In this document: positions 1-64,000 of the stretch, one piece after another | Numbering within the stretch: the first letter of the stretch is position 1 | Layout of the letters: each line of letters begins with the position of its first letter | From: Maritalea myrionectae DSM 19524 | Lineage (GTDB): Bacteria; Pseudomonadota; Alphaproteobacteria; Rhizobiales; Devosiaceae | Direction of reading: 5' to 3' | Length of the DNA: 64,000 bases | Assembly (NCBI RefSeq): GCF_000423365.1 | Contig: NZ_AUHV01000003.1 | Span: forward strand, 62,001 to 126,000 | The notes under the pieces: generated by a model | What the model was told of the DNA's origin: nothing | What the model saw: only the letters and a program-made list of their open reading frames with translations | The model's database searches: none | Program-made: the position numbers and the translations under genes

Positions 1-285
1 GAAATGGCCATGAAGGGCAAAATCGGCGCGCAGCTTGAGCTTTCAAATGATCTGGGTGAATTGTTCGGTGAAGATCAAGCCCGCTATATCGTGACGGTAA
101 AATCTGATAATCTTGAGTCGGTTCTGGCCGCTGCCAAGGCACAAAATGTGCCGGTGACCCAATTGGGCACCGTAGGTGGCGATAAGCTGGAAGCAAAAGA
201 TATATTTGCCGTATCGGTGGCGGAACTTAGTGATTTCCATGAAAGCTGGTTCCCAGACTATATGGCAGCAGAAGCGGCGCAATAG
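1..285 (+). CDS. purL: phosphoribosylformylglycinamidine synthase subunit PurL, C-terminal fragment
   Basis: This is the last 94 codons of a gene that begins upstream of the window. The product fits the C-terminal AIR-synthase-related domain of PurL: a Gly-rich turn (TVGGDKLEA), then a final segment around FHESWFPDYM. PurL makes formylglycinamidine ribonucleotide amidine in purine synthesis, using ammonia delivered by PurQ. The order purL-bolA-grxD that follows is common in alphaproteobacteria and supports the call. No start codon can be given because the 5' end is cut off by the window edge. Confidence 0.85.
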   Translation, partial: EMAMKGKIGAQLELSNDLGELFGEDQARYIVTVKSDNLESVLAAAKAQNVPVTQLGTVGGDKLEAKDIFAVSVAELSDFHESWFPDYMAAEAAQ

Positions 286-309
286 CCGCCTGATTGGAGA
301 TTGTTGTTT

Positions 310-540
310 ATGTCTATTGGTACCGCTGAAATCGAACGTTTGATCACTGAAGCCATTCCAGGCGCAGAAGTGAATGCGGATACAGATGACGGCCATCACT
401 ATACCGCTATTGTTGTGGCAGAAGCCTTCCGCGGCAAATCCCGCGTGCAACAGCACCAAATGGTCAATGCAGCACTAAAACAAGTGCTGGATAGCGGCGA
501 ACTTCACGCCCTTGCCTTGAAAACAAACGCACCGGAATAG
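310..540 (+). CDS. bolA: BolA family protein
   Basis: A 76-residue BolA-like protein, full length for the short BolA class. The conserved part runs from IERLITEAIPGAEV to the signature around RGKSRVQQHQMVNAAL. BolA proteins bind [2Fe-2S] clusters together with monothiol glutaredoxins, and a CGFS glutaredoxin gene lies 1.6 kb downstream in the same direction. The ATG at 310 is preferred over the in-frame TTG codons at 301 and 304 because GGAGA at 296-300 sits 9 nt before it. It follows purL by 24 nt and is probably co-transcribed. Confidence 0.88.
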   Translation: MSIGTAEIERLITEAIPGAEVNADTDDGHHYTAIVVAEAFRGKSRVQQHQMVNAALKQVLDSGELHALALKTNAPE

Positions 541-545
541 TTCCG

Positions 546-1175
546 GTGCGGTCCATTCTTTTCGATGTGGATGGCGTGGTCATCCACTCCCTGTTTCACC
601 AAGACCCCGCGCGTCAACGGGTGTGGAGCCAGCACATTGAAATGGATTTCGGCATCAGCCGTGATTCATTCAATGAATTTTTCCGGCTGAATTACGCTGA
701 AATTGTTACCGGCAAAACCTCCATCGTCACCGCAATGGATGCCTTCTTGCCGACCATCAATGCAGGCCACATCAACAGCCTTGATCTGCTTGAATATTGG
801 TTCAAAAACGACACCCCGGTGAACCGTCAGCTCCTCGACGGCATCAAACAACTCAAGCAAAAAGCCGACGTCAAACTCTACCTCGCCACTAATCAGGAGC
901 ACCTCCGCGCTTTCTATTTGTGGCACGATCTCAAACTCGGGCACATCTTTGACGATATGTTCTACGCCGCCCGCCTCGGCGTCGCAAAACCCGATCCGGC
1001 CTTTTTCAAAAAGGTAGATCAACTGCTTGGCCCGCAAACCGAAAAACCATTATTTTTTGACGACGGGCAAAAAAACGTAGATGCTGGGGTAGCGCAAAAT
1101 TGGGATGCCGCCCTTTTTGTGTCGGAAGATGACTTTTTCAATCACCCGTGGGTGAAAGACCAGTTGATTGTATGA
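546..1175 (+). CDS. HAD family hydrolase (HAD-IA like)
   Basis: A 209-residue haloacid-dehalogenase-superfamily phosphatase-like protein. The four HAD motifs are visible: FDVDGVV with nucleophile Asp7 and acid/base Asp9, LATNQ (motif II), GVAKPDPAFF with the motif III lysine, and LFFDDGQKNV (motif IV, Mg2+ binding). An alpha-helical cap lies between motifs I and II. The substrate cannot be read from sequence. The GTG at 546 places motif I at residues 6-11, as usual, and the gene starts 5 nt after bolA. The stop overlaps the next start (ATGA). Confidence 0.8.
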   Translation: MRSILFDVDGVVIHSLFHQDPARQRVWSQHIEMDFGISRDSFNEFFRLNYAEIVTGKTSIVTAMDAFLPTINAGHINSLDLLEYWFKNDTPVNRQLLDGIKQLKQKADVKLYLATNQEHLRAFYLWHDLKLGHIFDDMFYAARLGVAKPDPAFFKKVDQLLGPQTEKPLFFDDGQKNVDAGVAQNWDAALFVSEDDFFNHPWVKDQLIV

Positions 1176-2032
1176 AATACAAAATCGTCCCTATTGGCGA
1201 AAATCATTGGGCCCAACTACCCGAAATTCACCGGGCCGCTATTTTTGCTGTGAAGGACGATTATTACGACCAAAAAGCCCTAGAAAGCTGGGCGCACGGC
1301 CTCAAGCCTGAAGGCTACAAACATTCAGCAGACGATGGCGAAATCTTCAATATCGCAATAGATGAAAATGAAGTGCCTGTGGGGTTTTGTGGCTATCGCG
1401 GCTACGAAATTATGGCGCTGTTCGTCCACCCCGCGCATCAAAACAAAGGCGTTGGCACAGCGTTGATCAACAAGGCGCTTGAGGAGATTTTGAAGGGGCG
1501 GCCTGAAAAAATCACCCTCACCTCCAGTCATCCCGCATTGAGCTTCTTTCAAAATGAAGGCTTTCACGTCGTCAAAGAGCGTGAAGAGATCACACGTGGC
1601 GGGGTCTTTATTCCCGTTTATGATATGGAAGCCCTGCTCCAACGTCCGCCCCATGAGGGGCACGAGCTCGAATTGATGCTGGCAGGGGCAAAAAAACTCT
1701 CCTATTTCGCCGACAATGATCCCGAAGAAACTTTTCGCCCCTATGTTTTGAGCGGCCGGATCAAGCGGTATGTGTGGCAAGCACATACGGATCATTTGGA
1801 GAAGAGGATGCGTGAAAGCGGGCAAATCGACATTGTGCCGGTCACGCCAATTATCTATTATTTGCCCCACGCCGAGACAGAGAAAGATCGCTTGGTTGAG
1901 CTGCTCACAAAGCATCAAATCTATGGCGAACATGATGTGAAAGACGAGCGCGAGATGGGCGAGCTTCTGGACTATCCGCCCTATGCCGTTAAGGCCTTTA
2001 TGGAGCGAATGCGCGCCCTGCGACAAAATTGA
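1172..2032 (+). CDS. GNAT family N-acetyltransferase with unrecognised C-terminal domain
   Basis: A 286-residue protein. Residues ~1-150 form a GNAT fold: the acetyl-CoA loop is the segment ALFVHPAHQNKGVGTALI, followed by a beta strand ending in SHPALSFFQNEGF. Residues ~160-286 are not part of the GNAT fold and I do not recognise them; they are charged and contain HELELMLAGAKKLSYFADN and a Pro/Tyr-rich PVTPIIYYLPH. The ATG at 1172 overlaps the HAD stop, so translation is probably coupled. The acceptor substrate is unknown. Confidence 0.7.
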   Translation: MKYKIVPIGENHWAQLPEIHRAAIFAVKDDYYDQKALESWAHGLKPEGYKHSADDGEIFNIAIDENEVPVGFCGYRGYEIMALFVHPAHQNKGVGTALINKALEEILKGRPEKITLTSSHPALSFFQNEGFHVVKEREEITRGGVFIPVYDMEALLQRPPHEGHELELMLAGAKKLSYFADNDPEETFRPYVLSGRIKRYVWQAHTDHLEKRMRESGQIDIVPVTPIIYYLPHAETEKDRLVELLTKHQIYGEHDVKDEREMGELLDYPPYAVKAFMERMRALRQN

Positions 2033-2129
2033 TGAGACTGATCCTCGACATTTAATCCTGTCTGTCCTATTTAGGCACAGAACTGGTCACCTTGTCGGGC
2101 CTTAACCCCGAATGTAAAGGAAACAAAAA

Positions 2130-2465
2130 ATGAGCGACATCAACGCATTTATCGACACCCAAATCAAAAACAATGACGTGTTCTTGTTTATGAAAGGCAC
2201 GCCTGACTTTCCTCAGTGCGGTTTTTCTGGCCAAGTTGCGCAAATTTTGAACTATTTGGAAGTTGAATATGCCAGCGCCAACGTGCTGGAAAGCGACGAA
2301 TTGCGCGAAGGAATCAAGCAATTCTCAAATTGGCCAACCATTCCGCAGCTTTATGTAAAAGGCGAGTTTGTTGGCGGTTGCGACATTATTCGTGAAATGG
2401 CGCAAGAGGGCGAATTGCAGCAGCTTTTGGCCGACAAAGGCATCAAAGCCAAACAGGCCAGCTAA
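2130..2465 (+). CDS. grxD: monothiol glutaredoxin, Grx4 family
   Basis: A 111-residue CGFS-type glutaredoxin. The active-site CGFS motif starts at Cys30 (FPQCGFS), and WPTIPQLYVKGEFVGGCDI carries the cis-proline and glutathione-binding segments. Grx4 proteins carry and transfer [2Fe-2S] clusters and pair with BolA, whose gene is just upstream. A ribosome site (AAAGGAAAC) precedes ATG 2130. The stop shares one base with the next gene. Confidence 0.93.
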   Translation: MSDINAFIDTQIKNNDVFLFMKGTPDFPQCGFSGQVAQILNYLEVEYASANVLESDELREGIKQFSNWPTIPQLYVKGEFVGGCDIIREMAQEGELQQLLADKGIKAKQAS

Positions 2466-2926
2466 TGACCCGTATTTGGAATGTCTATCTTTCGGGCGAA
2501 ATCCACACCGATTGGCGTGCGGAAATCCAAAAAGGCTGCGAATCTGCGGGCCTGCCCGTCGAGTTTTCCGCCCCGGTAACGGATCACGGTGCTTCGGATG
2601 ATTGTGGCGTCGCCATTATGGGCGAAGAGCCAAACAAGTTCTGGCACGACCATAAAGGCGCCAAGCTCAACGCCATCCGCACGCGCTCACTTTTGGGCGA
2701 AGCAGACATTGTCGTTGTGCGCTTCGGCGACAAATATAAGCAATGGAACGCTGCGTTCGACGCTGGCTATGCGGCCGCACTCGGCTTGCCGTTGATCGTG
2801 ATGCATGGTGACGAGCACCAGCACGCGCTCAAAGAAGTCGACGCTGCGGCACTTGCCGTGATCGATACACCCGCTCAAGTGGTGCAAATTCTCGATTACG
2901 TCATTAATGGCAAATTGCCCGCTTAA
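2465..2926 (+). CDS. ytoQ: YtoQ family protein
   Basis: A 153-residue protein of the YtoQ family, full length. The N-terminus WNVYLSGEIHTDWR and the middle segment AIRTRSLLGEADIVVVRFGDKYKQWNAAFDAGYAAALG are diagnostic and resemble nucleoside deoxyribosyltransferase-like folds. The biochemical role is not established in the family. It is the last gene of the purL-bolA-grxD run; its ATG overlaps the grxD stop by one base, and a hairpin terminator follows 8 nt after its stop. Confidence 0.8.
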   Translation: MTRIWNVYLSGEIHTDWRAEIQKGCESAGLPVEFSAPVTDHGASDDCGVAIMGEEPNKFWHDHKGAKLNAIRTRSLLGEADIVVVRFGDKYKQWNAAFDAGYAAALGLPLIVMHGDEHQHALKEVDAAALAVIDTPAQVVQILDYVINGKLPA

Positions 2927-2934
2927 AGAATCTT

Positions 2935-2964
2935 AGCCCTGACGGCAATTGTGCTGTCAGGGCT
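2935..2964 (+). terminator. hairpin after ytoQ
   Basis: Long perfect stem-loop: arms 2935-2947 and 2952-2964 (AGCCCTGAC outer part, one G-T pair near the loop) around the 4-nt loop ATTG. There is no T-run on the right side, so it may act as a processing or pause structure rather than a classical intrinsic terminator. Confidence 0.5.
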
Positions 2965-2966
2965 TG

Positions 2967-2984
2967 CCAATTGGTCAAACCTAT
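2967..2984 (+). promoter_or_regulatory. shared 18-bp upstream element, copy 1
   Basis: CCAATTGGTCAAACCTAT lies 38 nt upstream of the first Bcr/CflA exporter gene and is repeated without change at 5215-5232 before the second one. It contains the palindrome CCAATTGG. Possible operator or a remnant of duplication. Confidence 0.35.
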
Positions 2985-3021
2985 CGCATCAATAAAGCAG
3001 TTCATTTATTTGCGATGTTTG

Positions 3022-4257
3022 ATGCGTTTAAAACTCAATCCAAATACCAATTATATCGAGTTTGTGCTGCTGGCCGCCACATTGATGGCGCTCAACGCCG
3101 TGGCCATCGACATCATGTTGCCCGCCTTGCCCGAAATCGCAACCTCGCTGGGTGCCATTGGCGACAATCAGCAACAATTGGTCATCACCTATTATCTGAT
3201 CGGCTTTGGCATTAGCCAATTGTTTTATGGCCCCCTGTCAGACGCGATTGGTCGCCGCAACACCGCCTTTATTGGCATTCTCATCTTCTTCGTCCCCGTC
3301 GCCCTTGCCTCCTTTGTCAGCGACTATAATTCGCTTTTGGCGCTGCGGCTAATTCAAGGGCTCGGCGCGGGGGCTTCCCGCGTGATCGCTTTTGCCGTCG
3401 TCCGCGATGTGTTTGAAGGTAAAAAACTGGCAAAAACAATGTCCCTGATCGTCATGGTCTTTATGTCCATGCCCATCGTTGCCCCCAGCTTGGGCCAATT
3501 GCTGATCTTGTTTTTTCCATGGCAAAGCGTTTTCGCCTTTATGGCGATCATGGCCGTGGTGACGCTGCTTTGGGTGTTTTTGCGCCTGCCAGAAACGCTT
3601 TCAATTGAAAACACGCGCGCCTTTCGGCCCAAAATTATCTATGAGGGGTTCCGCATTGTTTTCACCACCCCCTCTTCGCTTTTATTTGGCATGGCCCATG
3701 CTTTGTTGCTTGGCGCCATTATCGGCTTTTTGGGCACATCACCGCAGATCTATTTAGAGATTTACGACCTTGGCCCAATCTATCCGTTGATGATTGCCCT
3801 CACCGCCACAAATATCGGCATCGCATCTTTGATCAATTCAAGGCTGCTCGATCACTTTGAAATCCATAAAGTTGCCCTTGCCGCCAGCGCCGCTTTTGCC
3901 ACACTGGGCGCCATATGGCTCGGTTTTTCACTGACCATGGGTGTTTTGCCGCTGTGGCTGCTGGTTTTGCTGCACCAACCGATCAATTTCTGTTTCGGCC
4001 TCGCAGGGATCAATCAAAACACCATGGCGATGATTCCGATGAAACGGGTTGCGGGAACCGCAGCGTCAGTACTGGGTTTTATTTCCAGCGCCGGCGGCGC
4101 AGTCGTGGGCGCCATTATCGGCAGCTTTTACAATGACACTGTGGCGCCAATTGCAGCAGGTTTTATGGTCGTCGGCGTGCTTGCCTGCATTTCCAGCATG
4201 TTGGGTACGCGCATACAGCCCGCTACGCCCCAACCCACCAACGTGCCAGTAAAATAA
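3022..4257 (+). CDS. MFS multidrug exporter, Bcr/CflA type (paralogue 1)
   Basis: A 411-residue membrane transporter of the drug:H+ antiporter class (DHA1, Bcr/CflA-like) with about 12 hydrophobic segments. Motif A reads YGPLSDAIGRRNT, and motif C-like glycines occur in RLIQGLGAGASRV. Start 3022 is preferred over an upstream GTG or TTG because it makes the N-terminus (MRLKLNPNTNYIEF) match that of the paralogue at 5336. The two proteins are closely similar throughout and flank an inverted AEC permease gene. The 3' end overlaps that convergent gene by 35 nt. Substrate unknown. Confidence 0.82.
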   Translation: MRLKLNPNTNYIEFVLLAATLMALNAVAIDIMLPALPEIATSLGAIGDNQQQLVITYYLIGFGISQLFYGPLSDAIGRRNTAFIGILIFFVPVALASFVSDYNSLLALRLIQGLGAGASRVIAFAVVRDVFEGKKLAKTMSLIVMVFMSMPIVAPSLGQLLILFFPWQSVFAFMAIMAVVTLLWVFLRLPETLSIENTRAFRPKIIYEGFRIVFTTPSSLLFGMAHALLLGAIIGFLGTSPQIYLEIYDLGPIYPLMIALTATNIGIASLINSRLLDHFEIHKVALAASAAFATLGAIWLGFSLTMGVLPLWLLVLLHQPINFCFGLAGINQNTMAMIPMKRVAGTAASVLGFISSAGGAVVGAIIGSFYNDTVAPIAAGFMVVGVLACISSMLGTRIQPATPQPTNVPVK

Positions 4258-5164
4258 TCAAGGGCAGCGTGAAAAATGACGCGGCCGTTTGCACGGTGGC
4301 GATTGACGCATAAAGCTCAGCATCGCCGCCCATTTTTTTGGCCAACACATAACCATTCATCGCCGTCGGCACCCCGGCACTGATCATCAAAATGATAAAC
4401 GCATCGCCCGTCACCCCAAACAGCACGGCAAAGCCAAACATGATCAACGGCACCAAAACCAGCTTGCCCACCAGTGCAACCCCAACAACGGGGCTCGGCT
4501 TCAACGCCGCACGCAGGCTCAAACCCGCGCCCAACGCCAGCAAGGAAATGCCCAATGCTGCACGCCCCAGCAAATCAAGAAACGTCAATATAGGGTCCCA
4601 CACTGGTATGCCCGCGAAATTGACCACCATGCCCACAACACAACCCAGCAGAATCGGATTGCGAGCAATTTGCTTCAACACGTTGAAATAGCTAAATTTA
4701 TGCTTGTCTGAAAAGATAGATAAAACGGTTACATTGACCAATTGCAGCACCGGCACCAGCACCACGAATGCCACAGCGATCACCGCCAATCCTGGCTCAC
4801 CAAAAAACTTCAGCACCAATGCCATCGCGATAAAACCGTGCCACCGGGTCACGGTTTGGAACAATGTTGAATATTGCGGACGACCAAGCCGCATGGTTTT
4901 GCGGAAAAAAGGGTAGAGCACGAGCATGAGGGCCGAGATTGTCAGGATCATGCCCAGCAACACATAGAAGATTTTATCGAACTCAATGGTGCGCAAATCG
5001 GTGTTGATCAGGGTGCTTGCCAGCAGCGACGGGAAAAGAATCCAAAAGCACAGCTCATCCACCACCTGCCATTTACTCGCCTCAACAAAATTGAACCGAC
5101 GCAGCAAAAAGCCCAACACGATAACCGCGAAAACAGGCAGAATACTTTCAAACACACCCAGCAT
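4223..5164 (-). CDS. AEC family transporter (auxin-efflux-carrier-like permease)
   Basis: A 313-residue protein with about ten membrane segments of the AEC family, whose members export or import small carboxylates. Family features are the N-terminal VFAVIVLGFLLRR segment and the C-terminal half with PTAMNGYVLAKKMGGD. AAGGAGT lies 5 nt before the ATG at 5164, which decides against the GTG two codons upstream that overlaps the ribosome site. It is convergent with exporter 1 and divergent from exporter 2. Confidence 0.82.
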   Translation of the reverse strand: MLGVFESILPVFAVIVLGFLLRRFNFVEASKWQVVDELCFWILFPSLLASTLINTDLRTIEFDKIFYVLLGMILTISALMLVLYPFFRKTMRLGRPQYSTLFQTVTRWHGFIAMALVLKFFGEPGLAVIAVAFVVLVPVLQLVNVTVLSIFSDKHKFSYFNVLKQIARNPILLGCVVGMVVNFAGIPVWDPILTFLDLLGRAALGISLLALGAGLSLRAALKPSPVVGVALVGKLVLVPLIMFGFAVLFGVTGDAFIILMISAGVPTAMNGYVLAKKMGGDAELYASIATVQTAASFFTLPLIILLARWWVGA

Positions 5165-5214
5165 AGGCACTCCTTGGTTGCTAGTGAACTATGCCGCTTT
5201 GATCGTCTGGTCAA

Positions 5215-5232
5215 CCAATTGGTCAAACCTAT
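5215..5232 (+). promoter_or_regulatory. shared 18-bp upstream element, copy 2
   Basis: Exact repeat of the 18 bp at 2967-2984, here in the divergent region between the AEC permease (start 5164) and exporter 2 (start 5336). It could serve either gene. Confidence 0.35.
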
Positions 5233-5335
5233 TGCGCTTTTTTGTCACTGGTGGCATGATTAAATCTAATTCCCTAAATCAGCTTCGCGAATCCTCCCAA
5301 CTCTTCGTTCGGCCAAACTCCTATTCAGGTGATCA

Positions 5336-6565
5336 ATGAAAATTGCAAAACTAAACCCTTCCATTAACCGGATTGAGTTTATCGGTCTGGCTGCGTTGAT
5401 TATGGCCCTTAACGCTCTGGCCATTGACGTGATGCTCCCCGCTTTGCCCATGATTGGCGAGGCGATGCAGGTTGAGGCCGAAAATCACCGCCAATTTATT
5501 GTCACTTTCTTTTTGATCGGCTTTGGCTTTTCTCAGCTTTTCTTTGGCCCCTTATGCGACGCCATCGGCCGCCGCGCCACGTTCCTTATCGGCGTGACCA
5601 TTTATATTGCTGCCGCGATTGGCGGTGCGATGACGACCGATCTAAACGCGATGCTGTTCATGCGCGTCATTCAAGGCCTGGGTGCGGGCGCATCCCGCGT
5701 TGTGGCACTTTCTATGGTCCGAGATTGCTTCGGCGGTCGTGCCATGGCCGAAGTCATGTCCTTGATCATGATGGTGTTTATGATCATGCCCGTGCTTGCC
5801 CCAACTTTCGGCCAGCTGATTATCCTCTTCGGCCCCTGGCAGTTCATCTATTTCGCCATGGCGTTGATTGCGATTTTTGCCGCGATTTGGACCATTTTGC
5901 GCCTGCCTGAAACCTTGGCGCCTGAAAACCGCCGTGCATTCCGTCCAAAAATCATCATTGAGGGATTTGCCATCGTTTTCTCAAACCGGATGGCACTTTC
6001 ATACGGGCTGGCCAATATGGTGGCGCTGGGCGCACTATTTGGGTTTTTGGCGCCCTCACAGCAAATTTACGGCGAACTATATGGGCTGGGGCCTTGGTTC
6101 CCAGCGGCATTTGCCGCCATCGCCACGGTCATGTCGATCGCCTCATTCACCAACTCGCGTATGGTGGGCCGCTTTGGCATGCGCAAGCTCTCACATAGCG
6201 CCCTGATCGGCTTTATTTCATTGAGCTTGCTCTGGTCGATACTTGCCTATCTCAATGCCCTGCCCCTATGGGCTTTTATGGCCATTCAAGCGCCCGTCAT
6301 GTTCCTGTTCGGCCTGATGGGCACCAATTTCAATTCGCTCTCCATGGAGCCATTGGGCCGCGTGGCTGGCACAGCCGCCTCCGTGTTCGGCTTCATGCAA
6401 ACGGTAGGCGGCGCCTTGCTCGGCACATTTATCGGCCAGGCCTACAATGGCTCGGTACTGCCAATCGCGTTGGGCTATGTCATTTTGGGCAGCATAAGCA
6501 TGTGCTTCGTTCTTGTTGCCGAAAAGGGAAAATTGTTCAAACCGCAATTTGATCCAATCACCTGA
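5336..6565 (+). CDS. MFS multidrug exporter, Bcr/CflA type (paralogue 2)
   Basis: A 409-residue twelve-helix exporter, clearly paralogous to the gene at 3022: both share an N-terminal LNPxxNxIEF motif, MALNA(L/V)AIDxMLPALP, FGPL(C/S)DAIGRR (motif A) and VIQGLGAGASRVxA. The ATG at 5336 aligns with the start of paralogue 1. It lies 170 nt from the divergent AEC permease. Family members expel bicyclomycin, chloramphenicol or similar small molecules; the substrate here cannot be told. Confidence 0.82.
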   Translation: MKIAKLNPSINRIEFIGLAALIMALNALAIDVMLPALPMIGEAMQVEAENHRQFIVTFFLIGFGFSQLFFGPLCDAIGRRATFLIGVTIYIAAAIGGAMTTDLNAMLFMRVIQGLGAGASRVVALSMVRDCFGGRAMAEVMSLIMMVFMIMPVLAPTFGQLIILFGPWQFIYFAMALIAIFAAIWTILRLPETLAPENRRAFRPKIIIEGFAIVFSNRMALSYGLANMVALGALFGFLAPSQQIYGELYGLGPWFPAAFAAIATVMSIASFTNSRMVGRFGMRKLSHSALIGFISLSLLWSILAYLNALPLWAFMAIQAPVMFLFGLMGTNFNSLSMEPLGRVAGTAASVFGFMQTVGGALLGTFIGQAYNGSVLPIALGYVILGSISMCFVLVAEKGKLFKPQFDPIT

Positions 6566-6674
6566 ACCTCGCCATCGATAAAATCCAAACATAGATTTGG
6601 GCGATCAAAAATTGTGATTTGCCCATTTCAATGCATCAAGGCAAATTATCGGCATTAATCTTGCGAGCACGAAT

Positions 6675-7916
6675 ATGAGCACAACAAACCTCACCACCCC
6701 CCTCGGCGCGATCCGTACGCCGCTTAGTTTTATCATCATTGCAGGCTGCTTGATCGCGATGATGTCGTTTGGCGTGCGTTCCACGGCAGGCTTGTTCACC
6801 TTGCCCCTCACCTCTGAGTTTGGCTGGTCGCGGGAAACCTGGGGGCTGGCTTTTGCCGTGCAAAACCTGATTTGGGGTTTGATCCAGCCCGTCGCAGGTG
6901 GCTTTGCGGATAAGCACGGCACCGCCAAAACCCTGATCATCGGTACAATAATCTATGCGTTGGGCGTATTGCTGCTGGCCTATGGCGGCACCGAACTGAC
7001 CCTATTCCTAGGCGCTGGCTTGTTGATGGGGCTTGGTATCGGCACAGCATCATTCGCCGTGGTCATGGCCGCATTTGGGCGCGCCGTACCGGCCGAAAAG
7101 CGCAGCTTTGTCTTCGGCATTGCCACAGCCGCCTCCTCCGCCGGTCAATTTGTATTCGCCCCCGTGGGCCAACAATTGATCAACGGCTTTGGCTGGCAAA
7201 ACGCCCTTTTGATTTTTGCCATCACCCTATTGGCCATCATCCCGCTATCGTTCTTCTTGCGCGGCAAAACTGAACATCAGGCAGATGATGGGCGCGACAT
7301 GCCGCTTTTCGAAACATTGCGCGAAGCCTTCAAGCATCGGTCTTATGTGCTGCTTGTGGCAGGCTTTTTCGTGTGCGGCTTCCATTTGGCCTTTGTCACC
7401 GTGCATATGCCGGCCTATTTGGTGCAATGCGGGCTAAGCCCCACCGTGGGCAGTTGGGCGCTGGCATTGATTGGTTTGTTCAACATTGTCGGATCACTCG
7501 GCGCGGGTTATCTCGCTGGGCGCCTGCCAAAGCAGTTCTTGCTGGCCAGCATCTATCTCAGCCGCGTTGTCATCACCGGTCTGTTCCTCTTGCTGCCCAT
7601 CACCGAGTGGACAACATATGTTTTTGCCGCCGTTACAGGCCTCTTGTGGCTGGCCACGGTGCCGCCTACAGCAGCCCTCGTCACTAATTTCTTCGGCCCG
7701 AAATATATGGGCATGCTATATGGGTTCGCCTTCCTGTCACACCAGATCGGCTCGTTTTTCGGCGTTTGGCTCGGCGGCGTCAGCTTTGATCTGACCGGCA
7801 ATTATGATTTGGTTTGGTATTTGGGCATGATGATTGGCTTGCTTTCCGCAGCGCTGCACCTGCCTATTCGCGAAAAGCGGGCGCCACACTTTGCGGTCAT
7901 CGCGCCAGGCGAATAA
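6675..7916 (+). CDS. MFS transporter (MCT/OFA-like)
   Basis: A 413-residue major facilitator with about twelve hydrophobic helices. The N-terminal SFGVRSTAGLFTLPLTSEFGWSRE segment and GGFADKHGTAKT (motif A) resemble the monocarboxylate/oxalate-formate branch, which has an activated substrate loop after helix 1. It is not closely related to the two Bcr/CflA exporters upstream. A predicted organic-anion substrate is inference only. It ends one base before the convergent ttcA stop. Confidence 0.75.
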   Translation: MSTTNLTTPLGAIRTPLSFIIIAGCLIAMMSFGVRSTAGLFTLPLTSEFGWSRETWGLAFAVQNLIWGLIQPVAGGFADKHGTAKTLIIGTIIYALGVLLLAYGGTELTLFLGAGLLMGLGIGTASFAVVMAAFGRAVPAEKRSFVFGIATAASSAGQFVFAPVGQQLINGFGWQNALLIFAITLLAIIPLSFFLRGKTEHQADDGRDMPLFETLREAFKHRSYVLLVAGFFVCGFHLAFVTVHMPAYLVQCGLSPTVGSWALALIGLFNIVGSLGAGYLAGRLPKQFLLASIYLSRVVITGLFLLLPITEWTTYVFAAVTGLLWLATVPPTAALVTNFFGPKYMGMLYGFAFLSHQIGSFFGVWLGGVSFDLTGNYDLVWYLGMMIGLLSAALHLPIREKRAPHFAVIAPGE

Positions 7917-8741
7917 TTATTGCGGATTGATTTGGCCAAAATCGAAGAGGTCCGCATCCAACAAATGGCTTGCATTCACATTTTGCAGGGCCGCAAACAT
8001 GCGGTCCTTGCGTCCCGGCGATTTCTTTTCCATGTCCGCCAGCATCTGCTTCATCATTTGCCGCTGCAGCCCATCCTGCGACCCGCAAAGGTCACACGGG
8101 ATGATCGGGAACTGCATACCGTCAGCAAATTTTTGCAGATCTGACTCCTCGCAAAGGGCAAGAGGCCGCAGCACCGCAAGGTCACCTTCATCATTTACCA
8201 GCTTGGGCGGCATGGTTGCCATTTTGCCGCCGAAAAACATGTTCAGCAAAAAGGTTTCCAACATATCGTCGCGATGGTGCCCTAAGAGCAACGCCGAACA
8301 CCCTTCCTCACGCGCAATGCGATAAAGATGGCCCCGGCGCAACCGGGAACATAAGGCACAATAAGTGTTTCCTTCCGGCACCTTGTCGGTGACGATGGAA
8401 TAGGTGTCGCGATATTCTATGCGATGCGCCACCCCTAAATCATTTAAATAGTTGGGCAATACGTCTTTTGGGAAATGCGGCTGCCCCTGATCAAGATTGC
8501 AAACGAGAATATCTTGCTCAATCACCCCGCGCATTTGCAACTCGAGCAACAGCGCCAAAAGGCCATAGGAATCCTTGCCTCCCGATAGCGCCACCAACCA
8601 ACGCCCGCGCACCTCATGCATATGATAGGTGTTGAGCGCAGTTTCTACCTGCCGCAGCAATCGCTTACGCAATTTGCCGAACTCCACAGATTTCGGCATA
8701 TCGGCAAATATTCGGGAAATTGGAGTTGTGGCTTGATCCAT
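7917..8741 (-). CDS. ttcA: tRNA 2-thiocytidine(32) synthetase TtcA
   Basis: A 274-residue PP-loop ATPase. SGGKDS (residues 53-58) is the ATP pyrophosphatase loop; cysteine pairs CALC (128-131) and CDLC (216-219) hold the [4Fe-4S] cluster and sulfur. [13 protein letters not shown] is also typical. TtcA adds sulfur to C32 of certain tRNAs. The frame stays open for 48 codons upstream, but homology starts only at the ATG at 8741; the extra codons are Arg/Glu-rich and not conserved in the family. Confidence 0.92.
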
Positions 8742-8806
8742 GGGCTTTGCTCTAATTGTGACCTGCGCCACCCTTAGCCCCATTTTCACATAGAATAAAG
8801 GCGCAG

Positions 8807-9196
8807 CTAAGCGTTTTCTTCCGCTTTGCGCTTCGCTTCGGCTTTCGCTTTCTCGCGCTTCTTGATTTGCGCCAACGAACGCCAAAAAACCACATAAACA
8901 GCAAAGTCGCTGGTAAAACTCACAAATTCGTGGGGCACATCAGCCTCAACAGGCACCACATCACCAATCTGCATGTCGTGCCGCACACCTGAGATGGAAA
9001 CATCCGCGCGGCCACGGATCGCCAGATAAATGATATTCACACCGGGCGGTGTCGGGTATGTGCCAGTTTTAGGCGTATAAAGCTGTACAGAAAGGGTATC
9101 GGAGTTGAATGCAGGCGCAAACCACACCCCGTTCGGCCACTTGCGTGTCGCCGGTCCCGGTAGTTTCTCCAGCAAGTCATCAAACTTGACGCGCAT
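8807..9196 (-). CDS. cupin-domain protein
   Basis: A 129-residue small protein with a cupin-like core: [43 protein letters not shown], in which the Gly-rich strands and PHEF histidine are seen but the usual first HxH is absent. A metal site is therefore doubtful. The C-terminus is a Lys/Glu/Ala-rich tail ([14 protein letters not shown]). The function is unknown. It lies upstream of ttcA on the same strand with a 65-nt gap. Confidence 0.55.
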
Positions 9197-9393
9197 AAAA
9201 ACCCCACAAAAAAGCTAAATCTGGTCATTAGCAACGCTAAAAAATAGCAAAAAACTCAAAATACGGCGTTAATGTTACACCATTTGATCAAATTAGCACA
9301 ATTGCCGTTAATAAATTCATGAGATCGGCCAATTCCATTTGCACACCTCAGAATATTTGCATCTAATTGTGACAAATCTTGGGAGGGATTCAT

Positions 9394-10617
9394 ATGTTCC
9401 GATCGTTTTTTCCAACGCCAAAACTATTCTTTGGTAGCGCCGTTATCTGGACCGCGCTGTGCTTTTTGATTTGGTTCACCATCGGCTCGGCCCTGCAAAG
9501 CGCCATTAGCCTAGACCCGATCATTACACCCAACCCCGGAGACGACCCAACGCCATTTCTGACAAACCAGAAAGTCTGGCTCTATCAATATGTGATCATG
9601 ACCGTCTATCTGTTCTGTTTGCCGTGGTTTTTTGTCCAGCGCCATCGTTGGTATTGGTGGTCAGTGGTTGGCTCGGCCACCATTGTCTTAATGCTGTTTG
9701 CCAATGTGCAGGTACAGGCGTGGCTGAACGACTGGTATGGCGACTTCTTTAATCTCCTACAAACAGCTCTTTCAGATCCTGGCAGTGTCGCACCAGAGGA
9801 ATATTGGGGTAATTTGATTTTCGTTGCCTATGTCGCCGCGCCCAACATTTTGTTGATCGTGCTGATTAACTTCTTCACCAGCCATTATGTCTTCCGCTGG
9901 CGCACGGCAATGAACTTTTATTATATGAGCTTTTGGCCACACCTTCGACACATCGAAGGGGCATCGCAGCGTGTGCAGGAAGATGCCATGCGCTTTGCTG
10001 ACGGTGTTGAATCTCTGGGCGTGAACTTTGTTTATGCATTGATGACATTGGCTGTGTTCCTGCCCATTCTATGGGGCCTCTCACAACAAATCACAGCGCT
10101 GCCGTTAATTGGCGAAGTGCCCGGCTCCCTGATTTGGGTGGCCCTCGCGTCAGCCGCGTTCGGCACTGTGGTTCTTGCAGCTGTTGGCTTCAAGCTTCCC
10201 GGCTTGGAGTTTAACAACCAAAAAGTTGAAGCCGCCTATCGTAAGGAACTTGTTTACGCCGAGGACCATGAAACCCGTGCGCAGCCACAAACGGTAAAAG
10301 AGCTGTATTTGGACGTGCAGAAAAACTATTTCCGCCTGTTCTTCCACTATCTCTATTTCAATCTCGTGCGCTCAACCTACAATCAGGCGTCAAATTTCAT
10401 CACGCTAATTGCCCTCGGCCCATCAATCCTGGCCGGCGCCATCACTCTTGGTATCTATCAGCAGGTGGCGAACGCTTTTGGCAGGGTGGAAAGCTCGCTG
10501 CAATATTTGGTAGATTCTTGGCCGCAGATTATCAAGCTGATGTCAGTCTATAAACGTCTGCGCAAATTTGAAGCTGAAATTCCTAAAGGCTCGGACCTGC
10601 CAGATTCTCCAGTCTAA
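9394..10617 (+). CDS. bacA: SbmA/BacA family peptide antibiotic transporter
   Basis: A 407-residue inner-membrane protein of the SbmA/BacA family: seven or so membrane segments, NVQVQAWLNDWYGDFFNLLQTAL, FRWRTAMNFYYMSFWPHLRHIEGASQRVQEDAMRFA and the C-terminal FGRVESSLQYLVDSWPQIIKLMSVYKRL are hallmark stretches. These proteins import proline-rich peptides, bleomycin-like drugs or modified microcins in a proton-driven way, and in rhizobia and Brucella they are needed in hosts. GGGAGGG before the ATG at 9394 decides the start over the TTG at 9379. Upstream 9197-9393 is AT-rich and holds the palindrome ATTTGATCAAAT (9282-9293). Confidence 0.9.
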   Translation: MFRSFFPTPKLFFGSAVIWTALCFLIWFTIGSALQSAISLDPIITPNPGDDPTPFLTNQKVWLYQYVIMTVYLFCLPWFFVQRHRWYWWSVVGSATIVLMLFANVQVQAWLNDWYGDFFNLLQTALSDPGSVAPEEYWGNLIFVAYVAAPNILLIVLINFFTSHYVFRWRTAMNFYYMSFWPHLRHIEGASQRVQEDAMRFADGVESLGVNFVYALMTLAVFLPILWGLSQQITALPLIGEVPGSLIWVALASAAFGTVVLAAVGFKLPGLEFNNQKVEAAYRKELVYAEDHETRAQPQTVKELYLDVQKNYFRLFFHYLYFNLVRSTYNQASNFITLIALGPSILAGAITLGIYQQVANAFGRVESSLQYLVDSWPQIIKLMSVYKRLRKFEAEIPKGSDLPDSPV

Positions 10618-10640
10618 GGTTCGCAAAAAGAACCACAAAC

Positions 10641-10670
10641 AAAAAAGGCCGCCCAAACGGGCGGCCTTTT
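10641..10670. terminator. bidirectional terminator between bacA and rpsD
   Basis: Stem 10647-10654 / 10659-10666 (GGCCGCCC/GGGCGGCC) with an AAAC loop, flanked by A-run and TTTT, so it can stop both convergent transcripts. Confidence 0.9.
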
Positions 10671-10689
10671 CTTTGATCTTCGTCTCGAC

Positions 10690-11307
10690 TTAACGAGAGT
10701 AAAATTCAACAACCAAGTTTGGTTCCATTTGAACCGGATATGGCACATCTGACAATGTTGGGATACGTGTCAAAGAAGCGGTCATCTTTGAGTGATCAAC
10801 GTCAACATAATCAGGCACATCGCGCTCAGCCAATTGTGTTGCTTCCAAAACCATCGCGATTTGCTTTGATTTTTCGCGGATTTCAATCACATCACCAACT
10901 TGCAGGCGGTATGAAGGGATGTTCACACGCTTGCCGTTCACCAAAACGTGGCCGTGGTTGACGAACTGACGGGCAGCGAACACGGTTGGCACGAACTTGG
11001 CGCGGTACACCAATGCGTCCAAACGTTGCTCAAGCAAACCAATCAACAATTCACCAGTGTCACCTTTCAAACGTGTTGCTTCGTTATAAACACGCTTAAA
11101 TGATTTTTCTGTAAGGTTGCCGTAATAGCCTTTAAGCTTTTGCTTGGCGCGCAACTGCAGACCAAAGTCAGAAAGCTTGCCGCGGCGACGCTGGCCGTGC
11201 TGGCCTGGGCCGTATTCACGACGGTTTACAGGGCTTTTTGGACGGCCCCAGATATTTTCGCCCAAGCGGCGGTCAATTTTATATTTCTCAGAATGGCGTT
11301 TAGACAT
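10690..11307 (-). CDS. rpsD: 30S ribosomal protein S4
   Basis: A 205-residue S4, full length: N-terminal [35 protein letters not shown], then the S4 RNA-binding domain around [39 protein letters not shown]. It nucleates 30S assembly on the 16S 5' domain. As in many alphaproteobacteria it is alone and not in the alpha operon. The ATG at 11307 follows AAAGAAGGA. Confidence 0.97.
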
Positions 11308-11637
11308 CGCTCGTCCTTCTTTAAATCGTAATGAATGACTGCGCCCTCCTCTGCTCCGTCCCTATAATAGAGTCGAAACCGACAGACCTTGCGAAAAACA
11401 CGCTTGCTGCGGATAAACCGCGCATGAAAACCGAAGATCCCGGGTGCACAATTGATTGAAACAACCAATTGATCGCGCTGAAGTAGATCACACCCCCAAA
11501 AAAGTCAACCACTAAACCCGCCAATTTCCGGGCTTTGAGCCATATTGTGCAACTTTTTTGCCACCGCCTCTTTAAAAAGCGCTTGCATCTCCCATTTAGT
11601 GTGTTACAACTCTAATACACTAGATGAGTGAGACACA
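11308..11637 (-). promoter_or_regulatory. rpsD promoter and leader; gene-free stretch
   Basis: This 330-bp gap contains no plausible gene. On the minus strand TTGACT (11503-11508) with a TACTTC/CTACTT-like -10 around 11480-11486 is a candidate rpsD promoter, giving a leader of roughly 160 nt; a second -10-like TATTAT (11364-11369) lies nearer. The right end carries the operator and start of the GntR gene on the plus strand. A leader this long would allow S4 autoregulation, but no known S4 site was recognised. Confidence 0.4.
11598..11621 (+). promoter_or_regulatory. inverted-repeat operator of the YtrA-type GntR regulator
   Basis: Arms AGTGTGTTA (11598-11606) and TAATACACT (11613-11621) around 6 nt: a 9-bp palindrome with one mismatch, ending 16 nt before the regulator's ATG. 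The position fits autorepression of the regulator-ABC operon. Confidence 0.6.
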
Positions 11638-11991
11638 ATGAACAATTGGAATGAAACACAGCCGATATTTGTTCAAATCAGAGAGCGATTGACCGACATG
11701 ATTATCTCAGGTTCGGTCAATGAAGGCGAAGCGTTACCCTCGGTGCGGCAGATTGCGACAGACTTGTCGGTCAACCCGCTCACGGTCACCAAAGCCTATC
11801 AGTCTCTTGTGGATTTGGGCGTAATCGAAAAAAGACGAGGCTTGGGAATGTTTGTGGCAGATGGCGCACAAAATCAGCTTTTGGCACATGAACGCGAGGC
11901 ATTTTTGAAAAATGAATGGCCCCGCATCGTTAAACAAATCAAAGCACTAGGTCTCGATATTGAAGATCTTATGCGGCACGAGACGGAATAG
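11638..11991 (+). CDS. GntR family transcriptional regulator, YtrA subfamily
   Basis: A 117-residue regulator with an N-terminal winged helix (PIFVQIRERLTDMIISGSVNEGEALPSVRQIATDLSVNPLTVTKAYQSLVDLGVIEKRRGLGMFV) and only a short helical tail, which defines the YtrA class. Such proteins usually repress their own operon of ABC exporter genes; here an ATP-binding protein and a permease follow directly (9 nt, then a 4-nt overlap). The inducer is unknown, though cell-envelope antibiotics are common in the class. Confidence 0.85.
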   Translation: MNNWNETQPIFVQIRERLTDMIISGSVNEGEALPSVRQIATDLSVNPLTVTKAYQSLVDLGVIEKRRGLGMFVADGAQNQLLAHEREAFLKNEWPRIVKQIKALGLDIEDLMRHETE

Positions 11992-12000
11992 AGGCGAAAT

Positions 12001-12888
12001 ATGACAACAACAGCTAAGCCCCTTATCGAAGCCCGCAATTTACGCAAGAGCTTCAACAAAAAAGAAATTTTGCACGGACTGAACTTCACCATTCCAAAGG
12101 GCCGTATTGTCGGTTTGGTCGGGCACAATGGTGCGGGTAAAACCACAACGCTGAATGCCATCCTCGGTCTTACAGACTGTGAAGGCGACATCACCGTTTT
12201 GGGTCAACACCCCTATCAAAACCGTGCTGAATTGATGAACGACATTGCGTTCATCTCAGATGTGGCCAGCTTGCCGCGCTTTTTGAAAGTGCGCGAACTG
12301 TTCGACTTGGTCGAAGACATTCACCCCAACTTTTCCAGGGAGAAGGCAAATGGATTTCTTGAGGGCACAGACATCCGCGCTAATGCAAAGGTCAAGGCTC
12401 TATCAAAAGGTATGGTCGCTCAGCTGCACCTTGCTATCGTCATGGCGATCGACGCTTCACTTCTAGTCTTGGACGAGCCAACCCTTGGCTTGGACATTAC
12501 TTACCGCAAGCGCTTCTATAAGCGACTGTTGGAAGATTATATGCACGAAGAGCGCACATTGCTGATCACAACCCACCAAGTGGATGAGATCGAATTTATG
12601 CTCTCCGACATTATGTTCATCAAAGATGGCGAACTGGTGCTGGATTGCCCGATGGAAGATGTGGGCACCCGCTATCACCAGCTTGTCACCGATGAGAAGG
12701 AACTGGACGCGCTGCACGCGCTCAAACCCATCTATGTCGAGCAGAAGTTTGGCCAGACCATTATGGTGTTTGACGGCGTTGCCGCCGATCAGCTGGAACC
12801 CTATGGCAAGGTCAGCACCCCAACCATTTCAGATTTGTTTGTCGCGCTGATGCAGCGTGAAGATACCCGTAAGGGAGAGATCATATGA
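12001..12888 (+). CDS. ABC transporter ATP-binding protein
   Basis: A 295-residue ATPase. Walker A is GLVGHNGAGKTTT, Walker B LLVLDEPTLGLD, and the H-loop histidine is in LITTHQVDE. The signature is degenerate (LSKGM rather than LSGGQ), as seen in several YtrB-like subunits. It pairs with the membrane protein encoded by the overlapping downstream gene (ATGA at 12885) to form a putative exporter under control of the GntR gene upstream. Confidence 0.85.
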   Translation: MTTTAKPLIEARNLRKSFNKKEILHGLNFTIPKGRIVGLVGHNGAGKTTTLNAILGLTDCEGDITVLGQHPYQNRAELMNDIAFISDVASLPRFLKVRELFDLVEDIHPNFSREKANGFLEGTDIRANAKVKALSKGMVAQLHLAIVMAIDASLLVLDEPTLGLDITYRKRFYKRLLEDYMHEERTLLITTHQVDEIEFMLSDIMFIKDGELVLDCPMEDVGTRYHQLVTDEKELDALHALKPIYVEQKFGQTIMVFDGVAADQLEPYGKVSTPTISDLFVALMQREDTRKGEII

Positions 12889-13772
12889 GACCCTATATCG
12901 CGCTCGTAAAACGGGAATTTTTAGAACATCGCGGTGCATTTTTGATTGCACCGGCCGTCATCACGATGATCGTAATTGCGGTCTTCGCTTCCGCCATCAT
13001 ATTAGGCCATAGCGATATTCAGGCTGAATTCACCACAATGGATTCAAAGGCCACATTGTTCACGGCATTTTACGGCATCGCCATTGTGCTTTGGACGATC
13101 TACTTAATGATTGCCCTGTTCTTCTACTACGCTGATTCATTCAGCGCCGACCGGAAAAACAATGGCCTGCTGTTTTGGAAAAGCATGCCGCAATCAGACC
13201 TGAAGATCCTTGGATCAAAGGTTCTGGCTGGTGGCACAATCTTCCCGATGGCCATTGGCGTCTGGATGCTAATCGCCGGTGTTATGGCCTATCTGTTTTC
13301 GATCTGGATTGCAGGCTTTGTGCCTGGTGTCAGCACGGCTGATCCAATCAGCTTTGTCAGCACCTATATCCAGATGAGCATTTCAGCTGCGGTTTTGGTG
13401 TTGCTCGCCTTGCTTTGGTATGCCCCCTTCTTCGCTTGGGTGGCGCTGCTGTCCACCGTTTTCAAACGTTGGAGCATTCCATTGGCCTTTGTGGTCCCTG
13501 GCCTGATGGTCTTGGCCGAACGCATCTTCCGCTTCAGCGCCGATAATTTTGAAAGCCATATTGGCAATTTCATCACCTATCGCTTGGAAAACATGTTCGC
13601 CAATGAAGACCTGTTGGAAGAAGTTGCGACGCAAGAATCATTTAATGCGGCAAGCTTCATCATCGCCATGCTCAATCAGTTCAATTGGACACACATGTTC
13701 ATTGGCTTGGTGATCACAGCAGGCTTTGTCTATGCCGCCAGCGAATATCGCCGCCGCCTGATTGAAGCCTAA
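12885..13772 (+). CDS. ABC-2 type transporter permease
   Basis: A 295-residue integral membrane protein with six predicted helices (around residues 20-42, 60-85, 112-137, 158-190, 196-213 and 270-288). Its N-terminus YIALVKREFLEHRGAFLIAP is typical of ABC-2 permeases, as is SFSADRKNNGLLFWKSMPQSD after helix 2. It probably forms a homodimer with two copies of the ATPase encoded upstream. The transported substrate is not known. It is the last gene of the GntR-ABC operon, followed by a strong terminator. Confidence 0.8.
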   Translation: MRPYIALVKREFLEHRGAFLIAPAVITMIVIAVFASAIILGHSDIQAEFTTMDSKATLFTAFYGIAIVLWTIYLMIALFFYYADSFSADRKNNGLLFWKSMPQSDLKILGSKVLAGGTIFPMAIGVWMLIAGVMAYLFSIWIAGFVPGVSTADPISFVSTYIQMSISAAVLVLLALLWYAPFFAWVALLSTVFKRWSIPLAFVVPGLMVLAERIFRFSADNFESHIGNFITYRLENMFANEDLLEEVATQESFNAASFIIAMLNQFNWTHMFIGLVITAGFVYAASEYRRRLIEA

Positions 13773-13794
13773 TCTAAAACGACCTTCAAAACTG

Positions 13795-13822
13795 AAAAGG
13801 ACGCCTATTCGGCGTCCTTTTT
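13795..13822 (+). terminator. intrinsic terminator of the GntR-ABC operon
   Basis: Stem AAAAGGACGCC (13795-13805) / GGCGTCCTTTT (13811-13821) with 5-nt loop and T-run. The trmJ stop codon on the other strand lies inside it. Confidence 0.9.
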
Positions 13823-14617
13823 TTGTTGTCTTTGTTTTTCCCGATAAGGATTGGGCCGCTCATGTCGCCGATCCAGCGCAGCAATAATGCCCCGAAATGT
13901 CCGTATCTCCTGCACGTTGAATTTAGCACGCCCCAGCATCGACCGAATATTGTTGACCATGGACGGACGCTTATTGGCGACTTTGAAATAGTTCGCCCGA
14001 TCCAGCGCGTCTTCCAAATGCTCATATAAGCCAACCAATTGTTCGCGCGGCGCGGGTTCGCCAAGGTCACCGCTAAAGGGCAAGTCCGCCGCGCCATTCG
14101 CGGCCCGACGCCACTCATAAGCCAAAACCAAAACCGCCTGCGCAATGTTCAGTGATGCAAACGCTGGCTCCACGGGCAAGGTGACAATCGTGTCGCAAAG
14201 CGCCACTTCCTCATTGTTCAGCCCCCACCGTTCGCGGCCAAACAGAATTCCCGCTTTTTGCCCAGCGCCAATATGCGGCACCATGTGATTGGCCGCTTCG
14301 TCCGGCCCAATGACAGGCTTATACATATCGCGCGAACGTGCAGTCGTGGCATAAACCAGGCTCAAATCCGAAATTGCGTCTTCCACCCGATCAAACACTT
14401 GCACGCGATCGATCACATGGTCAGCCTTCGCCGCCGCACTCCGCGCCCGTTCGTTGGGCCATCCATCGCGCGGATTGACAATGCGCAAGTCCCACAGGCC
14501 AAAATTGGCCATGGCCCGCGCTGCCGTGCCAATATTCTCCCCCAATTGCGGTTCACACAAAATTACCGCCGGGGTGGGTTTCAGCTCAATTCCTTTTGAG
14601 CTATCCGTGCCTGCCAT
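13805..14617 (-). CDS. trmJ: TrmJ-like tRNA (Cm32/Um32) methyltransferase
   Basis: A 270-residue SPOUT-class RNA methyltransferase of TrmH group 1. Family landmarks are AVILCEPQLGENIGTAARAMANFGL at the N-terminus, GILFGRERWGLNNEEVALCD and the knot segment ASLNIAQAVLVLAYEW. Members 2'-O-methylate position 32 of tRNAs with S-adenosylmethionine. The C-terminal helical part (~180-270) fits the usual tRNA-contacting extension. It is encoded alone, downstream of a GNAT gene on the same strand. Confidence 0.85.
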   Translation of the reverse strand: MAGTDSSKGIELKPTPAVILCEPQLGENIGTAARAMANFGLWDLRIVNPRDGWPNERARSAAAKADHVIDRVQVFDRVEDAISDLSLVYATTARSRDMYKPVIGPDEAANHMVPHIGAGQKAGILFGRERWGLNNEEVALCDTIVTLPVEPAFASLNIAQAVLVLAYEWRRAANGAADLPFSGDLGEPAPREQLVGLYEHLEDALDRANYFKVANKRPSMVNNIRSMLGRAKFNVQEIRTFRGIIAALDRRHERPNPYREKQRQQKKDAE

Positions 14618-14678
14618 GGTCCTTGTCCTTTAAATAAGTCGCAGACACATAGGGCGGACAGGCCTTAAAAATCAAGGC

Positions 14679-15242
14679 CTAGTTGAAATGCGCCCGCCAT
14701 TCATCTTCCAAAATGGCATAAATATACATGTGGTCCCACTCGCCCTTAAAAAGCTCATGCTCTCGGAAATCGGCCTCGCGGCGCATTTTGAGCTTTTCCA
14801 TCAATCGCCAAGATGGCGTATTGGCGGCTGAACAACGCGCACAAATGCGGTGCAGATTAAACTCCTTAAAACAAGCATCCATAAAGGCGCGCGTTGCCTC
14901 CATGGCGTACCCTTTGCCCTGAAAGTCGGGGGAGAACACATAGCCCACTTCGCCCTGCCGCGCTTCTTCATTGAGATAAAACAGCAATACTTCACCGATC
15001 ACTTGGCCCGTTGCCTTCAACTCGACGGCCAAAAACAACGGATCGCCGCCTGGCTCCAACCTGTCCAGCGCCACCCGCTTTTCCAACGCCTCAAGCATAC
15101 CGGCCTCATCGCGCGGTTCATAAGGCAGATAACGGCAGACATCAGGATCGGAATGGATGGGAAATAACTGCTCAAAGTCATCATGGCGCACACGCCGCAA
15201 AATCAGTCGTTCCGTTTCAATCGGCAAATCAAAAATCTTCAT
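14679..15242 (-). CDS. GNAT family N-acetyltransferase (RimJ/RimL-like)
   Basis: A 187-residue acetyltransferase. The start IETERLILRRVRHDDFEQLFPIHSDPDVCRYLPYEP and the acetyl-CoA region VGYVFSPDFQGKGYAMEATRAFMDACF, followed by LHRICARCSAANTPSWRLMEKLKMRREADFREHEL, are the pattern of the ribosomal-protein acetyltransferase-like branch. The real substrate may be a small molecule or protein. It is 61 nt upstream of trmJ on the same strand. Confidence 0.8.
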   Translation of the reverse strand: MKIFDLPIETERLILRRVRHDDFEQLFPIHSDPDVCRYLPYEPRDEAGMLEALEKRVALDRLEPGGDPLFLAVELKATGQVIGEVLLFYLNEEARQGEVGYVFSPDFQGKGYAMEATRAFMDACFKEFNLHRICARCSAANTPSWRLMEKLKMRREADFREHELFKGEWDHMYIYAILEDEWRAHFN

Positions 15243-15307
15243 GAATAAGGACTAAACTCGCAATTTAGTGAATTGATTCAGCGCTTAAACTGCGCCAAAC
15301 TCATTTG

Positions 15308-15727
15308 ATGGAAGAAAATGATATTCGCGTGGAATGCGCATGTGGTCAAGCAAAACTGACCCTCTTTGGCGCACCCAAAACAACAATGCTTTGCGCCTGC
15401 CGCGATTGCCAAAAGGCATCGGGCACAGACCATACAGCGCTCGCCCTTTGGGCCGATGAGCAATTGGAATTTGAAGGCGACACAACTTCTTTTGCCACCG
15501 AGGCAGATAGTGGCGCCACGGTGCATCGCCACCGCTGCGCCCATTGCGGCACACCAGTTTTTGGCACGTCAAGTCGGTTAAAGGGCCACCGCCTTATCCC
15601 ACTCGGGCTGTTGGGTGACGCCGCCAATGATCTGCCGCCGAAATCAATGATATTTTCCCGTACAAAATTCGAATGGGACCACACAAGTGATGGGTTGGCG
15701 CAATACCCCACCTATCCCGACAATTAG
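15308..15727 (+). CDS. GFA (CENP-V/GFA) domain protein 1
   Basis: A 139-residue zinc protein of the glutathione-dependent formaldehyde-activating enzyme-like fold. The Cys sets are CACG near the N-terminus, CACRDCQKASG, and CAHCG before PVF. Most GFA proteins have no proven formaldehyde role. The ATG at 15308 is preferred to the TTG one codon earlier. It starts a run of plus-strand genes and is one of four GFA-domain genes within 7.6 kb. Confidence 0.85.
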   Translation: MEENDIRVECACGQAKLTLFGAPKTTMLCACRDCQKASGTDHTALALWADEQLEFEGDTTSFATEADSGATVHRHRCAHCGTPVFGTSSRLKGHRLIPLGLLGDAANDLPPKSMIFSRTKFEWDHTSDGLAQYPTYPDN

Positions 15728-15747
15728 ATCTTCAGGGGGAGAAGGCA

Positions 15748-16149
15748 ATGGAAAATAAGGGACAATGCTATTGCGGCCAAGTCACCTTCACGGTCACCGG
15801 AGAACCGGTGCGCATGGCGGCTTGCCATTGCAATGCATGCCGCCGCCTTTCGGGCACAGGCCATCTGGTTCAGGCCTTTTACAAAAAGGACCAGGTCCAC
15901 ATCAAAGGCAACACCAAATCTTTTGATGCGCCCGCCGACTCTGGAAATATGCGCACCCGCCATTTTTGCCCTGAATGTGGATCGCGGCTCTTTTCGGAAA
16001 ATGAGAAATTGCCCGACATCATCGGCATCGCCGTCGGTGCCTTCGACAATTCAGACTGGTTCAAGCCGCAGATTGCGCTCTACACTTCTGAGCGCCCCAT
16101 TTGGGATTACATGGACCCCGAGCTAAAAACAGCGGACCATATGACATGA
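15748..16149 (+). CDS. GFA (CENP-V/GFA) domain protein 2
   Basis: A 133-residue GFA-fold protein with CYCGQVTF, ACHCNACRRLSGTGH and HFCPECGSRLF zinc clusters and a typical C-terminal GAFDNSDWFKPQIALYTSERPIWD, suggesting an intact enzyme-like protein. AGGGGGAGAAGG precedes ATG 15748. It is 20 nt after GFA protein 1, and its stop overlaps the start of the TfoX-domain gene (ATGA), so the three genes are likely one transcript. Confidence 0.87.
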   Translation: MENKGQCYCGQVTFTVTGEPVRMAACHCNACRRLSGTGHLVQAFYKKDQVHIKGNTKSFDAPADSGNMRTRHFCPECGSRLFSENEKLPDIIGIAVGAFDNSDWFKPQIALYTSERPIWDYMDPELKTADHMT

Positions 16150-16481
16150 GCACCGAACGCGAAGAACTAGCCGACCGCATCCGCGCCGTCATTGGCGACG
16201 ACCCAAATGTGTCCGAGCGGAAAATGTTCGGGGGCATCGCCTTTATGCTCAATGGCAACATGCTTGTGGGGCCGCACAAAGACGGCACCCTGATGGTGCG
16301 CGTCGGGCCAGAACTTTATGACGAGGCGCTTTCACGCCCCGGCGCAAAAGAAATGGATTTTACAGGCAAACCAATGAAAGGTTTTGTCCATGTGCATCCG
16401 GACAAAATAGCCGATGACGAGGCGTTGCGCACATGGATCGCCTTGGCGACACAGTTTGTAGGCGCCCTGCCGCCGAAATAG
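16146..16481 (+). CDS. TfoX N-terminal domain protein
   Basis: A 111-residue protein with a single TfoX/Sxy N-terminal domain: EELADRIRAVIGDDPNVSERKMFGGIAFMLNGNMLVG and a C-terminal DEALRTWIALATQFVGALPPK. The C-terminal domain of competence regulators is absent, so no role in competence follows from the name. Start ATG 16146 is embedded in the stop of the preceding GFA gene; an upstream in-frame extension would overlap that gene by 45 nt and is not conserved. Confidence 0.8.
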   Translation: MSTEREELADRIRAVIGDDPNVSERKMFGGIAFMLNGNMLVGPHKDGTLMVRVGPELYDEALSRPGAKEMDFTGKPMKGFVHVHPDKIADDEALRTWIALATQFVGALPPK

Positions 16482-16561
16482 GTTTGTAGTAGTGGGATAA
16501 CACCCGCAACAGGCCCGCGCTCACTATGCTTTCTCCTCACACCAATCTTGAGGAGGATATG

Positions 16562-17146
16562 ATGGGTGCGAAAAAAATTCTTATGATCGTGGGCGATTTC
16601 GTTGAGGATTACGAAGTGATGGTCCCGTTCCAGTGCCTTCTTGCCGTTGGGCACCATGTTGATGCTGTTTGTCCGAACAAAACAGCAGACGACAGCGTCG
16701 CAACAGCCATACACGACTTTGAAGGCGATCAAACCTACACCGAAAAACCCGGCCATCGGTTTGCGCTGAACACGACATTCACAGACGTAAACGTTGAAGA
16801 CTATGACGCTTTGGTTATTCCCGGCGGACGTGCGCCAGAATATTTGCGCCTAAATGCCGAGGTGATCGCGATGGTCCAACACTTTGCCAATGCCAACAAG
16901 CCAATCGCTGCCATTTGCCACGGCGCGCAACTATTGGCAGCAGCAGATGTGATCAAAAATAAGAATATTTCCGCATATCCCGCGTGCGCGCCTGAAGTAA
17001 AACTTGCCGGCGGGACCTTTGCAGATATTGACGTCACCGCCGCGAAAACGGACGGAAATTTTGTCACCGCTCCAGCCTGGCCTGCCCATCCAGCATGGAT
17101 CGCACAGTTTCTCACTGTTCTCGGCACTGAGATTACTCACAACTGA
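16562..17146 (+). CDS. DJ-1/PfpI family protein
   Basis: A 194-residue class I glutamine-amidotransferase-like protein. The nucleophile elbow is AAICHGAQ with Cys119, and [12 protein letters not shown] precedes it. Members act as glyoxalase/deglycase, chaperone or protease-like enzymes, and the choice cannot be made here. GAGGAGG (16550-16556) is 5 nt from the ATG at 16562, which is preferred over an adjacent ATG at 16559 and an unlikely upstream start at 16526. Confidence 0.85.
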
Positions 17147-17217
17147 TTTGCCAACAGACGCAATTTTTGCTGAATTGGTTTCTGCGCGGGTCGCTCGCGC
17201 AGAATTGGGAGGATGAC

Positions 17218-17625
17218 ATGTGCCAACTGTTTGTCGGGGCTGATACAAATCTTTGGGAAAATCAAACGCGGTCAATGCGCATTGATGGCATGTCCACCAG
17301 CGTGCGTTTGGAGGCGTTTTATTGGCAGGTTCTCACCGAAATCGGGGCTCGAGATGGACTATCCGTCGGCCAATTGGTCACCCGCCTGTTCCGCGAAACA
17401 ACAGAAGCAGGCCATGATCCAGAGAACTTTGCTTCATTTTTGCGGGTTTGCTGTGGCCGTTACTTAGCGCTGCAGCTTTCTGGCGACATTCCGACAGACA
17501 AAAGTGCTGAAATAGCCTCGCTAGATGCACCCAGCATTTTGGCAAAAGAGCGTGCGGCACGCTCCCCCCTTCACCCCTATATGCCCTACGATTTTATGAT
17601 GAGCCTAGATAAAGCTACTCTGTAA
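17218..17625 (+). CDS. ribbon-helix-helix domain protein
   Basis: A 135-residue protein. The middle segment [42 protein letters not shown] has the RHH_4-type strand-helix-helix pattern of a small alphaproteobacterial family. DNA binding is plausible but not shown. GGGAGG lies before the ATG at 17218. The 3' end overlaps the convergent hpt gene by 11 nt. Confidence 0.7.
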
Positions 17626-18154
17626 ACCGCACTTTGCCGATATAGGGCAGATTACGATTGCGCTGGGCATAATCGATACCGTAGCCCACCACAAACTCGT
17701 CTGGAATTTCAAACCCGGTCCACGTGGCGCTAATATCCACTTCCCGCCGTGAGGGCTTATCGAGCAACGCACAGACTTCAAGGCGGTGCGGCTTGCGCGA
17801 TTCCAGCATATGCAGCACATGGTTGAGCGTGTGGCCCGTATCCACAATATCTTCCACCACCAGCACATCACGCCCTTCAATTTCGCCGCGCAAATCTTTC
17901 AAAATCCGCACTTCGCGCGAGGATTCCGTGCTGTTGCCGTAAGATGAGGTTTCCAAAAAATCGACCTCTACCGGCAAGTCCAATTCGCGCACCAGATCGG
18001 AGATGAACACGAACGACCCGCGCAACAGGCCCACCACAATCAATTTGTCAGAATCTTTGAAATTCGCCGAAATCTCATCGGCCAATTCTTCCACCCGCGC
18101 CGCAATGGACTTGGCGGAAATCATTTGATCGATCACATAGTTGGAATGGTCCAT
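17615..18154 (-). CDS. hpt: hypoxanthine phosphoribosyltransferase
   Basis: A 179-residue type I phosphoribosyltransferase. The PRPP-binding loop is [36 protein letters not shown] and the purine-contacting C-terminal [22 protein letters not shown] identify a hypoxanthine/guanine salvage enzyme that forms IMP or GMP. It stands alone on the minus strand between two plus-strand genes. Confidence 0.92.
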
Positions 18155-18306
18155 AAGCCCTCACCTTCAGTGGCAATCTAAACAGCCGATGCCCGCCTGT
18201 CATCCTCCCATTGCCATGATCCACAAGCAGAACAAGTGATGGTGATAATTATTGCGCCTGCCGCTTATTCCGATAATCTGACCACATACTTATCGCGAGA
18301 AAAACT

Positions 18307-18735
18307 ATGTCAGATCAAAAGATAAAAACCGGAAAATGCGCGTGCGGCGCGGTCAGCTTCAAAGTGAAAGCCCCAGACACCTATGGCGCCTGCCATTGCA
18401 AGATGTGCCGCCAGTGGTGTGGTGGCCTCTGGATGGGGGTGGTGTGCGACGAGATTATCGAATTGAACGGCCCTGTACAGGAATGGGAATCATCAAAAAT
18501 CGCCAGCCGGGGCTATTGCGCTGAATGTGGTTCCTCCGTTTGGCATAAGCCAAAACAATCACCAAACTTCACGTTCGGCCAAGGCCTGTTTGACGATCAA
18601 CAAGGCTGGACCCTCACCCGCGAAATCTGCGCCGATGATCAACCCGATCACTATGCCCTCGCCGACAAAGGCCAAAAAGCCTTCACCGGCTGGGGAACAT
18701 TGATGGCAGTGATCACAGGCCGTCTCCCCAAGTAA
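18307..18735 (+). CDS. GFA (CENP-V/GFA) domain protein 3
   Basis: A 142-residue GFA-fold protein: KCACGAVSF, ACHCKMCRQWCGG and GYCAECGSSVW zinc clusters. The C-terminus (FGQGLFDDQQGWTLTREICADDQPDHYALAD) differs from GFA proteins 1, 2 and 4, so this is a different branch of the family. It sits between divergent hpt and convergent fabF. Confidence 0.85.
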   Translation: MSDQKIKTGKCACGAVSFKVKAPDTYGACHCKMCRQWCGGLWMGVVCDEIIELNGPVQEWESSKIASRGYCAECGSSVWHKPKQSPNFTFGQGLFDDQQGWTLTREICADDQPDHYALADKGQKAFTGWGTLMAVITGRLPK

Positions 18736-18795
18736 AACTTAAGAAGCAGCACAAGATCAACTCGCGCCAGCACATTGCAAGTCTTTAAGGCCGAG

Positions 18796-18834
18796 GGCCA
18801 CCTCACCGCTTTTCGGCAATTCAACAAGGTGGCC
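18796..18834. terminator. inverted repeat between GFA protein 3 and fabF
   Basis: Arms GGCCACCT (18796-18803) and AGGTGGCC (18827-18834) with a 23-nt loop that holds a smaller CCG/CGG hairpin. It lies between two convergent genes; there is no T-run, so termination is uncertain. Confidence 0.35.
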
Positions 18835-18850
18835 ACCGATTTACAGGCTG

Positions 18851-20128
18851 CTATGCACGACCAAAGATAAGCGTCGCATTCACGCCGCCAAAGCCAAAAC
18901 CGTTGGACAAAACAAAGTCTATGTCGCGCTTGACCGGACCTTCTTTGGCCAATTCATATTGCGCGGCTGCTTTCATCGGCCGGTCAATATTGATCCCGGG
19001 CGGCACCGTTTGCTCCCGCAGCGCCATTAGGGAATAGACCGCCTCAATCGCGCCAGCCGCCCCCAACAAATGCCCCACCGAGGCCTTTGTCGAATTGACT
19101 GCAAGTGAGGTACCCCTATCACCAAACACGGTGTGAATAGCCTCTATTTCCGCTTCGTCGCCAACTTGGGTGGACGTGCTGTGGGCATTCACATAATCGA
19201 TCTGGTCCGGCACCATGCCTGCATCCTTAAATGCAAGTTCCATGGCGCGCACACCGCCGGCCCCACCTGGGGCCAGCGCGGTTAGGTGATAGGCATCAGC
19301 ACATGTGCCATAGCCCTCAACCGTGCCTAAAATCTTGGCGCCGCGTGCTCGCGCATGGCTTTCGCGCTCCAGCACCAAGGTGGCAGCCCCTTCCGACAAA
19401 ACGAAACCCGCATGGTCCTCATCAAAGGGACGTGACGCCTTTCCGGGCTCATCATTATATTTCGTGCAGAGCGCCCGCGCCGCGCCAAACCCGCCAATCG
19501 CCACTGGATCAACGCACGCGTCAGATCCGCCACACACGGCGACATCCACTGCGCCTGACCGCAAAAGACGCACCCCATCGCCGATGGCTTGGGCCGAGGC
19601 GGCACAAGCTGTAATGGGCGAGCCGATCTCTCCTTTAAAGCCATAGCGGATAGAAATGTGTCCAGCCGCCATATTGCCCAGAAAGGAGGGCACGGTGAAC
19701 GGTGACAAGCGCCGCGGGCCACGTTCTCTAATGGTCTCGGTGGCCTTTGTCATCGCCGGAAACCCGCCCACACCGGTGGCGATAATGGTGGACGTCCGCT
19801 CTTTTTGCTCCTCGGTTTCAGCCACCCACTTGGATTGCTGCAATGCTTCTTCCGTTGCCGCCATGGAATATTGAATAAACAAATCCATCTTCTTTTGGTC
19901 TTTGGCGTCGATAAAGTCGTTGGCGTCAAATCCATGCGGATCATCTGCCTTGCTGGGCACCAGCCCGGCCACTTTTGAGCTATAATCGGTCACATCAAAC
20001 CGGTCATTTTTCACAATGCCGCTCTGCCCTGCCAATAGCCGCGTCCAGTTGGTCTCAACACCAACGCCCAGGGGCGATACCGCCCCCATACCTGTCACCA
20101 CAATCGGATCATCATTATTCGGTCGCAT
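18851..20128 (-). CDS. fabF: beta-ketoacyl-ACP synthase II (FabF-like)
   Basis: A 425-residue condensing enzyme. Catalytic residues are in place: Cys175 (ITACAASAQ), His316 (NAHSTST, where most family members have HGTST) and His353 (VGHLLGAAGA). It elongates acyl-ACP with malonyl-ACP. It is separate from any fab cluster and lies downstream of a MarR-type regulator gene on the same strand, with identical palindromes before both genes, so it may be a specialised paralogue. GGAGAG before the ATG at 20128 decides against the ATG at 20140. Confidence 0.88.
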   Translation of the reverse strand: MRPNNDDPIVVTGMGAVSPLGVGVETNWTRLLAGQSGIVKNDRFDVTDYSSKVAGLVPSKADDPHGFDANDFIDAKDQKKMDLFIQYSMAATEEALQQSKWVAETEEQKERTSTIIATGVGGFPAMTKATETIRERGPRRLSPFTVPSFLGNMAAGHISIRYGFKGEIGSPITACAASAQAIGDGVRLLRSGAVDVAVCGGSDACVDPVAIGGFGAARALCTKYNDEPGKASRPFDEDHAGFVLSEGAATLVLERESHARARGAKILGTVEGYGTCADAYHLTALAPGGAGGVRAMELAFKDAGMVPDQIDYVNAHSTSTQVGDEAEIEAIHTVFGDRGTSLAVNSTKASVGHLLGAAGAIEAVYSLMALREQTVPPGINIDRPMKAAAQYELAKEGPVKRDIDFVLSNGFGFGGVNATLIFGRA

Positions 20129-20144
20129 ATAGCTCTCCATTCTC

Positions 20145-20156
20145 GTGTATATACAC
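20145..20156. promoter_or_regulatory. MarR operator copy A, before fabF
   Basis: Perfect palindrome GTGTATATACAC, 17 nt upstream of the fabF start. Same sequence as copy B. Confidence 0.65.
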
Positions 20157-20408
20157 TAAAGCACACCCAATCAGGCGCCCTATTCCCTTGGCCGACACTT
20201 GTGTCTGCCCTATCCACACGTCACCATTTGAACGCCCAGCAAGCCCATGTTTCGGGCCGCACGAACCGGTAAGTTTCTACTTCCCGCACCCGCGCTAAAA
20301 CCTAAACTGTAGGCTCGCCAAATGCGGCAGCCTCAAAAGCGTCTCACGCCAACAACAAACGCACCGTCAATCGCAACCCAGCACCTTCAAACCTGCCGCC
20401 CGCCATTC

Positions 20409-20420
20409 GTGTATATACAC
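20409..20420. promoter_or_regulatory. MarR operator copy B, in the fabF-marR gap
   Basis: Perfect palindrome GTGTATATACAC, 21 bp beyond the marR stop codon. The 284-bp gap 20158-20441 shows no convincing gene. Confidence 0.6.
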
Positions 20421-20441
20421 ATTGAATGGCCAAAAATATGG

Positions 20442-20900
20442 CTACAATTTGGCCACGCGCTGCAACACGTTCAGCGCCGCGTCCAACTCCTCACGGCTTA
20501 CAACCTCCAAAATCGCATCTTGCGCGGCCTGCCAATGGGGCACCATCTTTTCAAACAGCGCCTGCCCTTTTGGCGTCAGGCTGTAAACCACCCCATTGCC
20601 CTTGTCCGCTCGGCGTTTTTGCACCACGCCTTTGCGCTCCAACAAGGAAAGATTGCGCGACAGCGTAGACCGCTCAATCGCGAGATAATCGGCCAAGCCT
20701 GAAACAGAATCATGCTCGGCCCCGGCCAGCGACGCGATCAACGAGAACTGCTCAGTCGTGATTTCAAACCGACCAAGCCGCTTGGCAAAATTGCGCGTCA
20801 TCATGCGTGATGCGGCGCGCGTATTGCGCAGCACACATCTTTCCAACTCTTTTTGCGCTTCCTGACTTTGTGTGTCCGGAATTTGGCCCGTTTTGCTCAT
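20442..20900 (-). CDS. MarR family transcriptional regulator
   Basis: A 152-residue winged-helix regulator. The DNA-binding part is FSLIASLAGAEHDSVSGLADYLAIERSTLSRNLSLLERKGVVQKRRADKGNGVVYSLTPKGQALFEKM, flanked by dimerisation helices. The ATG at 20900 fits family length; an in-frame extension to 20990 would cross the operator at 20915. Copies of GTGTA-N2-TACAC before this gene and before fabF point to autoregulation and control of fabF. Confidence 0.87.
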   Translation of the reverse strand: MSKTGQIPDTQSQEAQKELERCVLRNTRAASRMMTRNFAKRLGRFEITTEQFSLIASLAGAEHDSVSGLADYLAIERSTLSRNLSLLERKGVVQKRRADKGNGVVYSLTPKGQALFEKMVPHWQAAQDAILEVVSREELDAALNVLQRVAKL

Positions 20901-20914
20901 AAATCCCTTTTGCC

Positions 20915-20926
20915 GTGTATTTACAC
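20915..20926. promoter_or_regulatory. MarR operator copy C, before marR
   Basis: GTGTATTTACAC, i.e. the GTGTA-N2-TACAC pattern, 14 nt upstream of the regulator's start and between it and divergent icd. Confidence 0.6.
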
Positions 20927-21061
20927 ACACGTCAAGCACATATGATGATGCCATTTGTGCACCAATCAGTCTTTGCCTTTTTCCCCACAAATGCTATAGG
21001 GGCGCTGAACACCCGTCTAAAGCAAGGCGGGCCTCCCAACTTTTAGCTTTGCGGAGTTCTC

Positions 21062-22273
21062 ATGAGCAAAATTAAGGTAACCAATCCTGTCGTCGAACTC
21101 GACGGCGACGAGATGACACGGATCATCTGGCAATTCATTAAAGACAAACTGATCCACCCCTATCTCGATATCGATCTCGAATATTACGATCTGGGCATTG
21201 AGGCGCGCGACGCGACCGATGACCAAATCACCGTTGATGCCGCAAACGCCATCAAAAAGCACGGTGTTGGCGTTAAATGTGCCACCATCACGCCAGACGA
21301 AGATCGCGTTGAAGAATTTGGCTTGAAGCGCATGTATCGCTCGCCAAATGGCACCATCCGTAACATTTTGGGCGGTGTGATCTTCCGTGAGCCGATCATT
21401 TGTCGCAACGTGCCGCGTTTGGTACCGGGCTGGACTCAGCCGATCATCGTCGGCCGTCACGCCTTTGGTGACCAATATCGCGCCACCGACTTCAGATTCC
21501 CAGGCAAAGGCAAGCTGTCCATCAAATTTGTTGGTGAAGATGGCAAGGAAATCGAGCACGAAGTGTACGATGCGCCAAGTTCAGGCGTGGCAATGGCCAT
21601 GTACAACTTGGACGATTCCATCCGTGATTTCGCCCGCGCCAGCATGAACTATGCGCTGAACCGCAAAGTGCCTTGCTACTTGTCGACTAAAAACACCATC
21701 ATGAAAGCATATGACGGTCGTTTTAAAGATCTGTTCCAAGAAGTTTTTGAAGCAGAATTTAGAGAAAAATTCGACGAAGCGAAGATCACCTATGAACACC
21801 GCTTGATCGACGACATGGTTGCCTCTGCCCTTAAATGGTCAGGTGGCTATGTTTGGGCCTGTAAAAACTATGATGGCGACGTACAGTCAGACACAGTTGC
21901 ACAGGGCTTTGGTTCACTCGGCCTGATGACATCTGTTTTGATGTCACCAGATGGCAGAACTGTTGAAGCCGAAGCGGCGCACGGTACCGTGACACGTCAC
22001 TACCGCCAGCACCAAAAAGGTGAAGCCACTTCAACCAACTCCACAGCGTCAATCTTTGCCTGGTCACGTGGCCTCGCCCACCGCGCCAAGCTGGACGACA
22101 ATGAAGAGTTGGCCAACTTCGCTGCCACTTTGGAAAAGACCGTGATCGACACCATTGAAAACGGCCAGATGACCAAAGATTTGGCCCTGCTTGTTGGCCC
22201 AGATCAAGAATGGCTCTCAACCATTGGCTTCTTGGAAGCAATCGACGAGAACTTGCAAAAAGCTTTGGCGTAA
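21062..22273 (+). CDS. icd: NADP-dependent isocitrate dehydrogenase
   Basis: A 403-residue enzyme of the eukaryote-like dimeric NADP-IDH subfamily, standard in alphaproteobacteria. Signature regions: [43 protein letters not shown] (substrate serine and arginines), [27 protein letters not shown] (metal aspartates) and [17 protein letters not shown] (NADP binding). It oxidises isocitrate to 2-oxoglutarate in the TCA cycle. It is monocistronic with its own terminator. Confidence 0.97.
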
Positions 22274-22295
22274 TCGCCTCATAAACTGATTCAAG

Positions 22296-22329
22296 AAAAG
22301 CCGCGAAGACATTGTCTTTGCGGCTTTTT
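22296..22329 (+). terminator. intrinsic terminator of icd
   Basis: Fifteen-pair stem 22296-22310 / 22314-22328 (one G-T pair) with a 3-nt loop and a T-run. Confidence 0.92.
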
Positions 22330-22410
22330 GTTTGGTTCCATATAAGACGTAGGCGGCTGATCCGTTTCAGGCTAATATAGCGCTTCATGCGAAACTGAAA
22401 TGGAACCCCA

Positions 22411-22902
22411 ATGAGCACGATTTCGGAAACGGGCCAATGTCTTTGTGGCGATCTTAAATACCGCGCCACCGCCCAGCCCAACCACACCACAATCTGTCAT
22501 TGCCGCATGTGCCAGCGCTCCACCGGCACCGCCTTTCTCGTCGAGCCGATATTTATGCGCGACAGCATCGAACTGCTTGCGGGCGAGCCGAAACAATATA
22601 CGCACACATCTGATGAGAGTGGCCTCAGCCTATATGTCAATTTCTGCGGCAATTGCGGATCGAAAATATACCAGACATTTGAGCGCTTCCCCGAGGTGAT
22701 CGGCGTTTTTGCTGGCACATTTGACAACCCGGATTGGTTTGAACGCAGCCCCGAAAACACAAGACATATCTTCACCCGTTCAGCCATCAAGGGCACTGTC
22801 CTGCCAAAAGACTTCACCATTTACGAAGAGCACACCAGAACGCTGGGCCAAACGGAAAGCAACGAGCATCAAATACTCACCGCGCATAAACTGGTGACCT
22901 GA
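22411..22902 (+). CDS. GFA (CENP-V/GFA) domain protein 4
   Basis: A 163-residue GFA-fold protein: QCLCGDLKY, ICHCRMCQRSTGT and NFCGNCGSKIYQ clusters, then GVFAGTFDNPDWFERS. The C-terminal tail (TIYEEHTRTLGQTESNEHQILTA) is longer than in the other three. Close to GFA protein 2 in layout but on its own after icd. Function not established. Confidence 0.85.
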   Translation: MSTISETGQCLCGDLKYRATAQPNHTTICHCRMCQRSTGTAFLVEPIFMRDSIELLAGEPKQYTHTSDESGLSLYVNFCGNCGSKIYQTFERFPEVIGVFAGTFDNPDWFERSPENTRHIFTRSAIKGTVLPKDFTIYEEHTRTLGQTESNEHQILTAHKLVT

Positions 22903-23011
22903 GAAAATCTCAATATTCCGGACACCTGATCCGCAAAACATATATGCCTGCGCCCCTTGTTTCAAAGTTTTCGAACCCAATATATGTGGTACACAAACAA
23001 CGGGTATTTTT

Positions 23012-23788
23012 ATGCGCAACACTTCCTCTCGAGCAACCACCCAAACCGCCCATTTTAAGTCCACTCGCCTTCTGGCAACAGTTGGCGCATTGGGGCTCGC
23101 TTTGGGCGCGTTTTTTGTGGCAAGCAATCCCGCCTTCGCTGATGAAACGCGCGAGTATGATTTCGCGGACTTCTCTAAGATCGAAATTTCAGAATCTGTT
23201 GAAGGTTCTCTGGTGCAGTCGAACAGTTTTTCGATCCAAGCCACTGCGGCAGATAAAGAGCTTCTGGATAGCCTGGTCATCGAAAAAACAGGCACCACGC
23301 TAAAAATCCACCGCAAAGAGGAAAGCCTGCTCAAAAGCTTGACCAGCCTCTTCGGAGGTCAGTCGCCCAAAGTTGTTGTCACCATGCCCTTTTTAAGCGC
23401 GGCACATGCCAGCGCGGGCGCCGAACTAATGATTGAAACGTTCTCAACCGAAAATATTGAACTTCTCGCCAGTTCTGGTGCGGATTTGGACGCCAAAGGC
23501 CTCACGGCGATTTCGGTCAAGGCCGACAGTTCTTCTGGCGCCGATATTGAGCTTGCTGGCACCTGCGACCAAGCAGAATTTTCATCCAGCTCCGGCGCTG
23601 ATCTCGATGCTGGTTCTCTTGAGTGCAACAGCGTTTTGGTTGACGCTAGCTCTGGCGCCGACGCAAGCGTATTTGCCAGTGACAACCTGGAAGCGAACGC
23701 CAGCTCCGGGGCGGACATTAATGTGCGCGGCAATCCCAGCACGACGCAAACCAACACCTCAAGCGGTGGTGAAATCGAACTGAAATAG
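23012..23788 (+). CDS. secreted GIN-domain (DUF2807) protein
   Basis: A 258-residue exported protein. A long signal peptide with a twenty-residue hydrophobic core ends near AFA (residue ~43). The mature part fits the head GIN (DUF2807) fold: YDFADFSKIEISESVEGSLVQSNSFSIQATA, then a beta-helix built of repeats with the core SSGAD (five copies) plus SAGAE and SSGGE. Function in proteobacteria is unknown; the name 'autotransporter adhesin' sometimes used has no support here, as no beta-barrel is present. Confidence 0.75.
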   Translation: MRNTSSRATTQTAHFKSTRLLATVGALGLALGAFFVASNPAFADETREYDFADFSKIEISESVEGSLVQSNSFSIQATAADKELLDSLVIEKTGTTLKIHRKEESLLKSLTSLFGGQSPKVVVTMPFLSAAHASAGAELMIETFSTENIELLASSGADLDAKGLTAISVKADSSSGADIELAGTCDQAEFSSSSGADLDAGSLECNSVLVDASSGADASVFASDNLEANASSGADINVRGNPSTTQTNTSSGGEIELK

Positions 23789-23925
23789 CCGGCATCGGAG
23801 CCCACATGCGCGCCTCCCCTTTTTATTGTAGACAGCAAGTGGCGGTCACAGAGCGAATTGGCCATAGGCATGCTCATTTATCCGCTATAAAGTGAGATCT
23901 CGATCTCATTGTAGCGTGGCCAGAT

Positions 23926-25179
23926 ATGTTCATTTCCAAATTCTATTTCCTGTTTAAACAACTGCTATCGGAAATTTGGATCAGGCTCACCGCCTTCTCG
24001 CTGCTGGCCATTTTAACAGCGCTTGCCGCCGTCGCGCTCAAACCCTTCATTCCAGAGCAATGGATCTGGAATATGGGCAGCCAATCTGTTGAGCCCATTC
24101 TCAACATCATTGCGTCGTCCATGTTGGCCGTTTCAACGTTCTCGTTGGGGATCATGGCCAATGCCATGTCGAGCGCCGCGCAATCCACCACGCCCCGCGC
24201 CACGCAGCTCCTGCTTAAAGACAAAACATCTCAAAATGTCCTGACCACGTTTTTGGGCTCATTCATTTTCGCGCTGGTTGGCATTATTGCGCTGCACATG
24301 GGCGTTTACGACCAAGGCGGCCGCGTCATCCTCTTGGCGATGACGTTGGTGATCCTGATCATCATCTTCACTTCATTTATCAGATGGATCGATCTACTGC
24401 GTGTATTTGGACGCATTCCAGACACGCTCGACCGGGTTGAAAAAGCCACCATTTCGACAATGGAAAATTGGCAAATTGATCCGCATCTGGGGTGCAACCC
24501 CTATCGGGAGAGCGAGCTTAAGACCGCCGACTGGGCGCCCATCCACGCACAGCATCCTGAATATGTGCAGCATGTAGATTTGAACGCGCTGAATGAATAT
24601 GCGGAGGAACTGGATGCCCGCATCTTCCTCACTGCCCAGCCCGGCACATTTGCGTGCCCTACCCTGCCCTTGGCATGGTGCTCGAAAAAGCTGGAAGAAG
24701 ACCAAGAAAAGAAAATTCGCCGCATGTTCCACCTCGCGAACGAACGTACATTTGAACAAGACCCGGAGCTCGGCTTTGTTGTTTTGGCCGAAACCGGCGC
24801 CCGTGCGCTTTCCAAAGCCATCAACGACCCCGGCACGGCCGCGGATTGCCTGCGGCGCGGCCTAAGGATACTCCTTCGCTTCACCCCAAAGGAAATTGAC
24901 ACTCCAGATTATGAACATATTTGGATCGCCCCGTTACCGCTCGACCAAATCTTGACTACGCTCTTTGTGCCCATGATGCGGGATGGAGGCGAAATTTTTG
25001 AAATTCAAAGCACAATCGTGCATTGTTTGGAAAATCTAAGCGCCGCACGAAAAGAATTGTTCAGCGAACCGCTGCAACCAATCATTAAAAAGCATATCAG
25101 CCACCTAAAAAACGGAAATTTGCTTTCTGAGGAGATTGAAGTGCTGACCGCTCGGCTTCACAAACTTCAAAAAGCCTAA
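23926..25179 (+). CDS. DUF2254 membrane protein
   Basis: A 417-residue protein with four membrane helices in the first ~155 residues (IWIRLTAFSLLAILTALAAVAL, ILNIIASSMLAVSTFSLGIM, FLGSFIFALVGIIALHMGVY, VILLAMTLVILIIIFTSFIRW) and a large soluble C-terminus, matching DUF2254. The conserved SSAAQSTTPRATQLLLKDK follows helix 2. Role unknown. It stands alone between the GIN-domain gene and alaS. Confidence 0.8.
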   Translation: MFISKFYFLFKQLLSEIWIRLTAFSLLAILTALAAVALKPFIPEQWIWNMGSQSVEPILNIIASSMLAVSTFSLGIMANAMSSAAQSTTPRATQLLLKDKTSQNVLTTFLGSFIFALVGIIALHMGVYDQGGRVILLAMTLVILIIIFTSFIRWIDLLRVFGRIPDTLDRVEKATISTMENWQIDPHLGCNPYRESELKTADWAPIHAQHPEYVQHVDLNALNEYAEELDARIFLTAQPGTFACPTLPLAWCSKKLEEDQEKKIRRMFHLANERTFEQDPELGFVVLAETGARALSKAINDPGTAADCLRRGLRILLRFTPKEIDTPDYEHIWIAPLPLDQILTTLFVPMMRDGGEIFEIQSTIVHCLENLSAARKELFSEPLQPIIKKHISHLKNGNLLSEEIEVLTARLHKLQKA

Positions 25180-25190
25180 ATGTCGGCAAA

Positions 25191-25217
25191 AAAAGGCCGC
25201 CCAGAAGGCGGCCTTAT
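25191..25217. terminator. terminator between DUF2254 gene and alaS
   Basis: Stem AAGGCCGCC (25193-25201) / GGCGGCCTT (25207-25215), loop of 5 nt. The A-run on the left gives a strong T-tail for the leftward alaS transcript; the plus-strand side is weaker. Confidence 0.85.
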
Positions 25218-25238
25218 TCTCTTTGATGTCTGCAGCCT

Positions 25239-27893
25239 TTATTCAGCCAGCTTGGCCCGCACGGCATCAATCGCATCTTGCGCCTTGTCCGCATCCGGGC
25301 CGCCACCTTGTGCCATGTCAGGCCGACCGCCGCCGCCTTTGCCGCCCAAGGTTTCAACCGCGACCTTTACAAAATCAACGGCACTCAGATTGTCCTTCAA
25401 ATCATCGGTCACCCCAACGGCCACGCCAACTTTGCCGTCGTCGCCAATGCCAACAATTGCAACAACACCAGATTTGATCTGCTCTTTGCCCTGATCAACC
25501 AGTCCGCGCAATTCTTTTGACGGCAAACCTTCCGCTACGCGCCCCATAAAGTTGACCTCGCCAACCTTCTCAATTTCGCTGCCACCACCGGCGCCGCCGC
25601 CCATGGCCAGCTTTTGCCGTGCATCTGCCAATTGCCGCTCAAGTTGCTTGCGCTCGTCCAGCAGCGCATCAACGCGCGAAACAATATCTTTTGGCGCCAC
25701 CTTCAACCGATCAGCAATCTGGCGCACCCGCGCCTCTTGCTCGGCGAAATACGCCCGCGCAGCATCGCCCGTCAGCGCTTCAATGCGGCGCACACCTGAG
25801 GCCACCGCACTTTCGCCAACAACAGCCACAACCCCAATCTCGCCAGTCGCCTTCACATGCGTACCACCGCACAACTCCATCGAGTAAGCCTGATTGCCCT
25901 TATTGTCGTTGAGCGGTTTGCCCATCGACACCACGCGCACTTCATCACCATATTTTTCGCCAAACAGAGCCATTGCACCCGCTTCTATGGCGTCATCAAC
26001 TTCCATCAAACGTGTTTCTACGGGGCTGTTTTGCAGCACGATGCTGTTGGCCATTTGCTCGATCTGCTTCATCTCTTCCGCACCCACCGCCTTGGTGTGT
26101 GAGAAGTCAAAACGCAACCGATCTGGCGACACCATTGAGCCTTTTTGGGCCACATGGTCACCCAAAGTCTCGCGCAGCGCCTCGTGCAGCAAATGCGTGG
26201 CCGAGTGATTAGAACGGATAGATTGACGCCGTACCGCATCAACGCTGAGATGCAGCGCATCCCCAACCTTGACCGTTCCCTCATTCACCGTCGCATGATG
26301 CGCAAACACACCGGCTGATTTGGTGGTGTTGGAAATGGTGACATCAACGCCCTCTTCATGGGCACGTCCGGTATCACCAACCTGGCCGCCGCTTTCGCCA
26401 TAAAACGGCGTTTGGTTGAACACCAGAACACCGGTTTCACCGGCAGCCAGTTTCTCAACTTCGGCACCATCTTTAATGATGGCAAGAACTTCGCCATCCG
26501 CCTGTTCGGTTTCATATCCGAGAAACTCAGTGGCGCCTTTTTGATCCGCAATTTTGAACCAGATCGCCTCAGAAGCTGCATCCCCGGAGCCTGACCAGTT
26601 TTTCCGAGCCTCAGCCTTTTGCGCTGCCATGGCCTCATCAAAGCCTTTTTGGTCAACATCAATGCCGCGCTGGCGCAATGCATCCTGGGTCAGGTCCAGC
26701 GGAAAGCCATAAGTGTCATAAAGCTTAAACGCTGTCGCCCCTTCAAGGGTCGCCCCTTCGCTTAAGCCTTCAGTCTCATCTTCCAAAATCTGCAAACCAC
26801 GGCTCAAGGTTTTCAAGAACCGCTCTTCCTCAAGCTTGATCGTTTCTTTGATCATCGCCTCGCCGCGTGACAATTCGGGATAGGCTTGGCCCATCTCCCG
26901 CACCAAACTGCCCACCAATTTGTTGATCACAGGCTCATTGGCCCCCAACAAAGTCGCATGGCGCATGGCACGACGCATGATCCGCCGCAGCACGTAACCG
27001 CGGCCCTCGTTCGACGGCAGAACACCCTCAGAAATCAAGAATGACATGGAGCGCAAATGATCGGCAATTACCCGGCGGCTTTGGTCGCCCTTATCGCCAA
27101 TATCCGTGTTAGTGACATCGGCAACCCCAGCCAAAAGCGCTTTGAACATATCGGTTTGATAATTGTCGTGCGTGCCTTGCAAAACGGCGGCGATCCGCTC
27201 AAGCCCCATGCCCGTGTCAATTGACGGCCGTGGCAAATCGGTGCGGTCACCATTGGCATGCTGCTCATATTGCATGAACACCAAATTCCAAATCTCGATG
27301 AAGCGGTCACCATCTTCTTCCGGGCTGCCCGGAGGGCCACCCCAAATATGGTCGCCATGGTCATAAAAGATCTCTGATGATGGACCACATGGTCCGGTGT
27401 CACCCATCATCCAAAAATTGTCACTGGTGGCGATGCGAATGATGCGATCATCACTAAGACCTGCAATCTTTTTCCACAAATCAAAGGCTTCATCATCTTC
27501 GTGATAAACCGTGACCAATAGCTTGTCTTTAGGAAGACCAAATTCCTTATGCACCATGTGCCAGGCATGCTCGATGGCTTGCTCTTTGAAGTAATCGCCA
27601 AATGAGAAGTTGCCCAACATTTCAAAGAATGTGTGGTGGCGTGCAGTGAAGCCAACATTGTCCAAATCATTGTGCTTGCCGCCTGCGCGCACACATTTTT
27701 GCGCGCTTGTCGCCCGAGAATAGTCGCGCTTTTCAACCCCGGTGAACACGTTTTTAAACGGCACCATACCGGAGTTCACAAACATCAAGGTCGGGTCATT
27801 GCGCGGCACCAATGGCGCGCTTTCGACCAATTCATGATCATGTGATTGGAAGTAATCAAGAAACTTCGATCGAATATCGTTTACGCTGGTCAT
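25239..27893 (-). CDS. alaS: alanyl-tRNA synthetase
   Basis: An 884-residue class II synthetase, normal length. Order of domains: catalytic core with [12 protein letters not shown] and the motif 3-like [15 protein letters not shown], tRNA recognition, editing domain with zinc ligands HSATH and the ELCGGTH cysteine/histidine, and the Gly-rich C-Ala tail ([16 protein letters not shown]). ATG 27893 begins [15 protein letters not shown] as in homologues; 79 extra in-frame codons upstream have no homology and would run through the recA terminator. Confidence 0.97.
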
Positions 27894-28004
27894 AAATCTC
27901 TGTCGGCCTTGCACAAAAGTCAGAACTTCAGGCGGTTTTACACGCCACAACTCGCCCTGTCCAGCAATTGAGTGGCGGTTAAAGTTCGACAATACAAACA
28001 AAAA

Positions 28005-28028
28005 AGGCGCCGAAAAATTTCGGCGCCT
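28005..28028 (-). terminator. intrinsic terminator of recA
   Basis: Arms AGGCGCCGAAA and TTTCGGCGCCT (28005-28028) with a T-run on the minus strand, 32 nt after the recA stop. Confidence 0.9.
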
Positions 28029-28059
28029 AAATGTCAGCAAGGACAAATTAATCCAACAT

Positions 28060-29163
28060 CTATTTGTCGGACTTATCGACAATCTCAAGACTATCATCAG
28101 CCTCGGTTTTGTCTGGTTGCGGTGGGGCAATCATATTTTCGGTCAAAAGGCCGGCGCTCTCGCGCACGCCGCTTTCAATTTCATAAGCAATTTGTGGATT
28201 GTCCTTCAGGAACTGACGAGCATTCTCACGCCCTTGGCCCAAGCGCTCGCTATTGTAAGAGAACCAAGACCCAGATTTCTCCACCAATCCGGCTTTCACA
28301 CCCAAATCAAGCAACTCGCCAGTTTTGGAAATGCCTTCGCCGTAAATAATATCGAACTCAACCTGGCGGAATGGTGGTGCCAACTTGTTCTTCACCACTT
28401 TCACCCGTGTCTGGTTGCCCACCACTTCGTCACGATCTTTAATCGCGCCGATGCGGCGAATATCCAAGCGCACAGATGAATAAAACTTCAGCGCGTTACC
28501 ACCTGTTGTGGTCTCCGGCGACCCAAACATCACACCAATCTTCATCCGAATTTGGTTGATGAAAATCACCATGGTTTTCGACCGTGAGATAGAGGCGGTC
28601 AATTTACGCATGGCCTGGCTCATCAAGCGCGCTTGCAAGCCGGGCAAACTGTCGCCCATTTCGCCTTCCAATTCAGCCTTTGGCGTCAATGCCGCAACGG
28701 AGTCGACCACCAGCAAATCAATGGCGCCAGAACGCACCAGCGTATCGGCAATCTCCAACGCTTGCTCGCCTGTATCTGGTTGTGAGATGAGTAAATCATC
28801 AATATTCACGCCAAGCTTACGAGCATAAATCGGGTCCAGCGCGTGTTCAGCATCAACAAAGGCACAAATGCCACCAGCCCGTTGCGCTTCTGCAATCGCA
28901 TGCAAGGTCAGCGTGGTTTTACCTGAGCTTTCGGGTCCAAAAACCTCGATAACCCGACCACGTGGTAAACCGCCAATGCCCAGCGCAATGTCCAACCCCA
29001 ACGAACCTGTAGGAATCGATTCCACTTCAACAGCAGAATTCTCCCCCAGGCGCATAACAGAGCCCTTACCGAAATTTCGCTCAATCTGAGAGAGCGCGGC
29101 CTCAAGAGCCTTCTTCTTATCCATAGATCCCCCTTCGACGACGCGAAGTTGTGAATTTGCCAT
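28060..29163 (-). CDS. recA: recombinase RecA
   Basis: A 367-residue RecA. Walker A GPESSGKT at residues 76-83, Walker [12 protein letters not shown]2 region and [28 protein letters not shown] are all intact. It drives strand exchange and LexA self-cleavage. The ATG at 29163 ([12 protein letters not shown]) follows GGAGAG and matches family length; 36 in-frame codons upstream are not conserved. A LexA-like site lies about 70 nt upstream. Confidence 0.97.
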
Positions 29164-29233
29164 ATGCCCTCTCCTTATTCCAAAGTCCTGAGGTCCATGC
29201 AAATTTATTCGGACCAAGGGAAAAATACAGTTT

Positions 29234-29248
29234 GTACTATATTTGTTC
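29234..29248 (-). promoter_or_regulatory. LexA-like (SOS) box upstream of recA
   Basis: Read on the plus strand: GTAC-N7-GTTC (29234-29248), one mismatch from the alphaproteobacterial GTTC-N7-GTTC box. A second near match, GTTC-N7-GATC, is at 29311-29325. The position 71-85 bp before the recA start is reasonable. The gap 29164-29431 shows no gene. Confidence 0.4.
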
Positions 29249-29431
29249 TCATATTTTGAGAGCGTTGTCAATCTAATTAAGTAATTGAAATAACATCAGT
29301 TTAAATATTTGTTCTATTTTTGATCCAAAAACACATGCAAATTAACCATTTGCGTTAGTTACAACTGTCGCAACTTAGGATTGTTCGGAAACCAGAAAAC
29401 CGCCAAAGAATCAGATTCGCCACGAACCCGC

Positions 29432-32002
29432 TTAATCCAAATCAGCCTGATCTTCGGTCTCACCTTCCAAAACAGTCTTCACTTTGGCGGCCAATTGTTT
29501 GAGCGAGAATGGCTTTGGCAGGAATTCGACGCTCACATCATCCTCAAGGCCCTTGCGCACATTTTCTTCCGCATAGCCCGAAACAAAGATCACTTTGATA
29601 TCCGGATAACGCTGGCGCATTTCACCCAACAAGGTTGGTCCGTCCATCTCTGGCATGACAACATCGGAAATCAACAGTTCAATCTCGCCGTCAATTTCTT
29701 CCAGCACTTCAAGTGCAGCCACGCCGCTATCGGCCTCGTGCACCACATAGCCCGCTGACGACAATGCCCGTGCGGAGAAGGCCCGTACGCTATCTTCATC
29801 TTCCACGATCAAGATGCGCTCTTTGCCCGTAAGATCGCGCGCTTTCTGCGTGATGGCCCGATCAGCGGCTTCGCGTGGCACATGCGCATATTTAGGCAAG
29901 AAGATACGGAAAGTTGTTCCCCGGCCCAATTCGCTATCCGCGTAAATGAAGCCACCTGTCTGCTTCACAATGCCGTAAACGGTCGACAGCCCAAGCCCAG
30001 TTCCCTTGCCAATATCTTTGGTGGTGAAGAAGGGTTCAAAAATCTTGTCCTGCACCTCTTGGCTCATGCCGGTGCCAGTATCGGCTACTTCAATCAAGAC
30101 ATAGTCAGCCGCTGGCATGCCGCGATAATTAAAGGTTGCCGCTTCGGCTTCTGTCACATTGCGCGTGCGGATATCGACAGACCCGCCGTCGGGCATCGCA
30201 TCACGGGCGTTGACCACAAGATTGATCACCACCTGCTCAAGCTGCACATGGTCGGCCCGCACGGCCCAAAGCTCGGCTTCATGATCAACGCTTAGGCTAA
30301 TGCTATCGCCAATCAACCGCTTGAACAGCACCGTCAGATCATCCACCAACAGCGACACTTCCAGCACTTCAAGGCGCAAAGTTTGCCGCCGTGAGAACGC
30401 CAGCAATTGGCGCACCAACCCAGCAGCGCGGTTGGCATTCTGCTTGATTTCCATCGTATCTTTGAACGAAGGGTCGTTCGGGCGCAAATTGAGCAACAAC
30501 AAATCCGAGAAGCCAATAACGGCCGTCAGAATATTGTTCAAATCGTGAGCAATACCGCCCGCCAACTGGCCAACAGCCTGCATTTTCTGACTTTGTGCAA
30601 ATTGCTGTTCCAGCACCCGCTGTTGCGTGGTGTCCAGCGCATAAACAATTGCGCTTTCGCCCTGCTCATCCGGGTCTTCAATGCCGGAAACATAAAGCCG
30701 CACACTGCGTTCATCGTCACTTTTCAGCACCGCATCCACCGGCTCGATTGTGGAGTGGTTGGCGTTGGCCTGCTCCAAAGCGGTCAACAAATTCGCTTTC
30801 GCATCGTCAGAAACGAAGTCGGACAACGGCAAATGATCAATCGGTCGCTCGCCGCGCTCATTGTCAAATGTGCGCATAAAGGGCGCGTTGGTGCGTAAAA
30901 TACGGCCCTGTGAATCCACCGCAGCAATCGCAAATGGGGTGTCGTTGAAAAAGCGTGAGAACTTGACTTCAGCCGTGCGCAATTCTTCCGAAAGATCCGC
31001 GCCTTTGGAACGGTCCAGCACCAGCGTGCGTGTTTCGCCCAAATCACCTTCGGCCAAGCGGGCAGCCCGATGCAGCAACCGCACAGGCAAATTGGTGCCA
31101 TCGCGCTTGACCAGATCAATATCAATGATTTCGGTTTTGATTTGCCCGTCAGCACTGCCCCCCAGCAACAGGCCAGAGCCATCGCCGCGCACAATTTCAG
31201 AAAGCTGAATGGAGCCCGTATCGAACTCCGCCAAATCATAACCCAACCAATTGGCCAAAGTGGCGTTTAAATATTGGATTTGGCCATTTCCATTGGTGGA
31301 AAAGAACCCGGCAGGCGCATGATCAAGATAATCAATCGCGCGTTGCAGTTCCAAAAAGATGTTTTCTTGTTTGGCACGGTCGCGCGAAATGTCCTCAACA
31401 CTCCACATGACGAGCGCCCGCCCCCCTGCTTGGTCCACAGCAGGCAGCGATTGAACGCGCACACGATACCAAATGGGCATTTCTGGGTTTTCACCAGTAA
31501 GCGACGTGGTCAAACGAATATCTTCGACCGCCCGACGCCCTTCTTGTGCAGCGCGCGACAAACGATAGATCGGCTCTGCGGCCTCAGGCGCGCTGGCAAA
31601 AAGCCGCGGCACGCTGGCCAATGCGGTCCGGTCCAACCCGGCCACCAGCTCGCCATAAGCGGCATTGGCATAAACCAACCGGCCATCCCGATCCGACACC
31701 ACAGCGCCATAATCGAGACTGTCCACAATCGCGTTTTGCAGCGCGGGGCCATCATCATGATGCGACAGGCGAAACAGCCCGGCCGCCAACCCGAATAGGC
31801 TGAACACGCCGAGCACAGCCAAAAGGCCAAGCACCAGCATCAAAATGTCGGCAGATATCTGATCGCCATAGACGGCATAAACAACGGCCAAGCCGATAAA
31901 AAAGAGTGTCAAGACCAGCACGCGCCACAGCCCGGGATTCCCCAGGGGCTTTTTCACAGCTGGTTGCGGATATGTGTCCTCTTGGAGCGGGGTCACCGCC
32001 AT
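29432..32002 (-). CDS. cckA: hybrid sensor histidine kinase CckA
   Basis: An 856-residue hybrid kinase. Two membrane helices (~25-46 and ~53-77), then PAS-type sensor segments, a HisKA domain with phospho-acceptor His486 (GGIAHDLNNILTAVIGFSD), an ATPase domain (VADTGTGMSQEV, GKGTGLGLSTVYGIVKQTGG) and a C-terminal receiver with Asp780 (LLISDVVMPEMDG). This layout and length are those of CckA, which feeds phosphate through ChpT to CtrA, the cell-cycle and flagellar regulator. It lies between recA and flhB, and CtrA-type boxes occur in the flagellar promoters nearby. Confidence 0.93.
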   Translation of the reverse strand: MAVTPLQEDTYPQPAVKKPLGNPGLWRVLVLTLFFIGLAVVYAVYGDQISADILMLVLGLLAVLGVFSLFGLAAGLFRLSHHDDGPALQNAIVDSLDYGAVVSDRDGRLVYANAAYGELVAGLDRTALASVPRLFASAPEAAEPIYRLSRAAQEGRRAVEDIRLTTSLTGENPEMPIWYRVRVQSLPAVDQAGGRALVMWSVEDISRDRAKQENIFLELQRAIDYLDHAPAGFFSTNGNGQIQYLNATLANWLGYDLAEFDTGSIQLSEIVRGDGSGLLLGGSADGQIKTEIIDIDLVKRDGTNLPVRLLHRAARLAEGDLGETRTLVLDRSKGADLSEELRTAEVKFSRFFNDTPFAIAAVDSQGRILRTNAPFMRTFDNERGERPIDHLPLSDFVSDDAKANLLTALEQANANHSTIEPVDAVLKSDDERSVRLYVSGIEDPDEQGESAIVYALDTTQQRVLEQQFAQSQKMQAVGQLAGGIAHDLNNILTAVIGFSDLLLLNLRPNDPSFKDTMEIKQNANRAAGLVRQLLAFSRRQTLRLEVLEVSLLVDDLTVLFKRLIGDSISLSVDHEAELWAVRADHVQLEQVVINLVVNARDAMPDGGSVDIRTRNVTEAEAATFNYRGMPAADYVLIEVADTGTGMSQEVQDKIFEPFFTTKDIGKGTGLGLSTVYGIVKQTGGFIYADSELGRGTTFRIFLPKYAHVPREAADRAITQKARDLTGKERILIVEDEDSVRAFSARALSSAGYVVHEADSGVAALEVLEEIDGEIELLISDVVMPEMDGPTLLGEMRQRYPDIKVIFVSGYAEENVRKGLEDDVSVEFLPKPFSLKQLAAKVKTVLEGETEDQADLD

Positions 32003-32052
32003 CGTCCATGCCCTCTCACACTACTCTACTTCGGCATTGAGAATCACCAAAG

Positions 32053-32067
32053 TTAACCCTTCATAAA
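32053..32067 (-). promoter_or_regulatory. CtrA-like half-perfect box upstream of cckA
   Basis: On the minus strand TTTA-N7-TTAA, one mismatch from TTAA-N7-TTAA, 51-65 bp before the cckA start. Suggestive only. Confidence 0.25.
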
Positions 32068-32142
32068 TCTTTGCGCCAATTGCGTCCAACCACAAGTGAA
32101 TGTGGCGATTTATTTGGGCTTTTGCCCGAAGGAGATGTATTT

Positions 32143-33228
32143 TTATGACGATTTTGCACTCCAGGAGCGCACACGACGCAAGCGCATCACATAGCCGATC
32201 ACTTCCGCCACCGCTTTAAAGTGCTGCACAGGTATCGCCTCTTCAATTTCAACCGTGGCGTGCAGCGCCCGCGCCAGCGGCGGATTTTCCACAATTGGAA
32301 TATCGTGTTCCGTGGCCAACTCCCGAATCTTAAGTGCGACCTGATCCACGCCCTTGGCCATGCAGATCGGCGCAGACATGCCCGCTTCATATTTCAATGC
32401 CACCGCATAGTGGGTCGGGTTGGTGATCACCACGCTGGCATCGGGCACATTCTGCATCATGCGCTGGCGCCCCCGTTCAGCCCGGATTTGCCGCAATTTG
32501 GCTTTGACCTTCGGGTCACCTTCCATTTGCTTATATTCGTCGCGCACCTCTTTCATGGTCATCTTTTGTTTTTCAAACCATTTGTTGCGCTGATACATAA
32601 AGTCTAGTCCAGCGACTACCGTCACAACGGCCAACGTCGCCAGAATAATTTTGATGCCCATTTCCTGAAAGGTGAGCATCAAAGTGGCGGGGTCTGCCGT
32701 CACCAACGTGTCCAGCCGATCACGCTCCGGCCACATCACCAAAAACATGATGAAAGACACGATCGAAAGCTTGGCCAAACCTTTGGCAAAATTCACCAAT
32801 GCATCTTTGGAAAACAAACGCTTAGCACCACTCAACGGCGACACTTTCGACCATTTCGGCTTGAGCGGATCGAGCGACCAAACCGGCGCATGTTGCACCA
32901 GATTTGCAGCGAGCGCGAAACCTGCCAGGATCAACAATGGCACCAGCGCCACCAACAAAACGGTACCGGCGATTTCATTCCAAAATCCGGCAAACCCAGC
33001 TTCGCCAATTTCATATTGGTCCGCATTCGCCATGACGTTTTTCAACATCCCGGTCAGCGTGCCAGCCGTAAACGGTGCCATGAGTGAAAAGATCAACGCC
33101 GTGCCGAGCAGCATAAACCAGGTGGTCAGCTCTTGGCTTTTCGCCACATCACCCCGTTTGTGCGCGTCTTGCAGCTTTTTCTCGGAGGGGTCCTCGGTTT
33201 TCTCGGACTTATCCGGTTCGTCAGCCAT
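32143..33228 (-). CDS. flhB: flagellar export switch protein FlhB
   Basis: A 361-residue inner-membrane protein of the flagellar type III secretion system. Four membrane helices precede a cytoplasmic domain with the autocleavage motif NPTH (residues 270-273, VVITNPTHYAVALKY). Cleavage switches export from rod/hook to filament substrates. N-terminal DKSEKTEDPSEKKLQDAHKRGDVAKSQE is typical. It shares one base with fliR upstream and is the last gene of the flgB operon. Confidence 0.95.
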   Translation of the reverse strand: MADEPDKSEKTEDPSEKKLQDAHKRGDVAKSQELTTWFMLLGTALIFSLMAPFTAGTLTGMLKNVMANADQYEIGEAGFAGFWNEIAGTVLLVALVPLLILAGFALAANLVQHAPVWSLDPLKPKWSKVSPLSGAKRLFSKDALVNFAKGLAKLSIVSFIMFLVMWPERDRLDTLVTADPATLMLTFQEMGIKIILATLAVVTVVAGLDFMYQRNKWFEKQKMTMKEVRDEYKQMEGDPKVKAKLRQIRAERGRQRMMQNVPDASVVITNPTHYAVALKYEAGMSAPICMAKGVDQVALKIRELATEHDIPIVENPPLARALHATVEIEEAIPVQHFKAVAEVIGYVMRLRRVRSWSAKSS

Positions 33229-34001
33229 TATCTCACCCCAACAAGTGCCATAAAGAATTGCTCAAGATGTTCGACATAGAGCACCATCATCACGCTGAGC
33301 AGCAAAGCGAACAGCAACAGCCCCAACGCAATATTGGCCGGCATGGCGATAAAGAACACCTGCAATTGCGGCATCAAACGGGCCAAAAGCCCTAAGCCGA
33401 AATAGAACACCAAGCCAAAAACAATAAACGGTGCAGACATTTGCACCCCAACTACAAAGCTAGAGGAAATCACCTCCAACGCCATGGTCGCCGCATCTTC
33501 CAAAAGGATTGGCGCCCCCGGCGTAAAAATCTCATAGCTATGATAAATCCCTGCCAACACAAGATGGTGCAAATCCATCGAAAAGATCAGCGTCACCCCC
33601 AAAACGGCGATGAAGTTACCAAAAATCGCCCCCTGCAAACCGCCCTGTGTGGGGTCAGATGTTTGGGCGAAAGACAAACCGGTCTGAAACGCAATTGTTG
33701 AACCGGCCACCTGCGCCGCAGAGGTCAACAACCGCGCGGTCCCCCCAAGCACCAAACCAACGGCAAGTTCGGAAGCAAGCAAGGCAATAATCGGATAAAA
33801 AGCCAAACTCGTTTGCGGATAGGTCGTTGAAATCAAGGGATACATAATAAATGTGAAGGTCAGCGCCAGCGTCAATCGCATCCGAATAGACAGGCGGCTT
33901 GATGAAAACCCCGGCATCAACATGATCAACGTGCCTAAGCGCGCAAAGATCAAAAAATAGAGCAAAACGGTTTGCGGCAACCAATTGATGCTGAGATCCA
34001 T
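33228..34001 (-). CDS. fliR: flagellar biosynthetic protein FliR
   Basis: A 257-residue export-gate protein with about six hydrophobic segments; FARLGTLIMLMPGFSSSRLSIRMRLTLALT and the later FQTGLSFAQTSDPTQGG are typical. FliR joins FliP and FliQ in the export pore. It lies 2 nt after fliQ and overlaps flhB by one base. Confidence 0.93.
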   Translation of the reverse strand: MDLSINWLPQTVLLYFLIFARLGTLIMLMPGFSSSRLSIRMRLTLALTFTFIMYPLISTTYPQTSLAFYPIIALLASELAVGLVLGGTARLLTSAAQVAGSTIAFQTGLSFAQTSDPTQGGLQGAIFGNFIAVLGVTLIFSMDLHHLVLAGIYHSYEIFTPGAPILLEDAATMALEVISSSFVVGVQMSAPFIVFGLVFYFGLGLLARLMPQLQVFFIAMPANIALGLLLFALLLSVMMVLYVEHLEQFFMALVGVR

Positions 34002-34003
34002 GG

Positions 34004-34273
34004 CTACCCACCGGTGATGATCAGATCAACCACCCTGTCCATATACCCTGAGAGTTGCGCGCCCATAAAAGGTAGCATCAACAGCATCGTGATGAAAATG
34101 GCCAAAATTTTTGGCACAAACACCAAAGTCATTTCCTGAATTTGGGTCAGGGCCTGGAACAACGCGATCACAACGCCCACCACAAGCCCAACAATCATCA
34201 AGGGAGCCGACACATAAATCAGTGTCCAAATACCGTCTTGTGCAACGTCGAGAACTTGTGCGCCGGTCAACAA
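34004..34273 (-). CDS. fliQ: flagellar biosynthetic protein FliQ (TTG start)
   Basis: An 89-residue (88 if the second TTG is used) two-helix export-gate subunit: VLDVAQDGIWTLIYVSAPLMIVGLVVGVVIALFQALTQIQEMTLVFVPKILAI. There is no ATG at the 5' end. A stop (TAG) is in frame just upstream inside AGGAGG, so translation must begin at one of two adjacent TTG codons (34273 or 34270); the latter has the better 5-nt spacing. A rare start may keep FliQ low relative to FliP and FliR. Confidence 0.93.
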   Translation of the reverse strand: MLTGAQVLDVAQDGIWTLIYVSAPLMIVGLVVGVVIALFQALTQIQEMTLVFVPKILAIFITMLLMLPFMGAQLSGYMDRVVDLIITGG

Positions 34274-34292
34274 CGCCTCCTAATTATGCCAA

Positions 34293-34613
34293 TCAGATCG
34301 GCATCTGCATGATTGATTCATAGGCGGTGATCACCCGGTCACGAATCGTCACCACCGTTTCCATCGCAATCTCAGTCTCGGAGATCGCGGTCACAACATC
34401 AACCACGTTTGAATCGCCATTCACAAGATCCATGGCCTTTTGGTCGGCCACACGGCCAGTTTCGACCACTTCTGTCAAAGATTGGGTCAGCATTTCGCCA
34501 AAGTCTGGGCCGTTGCTCGGCTTTTGCGCCAGTTGTGCGCCCTGCTGCCCGGTGTTGCCCAGCTGTGCTGCGCTCGCATATGCGTTGGACGCTGCTGCAA
34601 ATGGTACGCTCAT
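34293..34613 (-). CDS. fliE: flagellar hook-basal body complex protein FliE
   Basis: A 106-residue rod/MS-ring adaptor. The C-terminal VVDVVTAISETEIAMETVVTIRDRVITAYESIMQMPI is the conserved part. It links FliF to the proximal rod and is needed for opening the export gate. ATG 34613 is directly preceded by TTGGGGAATGAT, which serves as the ribosome site; the same 15-nt sequence (CAAAATTGGGGAATG) occurs again 35 bp further upstream inside a hairpin loop. Confidence 0.92.
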   Translation of the reverse strand: MSVPFAAASNAYASAAQLGNTGQQGAQLAQKPSNGPDFGEMLTQSLTEVVETGRVADQKAMDLVNGDSNVVDVVTAISETEIAMETVVTIRDRVITAYESIMQMPI

Positions 34614-34615
34614 AT

Positions 34616-34630
34616 CATTCCCCAATTTTG
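34616..34630 (-). repeat. CAAAATTGGGGAATG repeat, copy overlapping the fliE ribosome site
   Basis: On the minus strand this 15-mer ends 2 nt before the fliE ATG and contains its Shine-Dalgarno. It is identical to 34651-34665. The core AAATTGGGGA recurs before flgF and is antisense to the loops after flgH. Confidence 0.8.
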
Positions 34631-34640
34631 TTTGGCATTA

Positions 34641-34672
34641 AGCAGCGCGCCATTCCCCAATTTTGCGCTGCT
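34641..34672 (-). promoter_or_regulatory. hairpin in the flgC-fliE gap exposing the second repeat copy
   Basis: Perfect 8-bp arms AGCAGCGC (34641-34648) and GCGCTGCT (34665-34672). On the mRNA (minus strand) the 16-nt loop reads AAAATTGGGGAATGGC and is nearly the whole 15-mer that also forms the fliE ribosome site. Confidence 0.55.
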
Positions 34673-34687
34673 CAGCCCTTCCCGTAA

Positions 34688-35107
34688 TTATCCGCGCAAA
34701 ATGTCCAGCGTGCCGCCCAACATTTGCCGGGTGACGCTCACCACGTTCAAGTTGGCTTCATAAGTGCGCTGGGCTTCCCGCATATCCATTGTTTCAATCA
34801 AGCTGTTCACGTTTGGATAAAGCACATAGCCGCGCTCATCCGCTGCCGGGTGGCCCGGCTCATAACGCGATTGGAAGTCGCTTTGATCATAGGCAACGCG
34901 CCCAATCTTCACCTCATTCGCCGACAATTCATTGTTATAAACCGCCTCGAATGTCGGCACCTTACGCCGATACGGGTCCTGCCCCGGCTCCTTCGCCGCA
35001 GAGCTGGAGTTCGCCATGTTTTCAGCGATAATCCGCATCCGCGCCGATTGAGCGTGCAAGCCAGTGGCCGCAATTTTCAGCGAATTCATAAAATCAGAAG
35101 ACATCAT
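34688..35107 (-). CDS. flgC: flagellar basal-body rod protein FlgC
   Basis: A 139-residue proximal-rod protein. N-terminal MNSLKIAATGLHAQSARMRIIAENMANSSS and C-terminal NSLIETMDMREAQRTYEANLNVVSVTRQMLGGTLDIL are family signatures. ATG codons at 35107 and 35104 are both possible. It lies 15 nt after flgB. Confidence 0.95.
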   Translation of the reverse strand: MMSSDFMNSLKIAATGLHAQSARMRIIAENMANSSSAAKEPGQDPYRRKVPTFEAVYNNELSANEVKIGRVAYDQSDFQSRYEPGHPAADERGYVLYPNVNSLIETMDMREAQRTYEANLNVVSVTRQMLGGTLDILRG

Positions 35108-35122
35108 TCACCTCTATTTCTA

Positions 35123-35524
35123 CTAGCGACCCAGCGCAGTTCTAATCAACCGCAATGAGCGTTTATAAACGGCAGTTGCCGCTTGGTAGTCCATTTGGTT
35201 GGTGGACACCTTCATCATTTCATCTTCAAGCACCACACCATTGCCTTCAGGCGTAATCTCAAAGTTATTCATTTGCCGTGCGCCGAATCCGTCCGCGCCT
35301 TGCCCCACCACAGAGATGTGGTTCACATTGGTCACGCGAGTCGAAACCGTACTCATCTTCAAGTCGGACTGGTGGGTGGCAAAGTCGAACTCTTTCAGAT
35401 CCCGCCCGCGGAAATCAGGCGTATCTGCGTTGGCAATATTCTCTGCCAACAATGTTTGCCGTGTCTGGTGCCACTTCATCTTCTGCGTCAATGCATCGAA
35501 AAGTGGCATCTTTGTAATCGACAT
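35123..35524 (-). CDS. flgB: flagellar basal-body rod protein FlgB
   Basis: A 133-residue rod protein: MPLFDALTQKMKWHQTRQTLLAENIANADTPDFRGRDLKEFDF and VVLEDEMMKVSTNQMDYQAATAVYKRSLRLIRTALGR. First gene of the leftward operon flgB-flgC-fliE-fliQ-fliR-flhB, which is led by a perfect CtrA box 45-59 bp upstream. The gene is divergent from fliO. Confidence 0.95.
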   Translation of the reverse strand: MSITKMPLFDALTQKMKWHQTRQTLLAENIANADTPDFRGRDLKEFDFATHQSDLKMSTVSTRVTNVNHISVVGQGADGFGARQMNNFEITPEGNGVVLEDEMMKVSTNQMDYQAATAVYKRSLRLIRTALGR

Positions 35525-35568
35525 ACCTACCTCGCTTTAATGCTAGGCAGATATTGCCGGGCAAATGG

Positions 35569-35583
35569 TTAACGCGGCGTTAA
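35569..35583 (-). promoter_or_regulatory. CtrA box of the flgB operon
   Basis: Perfect TTAA-N7-TTAA (35569-35572 and 35580-35583), 45-59 bp before the flgB start. The site reads the same on both strands and could also serve fliO, 175 bp to the right. Confidence 0.7.
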
Positions 35584-35758
35584 TAATCTGTGCAATTTTC
35601 AATAAATGCCGGGCAATAATGTTTCAAAATGCATCAGGGCCCCGATTGACCCTTGCGCTAGGCATTTTTTGCCAGCATCATTTTTTATGTGATCACCACA
35701 TTTTGACCAGATAGGTTTCTTATGCCACACATCACAAGAGACGAACATAGAGGCGACA

Positions 35759-36532
35759 ATGGGTTTTTTAACTGAGATTTTAGGCGAAGATTTGGGCAAT
35801 ATTGCCATTGTGATTGGTGGGCTGTTTATCACCGTACTGGCCATCATTCTGGTCGTTTGGCTGATCAAGGTGGTTTTTCGCGCCAGCCGCGATGGCATGC
35901 GCTCCAAACTGCGTCGCCTGGCGGTGCTGCAATCCGCACCCGTGGACAATAAGCGTCAATTGGTAATTATCCGCCGCGACGATGTCGAACATTTGTTGAT
36001 GATCGGCGGCCCCAATGACGTGCTCATCGAAAGCGGGTTCCAAAGCCCAACCGACACGCAGCAATCGGTCGCCACGTCTAAGCTGGACCCACCCAAAAAT
36101 GAAAATATGAAGGCTGAAGTTGAGACAAGCGAGAGCGTGCAAACCGCACCGCCAATTGTCGCAAAGCCGCGCCCAGCAGGCCCTTCACGCACAACACCTG
36201 TATCGCCGCTCGAAGATCGGGTTGAACCACCGCTGCGTGAGCCCCAAGCCAATAAAGGCGCCAATGTCACCCCAATGCCAAACCTCGCACCGATTGAAAA
36301 GCTGCAAGAGCTGGCGCGGTCCACACCTGAGTCAGGCGCCAAAACCCTCAAATATCCGGGCCTCTTGCGCGGCGGCAGCAAGCAAAAAGACGTGGATAGC
36401 CTGGTTTCTGACAATAAAAATCAAGAAGCGAAAGCCGACTCAGATAAATTGAACGCTGAAAACGCTCCCAGCGAGCACGAAGGAGCCGACACAGCGTCAG
36501 ACCATGGGAAAGACAAAGCCAAACAAGATTAG
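35759..36532 (+). CDS. fliO: flagellar biosynthetic protein FliO-like
   Basis: A 257-residue protein. One membrane helix near the N-terminus (IAIVIGGLFITVLAIILVVWLIKVVF) is followed by a small domain typical of FliO (SRDGMRSKLRRLAVLQSAPVDNKRQLVIIRRDDVEHLLMIGGPNDVLIES), then about 150 residues of low-complexity Pro/Ala/Glu/Lys-rich sequence that is probably disordered. FliO stabilises FliP during assembly of the export gate. fliP follows and overlaps by 29 nt. Confidence 0.82.
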   Translation: MGFLTEILGEDLGNIAIVIGGLFITVLAIILVVWLIKVVFRASRDGMRSKLRRLAVLQSAPVDNKRQLVIIRRDDVEHLLMIGGPNDVLIESGFQSPTDTQQSVATSKLDPPKNENMKAEVETSESVQTAPPIVAKPRPAGPSRTTPVSPLEDRVEPPLREPQANKGANVTPMPNLAPIEKLQELARSTPESGAKTLKYPGLLRGGSKQKDVDSLVSDNKNQEAKADSDKLNAENAPSEHEGADTASDHGKDKAKQD

Positions 36533-37346
36533 TTTGCGCCTCGCGCCGGCGACAATGTCCCCGGCGCAATTGTTCACGGCTGAACGGCTAAAATCCTTCG
36601 GCTGGTTCAGCGCAAAATCTTTCACATTCTGCTTTGCGATTCTGATGCTGGGGGCACTATTTGTGTTCCCCAGTTTCGCCCAAGATATCTCCATTGATTT
36701 TGACGACCAAACCACCCTGACCGAGCGGGCCGTTCAGCTCATCGGGATCATCACGATTCTGTCGCTTGCGCCGTCTATTCTGGTGATGGTCACCTCATTC
36801 ACACGGATTGTGGTGGTGTTGTCCCTTTTGCGCACAGCGATTGGCCTGCAAACCGCGCCGCCAAACTCAGTGATGATTTCCTTGGCGCTGTTCCTCACCG
36901 CTTTCGTCATGGCCCCCACGCTGCAACAATCCTACGATCAAGGCATTGCGCCATTGGTAGCTGGCGACATGTTGATTGAAGAAGCCGTGCCGGAGGCCAT
37001 CGCCCCGCTACACGAATTCATGCGCGCCCATGTGCGGGACAAAGATGTGCAGCTGTTTTTGGACCTGACAGAAACGCCTATTCCGGAAGCCCCGGAAGAG
37101 CTGAGCATCACCGTACTGGTGCCGGCCTTTATGATCTCAGAACTGCGCCGGGCATTCGAAATCGGCTTTTTGCTCTTCGTGCCCTTCATCGTGATCGACA
37201 TGGTCGTCGCGTCAGTGCTCATGTCCATGGGCATGATGATGCTGCCGCCCATCGTGATTTCATTGCCGTTTAAACTGATTTTCTTTGTGCTGGTCGATGG
37301 CTGGAACCTGGTCGCAGGTTCATTGATCCGCAGCTATATAGGCTGA
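36504..37346 (+). CDS. fliP: flagellar biosynthetic protein FliP
   Basis: Export-gate protein, 280 residues from ATG 36504. Conserved parts: FTRIVVVLSLLRTAIGLQTAPPNSVMISLALFLTAFVMAP, LVPAFMISELRRAFEIGFLLFVPFIVIDMVVASVLMSMGMMMLPP and LPFKLIFFVLVDGWNLV. A signal-like helix ends at FPSFAQ. The start is uncertain: 36504 overlaps fliO by 29 nt, and ATG 36555 or 36642 would give lengths nearer the family norm of about 245, yet none has a good ribosome site. Confidence 0.93.
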   Translation: MGKTKPNKISLRLAPATMSPAQLFTAERLKSFGWFSAKSFTFCFAILMLGALFVFPSFAQDISIDFDDQTTLTERAVQLIGIITILSLAPSILVMVTSFTRIVVVLSLLRTAIGLQTAPPNSVMISLALFLTAFVMAPTLQQSYDQGIAPLVAGDMLIEEAVPEAIAPLHEFMRAHVRDKDVQLFLDLTETPIPEAPEELSITVLVPAFMISELRRAFEIGFLLFVPFIVIDMVVASVLMSMGMMMLPPIVISLPFKLIFFVLVDGWNLVAGSLIRSYIG

Positions 37347-37359
37347 CCAAGCACCTGCC

Positions 37360-40300
37360 CTACAAAATGTCCTGATCAGGCGCCAACGCCCCTGTGGTGC
37401 CGTATCGCTCCTTGTAGGCGGCCAGGAATGAATTGAGCGAATCCACATCAGCAATCTCTTTTGCCAAGGCCTTAAATTCAGATGTGCCGAAGGCTGTCTT
37501 GCTTGTCACAAACTCAAACACGGGCCACTCTGGTGTCGATGCCATGCGATTAGAGAACTTGGCCCGCAATCGCGTGAGGCCGATCTCATCACCACCCAAT
37601 GTGTAAGCGACCGCCGCTTTCACGAGGTCATTACGCACGCTTGTGGGCAATGAGCCGCCATCCGTGTATTGGTCCGCATAAATGCGCTCAATCAGCTCGC
37701 CCGCTTCCCGATAACGGCGCCCTGCCCAATGGGCATCCACCTCCAACAACCGCGCATCAAAGCCCTCAATTTTCCGCAATATGTCGACAGCCAGCTCATC
37801 ACGGCCCGCATCGATCAATGCTTTTGCTTCCAATATCCGACGTTGACGTTCCAGTTGCGGCACCAAATTGGCAAGACGCGTTTTGTACAGCGCTTTAAGC
37901 GCCAAGTCGGCCCGCCGATTGGCAATGTGGATAATGGCGAGGTCAGCGGCAATCTTGGCGCGTGCCACCCCTTCCAGCCGGTTTTCAACTTGATAATCAA
38001 GCAACTCCGCAGCCTGGTCGAGCAGATCCACGCGCACCAAACGCCGCGCCAAATTACGGATCATTTCATCGCCCTTGGCGCCAGCTGGGGTTAAGCGACG
38101 GAAGTCATAATAAAGCCCCAACGCCCGGATGGGTTCCAACCGATCCGCTTCACCATTCAAAAACAGATTTTCAAAAATCTGGCGCGAAAGCTCAAAATGA
38201 CGCGTTTCCTGAGGCGTATCCTGGTGCACAACTTGCATGCGCTCCAGCGTCTCGAAACCACCGCGATAGTCCTGATTTTTGAACTGCAAGCGCCCGTAAA
38301 GCTCTTGGATGTTGGCGCCCAGTTCGCCACCGCGCCACGCCAGCGATTGGATGGACAAGGTCGCCACCGCTTTATCGAGATCGATATTGCCTTGCTTTTC
38401 CAACACGAGCAAAGTGCGATACACAGCTTCTGCATATGTGGGGCGAATATCCATATTCAGCACGCCGCCATAAGTGTCCAGCGCGTCTGCATATTCACCA
38501 TCGACTTCATCTACGCGGCCTGCAAGCAGATCATATCGCGACAAATCCTCTCTGCTCAGTGTGCTAAAATCAATCCCACCCAAATAGCGGATGGCCGAAG
38601 TGGAATCGCCCAGCTCAAGCGCCGCCCGCGCCGCAGAAAAGAAAAACTCATTGGCCACCCAAAGGGGATAAGCCTCAACCGCCTGTTCGGCCAACAAAGC
38701 ATCATTACGCGCAATTTCATATTCACCGCGTTTGGCACGGGCAATGGTGCGCCAAATAATGGCATCAGCAGCCTCTAAAAACTCATCCTCAAGCAGTATT
38801 TCCAGCGCTTCTTCATAGCGATGGGCCAACACGTTGGCCGCGGCCTGCACAGTCTTGGCTTCCTCATAAAGCTTTGGCCGTTTGGTGTCTTCTTCCCAAA
38901 CCTGCAATACGCCGAGTGCTTCATGTGTGAGCTGGTTTGCCAGATAATATCGTGCCAACTCAACCCGCGCGCTCTCTCGTGCCGCGCCTTCAGCCTCAGC
39001 CGCACGGGCCAAAATTTCCTCACGCTTCTTGACATATTCATTCGGCCGCGTTTCGCTTGCCGTCAAATCGATATACCCAACGCGTTCGCCAACTTGTTCA
39101 GGCGCTTCACGATTGATGTCTGTGGCAGACGACAGCATCAGCTGTCCCTCGGCATCGATGATAACCTCCGACCCGTCAATTTCCAGCCGAACATCTGAAT
39201 GGTAAGGCTTGATGACCAGGCCGTGGACCGCCCGCAATGCTTTAAAATCCACATATTCGAGGTCGCGTACGATCGCGCGTGACGGCGGGTAAGCCGTAAC
39301 CACCTGCAACATATCGCCCACATTGGGATCGCGTAACTGGTGAACCCGGCCAGGTCGCAAAATGTCCGCCACCAAAACAGTGCGCCCATTGCTTTGTTGC
39401 GCCTGTGTCAAAGTCATCGGCTCAGTTGGTGCAATCAAAATATCACCCAACGATAACACCCATGATCGACCTTCAGCGCCCAATGTCGCCAAACGATCCG
39501 CATTCATGGTCATTTGCACAATCTGGGTTTCCCCCGCTTGATCAACGTCGATAGATTGGGCAATCCCCCCCAGCAGTTCCGTGTCCGCAGGCGGATCAAT
39601 CGCCACATGGGTATCAAAAACCATCCAAACGGTCTCGCCCCGCTTAAAAACGGCTGCTGGTGTGTCTTGCTCAAATGGGAATATCAGGCGAACCGTACCA
39701 CCAATTTTGTTCACAAACGGCGTGATCCGCACTTGGCGCGACAAGGAAGGTGTCTTGCGCAACAGCGGATCTATTTCCTCTTCTTGTGCTGCCACTTCAT
39801 CCTTATCGGCGATCTCTTCCGGCAGCTGCTCTGGCGCAACCTCGGTGATCGGCACCCCAACGTCCTCACGCGTCGAGAAATCCAAATCGAGCGTGTAATT
39901 TCTCTTATCCTCTTGGAAAAAGCGCGGTTCAACATTCTCAGTCAGCTCGAAACGCACGATCAATCCATCGCGCGTTACTTCCTTGCTAACGCTTTCAATT
40001 TCCTCTGGTAATTCAGTTTGAATCGGATAGAGATCAACATCCACCGGCCACTCAAACTTTAGCGCGCCGCCCTTGACGGTCTCGGTCCAGCTGGCTTCAG
40101 TATCGATTGTCCACTCGAATTTGACGCGCGTGAATGTGGGATGTCGGCCAACGCGCACAATGGCGTTCGGCTTGGTTTCGCGCGCGATCCGTTCTTTGCG
40201 CCGCTGCTCCGCCAACTTGGCCGCCTGCTCGGCGCGCAAAGCCAGCTCCGCCACCACATCCTCGGGCAACGCAGGGTCAAGCCCTTGCCAATCACGGGGG

Positions 40301-40713
40301 ATAAAATCAACAAACAAACGTTCACCGGCTTCAATCCGGTTGATGCGATAGTCCTGTTTCAGACCAAAACGAATGCCTTTTAAATCCGGATCGACCCGGG
40401 CAACAGCAACATATTCGCCCAATTGCTCTGTCACATCAGGCAATTGCACATCGATGGGTTGTGAAAACTCAATGCTCATCACCCCACCGCTGGTCGAAAT
40501 GGAGTATGACGGCAGATTTAGCCGATCAACAAATTTAAGAATAATGCGCCCAAAGCCCGGCTGGCCCTGCGCCACAAGTTCAAGTCGCTGCTTCTCTTGT
40601 TGATTTTGCGCCAAGGCAAAGGTCGGCGCAAAAGACATAGCAATCCCGCCTGCGAGCGCGGATAGCACCAACGCTCGGCACAACGCTTTTTGCATGGCTT
40701 TTATCAACACCAT
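37360..40713 (-). CDS. large periplasmic TPR-repeat protein of the flagellar cluster
   Basis: About 1117 residues. A signal peptide (MQKALCRALVLSALAGGIAMSFAPTFALA) leads into an AMIN-like beta-rich N-terminal third (GFGRIILKFVDRLNLPSYSISTSGGVMSIEFSQPI), then a long helical part with Ala-rich TPR-like pairs from about residue 560 to the end. Its place as last gene after fliL-fliM-DUF6468-motE suggests a motor or basal-body role, perhaps like the rhizobial MotC or other periplasmic motor proteins. No specific name is justified. Start uncertain (ATG 40713 or 40695). Confidence 0.6.
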   Translation of the reverse strand: MVLIKAMQKALCRALVLSALAGGIAMSFAPTFALAQNQQEKQRLELVAQGQPGFGRIILKFVDRLNLPSYSISTSGGVMSIEFSQPIDVQLPDVTEQLGEYVAVARVDPDLKGIRFGLKQDYRINRIEAGERLFVDFIPRDWQGLDPALPEDVVAELALRAEQAAKLAEQRRKERIARETKPNAIVRVGRHPTFTRVKFEWTIDTEASWTETVKGGALKFEWPVDVDLYPIQTELPEEIESVSKEVTRDGLIVRFELTENVEPRFFQEDKRNYTLDLDFSTREDVGVPITEVAPEQLPEEIADKDEVAAQEEEIDPLLRKTPSLSRQVRITPFVNKIGGTVRLIFPFEQDTPAAVFKRGETVWMVFDTHVAIDPPADTELLGGIAQSIDVDQAGETQIVQMTMNADRLATLGAEGRSWVLSLGDILIAPTEPMTLTQAQQSNGRTVLVADILRPGRVHQLRDPNVGDMLQVVTAYPPSRAIVRDLEYVDFKALRAVHGLVIKPYHSDVRLEIDGSEVIIDAEGQLMLSSATDINREAPEQVGERVGYIDLTASETRPNEYVKKREEILARAAEAEGAARESARVELARYYLANQLTHEALGVLQVWEEDTKRPKLYEEAKTVQAAANVLAHRYEEALEILLEDEFLEAADAIIWRTIARAKRGEYEIARNDALLAEQAVEAYPLWVANEFFFSAARAALELGDSTSAIRYLGGIDFSTLSREDLSRYDLLAGRVDEVDGEYADALDTYGGVLNMDIRPTYAEAVYRTLLVLEKQGNIDLDKAVATLSIQSLAWRGGELGANIQELYGRLQFKNQDYRGGFETLERMQVVHQDTPQETRHFELSRQIFENLFLNGEADRLEPIRALGLYYDFRRLTPAGAKGDEMIRNLARRLVRVDLLDQAAELLDYQVENRLEGVARAKIAADLAIIHIANRRADLALKALYKTRLANLVPQLERQRRILEAKALIDAGRDELAVDILRKIEGFDARLLEVDAHWAGRRYREAGELIERIYADQYTDGGSLPTSVRNDLVKAAVAYTLGGDEIGLTRLRAKFSNRMASTPEWPVFEFVTSKTAFGTSEFKALAKEIADVDSLNSFLAAYKERYGTTGALAPDQDIL

Positions 40714-40803
40714 TTGCGGGATGGGCCTCTTCACGATTAATCGTCGGGACAAATCTAACGCCTAGCGATTAATACTTTACTTACCAAACCAGCGTTTCAG
40801 CCC

Positions 40804-41574
40804 TTATTGCCCCACAATTTGTGGCAGGCCACCATCTTGATTGGGCACCGTTTCCATCTGCTGGAGATTGGGGTTGGCGAGGTTGATGGTCAATGCTTCG
40901 GCCTTCTCGCCATCCATGCTCGCCAAAATTGAGGCCATTTTACGCGGATTCATCTGCTCGACCATCCGCACCAGAACCAACATATCCAAGCGATCGAAAA
41001 TGCGGGCTGCATCCTTAGGCTTCATGTTTTCATACATCGAAACAAGCGATTGGAATTGCTCATCTTCCAAGCCTTCTTTCCGGTCAACAAGCTGCTGAAT
41101 ACGTGCTTCAATTTCTTTCAATTCTGCGGCTCTGGTTTCCAGCCGAATTTCTGCCGCCCGCACAATATCTTCTTGCACACGCAGTTGCGCTTCAAGCGTA
41201 TCCAACTCTTTGCGGCGCTCGCTCAAGCGCGCAAGAATTGCACGTTCCGTGTCGGCAAGATCATCTTCGGACTCCCACGCAACAATGTCGCCATTTTTCA
41301 TCAAGGTGATTGGCGCAGCATCAGTGGGCTTTTCCTCCGCCGCCATTTCTTCCTCGGTCATGCTGGCATCATCAGCCAAGCTGTTGCCGGATTCCTTCGC
41401 CATGTCGTCTTCTTGAACCTCGGCATCCTGAGGCTCCGCCGGGGCTTCCTGCGCAATAACCGTTTGGGCACCGCCAAGGGTATATCCATCACCTGACACA
41501 ACGCCCAGAACTTTAAACAAAAACAACGCACTTGCAGCGACGATCACCACAGGCAGCAGGCGGACAGAATTCAT
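40804..41574 (-). CDS. motE: MotE-like protein (MgtE-N type domain)
   Basis: A 256-residue exported or membrane-anchored protein: N-terminal helix (LLPVVIVAASALFLFKVLGVV), an acidic low-complexity stretch (residues ~40-95), a coiled coil (ERRKELDTLEAQLRVQEDIVRAAEIRLETRAAELKEIEARIQQLV) and a C-terminal domain (YENMKPKDAARIFDRLDMLVLVRMVEQMNPRKMASILASM) like the N-terminal domain of MgtE. In rhizobia MotE acts as a periplasmic chaperone for the motor protein MotC. It overlaps the DUF6468 gene by 4 nt. Confidence 0.75.
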   Translation of the reverse strand: MNSVRLLPVVIVAASALFLFKVLGVVSGDGYTLGGAQTVIAQEAPAEPQDAEVQEDDMAKESGNSLADDASMTEEEMAAEEKPTDAAPITLMKNGDIVAWESEDDLADTERAILARLSERRKELDTLEAQLRVQEDIVRAAEIRLETRAAELKEIEARIQQLVDRKEGLEDEQFQSLVSMYENMKPKDAARIFDRLDMLVLVRMVEQMNPRKMASILASMDGEKAEALTINLANPNLQQMETVPNQDGGLPQIVGQ

Positions 41575-42029
41575 GCGGCTTCACCTTTTGAGCGGGTGTA
41601 TCTATCCAATTGCGACAAGGCATTGCGCGCTTTGGGCTGGCGCGGTGCTTCGGGCGTATATTGTTCGCGCGCGGGCAAGCCCTTCTCGGCTTCTGCTTCG
41701 CGTGCAGTTTTCGCAATCTGGCTGATTTTTTCCAGCAAATTGTTGCCAGCATGTACGTGTTGGGCAATTGAAGTGTTGAAGCCTTCAGCTTCCTGAAGCC
41801 GCGCTTGCAATTGTGCATCCGCCTCAGCCGCTGTTTGCTTCATGCCTTGAATGGCGCCATTCGCCATATCCGTAGCCCGCACCAAATCAGTGATCATCGC
41901 CCGCAGCGCATCCCGGTCTGCATGCAGCCGCTTCAAACGAACATTAAGCACATAGCAATAGCCGATGGTCAGCATCAGCAAAATGGCCACGGCGCCTTCC
42001 ACGATCAATCCAAAAGCCAAACCACCCAT
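41571..42029 (-). CDS. DUF6468 protein of the fliLM operon
   Basis: A 152-residue protein with one N-terminal membrane helix (FGLIVEGAVAILLMLTIGYCYVLN) and a coiled-coil body (LKRLHADRDALRAMITDLVRATDMANGAIQGMKQTAAEADAQLQARLQEAEGF). It is found beside fliM in many alphaproteobacteria; function unknown. ATG 42029 follows the fliM stop by one base and has GGGGAG as ribosome site; an earlier in-frame start would overlap fliM. Confidence 0.72.
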   Translation of the reverse strand: MGGLAFGLIVEGAVAILLMLTIGYCYVLNVRLKRLHADRDALRAMITDLVRATDMANGAIQGMKQTAAEADAQLQARLQEAEGFNTSIAQHVHAGNNLLEKISQIAKTAREAEAEKGLPAREQYTPEAPRQPKARNALSQLDRYTRSKGEAA

Positions 42030-42030
42030 A

Positions 42031-43161
42031 TTAGTCACTCCCCTGCTCGTCCATCGCCTCAAAAACAGCCATCGTCACCTTTGGTGGATTGAGCGGACGG
42101 GTTACACGTACTGAAACATTTTTGCCAATATGGCCCATTTGCGCTTCGGTCAATTTCACATCACCACAACGCAATGTTACCGGATCCGTCGGCGTGCGCT
42201 CAAACATCAGCGTGTCGCCTTCAGAAATATTCATCGCCTGCGACAGCGGGATTTCCCACTCATGCAGCACCGCTTCTAACTCAGAGTCTGCCCGATAGAT
42301 TTCAGAAGCCAAGTGGCCTTCCCAAATCGGGTCACGGCCAAACTTCTCCCCCATGAACATTTGCAACAATTGCTCACGAATGGGTTCGATGGTCGCGTAA
42401 GGCAGCAAAATCTCAACTTTGCCGCCGCGATCATCCATATCAATGCGCAGCTCGATCAGAATGGCGGCATTGGCAGGGCGCGCAATCGCGGCAAAGCGCG
42501 GGTTGGTCTCCATGCGTTCAACGTTGAAGGTCACCGGCGTTAGCGGCTCAAATGCCTTCATCATATCATCAAGGATCAACTCGATCATGCGCTGGGTCAG
42601 GCTCATCTCGATGGTCGTATAGGGACGCCCTTCAACCCGAATGGTGTTGTTGCCCCGACGCCCGCCGAGCAGCACATCAATCATGGAATAGATGAGGTTA
42701 CTTTCAACCGTCATCAAACCAAAATTGTCCCACTCTTCGGCCTTTAGCACGGTCAGAATGGCAGGCAACGGCACTGAGTTTAGATAGTCCCCAAACCGCA
42801 CCGAGGTGATGCTGTCGAGTGAAACTTCAACATTGTCAGATGTGAAATTGCGCAATGATGTTGTGGTCAACCGCACCAAGCGGTCAAACACAATCTCCAA
42901 CATGGGCAGGCGTTCATATGAAACAAGCGCCGAGTTGATCAGCGCTTGCACGCCAGACATTTCGCCTTCGCTCAAGTCAGCCTGATCGAAGCCCAGCAAA
43001 TTATCGATTTCATCTTGGTTGAGGATACGGTCGGCATGACTATCGCCGTCACCGTCGCCCTCACCTTCAATCATCGAGGCCCATTCAGACGCCATATCAT
43101 CGTCACTCTTGGACTGTTCTTCGTCCAGGGCGCTCATTAGATCGTCATTTTCATCAGCCAT
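42031..43161 (-). CDS. fliM: flagellar motor switch protein FliM
   Basis: A 376-residue C-ring protein. An acidic N-terminus replaces much of the CheY-binding region and LNQDEIDNLLGFD is retained. The middle CheC-like domain (RLPMLEIVFDRLVRLTTTSLRNFTSDNVEVSLDSITSVRFGDYLNSVP) and the C-terminal SpoA domain (GDTLMFERTPTDPVTLRCGDVKLTEAQMG) are complete. It lies 9 nt after fliL. Confidence 0.95.
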   Translation of the reverse strand: MADENDDLMSALDEEQSKSDDDMASEWASMIEGEGDGDGDSHADRILNQDEIDNLLGFDQADLSEGEMSGVQALINSALVSYERLPMLEIVFDRLVRLTTTSLRNFTSDNVEVSLDSITSVRFGDYLNSVPLPAILTVLKAEEWDNFGLMTVESNLIYSMIDVLLGGRRGNNTIRVEGRPYTTIEMSLTQRMIELILDDMMKAFEPLTPVTFNVERMETNPRFAAIARPANAAILIELRIDMDDRGGKVEILLPYATIEPIREQLLQMFMGEKFGRDPIWEGHLASEIYRADSELEAVLHEWEIPLSQAMNISEGDTLMFERTPTDPVTLRCGDVKLTEAQMGHIGKNVSVRVTRPLNPPKVTMAVFEAMDEQGSD

Positions 43162-43170
43162 GATGTAACC

Positions 43171-43665
43171 TTATTGAACCAGAATTTCTTTGAACAGAAT
43201 GCTGTCCACTTGTGCAGGAAACACCGCGAGGTTCACCCGGCGCCGCAACTCTTCTTTCAAGCGATAAATGCCGGCAGACCCTTCAAGGTCGGAGCGACGT
43301 AACTCGCGCAGATAAACCTGAAACGTGTCCAACACACGCGGCATGCGTGGCTCCACTATGTCGATCAGTGCTTCATCAGATAGCTCCAGCGCGATGGCGA
43401 GCTTGAGAAACACTTCATCATTGTCCGCATCATCATTCAAATTCACGGTGATGGTCGGCAAATCATAAAAAACGCTGGTCCGCACTTCGGCAAGTTCGGG
43501 CTTGTCGCTGCCATTGCCGGCAAAGAAAAAGAAGTATGCGCCGCCACCAGCTGCCGCCAAAAGGGCAACAACAGCACCGATAATCACCATCAATGGTGGT
43601 TTCTTTTTTCCGGCTTCGCCTTCTTCGCCATCTTCGGGGGCGGTATTTGCGTCTTCGTTGGCCAT
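43171..43665 (-). CDS. fliL: flagellar basal-body-associated protein FliL
   Basis: A 164-residue single-pass membrane protein: acidic N-terminus, helix at residues ~25-49 (LMVIIGAVVALLAAAGGGAYFFFF), and a periplasmic FliL domain (FYDLPTITVNLNDDADNDEVFLKLAIALELSD...RMPRVLDTFQVYLRELRRSDLEGSAGIYRLKEELRRRVN). ATG 43665 is preferred to the one four codons earlier. It heads the leftward operon to the TPR gene and has a near-perfect CtrA box 78-92 bp upstream. Confidence 0.92.
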   Translation of the reverse strand: MANEDANTAPEDGEEGEAGKKKPPLMVIIGAVVALLAAAGGGAYFFFFAGNGSDKPELAEVRTSVFYDLPTITVNLNDDADNDEVFLKLAIALELSDEALIDIVEPRMPRVLDTFQVYLRELRRSDLEGSAGIYRLKEELRRRVNLAVFPAQVDSILFKEILVQ

Positions 43666-43742
43666 GCCAAACCTCAATTATTCAAGAATCATAGGCGCTG
43701 GGCGCACATTGCCTATACATACTAGTGGTAAGGTCGAGAAGG

Positions 43743-43757
43743 TTAACGAAGAGTTAC
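43743..43757 (-). promoter_or_regulatory. CtrA-like box of the fliL operon
   Basis: TTAA-N7-TTAC on the plus strand (GTAA-N7-TTAA on the minus), one mismatch from the full CtrA box; 78-92 bp before fliL. Confidence 0.5.
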
Positions 43758-43872
43758 TTTTTGCATTTTGCGGCAATTTTTGCCCGGTAATTTTTGCCAC
43801 CTAGAAAATATTGATTTGCGATTTTGAATAAAACTTTATCAATAATTGTGACAAATCAATAACTTAGAAAAC

Positions 43873-43888
43873 TGGCACGATCCTCGCA
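43873..43888 (+). promoter_or_regulatory. sigma-54 promoter of flgF
   Basis: TGGCAC (43873-43878), 5 nt, TCGCA (43884-43888). The invariant GG and GC are exactly 10 nt apart. Predicted transcription start near 43900, 58 nt before the flgF ATG. Confidence 0.7.
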
Positions 43889-43908
43889 TTGTTATTGGCA
43901 GGCCCGCT

Positions 43909-43947
43909 GACTTGGGGAAGTTAAACGGCCAACAATTAAATTGGGGA
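43909..43947 (+). promoter_or_regulatory. flgF leader with two TTGGGGA elements
   Basis: A hairpin GACTT-GGGG-AAGTT (43909-43922) lies about 9 nt from the predicted 5' end. A second element, AAATTGGGGA (43938-43947), overlaps the ribosome site of flgF. Both match the flgI and fliE leaders and are antisense to loops downstream of flgH. Confidence 0.5.
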
Positions 43948-43957
43948 GACAGGTGCC

Positions 43958-44695
43958 ATGGAAAACGCACAGCTCATCGGCCTATCAAGACAAATCGCAT
44001 TGCGGCGTCAAATGGACGTTGTGGCCAACAATATGGCCAACTTGAACACAGCCGGTTACAAAAATATGGACATCCTTTTCGAAGAGTATGTCATGCCGGT
44101 CGCCCGTCATAAAGATTTCGAAATGATGGACCAGCCGCTTTCTTATACGCAGGATTGGGCCACCATTCATGATTTTGCTTCCGGCAGCATCACGCAAACG
44201 GGCAACCCACTAGACATCGCCATCCAAGGCGACGGCTTCTTCGTGATCGACACACCAGGTGGCGAACGCTACACCCGCAACGGCGCCTTTCAACTGAATG
44301 AGCGCGGCGAGCTGGTTACGTCTGAAGGCTACAACGTGCTCGCAGATGGTGGTTTTTTAACCTTCAACCCGGGCGAAACCGGCATCACCATCACCGAAGA
44401 CGGACGTGTCAGTTCTTCTGCTGGCGATAAGGGCATCTTGCGGGTCGCAGAGTTTGAAAATCCTCAAAGCCTGCGCCGCGAAGGCGACACCATGTTTTCG
44501 GGCGAAAATCCCATTTTTGATAATCCATCCCGTTTTGTGCAAATGGCCATCGAACGCTCCAACGTTTCCGGCGTCTCCGAGATGACAGAAATGATCCGCG
44601 TCACCAAGGCCTATGAATCCATCTCGGGCATGCAACAACGCCAGGACGAGTTGCGGCGCACCGCCATTCGTAAGCTCGGCGACACTAAAGCTTAA
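43958..44695 (+). CDS. flgF: flagellar basal-body rod protein FlgF
   Basis: A 245-residue proximal-rod protein: LIGLSRQIALRRQMDVVANNMANLNTAGYKNMD at the N-terminus, the beta-rich middle PLDIAIQGDGFFVIDTPGGERYTRNGAFQLNERGELVTSEGY, and the C-terminal EMTEMIRVTKAYESISGMQQRQDELRR. First gene of flgF-flgG-flgA-flgH with a sigma-54 type promoter. Confidence 0.94.
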   Translation: MENAQLIGLSRQIALRRQMDVVANNMANLNTAGYKNMDILFEEYVMPVARHKDFEMMDQPLSYTQDWATIHDFASGSITQTGNPLDIAIQGDGFFVIDTPGGERYTRNGAFQLNERGELVTSEGYNVLADGGFLTFNPGETGITITEDGRVSSSAGDKGILRVAEFENPQSLRREGDTMFSGENPIFDNPSRFVQMAIERSNVSGVSEMTEMIRVTKAYESISGMQQRQDELRRTAIRKLGDTKA

Positions 44696-44718
44696 GTGAA
44701 AGCGAAAGGAACTAAATC

Positions 44719-45504
44719 ATGAAGGCACTCTATATCGCTTCCACAGGCATGTCGGCGCAAGAGCGGAACGTGGAGATCATCTCCAACAACATCGCCAACA
44801 TGCGCACAACCGGCTTTAAACGCCAACGTGCCGATTTTCAGGATTTGCTCTACCAGGTTTATCGCCGTGCGGGGTCGCAAACCTCCGCTGCAGGCACCCA
44901 GTTGCCTACAGGCGTTGAGATCGGCTCTGGTGTTAAAACCGGCGCCACACCGCGCATTATGAGCCAGGGCAATATTCAACCGACGGAAAAAGAGCTCGAT
45001 ATCGCCATTCGTGGCGAAGGGTTCTTCTCTGTTGATCTGCCTGACGGCCGCACCGGCTACACCCGTGACGGCTCGTTCGAACGCGATTCAAATGGCCAGT
45101 TGGTCACCATTGAAGGCTATTTGGTCCAGCCCGGTATCAACATTCCCGCCAATGCGCGCGCCGTCTCGATTTCAGCCGATGGCACCGTTGAAGCCTTTTT
45201 GGACAATGAATCAACACCAACAGCCTTAGGTCAGATCCAACTGAGCCGCTTTGCCAACAAAGCAGGTTTGGAGAGTGCGGGCGACAACACTTATGTCGAA
45301 ACCGCAGCATCCGGCCCGGCACAAAACGGCGTAGCCAACCAGGATGGCTTCGGCAACATGCTGCAAGCTCACCTCGAGCTGGCCAACGTTAATGCCGTAA
45401 CCGAGATTGCAGATTTGATCGCCGCGCAGCGCGCCTACGAAATGAACGCACGCGTTATTTCCGGGGCTGACCAGATGCTGCAAGCCACATCGCAAATCCG
45501 CTAG
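44719..45504 (+). CDS. flgG: flagellar basal-body rod protein FlgG
   Basis: A 261-residue distal-rod protein: MKALYIASTGMSAQERNVEIISNNIANMRTTGFKRQRADFQDLLYQ and C-terminal LANVNAVTEIADLIAAQRAYEMNARVISGADQMLQATSQIR. It lies 23 nt after flgF with AAAGGA as ribosome site. Confidence 0.96.
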   Translation: MKALYIASTGMSAQERNVEIISNNIANMRTTGFKRQRADFQDLLYQVYRRAGSQTSAAGTQLPTGVEIGSGVKTGATPRIMSQGNIQPTEKELDIAIRGEGFFSVDLPDGRTGYTRDGSFERDSNGQLVTIEGYLVQPGINIPANARAVSISADGTVEAFLDNESTPTALGQIQLSRFANKAGLESAGDNTYVETAASGPAQNGVANQDGFGNMLQAHLELANVNAVTEIADLIAAQRAYEMNARVISGADQMLQATSQIR

Positions 45505-45519
45505 GGGTAGGCTGACATC

Positions 45520-46476
45520 ATGTTTAAAACACTCACCAAAACAGCGCTTATTCTCAGTGCAAGCCTTATGGCCCACGCGGCTCTGGCGATGCCTGTTCTT
45601 AAGCCGTCCATCGTGGTGGACACAAAAGTGGTCACCGTTGGCGATATGTTCGACAATGCGGGCATTCATGCGGAAACAGCTTTGTTCCGCAGCCCTGCAC
45701 CAGGCACGGTCGGCGCGGTGCCCCTCACCTCTGTTCATTTGGCCGCGCAACGCGCAGGCTTCACGAATTATGATACAGCGGGTCTTTCCCAGGTGCGGGT
45801 GGAACGCGCTGGCGTGAAAATTGACGCCAACTTCGTCAACCAGCTGGTCAATGACGAGTTGATCAACCGCCAATTGCTGCTGGAAGGCGAAACGGCAAAA
45901 ATCCGTCTCAACACAGCGCTTAAAGGCCTTTTTGCCGACGGCGCATCTGACAATCCAGTGATGGTGCTCGACTTTGAAGTTGGGCCCGAAACACGCACAT
46001 TCGCCGCCCGTCTGGCCCTTTCAGGTCACAAGCAACCCCTTCGGGTCGATGGCCGGATCGATATTATGGTGCAAGCGCCATTCATCACCCAGTCAATTTC
46101 CAAGGGTGAAATCCTGAAGCTAAGCGATATTGAAATGCGCCCCGCTTCAGAACAAGTGATCCGGGCACAAGGCCCTGTGCTGCTTGAAGATTTGGTTGGC
46201 AAAAGCCTTACCCGTTCTTTGCGCAGTGGCAGCCCGATCCGCATCTCTGATGTGGCCGAGCCAGATGTGATCAACCGCAATGACCTTGTGACCCTTTATT
46301 TCAAAAAGGGTGCGCTCACCCTCACCGTGAAGGCCAAGGCCTTGCAATCAGCAGCCATCGACGAGCCTGTCACCGTTCTCAATCTGATGTCCAACAAGCC
46401 AATTCAGGGCATCGTTTCGGGCGCTGGCACTGTGACCATTCCGAGTGGTCCGGCCAAAATAGCAGCAGCGAATTAG
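45520..46476 (+). CDS. flgA: flagellar P-ring assembly chaperone FlgA
   Basis: A 318-residue periplasmic chaperone with a signal peptide (TALILSASLMAHAALAMP). The C-terminal SAF-like domain carries ISKGEILKLSDIEMRPAS, LVGKSLTRSLRSGSPIRISDVAEP and LTLTVKAKALQSAAIDEPVTVLNLMSNKPIQGIVSGAGTV. It is longer than enterobacterial FlgA, as usual in alphaproteobacteria. FlgA assists FlgI, encoded 6 kb to the right. Confidence 0.92.
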   Translation: MFKTLTKTALILSASLMAHAALAMPVLKPSIVVDTKVVTVGDMFDNAGIHAETALFRSPAPGTVGAVPLTSVHLAAQRAGFTNYDTAGLSQVRVERAGVKIDANFVNQLVNDELINRQLLLEGETAKIRLNTALKGLFADGASDNPVMVLDFEVGPETRTFAARLALSGHKQPLRVDGRIDIMVQAPFITQSISKGEILKLSDIEMRPASEQVIRAQGPVLLEDLVGKSLTRSLRSGSPIRISDVAEPDVINRNDLVTLYFKKGALTLTVKAKALQSAAIDEPVTVLNLMSNKPIQGIVSGAGTVTIPSGPAKIAAAN

Positions 46477-46486
46477 GAGCAGAAAA

Positions 46487-47221
46487 ATGAAACTCATCCA
46501 GCTCATCACCCTCATTGCTCTTGGCGCATCTCTGACTGCGTGCACCACCGCCAACCGTATCGCCAACATTGGCCAGGCGCCATCGCTAACAGCAATTGAG
46601 AACCCGCAGGCACAAGCAGGCTACAAGCCGGTTTCCCTGCCTATGCCGGAGCCCGAGAAAGTGGCCTACCAGCCAAACTCGCTGTTCATTTCCGGCAAGC
46701 GCGGCTTCTTTAAAGATCAACGCGCCCGCAAAGTGGGTGACATTCTTACTGTAGATGTGACCATTGCGGATAAGGCGCAGATTGCCAACAAAACATCCCG
46801 CGCACGCACAAGCACAAATGATGCAGGCGCAGGCGGTGTCGTCGGCTCTATCTTCAACTCAGTTGTGCCTGATGTCTCAGCCAACGGCGCAATCGAACTC
46901 AGCTCCGGCTCTGCCGACACGGGCGATGGTTCGGTCAATCGTTCGGAAACTCTGGATACGTCAATCGCCGCAGTTGTGGTGCAGGTTCTGCCCAATGGCA
47001 ACCTTGTGATTGAAGGGCGTCAGGAAGTGCGGGTCAATTTTGAAGTACGCGACCTGATCCTGGCCGGGGTTGTTCGCCCAGAAGATATTGGCGCCAACAA
47101 CACCATCCCATCTGAAAAGATCGCCCAGGCCCGCATTTCATACGGTGGCCGCGGCCAAATCACAGATGTTCAACAGCCACGCTATGGCCAGCAATTTATG
47201 GACGCCATTCTCCCCTTCTAA
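46487..47221 (+). CDS. flgH: flagellar L-ring lipoprotein FlgH
   Basis: A 244-residue outer-membrane lipoprotein. Signal peptide with lipobox LTAC (Cys19). The L-ring core includes RKVGDILTVDVTIADKAQIANKTSRARTS, SSGSADTGDGSVNRSETLDTSIAAVVVQVLPNGNLVIEGRQEVRVNFEVRDLILAGVVRPEDI and ARISYGGRGQITDVQQPRYGQQFMDAILPF. It ends the flgF operon, and its 3' untranslated region has two unusual hairpins with identical loops. Confidence 0.95.
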   Translation: MKLIQLITLIALGASLTACTTANRIANIGQAPSLTAIENPQAQAGYKPVSLPMPEPEKVAYQPNSLFISGKRGFFKDQRARKVGDILTVDVTIADKAQIANKTSRARTSTNDAGAGGVVGSIFNSVVPDVSANGAIELSSGSADTGDGSVNRSETLDTSIAAVVVQVLPNGNLVIEGRQEVRVNFEVRDLILAGVVRPEDIGANNTIPSEKIAQARISYGGRGQITDVQQPRYGQQFMDAILPF

Positions 47222-47240
47222 GGCAAGCCATAATATCGGT

Positions 47241-47266
47241 TGATCGCTTTCCCCAATTTGCGATCA
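47241..47266 (+). ncRNA. flgH 3' hairpin A with loop TTTCCCCAATTT
   Basis: Arms TGATCGC (47241-47247) and GCGATCA (47260-47266), loop TTTCCCCAATTT (47248-47259). The loop is complementary to AAATTGGGGA in the ribosome sites of flgF and fliE. Candidate regulatory 3' UTR or sRNA; no expression evidence. Confidence 0.4.
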
Positions 47267-47276
47267 GCCCTTCCCC

Positions 47277-47315
47277 AAAGGGCGCGACTTTCCCCAATTT
47301 GGTCGCGCCCTTTTT
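47277..47315 (+). terminator. flgH terminator (hairpin B) with the same loop
   Basis: Twelve-pair stem AAAGGGCGCGAC (47277-47288) / GTCGCGCCCTTT (47302-47313) and T-run: a strong intrinsic terminator. Its 13-nt loop begins with TTTCCCCAATTT, identical to hairpin A. The element also terminates the convergent EamA gene weakly, if at all. Confidence 0.85.
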
Positions 47316-47321
47316 GTTGGG

Positions 47322-48275
47322 CTAAGCCTTTGACTTATTGCCAAAGTTGGCAGCATTGAAGATTACCACCCCGGCAATCACGGCGATGCCACCCAGCACC
47401 ACCAACAAGGTCAACTGTTCCCGCAAGAAGGTGGCCGCCAATAGCGCACCAACCAAAGCAATCACGGGTCCGATTTGGCTCAAATAGACGGGGCCGCCGC
47501 GCTTTTGCAGCACAAAGTAAAACCCGAACCCTGCGGCAAAGCACAGCATTTGCGCGCCCATCACCACAAAGCCAATCGGCTGCAAGTCAGCTGGAATAAC
47601 TTCACCTGTCAAAAGCGCAATTGCATAGCTTATCAGCCCGGCAAAGATCAGCATCCACGGCGCCAAGGCCAATGGTGCGGCCCCAGCTGGCCAAAAGCGT
47701 GAACGGAAAATATTGCCGAACGCCAAAAATACTGGCCCCAGCAGACTGACAAATATCCACACCGGATCAATTGTCGCGTCCATCATTTTGCCCGCTGCCA
47801 AAAACATGGCACCCGATAGAGCCATCGCAACGCCCAGCACTTTTCCCCGCGAAAACCTGTCCTCACCAATCGCAACGGCGACAAAAAAGGTCAGGACAGG
47901 TGCGAACGCGGTGGCAAAGGCGATAAACCCTGCCCCCACATACCGCACCGCAAAAAAGAACATAAGATTGGGCACCACAAAGAGCAGTCCCGACATCAGA
48001 TTATAGCGCCACATGGCAGCATCAAATTTGGCGCGATAGCCAAACAGCGCCGTCGCCGCCAACATCAGCAAACCACCGCCCAAAGTGGTGTGCGCCAGAT
48101 AGATCGTTGGCGACCATCCTGTGTTAATGGCGACCTTGCCCAACACCGCGGTCAGTCCCAAAAAGGACCCGACAATGAAGAGCAACGCCAGCATGCCAAG
48201 ATCCAGATTGTGCCAAAATCTCGGCTTTGGGGATGAATTTACATCAATGGTTGGCATTTTCGACAGGTCAGTCAT
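47322..48275 (-). CDS. DMT superfamily transporter (EamA type)
   Basis: A 317-residue permease with ten hydrophobic helices in two EamA repeats (LALLFIVGSFLGLTAVLGKVAINTGWSPTIYLAHTTLGGGLLML and the second half WIFVSLLGPVFLAFGNIFRSRFWPAGA). Substrates of the family are metabolites or drugs. A MarR-type gene is divergent, with a palindrome between them, so this is probably its target. It is non-flagellar in content. Confidence 0.82.
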   Translation of the reverse strand: MTDLSKMPTIDVNSSPKPRFWHNLDLGMLALLFIVGSFLGLTAVLGKVAINTGWSPTIYLAHTTLGGGLLMLAATALFGYRAKFDAAMWRYNLMSGLLFVVPNLMFFFAVRYVGAGFIAFATAFAPVLTFFVAVAIGEDRFSRGKVLGVAMALSGAMFLAAGKMMDATIDPVWIFVSLLGPVFLAFGNIFRSRFWPAGAAPLALAPWMLIFAGLISYAIALLTGEVIPADLQPIGFVVMGAQMLCFAAGFGFYFVLQKRGGPVYLSQIGPVIALVGALLAATFLREQLTLLVVLGGIAVIAGVVIFNAANFGNKSKA

Positions 48276-48316
48276 ACTCGTTATCCGTTTGAAATAGAAT
48301 TTATCTTGATATAAAG

Positions 48317-48334
48317 TATCTTAACATTAAGATA
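48317..48334. promoter_or_regulatory. MarR-type operator between EamA and marR
   Basis: TATCTTAACATTAAGATA: 8-bp perfect arms around CA, 13 nt before the marR start and 42 nt from the EamA start. A further half site TATCTT (48302-48307) lies upstream. Confidence 0.6.
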
Positions 48335-48346
48335 AAGAGGAAAAAT

Positions 48347-48856
48347 ATGGATCGCGCTTCGCTGGCCGCCCAACAATGGCAAAATGAACGTCCGGATTTG
48401 GACACAGTCCCCATGGAAACCCTTGGGCGCATTGCGGAATTAGCGCTACGGGCGCAGCGCGATCACATTGATCAACTTTTTGCAAAACATGGATTGCAGC
48501 CAGGCGAATTTGACGTTTTGGCCACTTTGCGGCGATCTGGTGCGCCCTTTGCCCTGTCCCCCACCGCGCTTTATGAAGCAACGATGGTATCTTCGGGCGG
48601 CATGACCAACCGAATTGATAAGCTGGAAAAGGCGGGCCTGATTGAGCGCCGCGCCAACCCGAATGACCGACGGTCAAACTTGGTGGCGCTCACCAGCGAT
48701 GGGTTGGCAAAGATCGATCAAATCCTGCCGCAACATATCAGCAACGAACAAAACATCCTCGCCGCCCTGAATGATGAAGAGATTGAGCAACTCAACGCCA
48801 TTTCAAAAAAGCTAATCGCCCGCTTAGATAAGCTCGAAGCAAAGCCAAAGGTTTAA
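48347..48856 (+). CDS. MarR family transcriptional regulator
   Basis: A 169-residue winged-helix protein. DNA-binding region: LQPGEFDVLATLRRSGAPFALSPTALYEATMVSSGGMTNRIDKLEKAGLIERRANPNDRRSNLVALTSDGLAKID. Divergent from the EamA transporter with a palindrome in the 71-bp gap; a VOC-family gene follows 2 nt after its stop, so both neighbours are likely in its regulon. Confidence 0.87.
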   Translation: MDRASLAAQQWQNERPDLDTVPMETLGRIAELALRAQRDHIDQLFAKHGLQPGEFDVLATLRRSGAPFALSPTALYEATMVSSGGMTNRIDKLEKAGLIERRANPNDRRSNLVALTSDGLAKIDQILPQHISNEQNILAALNDEEIEQLNAISKKLIARLDKLEAKPKV

Positions 48857-48858
48857 AA

Positions 48859-49305
48859 ATGTCCAACCCTGCCCCCAATCAGCGCGTTTCCCTGATCACA
48901 TTGGGCGTTGCAAATTTGGCGCGATCGATCCAATTTTACCGGGATCTCGGCTGGTCCCCACATGCACGCAGCCTGGACGATATATGTCTTTTCCAAATGA
49001 ACGGCTTTGCCCTGGCCCTCTATGAAATCAACGCTCTAGCCGATGACCAAAAGCGCCCCGTGACAGCAATTGGCACAGGCGCGATAACCTTGGCGCAAAA
49101 TTTTGATAGCGAAGCTGAAGTGGACGCGTCATTTGAAAGGGCGATTGCCGCAGGAGCGACAACGATAAAGAAGCCTGAAAAAGCATTCTGGGGTGGTTAT
49201 TCGGGCTATATTGCCGACCCAGATGGCCATATCTGGGAACTCGCCATGAACCCAAACTGGCCACTGAGTGAAGATGGTTCTTTGATCTTACCTGACCCGA
49301 AATAA
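48859..49305 (+). CDS. VOC (glyoxalase/bleomycin resistance) family protein
   Basis: A 148-residue vicinal-oxygen-chelate fold: RVSLITLGVANLARSIQFYRDLGWSPH at the start and GYSGYIADPDGHIWELAMNP at the end, with a probable metal Glu in WELAMNP but no His at the usual first site. Substrate unknown. Co-transcribed with the marR gene just upstream. Confidence 0.8.
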   Translation: MSNPAPNQRVSLITLGVANLARSIQFYRDLGWSPHARSLDDICLFQMNGFALALYEINALADDQKRPVTAIGTGAITLAQNFDSEAEVDASFERAIAAGATTIKKPEKAFWGGYSGYIADPDGHIWELAMNPNWPLSEDGSLILPDPK

Positions 49306-49357
49306 TAGGCGCTTTGCCCTTCAAACCTTCGGGTCACGTGAAGCCTCTTCATTGGGC

Positions 49358-49645
49358 TTATTTAAAGCGAGATTTCGCGCGCTCAAATGCACTTGAAATG
49401 TTGGTCCATGCTTGCTCGAACCCGCCTTTCATATCCTGCCAGGCATCGTCGCCGGCATCGCGCAACTCATCAAGTTTAGCTTGAGCTTCATCGCGCTTTG
49501 CACGCATCTCATCAAGCTCTTTTTGATATTCAATCTTTTTGTCGGCCTCGGCCTCTTCAACTTGCGCCTTCATCTTTTTGATTTCAGCGTCCCATTGATC
49601 AATTCTAGCCTTAGCCTTTTGAATATATTGATCTTTCTCTGTCAT
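49358..49645 (-). CDS. small coiled-coil protein
   Basis: A 95-residue protein made almost entirely of charged heptads: YIQKAKARIDQWDAEIKKMKAQVEEAEADKKIEYQKELDEMRAKRDEAQAKLDELRD, ending in WQDMKGGFEQAWTNISSAFERAKSRFK. This resembles small alanine-poor stress-related coiled-coil proteins of the sll1863 type. No catalytic motif. GGAGG 6 nt before ATG 49645 decides the start over one four codons earlier. Confidence 0.65.
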   Translation of the reverse strand: MTEKDQYIQKAKARIDQWDAEIKKMKAQVEEAEADKKIEYQKELDEMRAKRDEAQAKLDELRDAGDDAWQDMKGGFEQAWTNISSAFERAKSRFK

Positions 49646-49755
49646 ATCTGCCTCCAAAAGTTATGAGATGCAACCAAAATGCCCGATAGGACTCACAACG
49701 TGGCCCACCGGGACAATCACATCCTTCACTCTATAAAACGCACGAGCATCGCCAT

Positions 49756-49953
49756 GTGTTCCGATCTAAATCACTTGAAGGGCAATGGTTGGGACCCAAA
49801 GCGGCGCACAACGGGGCTGTCCAAGATATTAAGAACAGAAAATGCTGGGAATATCTGTCTGCTGCATTCAGGCAGCAACAGGCAGATCGTCACATCCTGC
49901 TTTGGGCTGCGCCCAGCAACAATGATGCGCGACTGGTGGCCGCTCTATTTTAG
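49756..49953 (+). CDS. doubtful small ORF in the 49646-49944 gap
   Basis: A 65-codon frame (MFRSKSLEGQWLGPKAAHNGAVQ...) without a clear ribosome site or recognisable homology, ending inside the convergent gene at 49945. The 299-bp gap otherwise shows nothing. It could be a remnant of a longer gene or non-coding. Confidence 0.15.
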   Translation: MFRSKSLEGQWLGPKAAHNGAVQDIKNRKCWEYLSAAFRQQQADRHILLWAAPSNNDARLVAALF

Positions 49954-50955
49954 GAAGTGACGCTTTTGCGAAAGCTCCGCCAAAAGCGGGTCGATATGGT
50001 CGCCAAAATCATCCGCACGCAAAGAGCGAATTTGCTTGAGAACACCCATGGCGTGATCCGCCGTAAAGCGCTCTAAAAAGCTTTTGGCATCATCATCATG
50101 GTGCCAAATATTGGAAAGACGACGGTTGATATATTCTTCAACCATATATTGCTGGCGCTGGATCGATTGGCCAAATGTGCCCAAGTTCCACGCCATTTTC
50201 AGCGCGAAAATATCAACACCAGCCCGATTGGCACCGGAAAGGCCAAAGCGCTGCATATATTGCCGCGACTTAATCTCGAAACGTTCAGGTGCATAATCGG
50301 CTGTAACATCTTGCCAGCCGCGCATTTTAAGCTGCGCCACCAGACCCGACGGTGTCGTCCGCTCACGAAATTTCATGCCGAAACGTTCGGAATCGGCCAA
50401 AACCTTCAAAACAAGGTCAGAACAGGACAACCATTCTTTGATTTGCTTGGCATTTTGATTGTCCTTTGGGCCACGGCCAAACCCTAAAAATCGACGCAAG
50501 CTATATTTTGATTCGATATAGCGCCATGCGCTCATCATGCTTTCGGCACCAAAAAAAGTATCCGGTGACCGCAAATCCGGGCTGCGCAAAACCATAAAAT
50601 CGGCATAACGATTTTTGCTGTCATAGCAAAGGTCAATCACCGGCACAAAACGCACCCCACCTGGGTGCAGCATGTCGGTATAATACCCTTTTACGGCGCG
50701 CGGATAAGCCTCGATAGCTGTGAGCTCAGAGCCAACTAAGGCACAATGGGTAAACTTGCGGGATGACTTGAAGGCGTCTAAATCAAAGGCGTGTTGAAAG
50801 GTAACATTGACGCGCGATTTTGGGCCGCGCGAGCGATAAAACACCACATCATAGGGCTGCGAAATTGGCCAGTCATCAGGCGAGATCGTCGAAGCTGGCT
50901 GCCCTACAATCTTGGCCTGCCCCTTTTCTATTATCCGCCCAGCCTGTGCTGTCAT
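49945..50955 (-). CDS. putative permuted NlpC/P60 (YiiX-like) cysteine peptidase
   Basis: A 336-residue protein I do not firmly recognise. The N-terminal half has the order seen in permuted papain-like (YiiX/YebB) folds: a strand YDVVFYRSRG, then FTHCALVGSELTAIEAYP with a candidate catalytic His, VRFVPVIDL, and later EWLSCSDLVLKVL with a candidate Cys. The last third (GVDIFALKMAWNLGTFGQSIQRQQYMVEEYINRR) is helical and unlike known members. There is no signal peptide, so a cytoplasmic lipid- or peptide-hydrolase is possible. Start ATG 50955 is preferred to 50991, without a strong ribosome site. Confidence 0.4.
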   Translation of the reverse strand: MTAQAGRIIEKGQAKIVGQPASTISPDDWPISQPYDVVFYRSRGPKSRVNVTFQHAFDLDAFKSSRKFTHCALVGSELTAIEAYPRAVKGYYTDMLHPGGVRFVPVIDLCYDSKNRYADFMVLRSPDLRSPDTFFGAESMMSAWRYIESKYSLRRFLGFGRGPKDNQNAKQIKEWLSCSDLVLKVLADSERFGMKFRERTTPSGLVAQLKMRGWQDVTADYAPERFEIKSRQYMQRFGLSGANRAGVDIFALKMAWNLGTFGQSIQRQQYMVEEYINRRLSNIWHHDDDAKSFLERFTADHAMGVLKQIRSLRADDFGDHIDPLLAELSQKRHFLK

Positions 50956-51087
50956 AGCGTTACACCCTTGAATAACCACGCCAAGGTACAATTCAACTGC
51001 ACCAATTCGTGCCTGCCGCTAAGACACAAGAATAGTTTGTCCTAAGTTATATCTATAAGTCAAATCAAGCGATTAAAAACTTTAGGC

Positions 51088-51543
51088 TTAATCGTCGCGA
51101 TAAACCTTTTCGCGGCGCTCGTGCTTTTCTTGCGCTTCCAGGGAAAGGGTTGCAATCGGGCGTGCGTCCAACCGGGCCAAACCAATTGGTTCGCCAGTTT
51201 CTTCGCAATAGCCATAAGACCCATCGTCAACACGCTTCAACGCTGCATCAATTTTCGAAATCAGTTTGCGCTGACGGTCGCGTGTACGCAACTCAAGGGC
51301 GCGGTCACTTTCCGACGATGCCCGGTCTGCAATATCCGGGTGATTTTGGCTCTCTTCTTGCAAGGCATCTAATGTTTCCTTGCTTTCACGCAAAATATCA
51401 TTTTTCCATGCCAGCAGCTTACGGCGGAAATAGGCCAGCTGCTTTGGATTCATGAACTCTTCATCCTCACTCGGACGATAGTTGTCAAATTCCTGCGCAT
51501 CCAACTCAGGTGCAGCGATCTCGCGTTCCAAGTCCATAGACAT
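51088..51543 (-). CDS. dksA: RNA polymerase-binding transcription factor DksA
   Basis: A 151-residue DksA. A coiled coil with the acidic tip (DIADRASSESDRALELRTRDRQRKLISKIDAAL) is present. The zinc finger keeps only one cysteine (YGYCEETGEPIGLARLDARPIATLSLEAQEKHERREKVYRDD), as usual in alphaproteobacteria. DksA acts with ppGpp in the polymerase secondary channel. Its position beside fliX and flgI is the same as in Caulobacter. ATG 51543 or 51537 are possible. Confidence 0.92.
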   Translation of the reverse strand: MSMDLEREIAAPELDAQEFDNYRPSEDEEFMNPKQLAYFRRKLLAWKNDILRESKETLDALQEESQNHPDIADRASSESDRALELRTRDRQRKLISKIDAALKRVDDGSYGYCEETGEPIGLARLDARPIATLSLEAQEKHERREKVYRDD

Positions 51544-51686
51544 TGAGTCTCACTCCCTCAACTAATGTGGGCCATATATAATCACCAATGGCCATCGCGG
51601 CAAGTCGCGATTTGCATAGCGCTCTAGTCAATTATAATGACGGTAAAATGACGGAGAGTTATCCACAAATTTGGCGGCCCAATGGA

Positions 51687-52097
51687 TCACAGACGGCCAA
51701 GTTTGGCCAATTCGACCTGAACCCGCAATTCGATATCTTCGATGACGGCCTGAAGTTCAGGATCTTTTGCGTCTGGCGCATTCTTGAGCATTTTGAGCAT
51801 ATTGGCCAGCCGATCCTCGCTGACCCTGCCGACCAAAAGATCCGTTTTCAAGCGCTCAAGTCCATCAAGAAGCTGATGACCGCGCTTAACGCTCTTCTTT
51901 TTGGCCAACAAAGGGTCATCAACGCTTTGAAGCGCCAACAGCGCATCAACGCTGCCCACATCTTCAACCGAGGCCCGATGTCGAACCTGCTCAGCCTTAT
52001 TGTCACCACCCACCGAAAATTTCTGCCCGTCCGAATTGCCCTTGGCGGCTTTTTTCGGAGCAGTTCGGTTGGTTCTGTTGGTGTCCGTTATGCGCAT
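51687..52097 (-). CDS. fliX: flagellar assembly regulator FliX
   Basis: A 136-residue FliX. The C-terminal helices (SVDALLALQSVDDPLLAKKKSVKRGHQLLDGLERLKTDLLVGRVSEDRLANMLKMLKN) match the family; the N-terminus is Lys/Asn/Thr-rich. In Caulobacter FliX links early basal-body assembly to activity of FlbD, the sigma-54 activator. Here sigma-54 type promoters precede divergent flgI and also flgF. Confidence 0.85.
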   Translation of the reverse strand: MRITDTNRTNRTAPKKAAKGNSDGQKFSVGGDNKAEQVRHRASVEDVGSVDALLALQSVDDPLLAKKKSVKRGHQLLDGLERLKTDLLVGRVSEDRLANMLKMLKNAPDAKDPELQAVIEDIELRVQVELAKLGRL

Positions 52098-52273
52098 TTA
52101 GGCCTCAAAAAATCCAACTGGGCACTTTCTACCCACTAAGCTGCATTTATTGCATCTAATAGGCATGATTTACCTACAAAAGCTATCATTTTCCAGTCAA
52201 AAACGAAAGCACCACGCGCATCAGTCCAATTTTATTCAATTAAATCATTAATTTAGCCGGAAAGCACCGCAGT

Positions 52274-52289
52274 TGGCACAGATTTCGCA
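52274..52289 (+). promoter_or_regulatory. sigma-54 promoter of flgI
   Basis: TGGCAC (52274-52279), 5 nt, TCGCA (52285-52289); GG and GC are 10 nt apart. Same hexamer and pentamer as the flgF promoter. Predicted start near 52300. Confidence 0.7.
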
Positions 52290-52309
52290 TTTATAATGGT
52301 GTCCCGCAC

Positions 52310-52325
52310 CCGATTGGGGAATTGG
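52310..52325 (+). promoter_or_regulatory. GGGG-loop hairpin in the flgI leader
   Basis: CCGATT (52310-52315), GGGG, AATTGG (52320-52325); one G-U pair. It begins ~10 nt from the predicted 5' end, matching the hairpin in the flgF transcript. A second GGGGA lies at 52343-52347 in the ribosome site. Confidence 0.5.
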
Positions 52326-52352
52326 AGCGGACAAAACAAAATGGGGAAGATG

Positions 52353-53468
52353 ATGAAAGCAGTTTTTGCAACAGCGATAAAATGGACCGGGATGGCAGTG
52401 GCCATTCTGCTGCTGAGCCTGCCGGCGCAGGCTGCTCGCATTAAAGATATCGTCAACATTGAAGGCGTACGCGAAAACCAATTGGTTGGATACGGCCTGG
52501 TTGTTGGCCTCAACGGCACAGGCGATGGCCTGAACAACGCCCCGTTCACACGCCAAAGCCTTGTCGCAATGCTGGAGCGCATGGGCGTGAATACGCGCGG
52601 CACCAATATGCGAACCGCAAACGTTGCCGCTGTCATGGTCACAGCAAACCTGCCTGCCTTCTCAACCCAAGGCTCTCGCCTTGATGTTTCCGTTTCGGCC
52701 CTCGGCGATTCCAAAAGTCTGCAAGGCGGCACCTTGCTGGTTACCCCCTTGATGGGTGCGGACGGCGAAGTCTACGCCATCGCACAAGGGCCAATCGCCA
52801 TTAACGGCTTTCAAACAGAAGGTGACGGCGCCACCATCGTTTCTGGCGTCCCCACCACGGGCCGCATTTCAGATGGTGCGCTGATTGAACGCGAAGTCGA
52901 TTTCGATTTGGGCGCGCGCCGCGCGGTGCGCTTGGCCCTGCGCAATCCAGATTTCACCACAGCCCGCCGCATTGCGCTGGCCATCAACAATTTGATTGGC
53001 ATGCCAACGGCCGTTCCGCTGGACAATGCAACCGTTAACCTGACCCTGCCCCGCGGCTTTAACGGCAACATTGTGGACCTGATCACCGACATCGAACAGC
53101 TGGTCATCACCCCGGATCTGCCAGCGAAAATTGTCATCGACGAAAACTCCGGCATTGTGGTGATGGGGCGCGAAGTGCGCGTCTCAACTGTCGCGATTGC
53201 CCAGTCGAATCTAACCGTCACCATCACTGAAGACCCACAAGTCGATCAGCCCAATTCACTTGCCAACGGCCAAACCGTTGTGGTGCCGCGCACCGAAATT
53301 CAGGTTGATCAGGTCGACAGCCAACTGGCGACCTTGAATGAAAGCGTAACCTTGCAGGAACTTGTTGATGGGTTGAACGCGCTGGGCATTTCACCACGCG
53401 ATCTCATCTCGATCCTCCAAGCCATCAAAGCTGCTGGTGCGCTCCAAGCTGAAATTGAGGTGATCTAA
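52353..53468 (+). CDS. flgI: flagellar P-ring protein FlgI
   Basis: A ~371-residue periplasmic ring protein with signal peptide (MAVAILLLSLPAQAA). Core: RIKDIVNIEGVRENQLVGYGLVVGLNGTGDGLNNAPFTRQSLVAMLERMGVN and the C-terminal VTLQELVDGLNALGISPRDLISILQAIKAAGALQAEIEVI. ATG 52353 is chosen because GGGGA sits 5 nt before it; 52341 and 52350 are alternatives. It shares one base with the next gene. Confidence 0.95.
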   Translation: MKAVFATAIKWTGMAVAILLLSLPAQAARIKDIVNIEGVRENQLVGYGLVVGLNGTGDGLNNAPFTRQSLVAMLERMGVNTRGTNMRTANVAAVMVTANLPAFSTQGSRLDVSVSALGDSKSLQGGTLLVTPLMGADGEVYAIAQGPIAINGFQTEGDGATIVSGVPTTGRISDGALIEREVDFDLGARRAVRLALRNPDFTTARRIALAINNLIGMPTAVPLDNATVNLTLPRGFNGNIVDLITDIEQLVITPDLPAKIVIDENSGIVVMGREVRVSTVAIAQSNLTVTITEDPQVDQPNSLANGQTVVVPRTEIQVDQVDSQLATLNESVTLQELVDGLNALGISPRDLISILQAIKAAGALQAEIEVI

Positions 53469-53821
53469 TGGCCACTGCAAACACCTATTACCCCGTCGAA
53501 AAACCCTACAACATGACCAATACGCAATTTGCGGCATTGAAGGAAAAAGCAACCGAGCTTGAAGGCGTTTTTCTGAACACATTGATGAGCGAGATGGTCA
53601 AGTCAACCGAAACCGAAAGCGAATTTGGCGGCGGCTACGCAGAAGAAACCTGGCGCGGCATGTTGGGCGAGGAATATGCCAAGAACATTGCGAACAATGG
53701 CGGCCTCGGCCTTGCCGACGACATTTTGCGCGATCTCATCTTATCACAACAATCCATCAACACGCCGCGCTCGACCGCGCAGCCTAACCCTGCCTTTGTA
53801 TCAGGAGCGTATCAACAATGA
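53468..53821 (+). CDS. flgJ: rod-binding protein (FlgJ N-terminal type, CheL)
   Basis: A 117-residue protein matching the rod-binding domain of FlgJ (KEKATELEGVFLNTLMSEMVKSTETESEFGGGYAEETWRGMLGEEYAKNIANNGGLGLADDIL). The muramidase domain of enterobacterial FlgJ is absent, as in Caulobacter CheL. It is a rod cap/scaffold. It overlaps flgI by one base and the next gene by 4. Confidence 0.87.
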   Translation: MATANTYYPVEKPYNMTNTQFAALKEKATELEGVFLNTLMSEMVKSTETESEFGGGYAEETWRGMLGEEYAKNIANNGGLGLADDILRDLILSQQSINTPRSTAQPNPAFVSGAYQQ

Positions 53822-54306
53822 ACTCACATCAATTAAGAGCGCAAACGCTGGCCAAAAAACCACCAGTGCCCTTGCCTGGCGAGCCAGAAGAAGTTTGCGC
53901 AGAGGCAACTGAAACGCTCACCAAACTCGTGAACGTCATGAACAATGAAACCACGCTGCTGCGCGCAGGTCGTTTGTTGGAGGCCAGCGAGCTTGCGGCA
54001 CCAAAGGCCGAGTTGGCGCAAAAATATGTCGGGCTCGCGCGTGCGATCCAGCACAATGCGAAAACACTGAAAGAAACAGCGCCCCATCTTTTGATGGCCC
54101 TGCAAAAGCATCAATCAGCCCTGGCCACCCAAATGGCTGAGAACATGCGGGTGCTGGCCACCGCCAAATCTCTTTCCGAGGAAATCGTAGGCGACGTGGC
54201 GGCACAGTTGGGACAAGCACAAAAGCCCAAAACCTATGGTATAAACGGCTCCACCGGACCAAAGGCACAGAGTTTGCAAGGTGTTTCGATCAACAAGACA
54301 AGTTAA
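53818..54306 (+). CDS. flgN: FlgN-like flagellar chaperone (FlbY)
   Basis: A 162-residue helical protein. AEATETLTKLVNVMNNETTLLRAGRLLEASELAAPKAELAQKYVGLARAIQHNAKTLKETAPHLLMALQKHQSALATQMAENMRVLATAKSLSEEIVGDVAAQ fits the FlgN fold, and the gene order flgI-flgJ-flgN mirrors Caulobacter flgI-cheL-flbY. FlgN chaperones the hook-associated proteins FlgK and FlgL, whose genes are at the right end of the window. Confidence 0.78.
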   Translation: MNSHQLRAQTLAKKPPVPLPGEPEEVCAEATETLTKLVNVMNNETTLLRAGRLLEASELAAPKAELAQKYVGLARAIQHNAKTLKETAPHLLMALQKHQSALATQMAENMRVLATAKSLSEEIVGDVAAQLGQAQKPKTYGINGSTGPKAQSLQGVSINKTS

Positions 54307-54412
54307 TTCGAATTTAAATTAAATAACCCCTCCACAAATTACTTATCTGAAAACTCTCTTCTCCATGATGGTCTGAGGCAAGAAATGCCAGTTAAATTCA
54401 TGGAGAAGAGCC

Positions 54413-54772
54413 GTGACCGTCAGAATAGAATCTGCCGCCGGTTTCCAAGGCGGCGCCGCCCTTAATGGGACAGCCCGCCCTCAACAGGATTACAAACCGC
54501 AGGATGCGGCCAGTTCAAAGGCACAGGTAGGCAGCGCACAAGCAGCGCCACCTGCAAATCCTCAAAGCGTTAATCCAGTTGCCGACGACGGGCTGCCAGA
54601 CATCCCCAAACTCGTGGGACCGGCAGCACCAGCAAGTTTATTGTTTGAAGCCTCTCTTGCAGCCAATGCGGATGAAGGCGAGCCAGGGCATATTGATTTT
54701 CCAAGGATGATCAATCGTCGCTGGGTTCCCTCTCCAGACCTGTTGCGCCAGCTCGAGACAATTAAGGGCTAA
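54413..54772 (+). CDS. hypothetical protein between flgN and the flagellins
   Basis: A 119-residue protein with GTG start at 54413 and a GGAGAAG ribosome site. The first ~70 residues are low-complexity (Ala/Pro/Gln-rich, AASSKAQVGSAQAAPPANPQ). The last ~40 look folded: LLFEASLAANADEGEPGHIDFPRMINRRWVPSPDLLRQLETI. I do not recognise it. A flagellar role is only suggested by its place. Confidence 0.6.
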   Translation: MTVRIESAAGFQGGAALNGTARPQQDYKPQDAASSKAQVGSAQAAPPANPQSVNPVADDGLPDIPKLVGPAAPASLLFEASLAANADEGEPGHIDFPRMINRRWVPSPDLLRQLETIKG

Positions 54773-54781
54773 GTATTTGTA

Positions 54782-54817
54782 AAACCGCTGTTAACCATGC
54801 CAGTTAAACGGCGGTTT
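54782..54817 (+). terminator. hairpin after the 54413 gene
   Basis: Eleven-pair stem 54782-54792 / 54807-54817 (AAACCGC with GCGGTTT, one G-T pair), 14-nt loop, ending in TTTACC. Weak T-tail. Confidence 0.4.
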
Positions 54818-54844
54818 ACCATAAGAATTCCTCGTGCCTTCTGA

Positions 54845-54859
54845 TTAAGGTTTAGTTCA
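54845..54859 (+). promoter_or_regulatory. CtrA-like box, flagellin 1
   Basis: TTAA-N7-TTCA, one mismatch from TTAA-N7-TTAA, 123-137 bp before the start, farther than in the other four flagellin genes. Confidence 0.3.
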
Positions 54860-54934
54860 CTTGATCAGTGGTTTATGGGGGATATCGCGGGAAGTGGCGG
54901 TCAAAGAATTGACTTAAACTTTTCTATCAAAACG

Positions 54935-54951
54935 CGGGCCAGGAAGGCCCG
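54935..54951 (+). promoter_or_regulatory. flagellin 1 leader hairpin, AGGAA loop
   Basis: CGGGCC-AGGAA-GGCCCG, perfect 6-bp stem plus an outer G-U pair, 30 nt before the ATG. Same loop as in the leaders of flagellins 2 and 5. Confidence 0.6.
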
Positions 54952-54981
54952 TTTGTAAGCCAGAATGGAGTATTTAGTATC

Positions 54982-56088
54982 ATGGCTATTCAACTATCAG
55001 CTGCCGTACGTCAGAACCTCACCGCCCTTCAAGGCACTGCTGATCTTCTCAGCAAAACACAGAACCGTCTTTCAACAGGTTTGAAAGTGAACTCTGCGTT
55101 GGACAACCCAGGTTCTTTCTTCACAGCCCAATCATTGAACTCACGCGCTTCTGACCTTTCATCTTTGTTGGATGACCAAGGCCAGGCTGTTCAAACTCTT
55201 AAAGCTGCCGACGAAGGTATTCAGTCTATCACCAAGCTCGCAGAAGCGGCTAAGGCGAAAGCAAACCAAGCACTGCAGTCTTCTTCAACAGCTGACCGTC
55301 GTAAGTTTGCTGGCGAATATAACGAACTTCTCAACCAAATCGAAACACTTGCCAAAGATAGCGGCTACTCAGGTAAAAACCTGTTGGCTGGTACAGGCAA
55401 CGATTTGTCGGTGGTATTTAACGAAGATGGCACATCTAAGTTGGACATCTCTGCGGTTGACTACACAGACACTTCTGGCGCACTTGGTCTGTCAGATCTG
55501 ACTGTCGGTACAAGCGGCACATTGACCATCGCTGAATCAGCTCTTGAAGCTGGTGACGAAGATGGCGATACATTGACAGTTACTGTTGGCGGTTCTTCAG
55601 TGGGCTCTATCGCTTATGATTCAGGCACCACTGCTGAAGACGTTGTAACAGCGCTAAACGCAATTGACGGTGTAACCGCATCAACAGACGGTACAGACAT
55701 CACTGTCACATCAGAAAATGGCAACATTGTCATTGACGATAGCGACACAACAGCTGATCTGGCTACACAAACTGGCACTGGCTACGTGGCAGGTTCGTTT
55801 GACTCAGATGCAACAATCAACGCAACTTTGGACTCGTTGACTTCTGCCCTCGGCTCATTGCGGTCACAGGCTTCAACCTTCGGTACAAACCTGACAGTTG
55901 TTGAAAACCGTCAAGATTTTACCAAGTCAATGATCAACACATTGCAAGAAGGTTCTGGCAAGCTGACTTTGGCAGATACCAACGAAGAAGGTGCGAACTT
56001 GCTAGCGTTGCAAACACGTCAGACACTGGCATCAACTTCATTGTCATTCGCTTCTCAGGCAGACCAAAACGTATTGCGTTTGCTGTAA
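54982..56088 (+). CDS. fliC: flagellin (paralogue 1)
   Basis: A 368-residue flagellin. N-terminal D0/D1: IQLSAAVRQNLTALQGTADLLSKTQNRLSTGLKVNSALDNP; C-terminal LRSQASTFGTNLTVVENRQDFTKSMINTLQEGSGKLTLADTNEEGANLLALQTRQTLASTSLSFASQADQNVLRLL. The variable centre (~160-275) is an acidic, Thr-rich repeat-like domain shared with paralogues 2 and 4. Each flagellin gene has its own upstream box and terminator, so they are expressed singly. Confidence 0.95.
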   Translation: MAIQLSAAVRQNLTALQGTADLLSKTQNRLSTGLKVNSALDNPGSFFTAQSLNSRASDLSSLLDDQGQAVQTLKAADEGIQSITKLAEAAKAKANQALQSSSTADRRKFAGEYNELLNQIETLAKDSGYSGKNLLAGTGNDLSVVFNEDGTSKLDISAVDYTDTSGALGLSDLTVGTSGTLTIAESALEAGDEDGDTLTVTVGGSSVGSIAYDSGTTAEDVVTALNAIDGVTASTDGTDITVTSENGNIVIDDSDTTADLATQTGTGYVAGSFDSDATINATLDSLTSALGSLRSQASTFGTNLTVVENRQDFTKSMINTLQEGSGKLTLADTNEEGANLLALQTRQTLASTSLSFASQADQNVLRLL

Positions 56089-56111
56089 GCCGAAACGACA
56101 AGACTATTTTG

Positions 56112-56139
56112 AAGGCGGGCTCCGGTCCGCCTTTTTTTA
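56112..56139 (+). terminator. terminator of flagellin 1
   Basis: AAGGCGG / CCGCCTT stem (56112-56118, 56127-56133), T-run. Confidence 0.9.
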
Positions 56140-56155
56140 TATTCTGATTCTGGCA

Positions 56156-56170
56156 TTAATTCTTCATTAG
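56156..56170 (+). promoter_or_regulatory. CtrA-like box, flagellin 2
   Basis: TTAA-N7-TTAG, one mismatch, 64-78 bp before the start. Confidence 0.4.
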
Positions 56171-56193
56171 GCATATTCATTCATTTTCTAGTT

Positions 56194-56208
56194 GTTCCAG
56201 GAAGGAAC
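56194..56208 (+). promoter_or_regulatory. flagellin 2 leader hairpin, AGGAA loop
   Basis: GTTCC-AGGAA-GGAAC, perfect 5-bp stem of different sequence from that in flagellin 1; nested in outer arms TTCTAG/CTAGAA (56186-56191, 56217-56222). Confidence 0.6.
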
Positions 56209-56233
56209 TCGAGTACCTAGAAAAGGAAGTAAA

Positions 56234-57343
56234 ATGAGTCAAATTCAACTCTCATCAGCCGTGCGGCAGAACCTACTGTCGTTGCAAAACACAGCTGATC
56301 TCATGTCAAAAACGCAGAACCGCTTGGCCACTGGCCTCAAGGTCAACTCGGCCCTTGATAATCCCGGTTCTTTCTTCACTGCCTCCTCATTGAACAACCG
56401 TGCGGGTGACCTCACGAACCTGTTGGACGATATGGGACAGTCTGTTCAAACTTTGAAAGCCGCTGACGAAGGTATCCAGTCGATCACCAAGTTGGTTGAA
56501 GCTGCCAAAGGCAAAGCAAACCAAGCGCTTCAGTCTTCTTCAACTGCTGACCGTCGTAAGTTTGCTGGCGAGTACAATGAACTCTTGTCTCAAATTGAAG
56601 ATTTGGCAAAAGATGCCGGCTACTCAGGCAAAAACCTGTTGGCGGGTACCGGCAACGACTTGTCAGTGCTGTTCAACGAAGATGGCACTTCATCTTTGAG
56701 CGTTTCAGCCGTCGACTACACCGACACCTCTGGCACACTTGGTCTGTCAGATCTGACTGTCGGTACAAGCGGCACATTGACCATCGCTGAATCAGCTCTT
56801 GAAGCTGGTGACGAAGATGGCGATACATTGACAGTTACTGTAGGCGGTTCATCAGTTGGCTCTATCGCTTATGATGATGGCACCACTGCTGAAGACGTTG
56901 TAACAGCGCTGAACGCAATTGATGGCGTAACTGCATCAACAGATGGCACAGACATCACCGTTACTTCAGAAAATGGCAACATTGTCATTGACGATAGTGA
57001 CACAACTGCGGATCTGGCCACACAAACAGGTACTGGCTATGTAGCGGGTTCGTTTGACGCAGACAGTGATATCAACACTTCGCTGACTTCATTGAACTCT
57101 GCATTGAACACATTGCGGTCGCAGGCCTCAACCTTCGGTACAAACCTGACAGTTGTTGAAAACCGTCAAAACTTTACAACTCGTTTGATCAACACTTTGG
57201 AAGAAGGTGCAGGCAAATTGACTTTGGCCGACACCAACGAAGAAGGTGCGAACTTGCTGGCGTTGCAAACACGTCAACAGCTCTCCTCTACTTCGCTTTC
57301 ATTCGCCTCTCAGGCGGATCAGAACGTGTTGCGTTTGTTCTAA
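56234..57343 (+). CDS. fliC: flagellin (paralogue 2)
   Basis: A 369-residue flagellin, close to paralogue 1 over its whole length, with 106 identical bases in the variable domain (56736-56841 against 55481-55586). Start ATG 56234 (MSQIQLSSAVRQNLLSLQ) follows AAAAGGAAG; the frame is open upstream to 56192, but that part covers the leader hairpin. D0/D1 termini are complete, ending ASQADQNVLRLF. Confidence 0.95.
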   Translation: MSQIQLSSAVRQNLLSLQNTADLMSKTQNRLATGLKVNSALDNPGSFFTASSLNNRAGDLTNLLDDMGQSVQTLKAADEGIQSITKLVEAAKGKANQALQSSSTADRRKFAGEYNELLSQIEDLAKDAGYSGKNLLAGTGNDLSVLFNEDGTSSLSVSAVDYTDTSGTLGLSDLTVGTSGTLTIAESALEAGDEDGDTLTVTVGGSSVGSIAYDDGTTAEDVVTALNAIDGVTASTDGTDITVTSENGNIVIDDSDTTADLATQTGTGYVAGSFDADSDINTSLTSLNSALNTLRSQASTFGTNLTVVENRQNFTTRLINTLEEGAGKLTLADTNEEGANLLALQTRQQLSSTSLSFASQADQNVLRLF

Positions 57344-57377
57344 GGATAAAGAATTTAGTATTGCGTACTTTATCGCA

Positions 57378-57414
57378 ATGGGCGGTGTGCGGATCATGCA
57401 CCGCCCATTTTTTT
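57378..57414 (+). terminator. terminator of flagellin 2
   Basis: ATGGGCGGTG / CACCGCCCAT stem (57378-57387, 57399-57408) and T-run. Confidence 0.92.
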
Positions 57415-57442
57415 GATTATTTTCAGATTCTTATCAAACTCA

Positions 57443-57457
57443 TTAACATCTGATTAA
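57443..57457 (+). promoter_or_regulatory. CtrA-type box, flagellin 3 (perfect)
   Basis: TTAA-N7-TTAA (57443-57446, 57454-57457), 63-77 bp before the start. A short inverted repeat CCTTA/TAAGG follows (57459-57474). Confidence 0.6.
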
Positions 57458-57478
57458 CCCTTAACTTGCTAAGGATTA

Positions 57479-57497
57479 GGTGCCTAGGATAGGCACC
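57479..57497 (+). promoter_or_regulatory. flagellin 3 leader hairpin, AGGAT loop
   Basis: GGTGCCT-AGGAT-AGGCACC, perfect 7-bp stem, 22 nt before the ATG. Confidence 0.6.
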
Positions 57498-57519
57498 AGT
57501 TTAAACCAGAAGTTAGTTT

Positions 57520-58680
57520 ATGAGCATACAGCTATCCTCCGCGGTCCGGCAGAATCTCCTGTCACTTCAATCCACCGCAGACATGATGTCCAAAACGCAA
57601 AATCGCCTCGCCACTGGCTTGAAGGTGAATTCTGCGCTGGACAATCCCAGTTCTTTCTTCACAGCATCAGCTCTCAATAATAGATCGAATGATCTTGGCG
57701 GGCTTTTGGATGATATGGGACAATCCATTCAAACACTAAAAGCGGCTGATGAAGGCATTAAGTCCATCACTAAACTGGTGGAGGCAGCAAAAGGCAAAGC
57801 CAATCAAGCCTTACAATCGTCAAGCACAGCTGATCGCTCAAAATTTGCCACAGAATATAATGAGTTATTGGGGCAAATTGAGCAACTAGCCAAGGACGCA
57901 GGCTATAGCGGCAAGAACCTTCTTGCAGGTACAGGCAATGACCTTGACGTTATCTTTAACGAAGATGGTACCAGCAAACTTGGCGTTAGCGCGGTAGACT
58001 ACACTGATACCTCCGCTTCATTGGGTTTGAGTTCTCTAGCAACGACAATCGCCGGCACGCCAGGGTCATTTACCATCAGCGATCAGGATTTGTATGACGG
58101 CTTTAATGGTGACGCCGGGGATACATTTATTATCGAAGATGGAGACGGCACGACTCTTATCGCAGCCGGAGATCCTGGTGACGGAACCCTCACCTACTCC
58201 AACCAGATCGCCGATGAAATTAACGCTGCGGGCGTTCCCGGTCTGTCAGCAACATTTGTCCCCGGTCCGTTGACCGGATCGCTGACAGTTACATATACTG
58301 AAGGCAACGTTTCAATTGATGACGCCGATTCAACTAATGATCTCGCTACGACGACTTCATCAAATTTTGTTGAGAGTGTTGTTGGTGGTTTTGAGACCGA
58401 TGAGGCCATCAACGCCGAACTGGATAAACTCAACACAGCACTCAACACATTGCGTTCACAAGCATCGACATTCGGCACAAACCTGACAGTTGTTGAGAAT
58501 CGCCAGAACTTCACAAAGTCATTAATCAACACCTTAGAAGAAGGTGCGGGCAAGCTGACCCTTGCAGATACAAACGAAGAAGGTGCGAACTTGCTGGCGT
58601 TGCAAACGCGGCAACAGCTTTCGTCGACCTCCCTCTCCTTCGCCTCACAAGCAGATCAAAACGTCCTCCGACTCTTCTAA
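57520..58680 (+). CDS. fliC: flagellin (paralogue 3, divergent centre)
   Basis: A 386-residue flagellin, the longest of the five. D0/D1 ends match the others (MSIQLSSAVRQNLLSLQSTADMMSKTQNRLATGLKVNSALDNPSSFFTA; ASQADQNVLRLF), but the centre (~165-290: SFTISDQDLYDGFNGDAGDTFIIEDGDGTTLIAAG...) shares only its general layout with the rest. Codon choice here is closer to the bulk genome than in paralogues 1 and 2, which suggests lower expression (inference). Confidence 0.95.
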   Translation: MSIQLSSAVRQNLLSLQSTADMMSKTQNRLATGLKVNSALDNPSSFFTASALNNRSNDLGGLLDDMGQSIQTLKAADEGIKSITKLVEAAKGKANQALQSSSTADRSKFATEYNELLGQIEQLAKDAGYSGKNLLAGTGNDLDVIFNEDGTSKLGVSAVDYTDTSASLGLSSLATTIAGTPGSFTISDQDLYDGFNGDAGDTFIIEDGDGTTLIAAGDPGDGTLTYSNQIADEINAAGVPGLSATFVPGPLTGSLTVTYTEGNVSIDDADSTNDLATTTSSNFVESVVGGFETDEAINAELDKLNTALNTLRSQASTFGTNLTVVENRQNFTKSLINTLEEGAGKLTLADTNEEGANLLALQTRQQLSSTSLSFASQADQNVLRLF

Positions 58681-58705
58681 CACATTATAAAATATTACTT
58701 TTTTC

Positions 58706-58733
58706 AAGGCGAACTTCGGTTCGCCTTTTTTAT
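58706..58733 (+). terminator. terminator of flagellin 3
   Basis: AAGGCGAAC-TTCG-GTTCGCCTT with T-run; a TTCG tetraloop. Confidence 0.93.
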
Positions 58734-58787
58734 TGCGTTTTATTAATTTTCGCATTTTGCAACAAATTCCGCATTTTGCAACGCGCA

Positions 58788-58802
58788 TTAAACTTCGATT
58801 AA
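58788..58802 (+). promoter_or_regulatory. CtrA-type box, flagellin 4 (perfect)
   Basis: TTAA-N7-TTAA (58788-58791, 58799-58802), 71-85 bp before the start. Confidence 0.6.
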
Positions 58803-58872
58803 CCATCCTCATTCATGATCATAAGTGCCCCAGAATCGGGCCTAGAAACCATGAAGGAATAGAACTTTGACA

Positions 58873-59979
58873 ATGATCCATTTGTCCGCGGCAGTGCGGC
58901 AAAACCTCTTATCACTGCAAGGCACAGCCGACTTGATGTCCAAAACGCAAAATCGTTTGGCCACCGGGCTCAAGGTCAACTCGGCTCTCGACAACCCCAA
59001 CTCATTCTTTACAGCGTCCGCGCTGAACAACCGCGCTTCTGACTTGAGCAGCCTGCTTGACGACATGGGTCAAGGTGTTCAGACGTTGAAAGCGGCCGAC
59101 GATGGCATTCAAGCCATCACCAAGCTCGTGGAAGCCGCCAAAGGTAAAGCCAACCAGGCGCTTCAATCCAACAAGGTCGCTGACCGCCGTCGGTTTGCGC
59201 AGGAATATAACGATCTGCTGACCCAGATCGAAGATCTCGCCAAAGACGCTGGCTACAAAGGCAAGAACCTTCTTGCGGGTACGGGCAACGACCTGTCAGT
59301 TATCTTTAATGAAGATGGCACCTCATCCGTTACGATCGATGCTGTAGACTACACAGACACTTCCGGTGCTTTGGGTTTAGCAGACTTGACAGTAGGCACA
59401 AGCGGCACCCTGACCATCTCTGAAGCGGCTCTCGAAGCTGGTGACGAATCGAACGATACGCTAACCGTAACCGTCGGCGGCTCAAATGTAGCGACAATTG
59501 ACTATGGCGTCGGCACGACTTCAGAAGACGTAATCACTGCGTTGAATGCTATCGAAGGCATTACCGCATCAACCGATGGCACTGACATCACCGTTACCTC
59601 TGACAATGGCAATATTGTTATCGACGATAGCGACACCACTGCTGATTTGGCGACCCAAACTGGCACCGGCTATGTGGAGGGTACGTTCGATACCGATGTT
59701 TCAATCAGCGCCTCGCTCGAAACATTGAACGGCGCATTGAGCACCCTGCGCTCACAAGCATCCACATTCGGTACCAACCTCACCGTGGTTGAAAACCGTC
59801 AGAACTTCACAAAGCGTTTGATCAACACATTGGAAGAAGGTGCGGGCAAGCTGACCCTTGCAGATACAAACGAAGAAGGTGCGAACTTGCTGGCGTTGCA
59901 AACACGGCAACAATTGGCATCCACCTCACTCTCTTTCGCCTCGCAGGCGGATCAAGCGGTGCTGCGGCTTTTCGGTTAA
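58873..59979 (+). CDS. fliC: flagellin (paralogue 4)
   Basis: A 368-residue flagellin with complete D0/D1 ends and a central domain like that of paralogues 1 and 2 (LTVGTSGTLTISEAALEAGDESNDTLTVTVGGS). Start ATG 58873 is preferred to a TTG two codons earlier. Its leader lacks the AGGAA-loop hairpin found in the other four; GCCC/GGGC (58827-58841) forms a weaker stem with loop CAGAATC, and GAAGGAATAG is the ribosome site. Confidence 0.95.
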   Translation: MIHLSAAVRQNLLSLQGTADLMSKTQNRLATGLKVNSALDNPNSFFTASALNNRASDLSSLLDDMGQGVQTLKAADDGIQAITKLVEAAKGKANQALQSNKVADRRRFAQEYNDLLTQIEDLAKDAGYKGKNLLAGTGNDLSVIFNEDGTSSVTIDAVDYTDTSGALGLADLTVGTSGTLTISEAALEAGDESNDTLTVTVGGSNVATIDYGVGTTSEDVITALNAIEGITASTDGTDITVTSDNGNIVIDDSDTTADLATQTGTGYVEGTFDTDVSISASLETLNGALSTLRSQASTFGTNLTVVENRQNFTKRLINTLEEGAGKLTLADTNEEGANLLALQTRQQLASTSLSFASQADQAVLRLFG

Positions 59980-60021
59980 GCCCCAACACAAAACTATGGC
60001 TCATAGAGCTATTTCTTCAAG

Positions 60022-60054
60022 AAAGACGTCGATTCTATTCGGCGTCTTTTTTTT
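60022..60054 (+). terminator. terminator of flagellin 4
   Basis: AAAGACG / CGTCTTT stem (60022-60028, 60043-60049), extended inward by three pairs; T-run. Confidence 0.9.
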
Positions 60055-60139
60055 GCTTAAACTCACTAGGCACTTTTTTCCGCCTAATATGTGGAAAATC
60101 AACCCATCTGACCCAATTTGAGCCATTCTGTTAATATGC

Positions 60140-60162
60140 GTTAACCTTTCAGTAAGGTTAAC
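60140..60162 (+). promoter_or_regulatory. palindrome and CtrA-like box, flagellin 5
   Basis: GTTAACCTT (60140-60148) and AAGGTTAAC (60154-60162) are perfect arms around TCAGT. TTAA-N7-GTAA (60141-60155), one mismatch from a CtrA box, lies within it, 71-85 bp before the start. Confidence 0.45.
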
Positions 60163-60202
60163 AATTCATTGTCACGAAGAATCGTGGCAATACTCTATTA
60201 AC

Positions 60203-60221
60203 AACTCCAGGAAGGATGGTT
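60203..60221 (+). promoter_or_regulatory. flagellin 5 leader hairpin, AGGAA loop
   Basis: TCC-AGGAA-GGA (60206-60216) with outer AAC/GTT after a 2-nt bulge. CCAGGAAGG is identical to flagellins 1 and 2; here the loop overlaps the ribosome site of the gene, 9 nt from ATG 60226. Confidence 0.5.
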
Positions 60222-60225
60222 CGCG

Positions 60226-61335
60226 ATGAAAGATGTAACCCTCTCGCAATCTGTACGGCAAAACCTTTTGTCATTGCAGAGCACAGCAGACATGATGGCG
60301 CGGACACAAAACCGACTAGCCACGGGCCTGAAGGTCAACTCGGCGCTTGATAATCCCAACTCATTCTTTACATCGCAAGGGTTGAACAGCCGGGCCAACG
60401 ATTTGGCAAGCCTGCTCGATTCTATGGGCCAAGGCGTGCAAACGCTTAAGGCGGCCGATACAGGTATCACCAATGTGGTGAACTTGGTGGAAGCTGCAAA
60501 AGCCAAGGCGAACCAGGCCAACCAAACAAACAAGATCGAAGATCGCCGCGTTTTTGCGAACGAATACAATAGCTTGTTGAAACAAATCGAAGATTTGGCA
60601 CGCGATGCTGGCTATAATGGCAAGAACCTGTTGGCAGGCACCGGTAACGATCTGGCCGTTGTCTTTAATGAAGACAGCACTTCAAAGCTTATCATCGAAG
60701 CCATTGATCTTACAGATACATCTACCTTTTTGGGCCTCAATGATGTCACCACAGGCACTTCGTCCACGGGAACTGTAACTGAAGCCAACCTTATCGCAGG
60801 CCGTGAAGCCGGGGATGAATTGACGCTTACGATTGGCTCCGACACCTACACAATCGAATATGGCGCGACCACCACCGCCGCTGATATCATCAACGCGCTG
60901 GACGCCATTCCAGATGTTTCCGCCTCCTCCGATGGCACAACTGTGACGATCACGACAGCGGCTGGCAATTTCACATTGGACGACACCAACGCCACAAGTG
61001 ATATGACCACCGTCACCGGCACAGGCTATGTCGCCGGGTCGTTCGACACAGAAACCTCAGTGAATGCCGTTCTCAATGACATTACGGAATCACTGAATTT
61101 GCTGCGCGATCAGGCCTCGACATTCGGCACCAACCTCACCGTGGTCGAAAACCGCACCAATTTCACCAAACAAATGATTTCGACATTGGCGAATGGGGCG
61201 GATATGCTGACCTTGGCAGATACCAATGAAGAAGGGGCAAACCTTTTGGCTTTGCAAACACGGCAGCAATTGTCATCCACCGCCCTTTCCATGGCATCAC
61301 AAGCAGATCAGAACGTCTTAAGACTCTTCCAGTAA
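60226..61335 (+). CDS. fliC: flagellin (paralogue 5)
   Basis: A 369-residue flagellin, the most divergent in the terminal domains: N-terminal MKDVTLSQSVRQNLLSLQSTADMMARTQNRLATGLKVNSALDNPNSFFTSQGLNSRANDLASLLDSMG, and MISTLANGADMLTLADTNEEGANLLALQTRQQLSSTALSMASQADQNVLRLFQ at the end. The centre (TGTSSTGTVTEANLIAGREAGDELTLTIGSDTYTIEYG) is related to but distinct from paralogues 1, 2 and 4. No terminator was seen before flbT, 41 nt downstream, so it may be co-transcribed with flbT-flaF. Confidence 0.95.
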   Translation: MKDVTLSQSVRQNLLSLQSTADMMARTQNRLATGLKVNSALDNPNSFFTSQGLNSRANDLASLLDSMGQGVQTLKAADTGITNVVNLVEAAKAKANQANQTNKIEDRRVFANEYNSLLKQIEDLARDAGYNGKNLLAGTGNDLAVVFNEDSTSKLIIEAIDLTDTSTFLGLNDVTTGTSSTGTVTEANLIAGREAGDELTLTIGSDTYTIEYGATTTAADIINALDAIPDVSASSDGTTVTITTAAGNFTLDDTNATSDMTTVTGTGYVAGSFDTETSVNAVLNDITESLNLLRDQASTFGTNLTVVENRTNFTKQMISTLANGADMLTLADTNEEGANLLALQTRQQLSSTALSMASQADQNVLRLFQ

Positions 61336-61376
61336 GATCGGTTCGGACGAGTTCGGCGTAAATTCATGAGGACGAC

Positions 61377-61805
61377 ATGGCCCTAAAAGTTGAACTAAAG
61401 CCAAAGGAACGGCTCATTGTGGGTGATTGCGTGATCACCAATTCCGATCAACGCACACGCCTCTATGTCTCCGGCAGATCACCGATTCTGCGGGAAAAGG
61501 ACATTATGCGCGTTGAGGATGCGTCCTCTCCGGCCAAAAGAGTCTATTTCGCCGTACAATTAATGTATCTCGATGATGATGTTGATAAAGTGCAGGAAGA
61601 ATACTTCAGCCTTGTCAATGACTTAGTAAAAGCGGCTCCGTCAACGACCCCAATTGTTGATGAAATTAATAATGAGATATTAACTGGTTCGCTTTATAAA
61701 GCTCTGAAGAAAGCCAAAAAACTGATCGAATACGAACGGGAGCTGATCGGCGATGCAACAACAGGCGGCTTTGGCGTACCAACAAACAGCCAAGAAAACA
61801 GCTAG
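61377..61805 (+). CDS. flbT: flagellin post-transcriptional regulator FlbT
   Basis: A 142-residue FlbT, normal length: LKVELKPKERLIVGDCVITNSDQRTRLYVSGRSPILREKDIM and the helical C-terminus EEYFSLVNDLVKAAPSTTPIVDEINNEILTGSLYKALKKAKKLIEYERELIG. In Caulobacter FlbT binds the 5' leader of flagellin mRNA and lowers its translation until hook assembly is done. The leader hairpins before the upstream flagellins are candidate targets. Overlaps flaF by 53 nt. Confidence 0.92.
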   Translation: MALKVELKPKERLIVGDCVITNSDQRTRLYVSGRSPILREKDIMRVEDASSPAKRVYFAVQLMYLDDDVDKVQEEYFSLVNDLVKAAPSTTPIVDEINNEILTGSLYKALKKAKKLIEYERELIGDATTGGFGVPTNSQENS

Positions 61806-62163
61806 TCCACGCGAACTGGAGGCATCATTGCTCTCCAAGTCGGCAGCTCAATTGCAGCGCATTCGCGATGATTGGGACAATAAAAAGCCAGAACTTGATG
61901 GCGCACTGACCTACAATCGCAAATTGTGGACTGTGTTTATGACATCTGTCACAAGCGACGAGAATCCGCTGCCGACTTTGATCAAGCAAAATGTCGCCAA
62001 TTTGGGCATTTTCGTCATGAATCACACGATCTCGACCTTGGCCAATCCTGAGGCACGCCGCCTGGATGTGCTGATCAACATCAACAAAGAGCTGGCCGCT
62101 GGTTTGCGCACGCAGCAAAATCAGGATGAAGAAGCACCGAAAGGCGCTCACCCAGCTCTGTAG
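61753..62163 (+). CDS. flaF: flagellin secretion/biosynthesis regulator FlaF
   Basis: A 136-residue FlaF: ALAYQQTAKKTASPRELEASLLSKSAAQLQRIRDDW, then NRKLWTVFMTSVTSDENPLPTLIKQNVANLGIFVMNHTISTLANPEARRLDVLININKELAAGL. In Caulobacter FlaF is needed for flagellin translation and secretion and opposes FlbT. ATG 61753 lies well inside flbT, a 53-nt overlap that suggests coupled synthesis of the two antagonists. Confidence 0.9.
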   Translation: MQQQAALAYQQTAKKTASPRELEASLLSKSAAQLQRIRDDWDNKKPELDGALTYNRKLWTVFMTSVTSDENPLPTLIKQNVANLGIFVMNHTISTLANPEARRLDVLININKELAAGLRTQQNQDEEAPKGAHPAL

Positions 62164-62197
62164 TCAGACTTGATTATTCATTATTGTTGGTTTGTGC

Positions 62198-62223
62198 GCC
62201 GCCACATCGTCAGATAGGCGGCC
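62198..62223. terminator. possible hairpin between flaF and flgL
   Basis: GCCGCC (62198-62203) / GGCGGC (62217-62222), 13-nt loop, no T-run. Lies between convergent genes. Confidence 0.3.
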
Positions 62224-62277
62224 CCAAATCCAAATTGATATTGCGGTCACAATGCCGCAACTTTCCAGATTAGCGTG

Positions 62278-63777
62278 CTAGCTCATATAATTGACCATCG
62301 ATAGACGGTTTACGATTGAAGCTGTTTGATAGCTTGCTTCCATTCGCGTTTTAAGCTGCAAGATTTGCATGGCGACCTCTTCCATTGAGATCCCCTCAAT
62401 ATCGGCGAGCATCGTCTCAAGTGCCGCTTTTTGCTGGCCGTGGCGTTCAGAAATGCGCGAGGCCGACGTTTTGGCAAGGCCCAATTCCATTTGAACAACC
62501 TCAATGGAACCAGCCACACCATTATTGGTTTCTGCCAACCGCTCCCGCACAACACCATTCATCGCCTCATAGCGTTCACTCGCTTTGGGGTCAGATGGCG
62601 AATAACCGTCCGCAGCAAACACGGCCAGTGAGCGCATCAACTCGGCAAAACCACTCTCATTGGCTTGCACGCCATAATTCACCCGCGTGCTTTCATCAAC
62701 GCGCGCTTGCGACGTTAAGCGAGGGTTGGTGGAGCTTTCGCCCTTATACCAAATTACCGTGTCGGCATCCGTCGCGGCAACCAATGCGGTGGCGCTATCA
62801 TAGGGAGGACCATCCACCCGCATGGACGCTTCGCCATTGGAATTGAAAAAACTATCCGCCGCGGCATATGAGGATGCTGCGGTCAGTTTGGTTTGCGCAA
62901 AATGTCCCAGGCGCTCATTGAGCGAGGCTTGCATGTTCGCTGCCGTATCCGCAATCGAGCCACCAATCTGAAATTCATCGGGACTTTGCGGTGTACCGGC
63001 CACAGCTTTCAATTCAAGCGTAAAAGTGGTGCCATCCGGCAAATCCAGGCCGATCATAATGCGTTCATTGTCGGCGGGTTGGCTGGTAAACTCTATGGTC
63101 GCACTTGGCGGCGCACCTGCTGGGCCCGTCAAAGTCGTTGAGCTTCCGTCCGAGGAAAGGCTATCTAGCTTAAATCCAAATGGATGGGTGCCATCCTCGG
63201 CGATCGTGACAGTCGTGCCGGCCACGCCATTGGTCAATCGGCCCAGCCCCGACGCGCCCAAGTCCGCTTCATTGCGCTGCGAAACAATGGTGCGAAAACC
63301 ATCCTTGCCGTCGGCGCCATTCATCAATTCGTCAAAACTGGCAACAGGGTCTTCTTCCGTTGCGTTGCCCGCCAAAAGGTGACGCCCATTCAGATCCGAG
63401 TTCAACAAGTCGATGACTTCTTTCATCCGGTTTTCCGCAAGATATTGCGCCGCCGTCATGTTCACGCCGTTGATTTCAAACGATCCCTGTTGGGCCGACG
63501 AGCGTGTTTCATTCTCAATTTGGTCGATGCGGCTGATCACATCATCCAAATAGTTCAAGCGAATATCTACATTGTCCAAATTGTGTTGATAGGTTTCCAA
63601 GGCACTCGTGCGGGCGCGCAAGGTCATATCAACCACTCGATCAGCCCCGAGTTCCGAAAGGGTTTGCGCCCGTTCACCAGTGGCCAATTGTTGGTTCAGC
63701 TTGTCCAGCTCATTGCGCATATCCGAGATCGCGCGATAGCTAAACTTCGCAGGAAACAGTGAGTTATTTACAATCAT
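62278..63777 (-). CDS. flgL: flagellar hook-filament junction protein FlgL
   Basis: A 499-residue flagellin-domain protein of the FlgL family. N-terminal FSYRAISDMRNELDKLNQQLATGERAQTLSELGADRVVDMTLRARTSALETYQHNLDNVDIRL, and the C-terminal SIEVVQMELGLAKTSASRISERHGQQKAALETMLADIEGISMEEVAMQILQLKTRMEASYQTASIVNRLSMVNYM. It is longer than enterobacterial FlgL (about 317) because of a large inserted middle domain, common in alphaproteobacteria. Downstream of flgK on the minus strand. Confidence 0.87.
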   Translation of the reverse strand: MIVNNSLFPAKFSYRAISDMRNELDKLNQQLATGERAQTLSELGADRVVDMTLRARTSALETYQHNLDNVDIRLNYLDDVISRIDQIENETRSSAQQGSFEINGVNMTAAQYLAENRMKEVIDLLNSDLNGRHLLAGNATEEDPVASFDELMNGADGKDGFRTIVSQRNEADLGASGLGRLTNGVAGTTVTIAEDGTHPFGFKLDSLSSDGSSTTLTGPAGAPPSATIEFTSQPADNERIMIGLDLPDGTTFTLELKAVAGTPQSPDEFQIGGSIADTAANMQASLNERLGHFAQTKLTAASSYAAADSFFNSNGEASMRVDGPPYDSATALVAATDADTVIWYKGESSTNPRLTSQARVDESTRVNYGVQANESGFAELMRSLAVFAADGYSPSDPKASERYEAMNGVVRERLAETNNGVAGSIEVVQMELGLAKTSASRISERHGQQKAALETMLADIEGISMEEVAMQILQLKTRMEASYQTASIVNRLSMVNYMS

Positions 63778-63799
63778 CTATCGTCTCCCTCGCTCACGC

Positions 63800-64000
63800 C
63801 TAAAACGCCTGCATAAGGCGATCAAGCAGTTCTTGCGCGATCGACATCACCCGCGCATTGGCGGCATAGGCGTTTTGAAGTTGCAGCAATTTGCCCATCT
63901 CTTTGTCGATGTCCACGCCATAGGCATCTTCCGCTCGCATTTCCAACGTTTGGATCAGCTTGCCTTGATGCTCATGCGCTTGCTTTGTGGTGGCAATGTC
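63800..64000 (-). CDS. flgK: flagellar hook-associated protein FlgK, C-terminal fragment
   Basis: The last 66 residues of FlgK; the gene continues beyond the right edge. The sequence ends in GVDIDKEMGKLLQLQNAYAANARVMSIAQELLDRLMQAF, the conserved C-terminal helix of the hook-filament junction protein. It lies 22 bp upstream of flgL on the same strand, the usual flgK-flgL order. Confidence 0.88.
   Translation of the reverse strand, partial: DIATTKQAHEHQGKLIQTLEMRAEDAYGVDIDKEMGKLLQLQNAYAANARVMSIAQELLDRLMQAF

Follow-up and report, generated by a model that had tools for sequence, protein, structure and literature searches.

Small RNA hairpins in the flagellin leaders of Maritalea myrionectae look like docking sites of a CsrA-style translation brake in bacteria without CsrA

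Maritalea and many of its relatives carry small conserved RNA hairpins before most of their flagellin genes. By analogy with known systems, the hairpins look like docking sites of a CsrA-style translation brake, here in bacteria devoid of CsrA. FlbT is compatible with the role of the protein reading the hairpins and is the best candidate for it. We consider it fairly probable that these are protein-binding flagellin leaders, where FlbT, most likely together with a flagellin co-repressor, blocks translation initiation through twin hairpins until export.

Results

The window (the whole 64,000-nt stretch of DNA analysed) bears five flagellin genes, which lie on the (+) strand like all features given below: flagellin 1 (54982..56088), flagellin 2 (56234..57343), flagellin 3 (57520..58680), flagellin 4 (58873..59979) and flagellin 5 (60226..61335). 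The open reading frames of flagellins 2 and 4 were listed from TTG codons (upstream and at 58867, respectively), and the ATGs at 56234 and 58873 were taken as the starts. Just as the initial annotation had it, flbT (61377..61805; Pfam FlbT, E 4.5e-43) lies just downstream, beginning 41 bp past the last flagellin; the locus also includes flaF (61753..62163; Pfam FlaF, E 9.4e-34). The motif TTAA-N7-TTAACC, which we take to be CtrA-box-like, is found 5′ of flagellin 3 (57443..57459) and of flagellin 4 (58788..58804), with three exact copies in the window vs. 0.09 expected.

The presence of hairpins on the flagellin leaders was confirmed, and all four named previously (flagellins 1, 2, 3 and 5) are found in their places. 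The upstream hairpin, HP1, has the form CGGGCC-AGGAA-GGCCCG in flagellin 1 (54935..54951), where the orthologues in relatives read GGGCC-AGAAA-GGCCC and GTGAGCC-AGAAA-GGCTCAC. It is GTTCC-AGGAA-GGAAC in flagellin 2 (56194..56208; 36.7 bits with the covariance model R1, the sequence itself being in the training set) and GGTGCCT-AGGAT-AGGCACC in flagellin 3 (57479..57497; 20.2 bits). The initial annotation had left flagellin 4 without a hairpin, such that it might escape this control, which turned out to be wrong: GCCC-CAGAATC-GGGC occupies 58827..58841 (12.2 bits, E 0.18) and has a copy in Maritalea porphyrae (ggcccc-AGAAT-ggggtt; loci L094 and L095). The hairpin ascribed to flagellin 5, TCC-AGGAA-GGA (60206..60216), does exist, but it sits in the Shine-Dalgarno (SD) position, and a separate HP1, ATTGTCACGA-AGAA-TCGTGGCAAT (60168..60191), had been missed. 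None of 5000 sets of dinucleotide-shuffled leaders (five of 80 nt each) attained the total stem length that the real ones have around AGGAW loops, indicating that the hairpins do not arise by chance. Whole-leader folding is modest: the five leaders have z-scores from −1.45 to −2.26 against shuffles, and 4 to 16 of 200 shuffles fold as well or better.

The proposal that covarying stems point to an RNA structure, which was to be checked by pairing in the flagellin leaders of relatives, received strong support. Over 140 aligned leader sites, 78.6% of the stem cells are paired vs. 54.2% after shuffling, and the covariation score is 0.660 vs. 0.231. All but two of these sites (138 of 140) were picked blind to pairing; two rows were placed by hand, and upon their removal the paired cells still make up 78.6%. 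Four of five covariation measures gave values reached in 0 of 500 shuffles, while the fifth, which counts pairs where both bases change, is non-discriminating (7 vs. 6.2 shuffled, 190 of 500). Unselected AGRAN words pair at −52..−33, and the same words at −200..−70 are unpaired. Since the stem sequence changes while pairing persists, the hairpins are RNA structures. Short inverted repeats 5′ of genes might also serve as DNA operator sites, yet the arms vary with pairing kept, only the asymmetric loop is conserved, and the position of the hairpin is fixed relative to the start codon, so that we regard this explanation as very improbable.

A second, SD-proximal class of hairpins (HP2) was found, which had previously been overlooked. 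In flagellin 2, it is represented by CCT-AGAAA-AGG (56216..56226), and in flagellin 5 by the above-mentioned TCC-AGGAA-GGA, whose copy in M. porphyrae is AGCC-AGGAT-GGTT; both have 3 bp and a 3′ arm in the SD region. The putative HP2 of flagellin 1, CCAGAATGG (54960..54968), is weak, with only 2 bp seen in the sequence, and RNAfold of this piece alone gave no structure. In the minimum-energy fold of the full flagellin 2 leader, the HP2 stretch pairs with an upstream TTTTCTAG instead, and no convincing HP2 was found in the window leaders of flagellins 3 and 4. In relatives, HP2 usually lies 26–28 nt downstream of HP1, carries the loop of HP1 and has SD purines in its 3′ arm. Among unselected AGRAN words at −25..−10, only pairs 2 and 3 exceed the expected pairing, which makes the evidence for HP2 one of enrichment and not of covariation. 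Given its 3′ arm in the SD region, HP2 alone might hide the SD sequence with no protein involved, acting as an RNA thermometer or a standby site, with HP1 serving for spacing or stability. This appears quite unlikely, given the low stability of HP2 (−0.2 kcal/mol in flagellin 2 and −1.0 kcal/mol in flagellin 5) and the fact that plain sequestration needs no shared AGRA loop while the HP1 stem varies freely.

The sample of relatives comprised 186 non-redundant leaders. When loops were counted without a preset motif, AGGAA ranked first, occurring in 49 leaders vs. 0.05 in shuffles. A stem of at least 4 bp is present in the HP1 zone of 87 of the 186 leaders (0.8 in shuffles), and one of at least 3 bp in the HP2 zone of 91 (4.1 in shuffles); both occur together in 58, with a spacing of 26–28 nt in 34 of these. 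No stem of at least 4 bp is present in the HP1 zone of the other 99 leaders, and 46 of the 186 have no AGRAN word at −56..−32. The loop consensus is AG[A/G]AN. Thus, the AGGAA and AGGAT loops reported initially are indeed present in the named leaders but are not GGA-specific, as the third base in relatives is either G or A.

CsrA targets are laid out as two hairpins, one of them near the SD sequence. The AGGA loops and the two-hairpin layout of the flagellin leaders, with one site at the SD, resemble this arrangement, and CsrA/RsmA had accordingly been suggested as the binder. No match to PF02599 (CsrA) was found in the genome itself or in any of the 199 genomes of the order, this one included, whereas controls were detected; this excludes CsrA. 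Moreover, GGA in the hairpin loop is not invariant: among the C-G-closed AGRAN pentaloops of relatives, 21 of 80 are AGAAN. The CsrA explanation thus stands refuted, short of the extremely improbable case of a CsrA too diverged for PF02599. FliW is also absent from the genome.

FlbT, in turn, occurs in 138 of the 199 order genomes and in 114 of the 122 that bear flagellin. The other eight have no FlbT match; flagellin without a match is seen in five genomes of one genus (G046, G093, G129, G397 and G424). Across 240 genomes of the class, CsrA was found in 48 and FlbT in 81, with both in 2 vs. 16.2 expected, and FliW in 41, never together with FlbT (these counts ignore phylogeny). The upstream AGRA loops differ accordingly: all 11 in CsrA-bearing genomes are AGGA, and all 11 in FlbT-bearing genomes of other orders are AGAA. 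Outside the group of Maritalea, only a minority of leaders from FlbT-bearing genomes have AGRA hairpins (11 and 20 of 86), and AAAAN loops outnumber AGAAN there, 12 vs. 3.

In a search of 36 genomes with R1, all 13 matches with E < 0.001 among the up to 150 candidates scored per genome fell at flagellin leaders. They were assigned by coordinates, with one (L302) read directly, and five of the 13 belong to the training set. Among the same candidates, the matches at E 0.01 to 1 at flagellin leaders are mixed with others elsewhere, and five genomes (G040, G042, G044, G046 and G050) gave none, G042 being the one of these that has FlbT. Within the window, flagellin leaders take ranks 1–4 and the flagellin 5 leader rank 6, behind a match at 44670; only the top three have E < 0.05, and flagellin 2 is a training sequence. 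Because the R1 alignment was selected for stems, its pair counts are circular and were not used. The concentration of strong matches on flagellin leaders points to a regulator dedicated to the flagellum. We infer FlbT to be the binding protein, both loops to be its sites and its effect to be negative, which leaves room for another protein, a ribonuclease or a flagellar RNA-binding protein, which would bind the hairpins and set mRNA stability or processing; the eight of 122 flagellin-bearing genomes without an FlbT match would fit this. The same concentration of strong matches, along with the mutual exclusion of CsrA/FliW and FlbT and the loop base that differs accordingly, makes such a protein a somewhat unlikely reader.

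Anderson and Gober (in 2000) and Ardissone (in 2020) are said to have described FlbT control of flagellin mRNA in Caulobacter crescentus; for Brucella, an activating role of FlbT has been described. Here, too, flbT is present and the hairpins lie on flagellin leaders. In the related clusters L035–L074, the flagellin nearest to flbT has neither hairpin in 33 of 34 cases, as opposed to 1 of 85 for the other flagellins, which matches a prediction of the published co-repressor model. The rule fails outside these clusters: across the full set of 70 loci, HP1 is present on the nearest flagellin in 19 and HP2 in 27, and in the Maritalea locus no flagellin is free of hairpins.

Discussion

The brake would probably work as follows. 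HP1, at about −42, displays the AG[A/G]AN loop on a stem free to vary in sequence. The weaker HP2, present at about −16 in roughly one half of the leaders of relatives, repeats the loop, and its 3′ arm contains SD purines. FlbT would dock on the strong hairpin and keep the weak one closed, probably in concert with a flagellin co-repressor of the kind published for Caulobacter, thereby preventing ribosomes from starting. Once the hook-basal body is complete, FlaF-guided export would take the co-repressor away, and flagellin could be made.

This shares with Caulobacter the flbT-flaF system, the flagellin 5′ leader as a target and the coupling to export, as far as described in the consulted parts of PMC3930126, PMC7591256 and PMC9812332; binding of FlbT to the flagellin 5′UTR is stated in those of PMC3930126 and PMC4347634. 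The comparison is by description only, and no description of a twin hairpin with AGRAN loops was found in the open literature. With the CsrA-FliW control of Bacillus and Campylobacter, the leaders share an upstream hairpin plus an SD-proximal site and the coupling to flagellin export; they differ in that the order is devoid of CsrA, the genome has no FliW, and the loop is wider than GGA. In the part consulted, PMC4894983 already proposes FlaF/FlbT as analogous to CsrA-FliW. CsrA-FliW and FlbT hardly ever occur together, and the leader hairpins on both sides are similar, which suggests that the bacterial class swapped its flagellin brake but retained the arrangement of the RNA target. A review counts the action of FlbT on flagellin mRNA among unresolved matters (PMC4347634, in the part consulted). 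With the twin hairpins and their near-invariant loop defined, the RNA target of FlbT can be tested directly by short RNAs.

A relationship between FlbT and CsrA is only a lead. With a broad alignment, hhalign gave a local probability of 57 (score 24.4, 52 columns; 38 by default) and a global one of 3 (score 15.6); the null maxima were 17.75 for 150 permuted and 19.67 for 93 unrelated windows (of 94, one was FlbT itself). The probability was 45 after adding three PDB rows, and the narrow FlbT alignment (probability 21, different register) gives the relationship no support. The FlbT profile yielded no CsrA among PDB sequences at E ≤ 10, and a single FlbT sequence yielded no hit at all. The predicted monomer model of FlbT has five strands followed by helices. 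Foldseek with the whole model found nothing at E ≤ 0.001 and listed no CsrA, and VIA returned mostly helical stretches and no CsrA; the N-terminal monomer model (mean pLDDT 77.4) likewise gave nothing at E ≤ 0.001 and no CsrA in fold searches. Such absences exclude nothing. As a possible but tentative scenario, FlbT may be a diverged CsrA-superfamily protein, with a helical bundle next to a CsrA-like five-strand domain, that took the place of CsrA-FliW in much of Alphaproteobacteria and inherited the two-hairpin leader. The loop would then have drifted from AGGA to AGRA and A-rich forms, and one flagellin in some clusters would have lost its hairpins, such that its product could be made first and act as an export-sensing co-repressor.

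As regards known RNA families, eight Rfam matches at E ≤ 5 in the window at 50–64 kb are all below their gathering scores, and none reached it in the loci of eight relatives. The flg-Rhizobiales RNA (RF01736) was rejected as an identity of the hairpins, having no match at E ≤ 0.001 in the genome itself (24 of 139 first-look candidates scored) and none at 50–64 kb of the window. Like the hairpins described here, it belongs to the conserved structured RNAs of this order, and it is catalogued as cis-regulatory, but it differs in spanning 141 positions and in the GGGA loops of its printed consensus.

Hairpins in the Leaders of the Five Maritalea Flagellin Genes

The window bears five consecutive flagellin genes followed by flbT and flaF, and flagellin matches in the Maritalea genome as a whole also number five. 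The nearest named loci to flagellin 2 are those of M. mobilis (93% identity) and M. mediterranea (92%); Maritalea itself we take to belong to the Devosiaceae, Hyphomicrobiales. The initial annotation had placed hairpins in the leaders of flagellins 1, 2, 3 and 5, and all four were found where it had put them, with a summed stem length reached by 0 of 5000 shuffled sets. It had also held that flagellin 4 lacks the hairpin; this leader in fact carries one upstream, at 58827–58841, with an AGRA-type loop (R, A or G; N in AGRAN, any base). Together with an overlooked hairpin at 60168–60191 upstream of flagellin 5, the upstream AGRA-type hairpin is present in 5/5 leaders. A second, Shine-Dalgarno-proximal hairpin has a 3-bp stem in the leaders of flagellins 2 and 5 and a 2-bp stem in that of flagellin 1, and is unconvincing in flagellins 3 and 4; the minimum-energy fold of the flagellin 2 leader favours a different pairing there. 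The folding energy of the five leaders showed only a modest gain over shuffles (z −1.45 to −2.26).

A Two-Site Hairpin Element in Relatives

Flagellin leaders of 61 loci and stretches of 40 further relatives gave 262 sequences, from which those more than 75% identical were dropped, leaving 186 non-redundant leaders, mostly from Hyphomicrobiales, with some loci Parvibaculum-like or unplaced. When loops were counted without a preset motif, AGGAA came first (49 leaders vs. 0.05 in shuffles) and AGAA second (25 vs. 0.55), while an AGRAN loop on at least 4 Watson–Crick pairs was found in 86/186 leaders vs. 0.88 in shuffles. The upstream hairpin (HP1) is centred at −42 from the start codon, its stem reaching at least 4 bp in 87/186 leaders vs. 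0.8 in shuffles. The proximal hairpin (HP2), likewise with an AGRA loop, is centred at about −16, its 3′ arm holding the purines of the Shine-Dalgarno region, and has a stem of at least 3 bp in 91/186 leaders vs. 4.1 in shuffles. Both occur together in 58/186 leaders, with a loop-to-loop spacing of 26–28 nt in 34 of the 58. Since the Shine-Dalgarno sequence pins the second stem, the case for HP2 is one of enrichment. A two-hairpin covariance model applied to 36 genomes gave 13 matches at E < 0.001 (5 of them training sequences), all 13 lying at flagellin leaders by coordinate.

To avoid circularity, AGRAN words at −52 to −33 were taken regardless of flanking pairs (159 sites). Pairs 1 to 6 were Watson–Crick in 55–82% vs. 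27–63% expected from column make-up, and all six pair types occurred; control words at −200 to −70 paired at or below expectation, and those at −25 to −10 showed an excess at pairs 2 and 3 only. The covarying stems, cited initially as evidence for an RNA structure, were borne out by 140 aligned leader sites (138 script-picked, 2 hand-placed): 78.6% of cells were paired vs. 54.2% when shuffled, and the covariation score was 0.660 vs. 0.231 (0/500 shuffles), a test inflated by the relatedness of the sequences. The slide control, which shifts the partners and preserves relatedness, scored at most 0.226, and pairing stayed at 78.6% with the two hand-placed rows removed. The flagellin-mRNA hairpin element, with its two-site layout in many relatives, is real. 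As far as searched, it is undescribed in the open literature, including the accessible parts of PMC2864571, PMC3930126, PMC4347634, PMC4894983, PMC7591256 and PMC9812332; part of it may stand in the primary FlbT papers, which lay outside the search.

The Likely Reader of the Hairpins

The initial annotation had suggested CsrA or FlbT as the binder. CsrA is ruled out, being present in 0 of 199 genomes of the order; FlbT occurs in 138 of the 199, and 122 of these genomes bear flagellin (threshold E ≤ 1e-10), 114 of them with FlbT. A class-wide sample of 240 genomes contained CsrA in 48 and FlbT in 81, with both in 2 vs. 16.2 expected (Fisher 9e-8, uncorrected for phylogeny). FliW, present in 41/240, accompanies CsrA in 37 of the 41 and FlbT in none, and the CsrA-bearing genomes are mostly flagellated (flagellin in 42/48). 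We read this distribution as the replacement of CsrA–FliW by FlbT, or vice versa, and regard FlbT as the likeliest reader of the hairpins, a candidate that we hold to be somewhat more probably right than wrong. The two genomes where CsrA and FlbT coexist, G239 and G359, both lack FliW. FlaF/FlbT has already been proposed as an analogue of CsrA–FliW (PMC4894983); no article joining CsrA, FliW and Alphaproteobacteria was found in the open literature.

Loop type was compared between 48 non-redundant leaders of 38 genomes with CsrA and without FlbT, and 86 leaders of 42 FlbT-bearing genomes of other orders. The former have a hairpin of the same kind, where the AGRA cases are AGGA in 11/11 upstream and in 7/7 near the Shine-Dalgarno sequence. 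In the latter, AGAA accounts for 11/11 upstream cases, and the 20 near the Shine-Dalgarno sequence are 17 AGAA and 3 AGGA. An open count of C-G-closed pentaloops on at least 4 pairs, a looser pattern than the AGRA count, gave AGGAN in 59/105 and AGAAN in 21/105 for the relatives' set, AAAAN in 12/30 and AGAAN in 3/30 for FlbT-bearing genomes of other orders, and A-N-G-N-A in 21/40 for the CsrA-bearing leaders (loci L258–L297). The two counts together thus indicate that the loop varies with the regulator. In leaders outside the relatives' set, however, AGRA hairpins form a minority, and A-rich loops occur more often. The A-N-G-N-A loops include AGGAA, AGGTA, AAGAA, ATGTA and ATGAA, a range wider than GGA. 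C-G-closed AAAAC/AAAAT hairpins, at times tandem, lie upstream of flagellins in FlbT-bearing genomes of other orders (e.g., loci L178 and L195).

A relationship between FlbT and CsrA is a lead. The start of FlbT looks CsrA-like by eye, and hhalign of 153 FlbT sequences against CsrA aligned 52 co-linear columns (probability 57%) with a score of 24.4 vs. null maxima of 17.75 (150 column-permuted profiles) and 19.67 (93 unrelated windows). The probability was 45% with three PDB CsrA rows added and 3% in global mode, and a narrow alignment yielded 21% in a different register. Arg39 of FlbT, which at least 90% of 70 sequences conserve, falls opposite CsrA Arg44, an RNA-contacting residue. The AlphaFold model of FlbT has five strands followed by helices, and CsrA was absent from the match lists of structure searches with this model.

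A Hairpin-Free Flagellin Nearest flbT in Some Relatives

Loci L035–L074 come chiefly from Roseibium and Labrenzia, with others from Pannonibacter, Methylobrevis, Siculibacillus and unplaced genomes. Here both hairpins were missing from the flagellin closest to flbT in 33/34 loci, and the remaining 85 flagellins had the upstream hairpin in 80, the downstream one in 75 and neither in 1, a pattern spotted post hoc in loci related to each other. Over all 70 loci, some included twice, 39 of the nearest flagellins had neither hairpin, 19 had HP1 and 27 had HP2; among the other 156 flagellins, the corresponding figures were 21, 126 and 109. The rule is therefore clade-limited. In the published Caulobacter model, as described in PMC7591256 and PMC9812332, FlbT and a specialised flagellin repress together, and FlaF-aided export removes the latter. 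The hairpin-free flagellin of L035–L074 fits this co-repression model and is a candidate for a co-repressor produced first.

Surroundings of the Flagellin Cluster

The exact motif TTAA-N7-TTAACC, which we take to be the CtrA box, occurs three times in the window vs. 0.09 expected: on the plus strand upstream of flagellin 3 (57443–57459) and flagellin 4 (58788–58804), and elsewhere on the minus strand (35567–35583). Such CtrA-box-like motifs would put the promoters on the 5′ side of the hairpins. Convergent to flaF, the minus strand at 62278–63777 encodes a protein of 499 aa that matches the flagellin N-terminal domain weakly (E 1.1e-6) and that we infer is probably the hook-filament junction protein FlgL.
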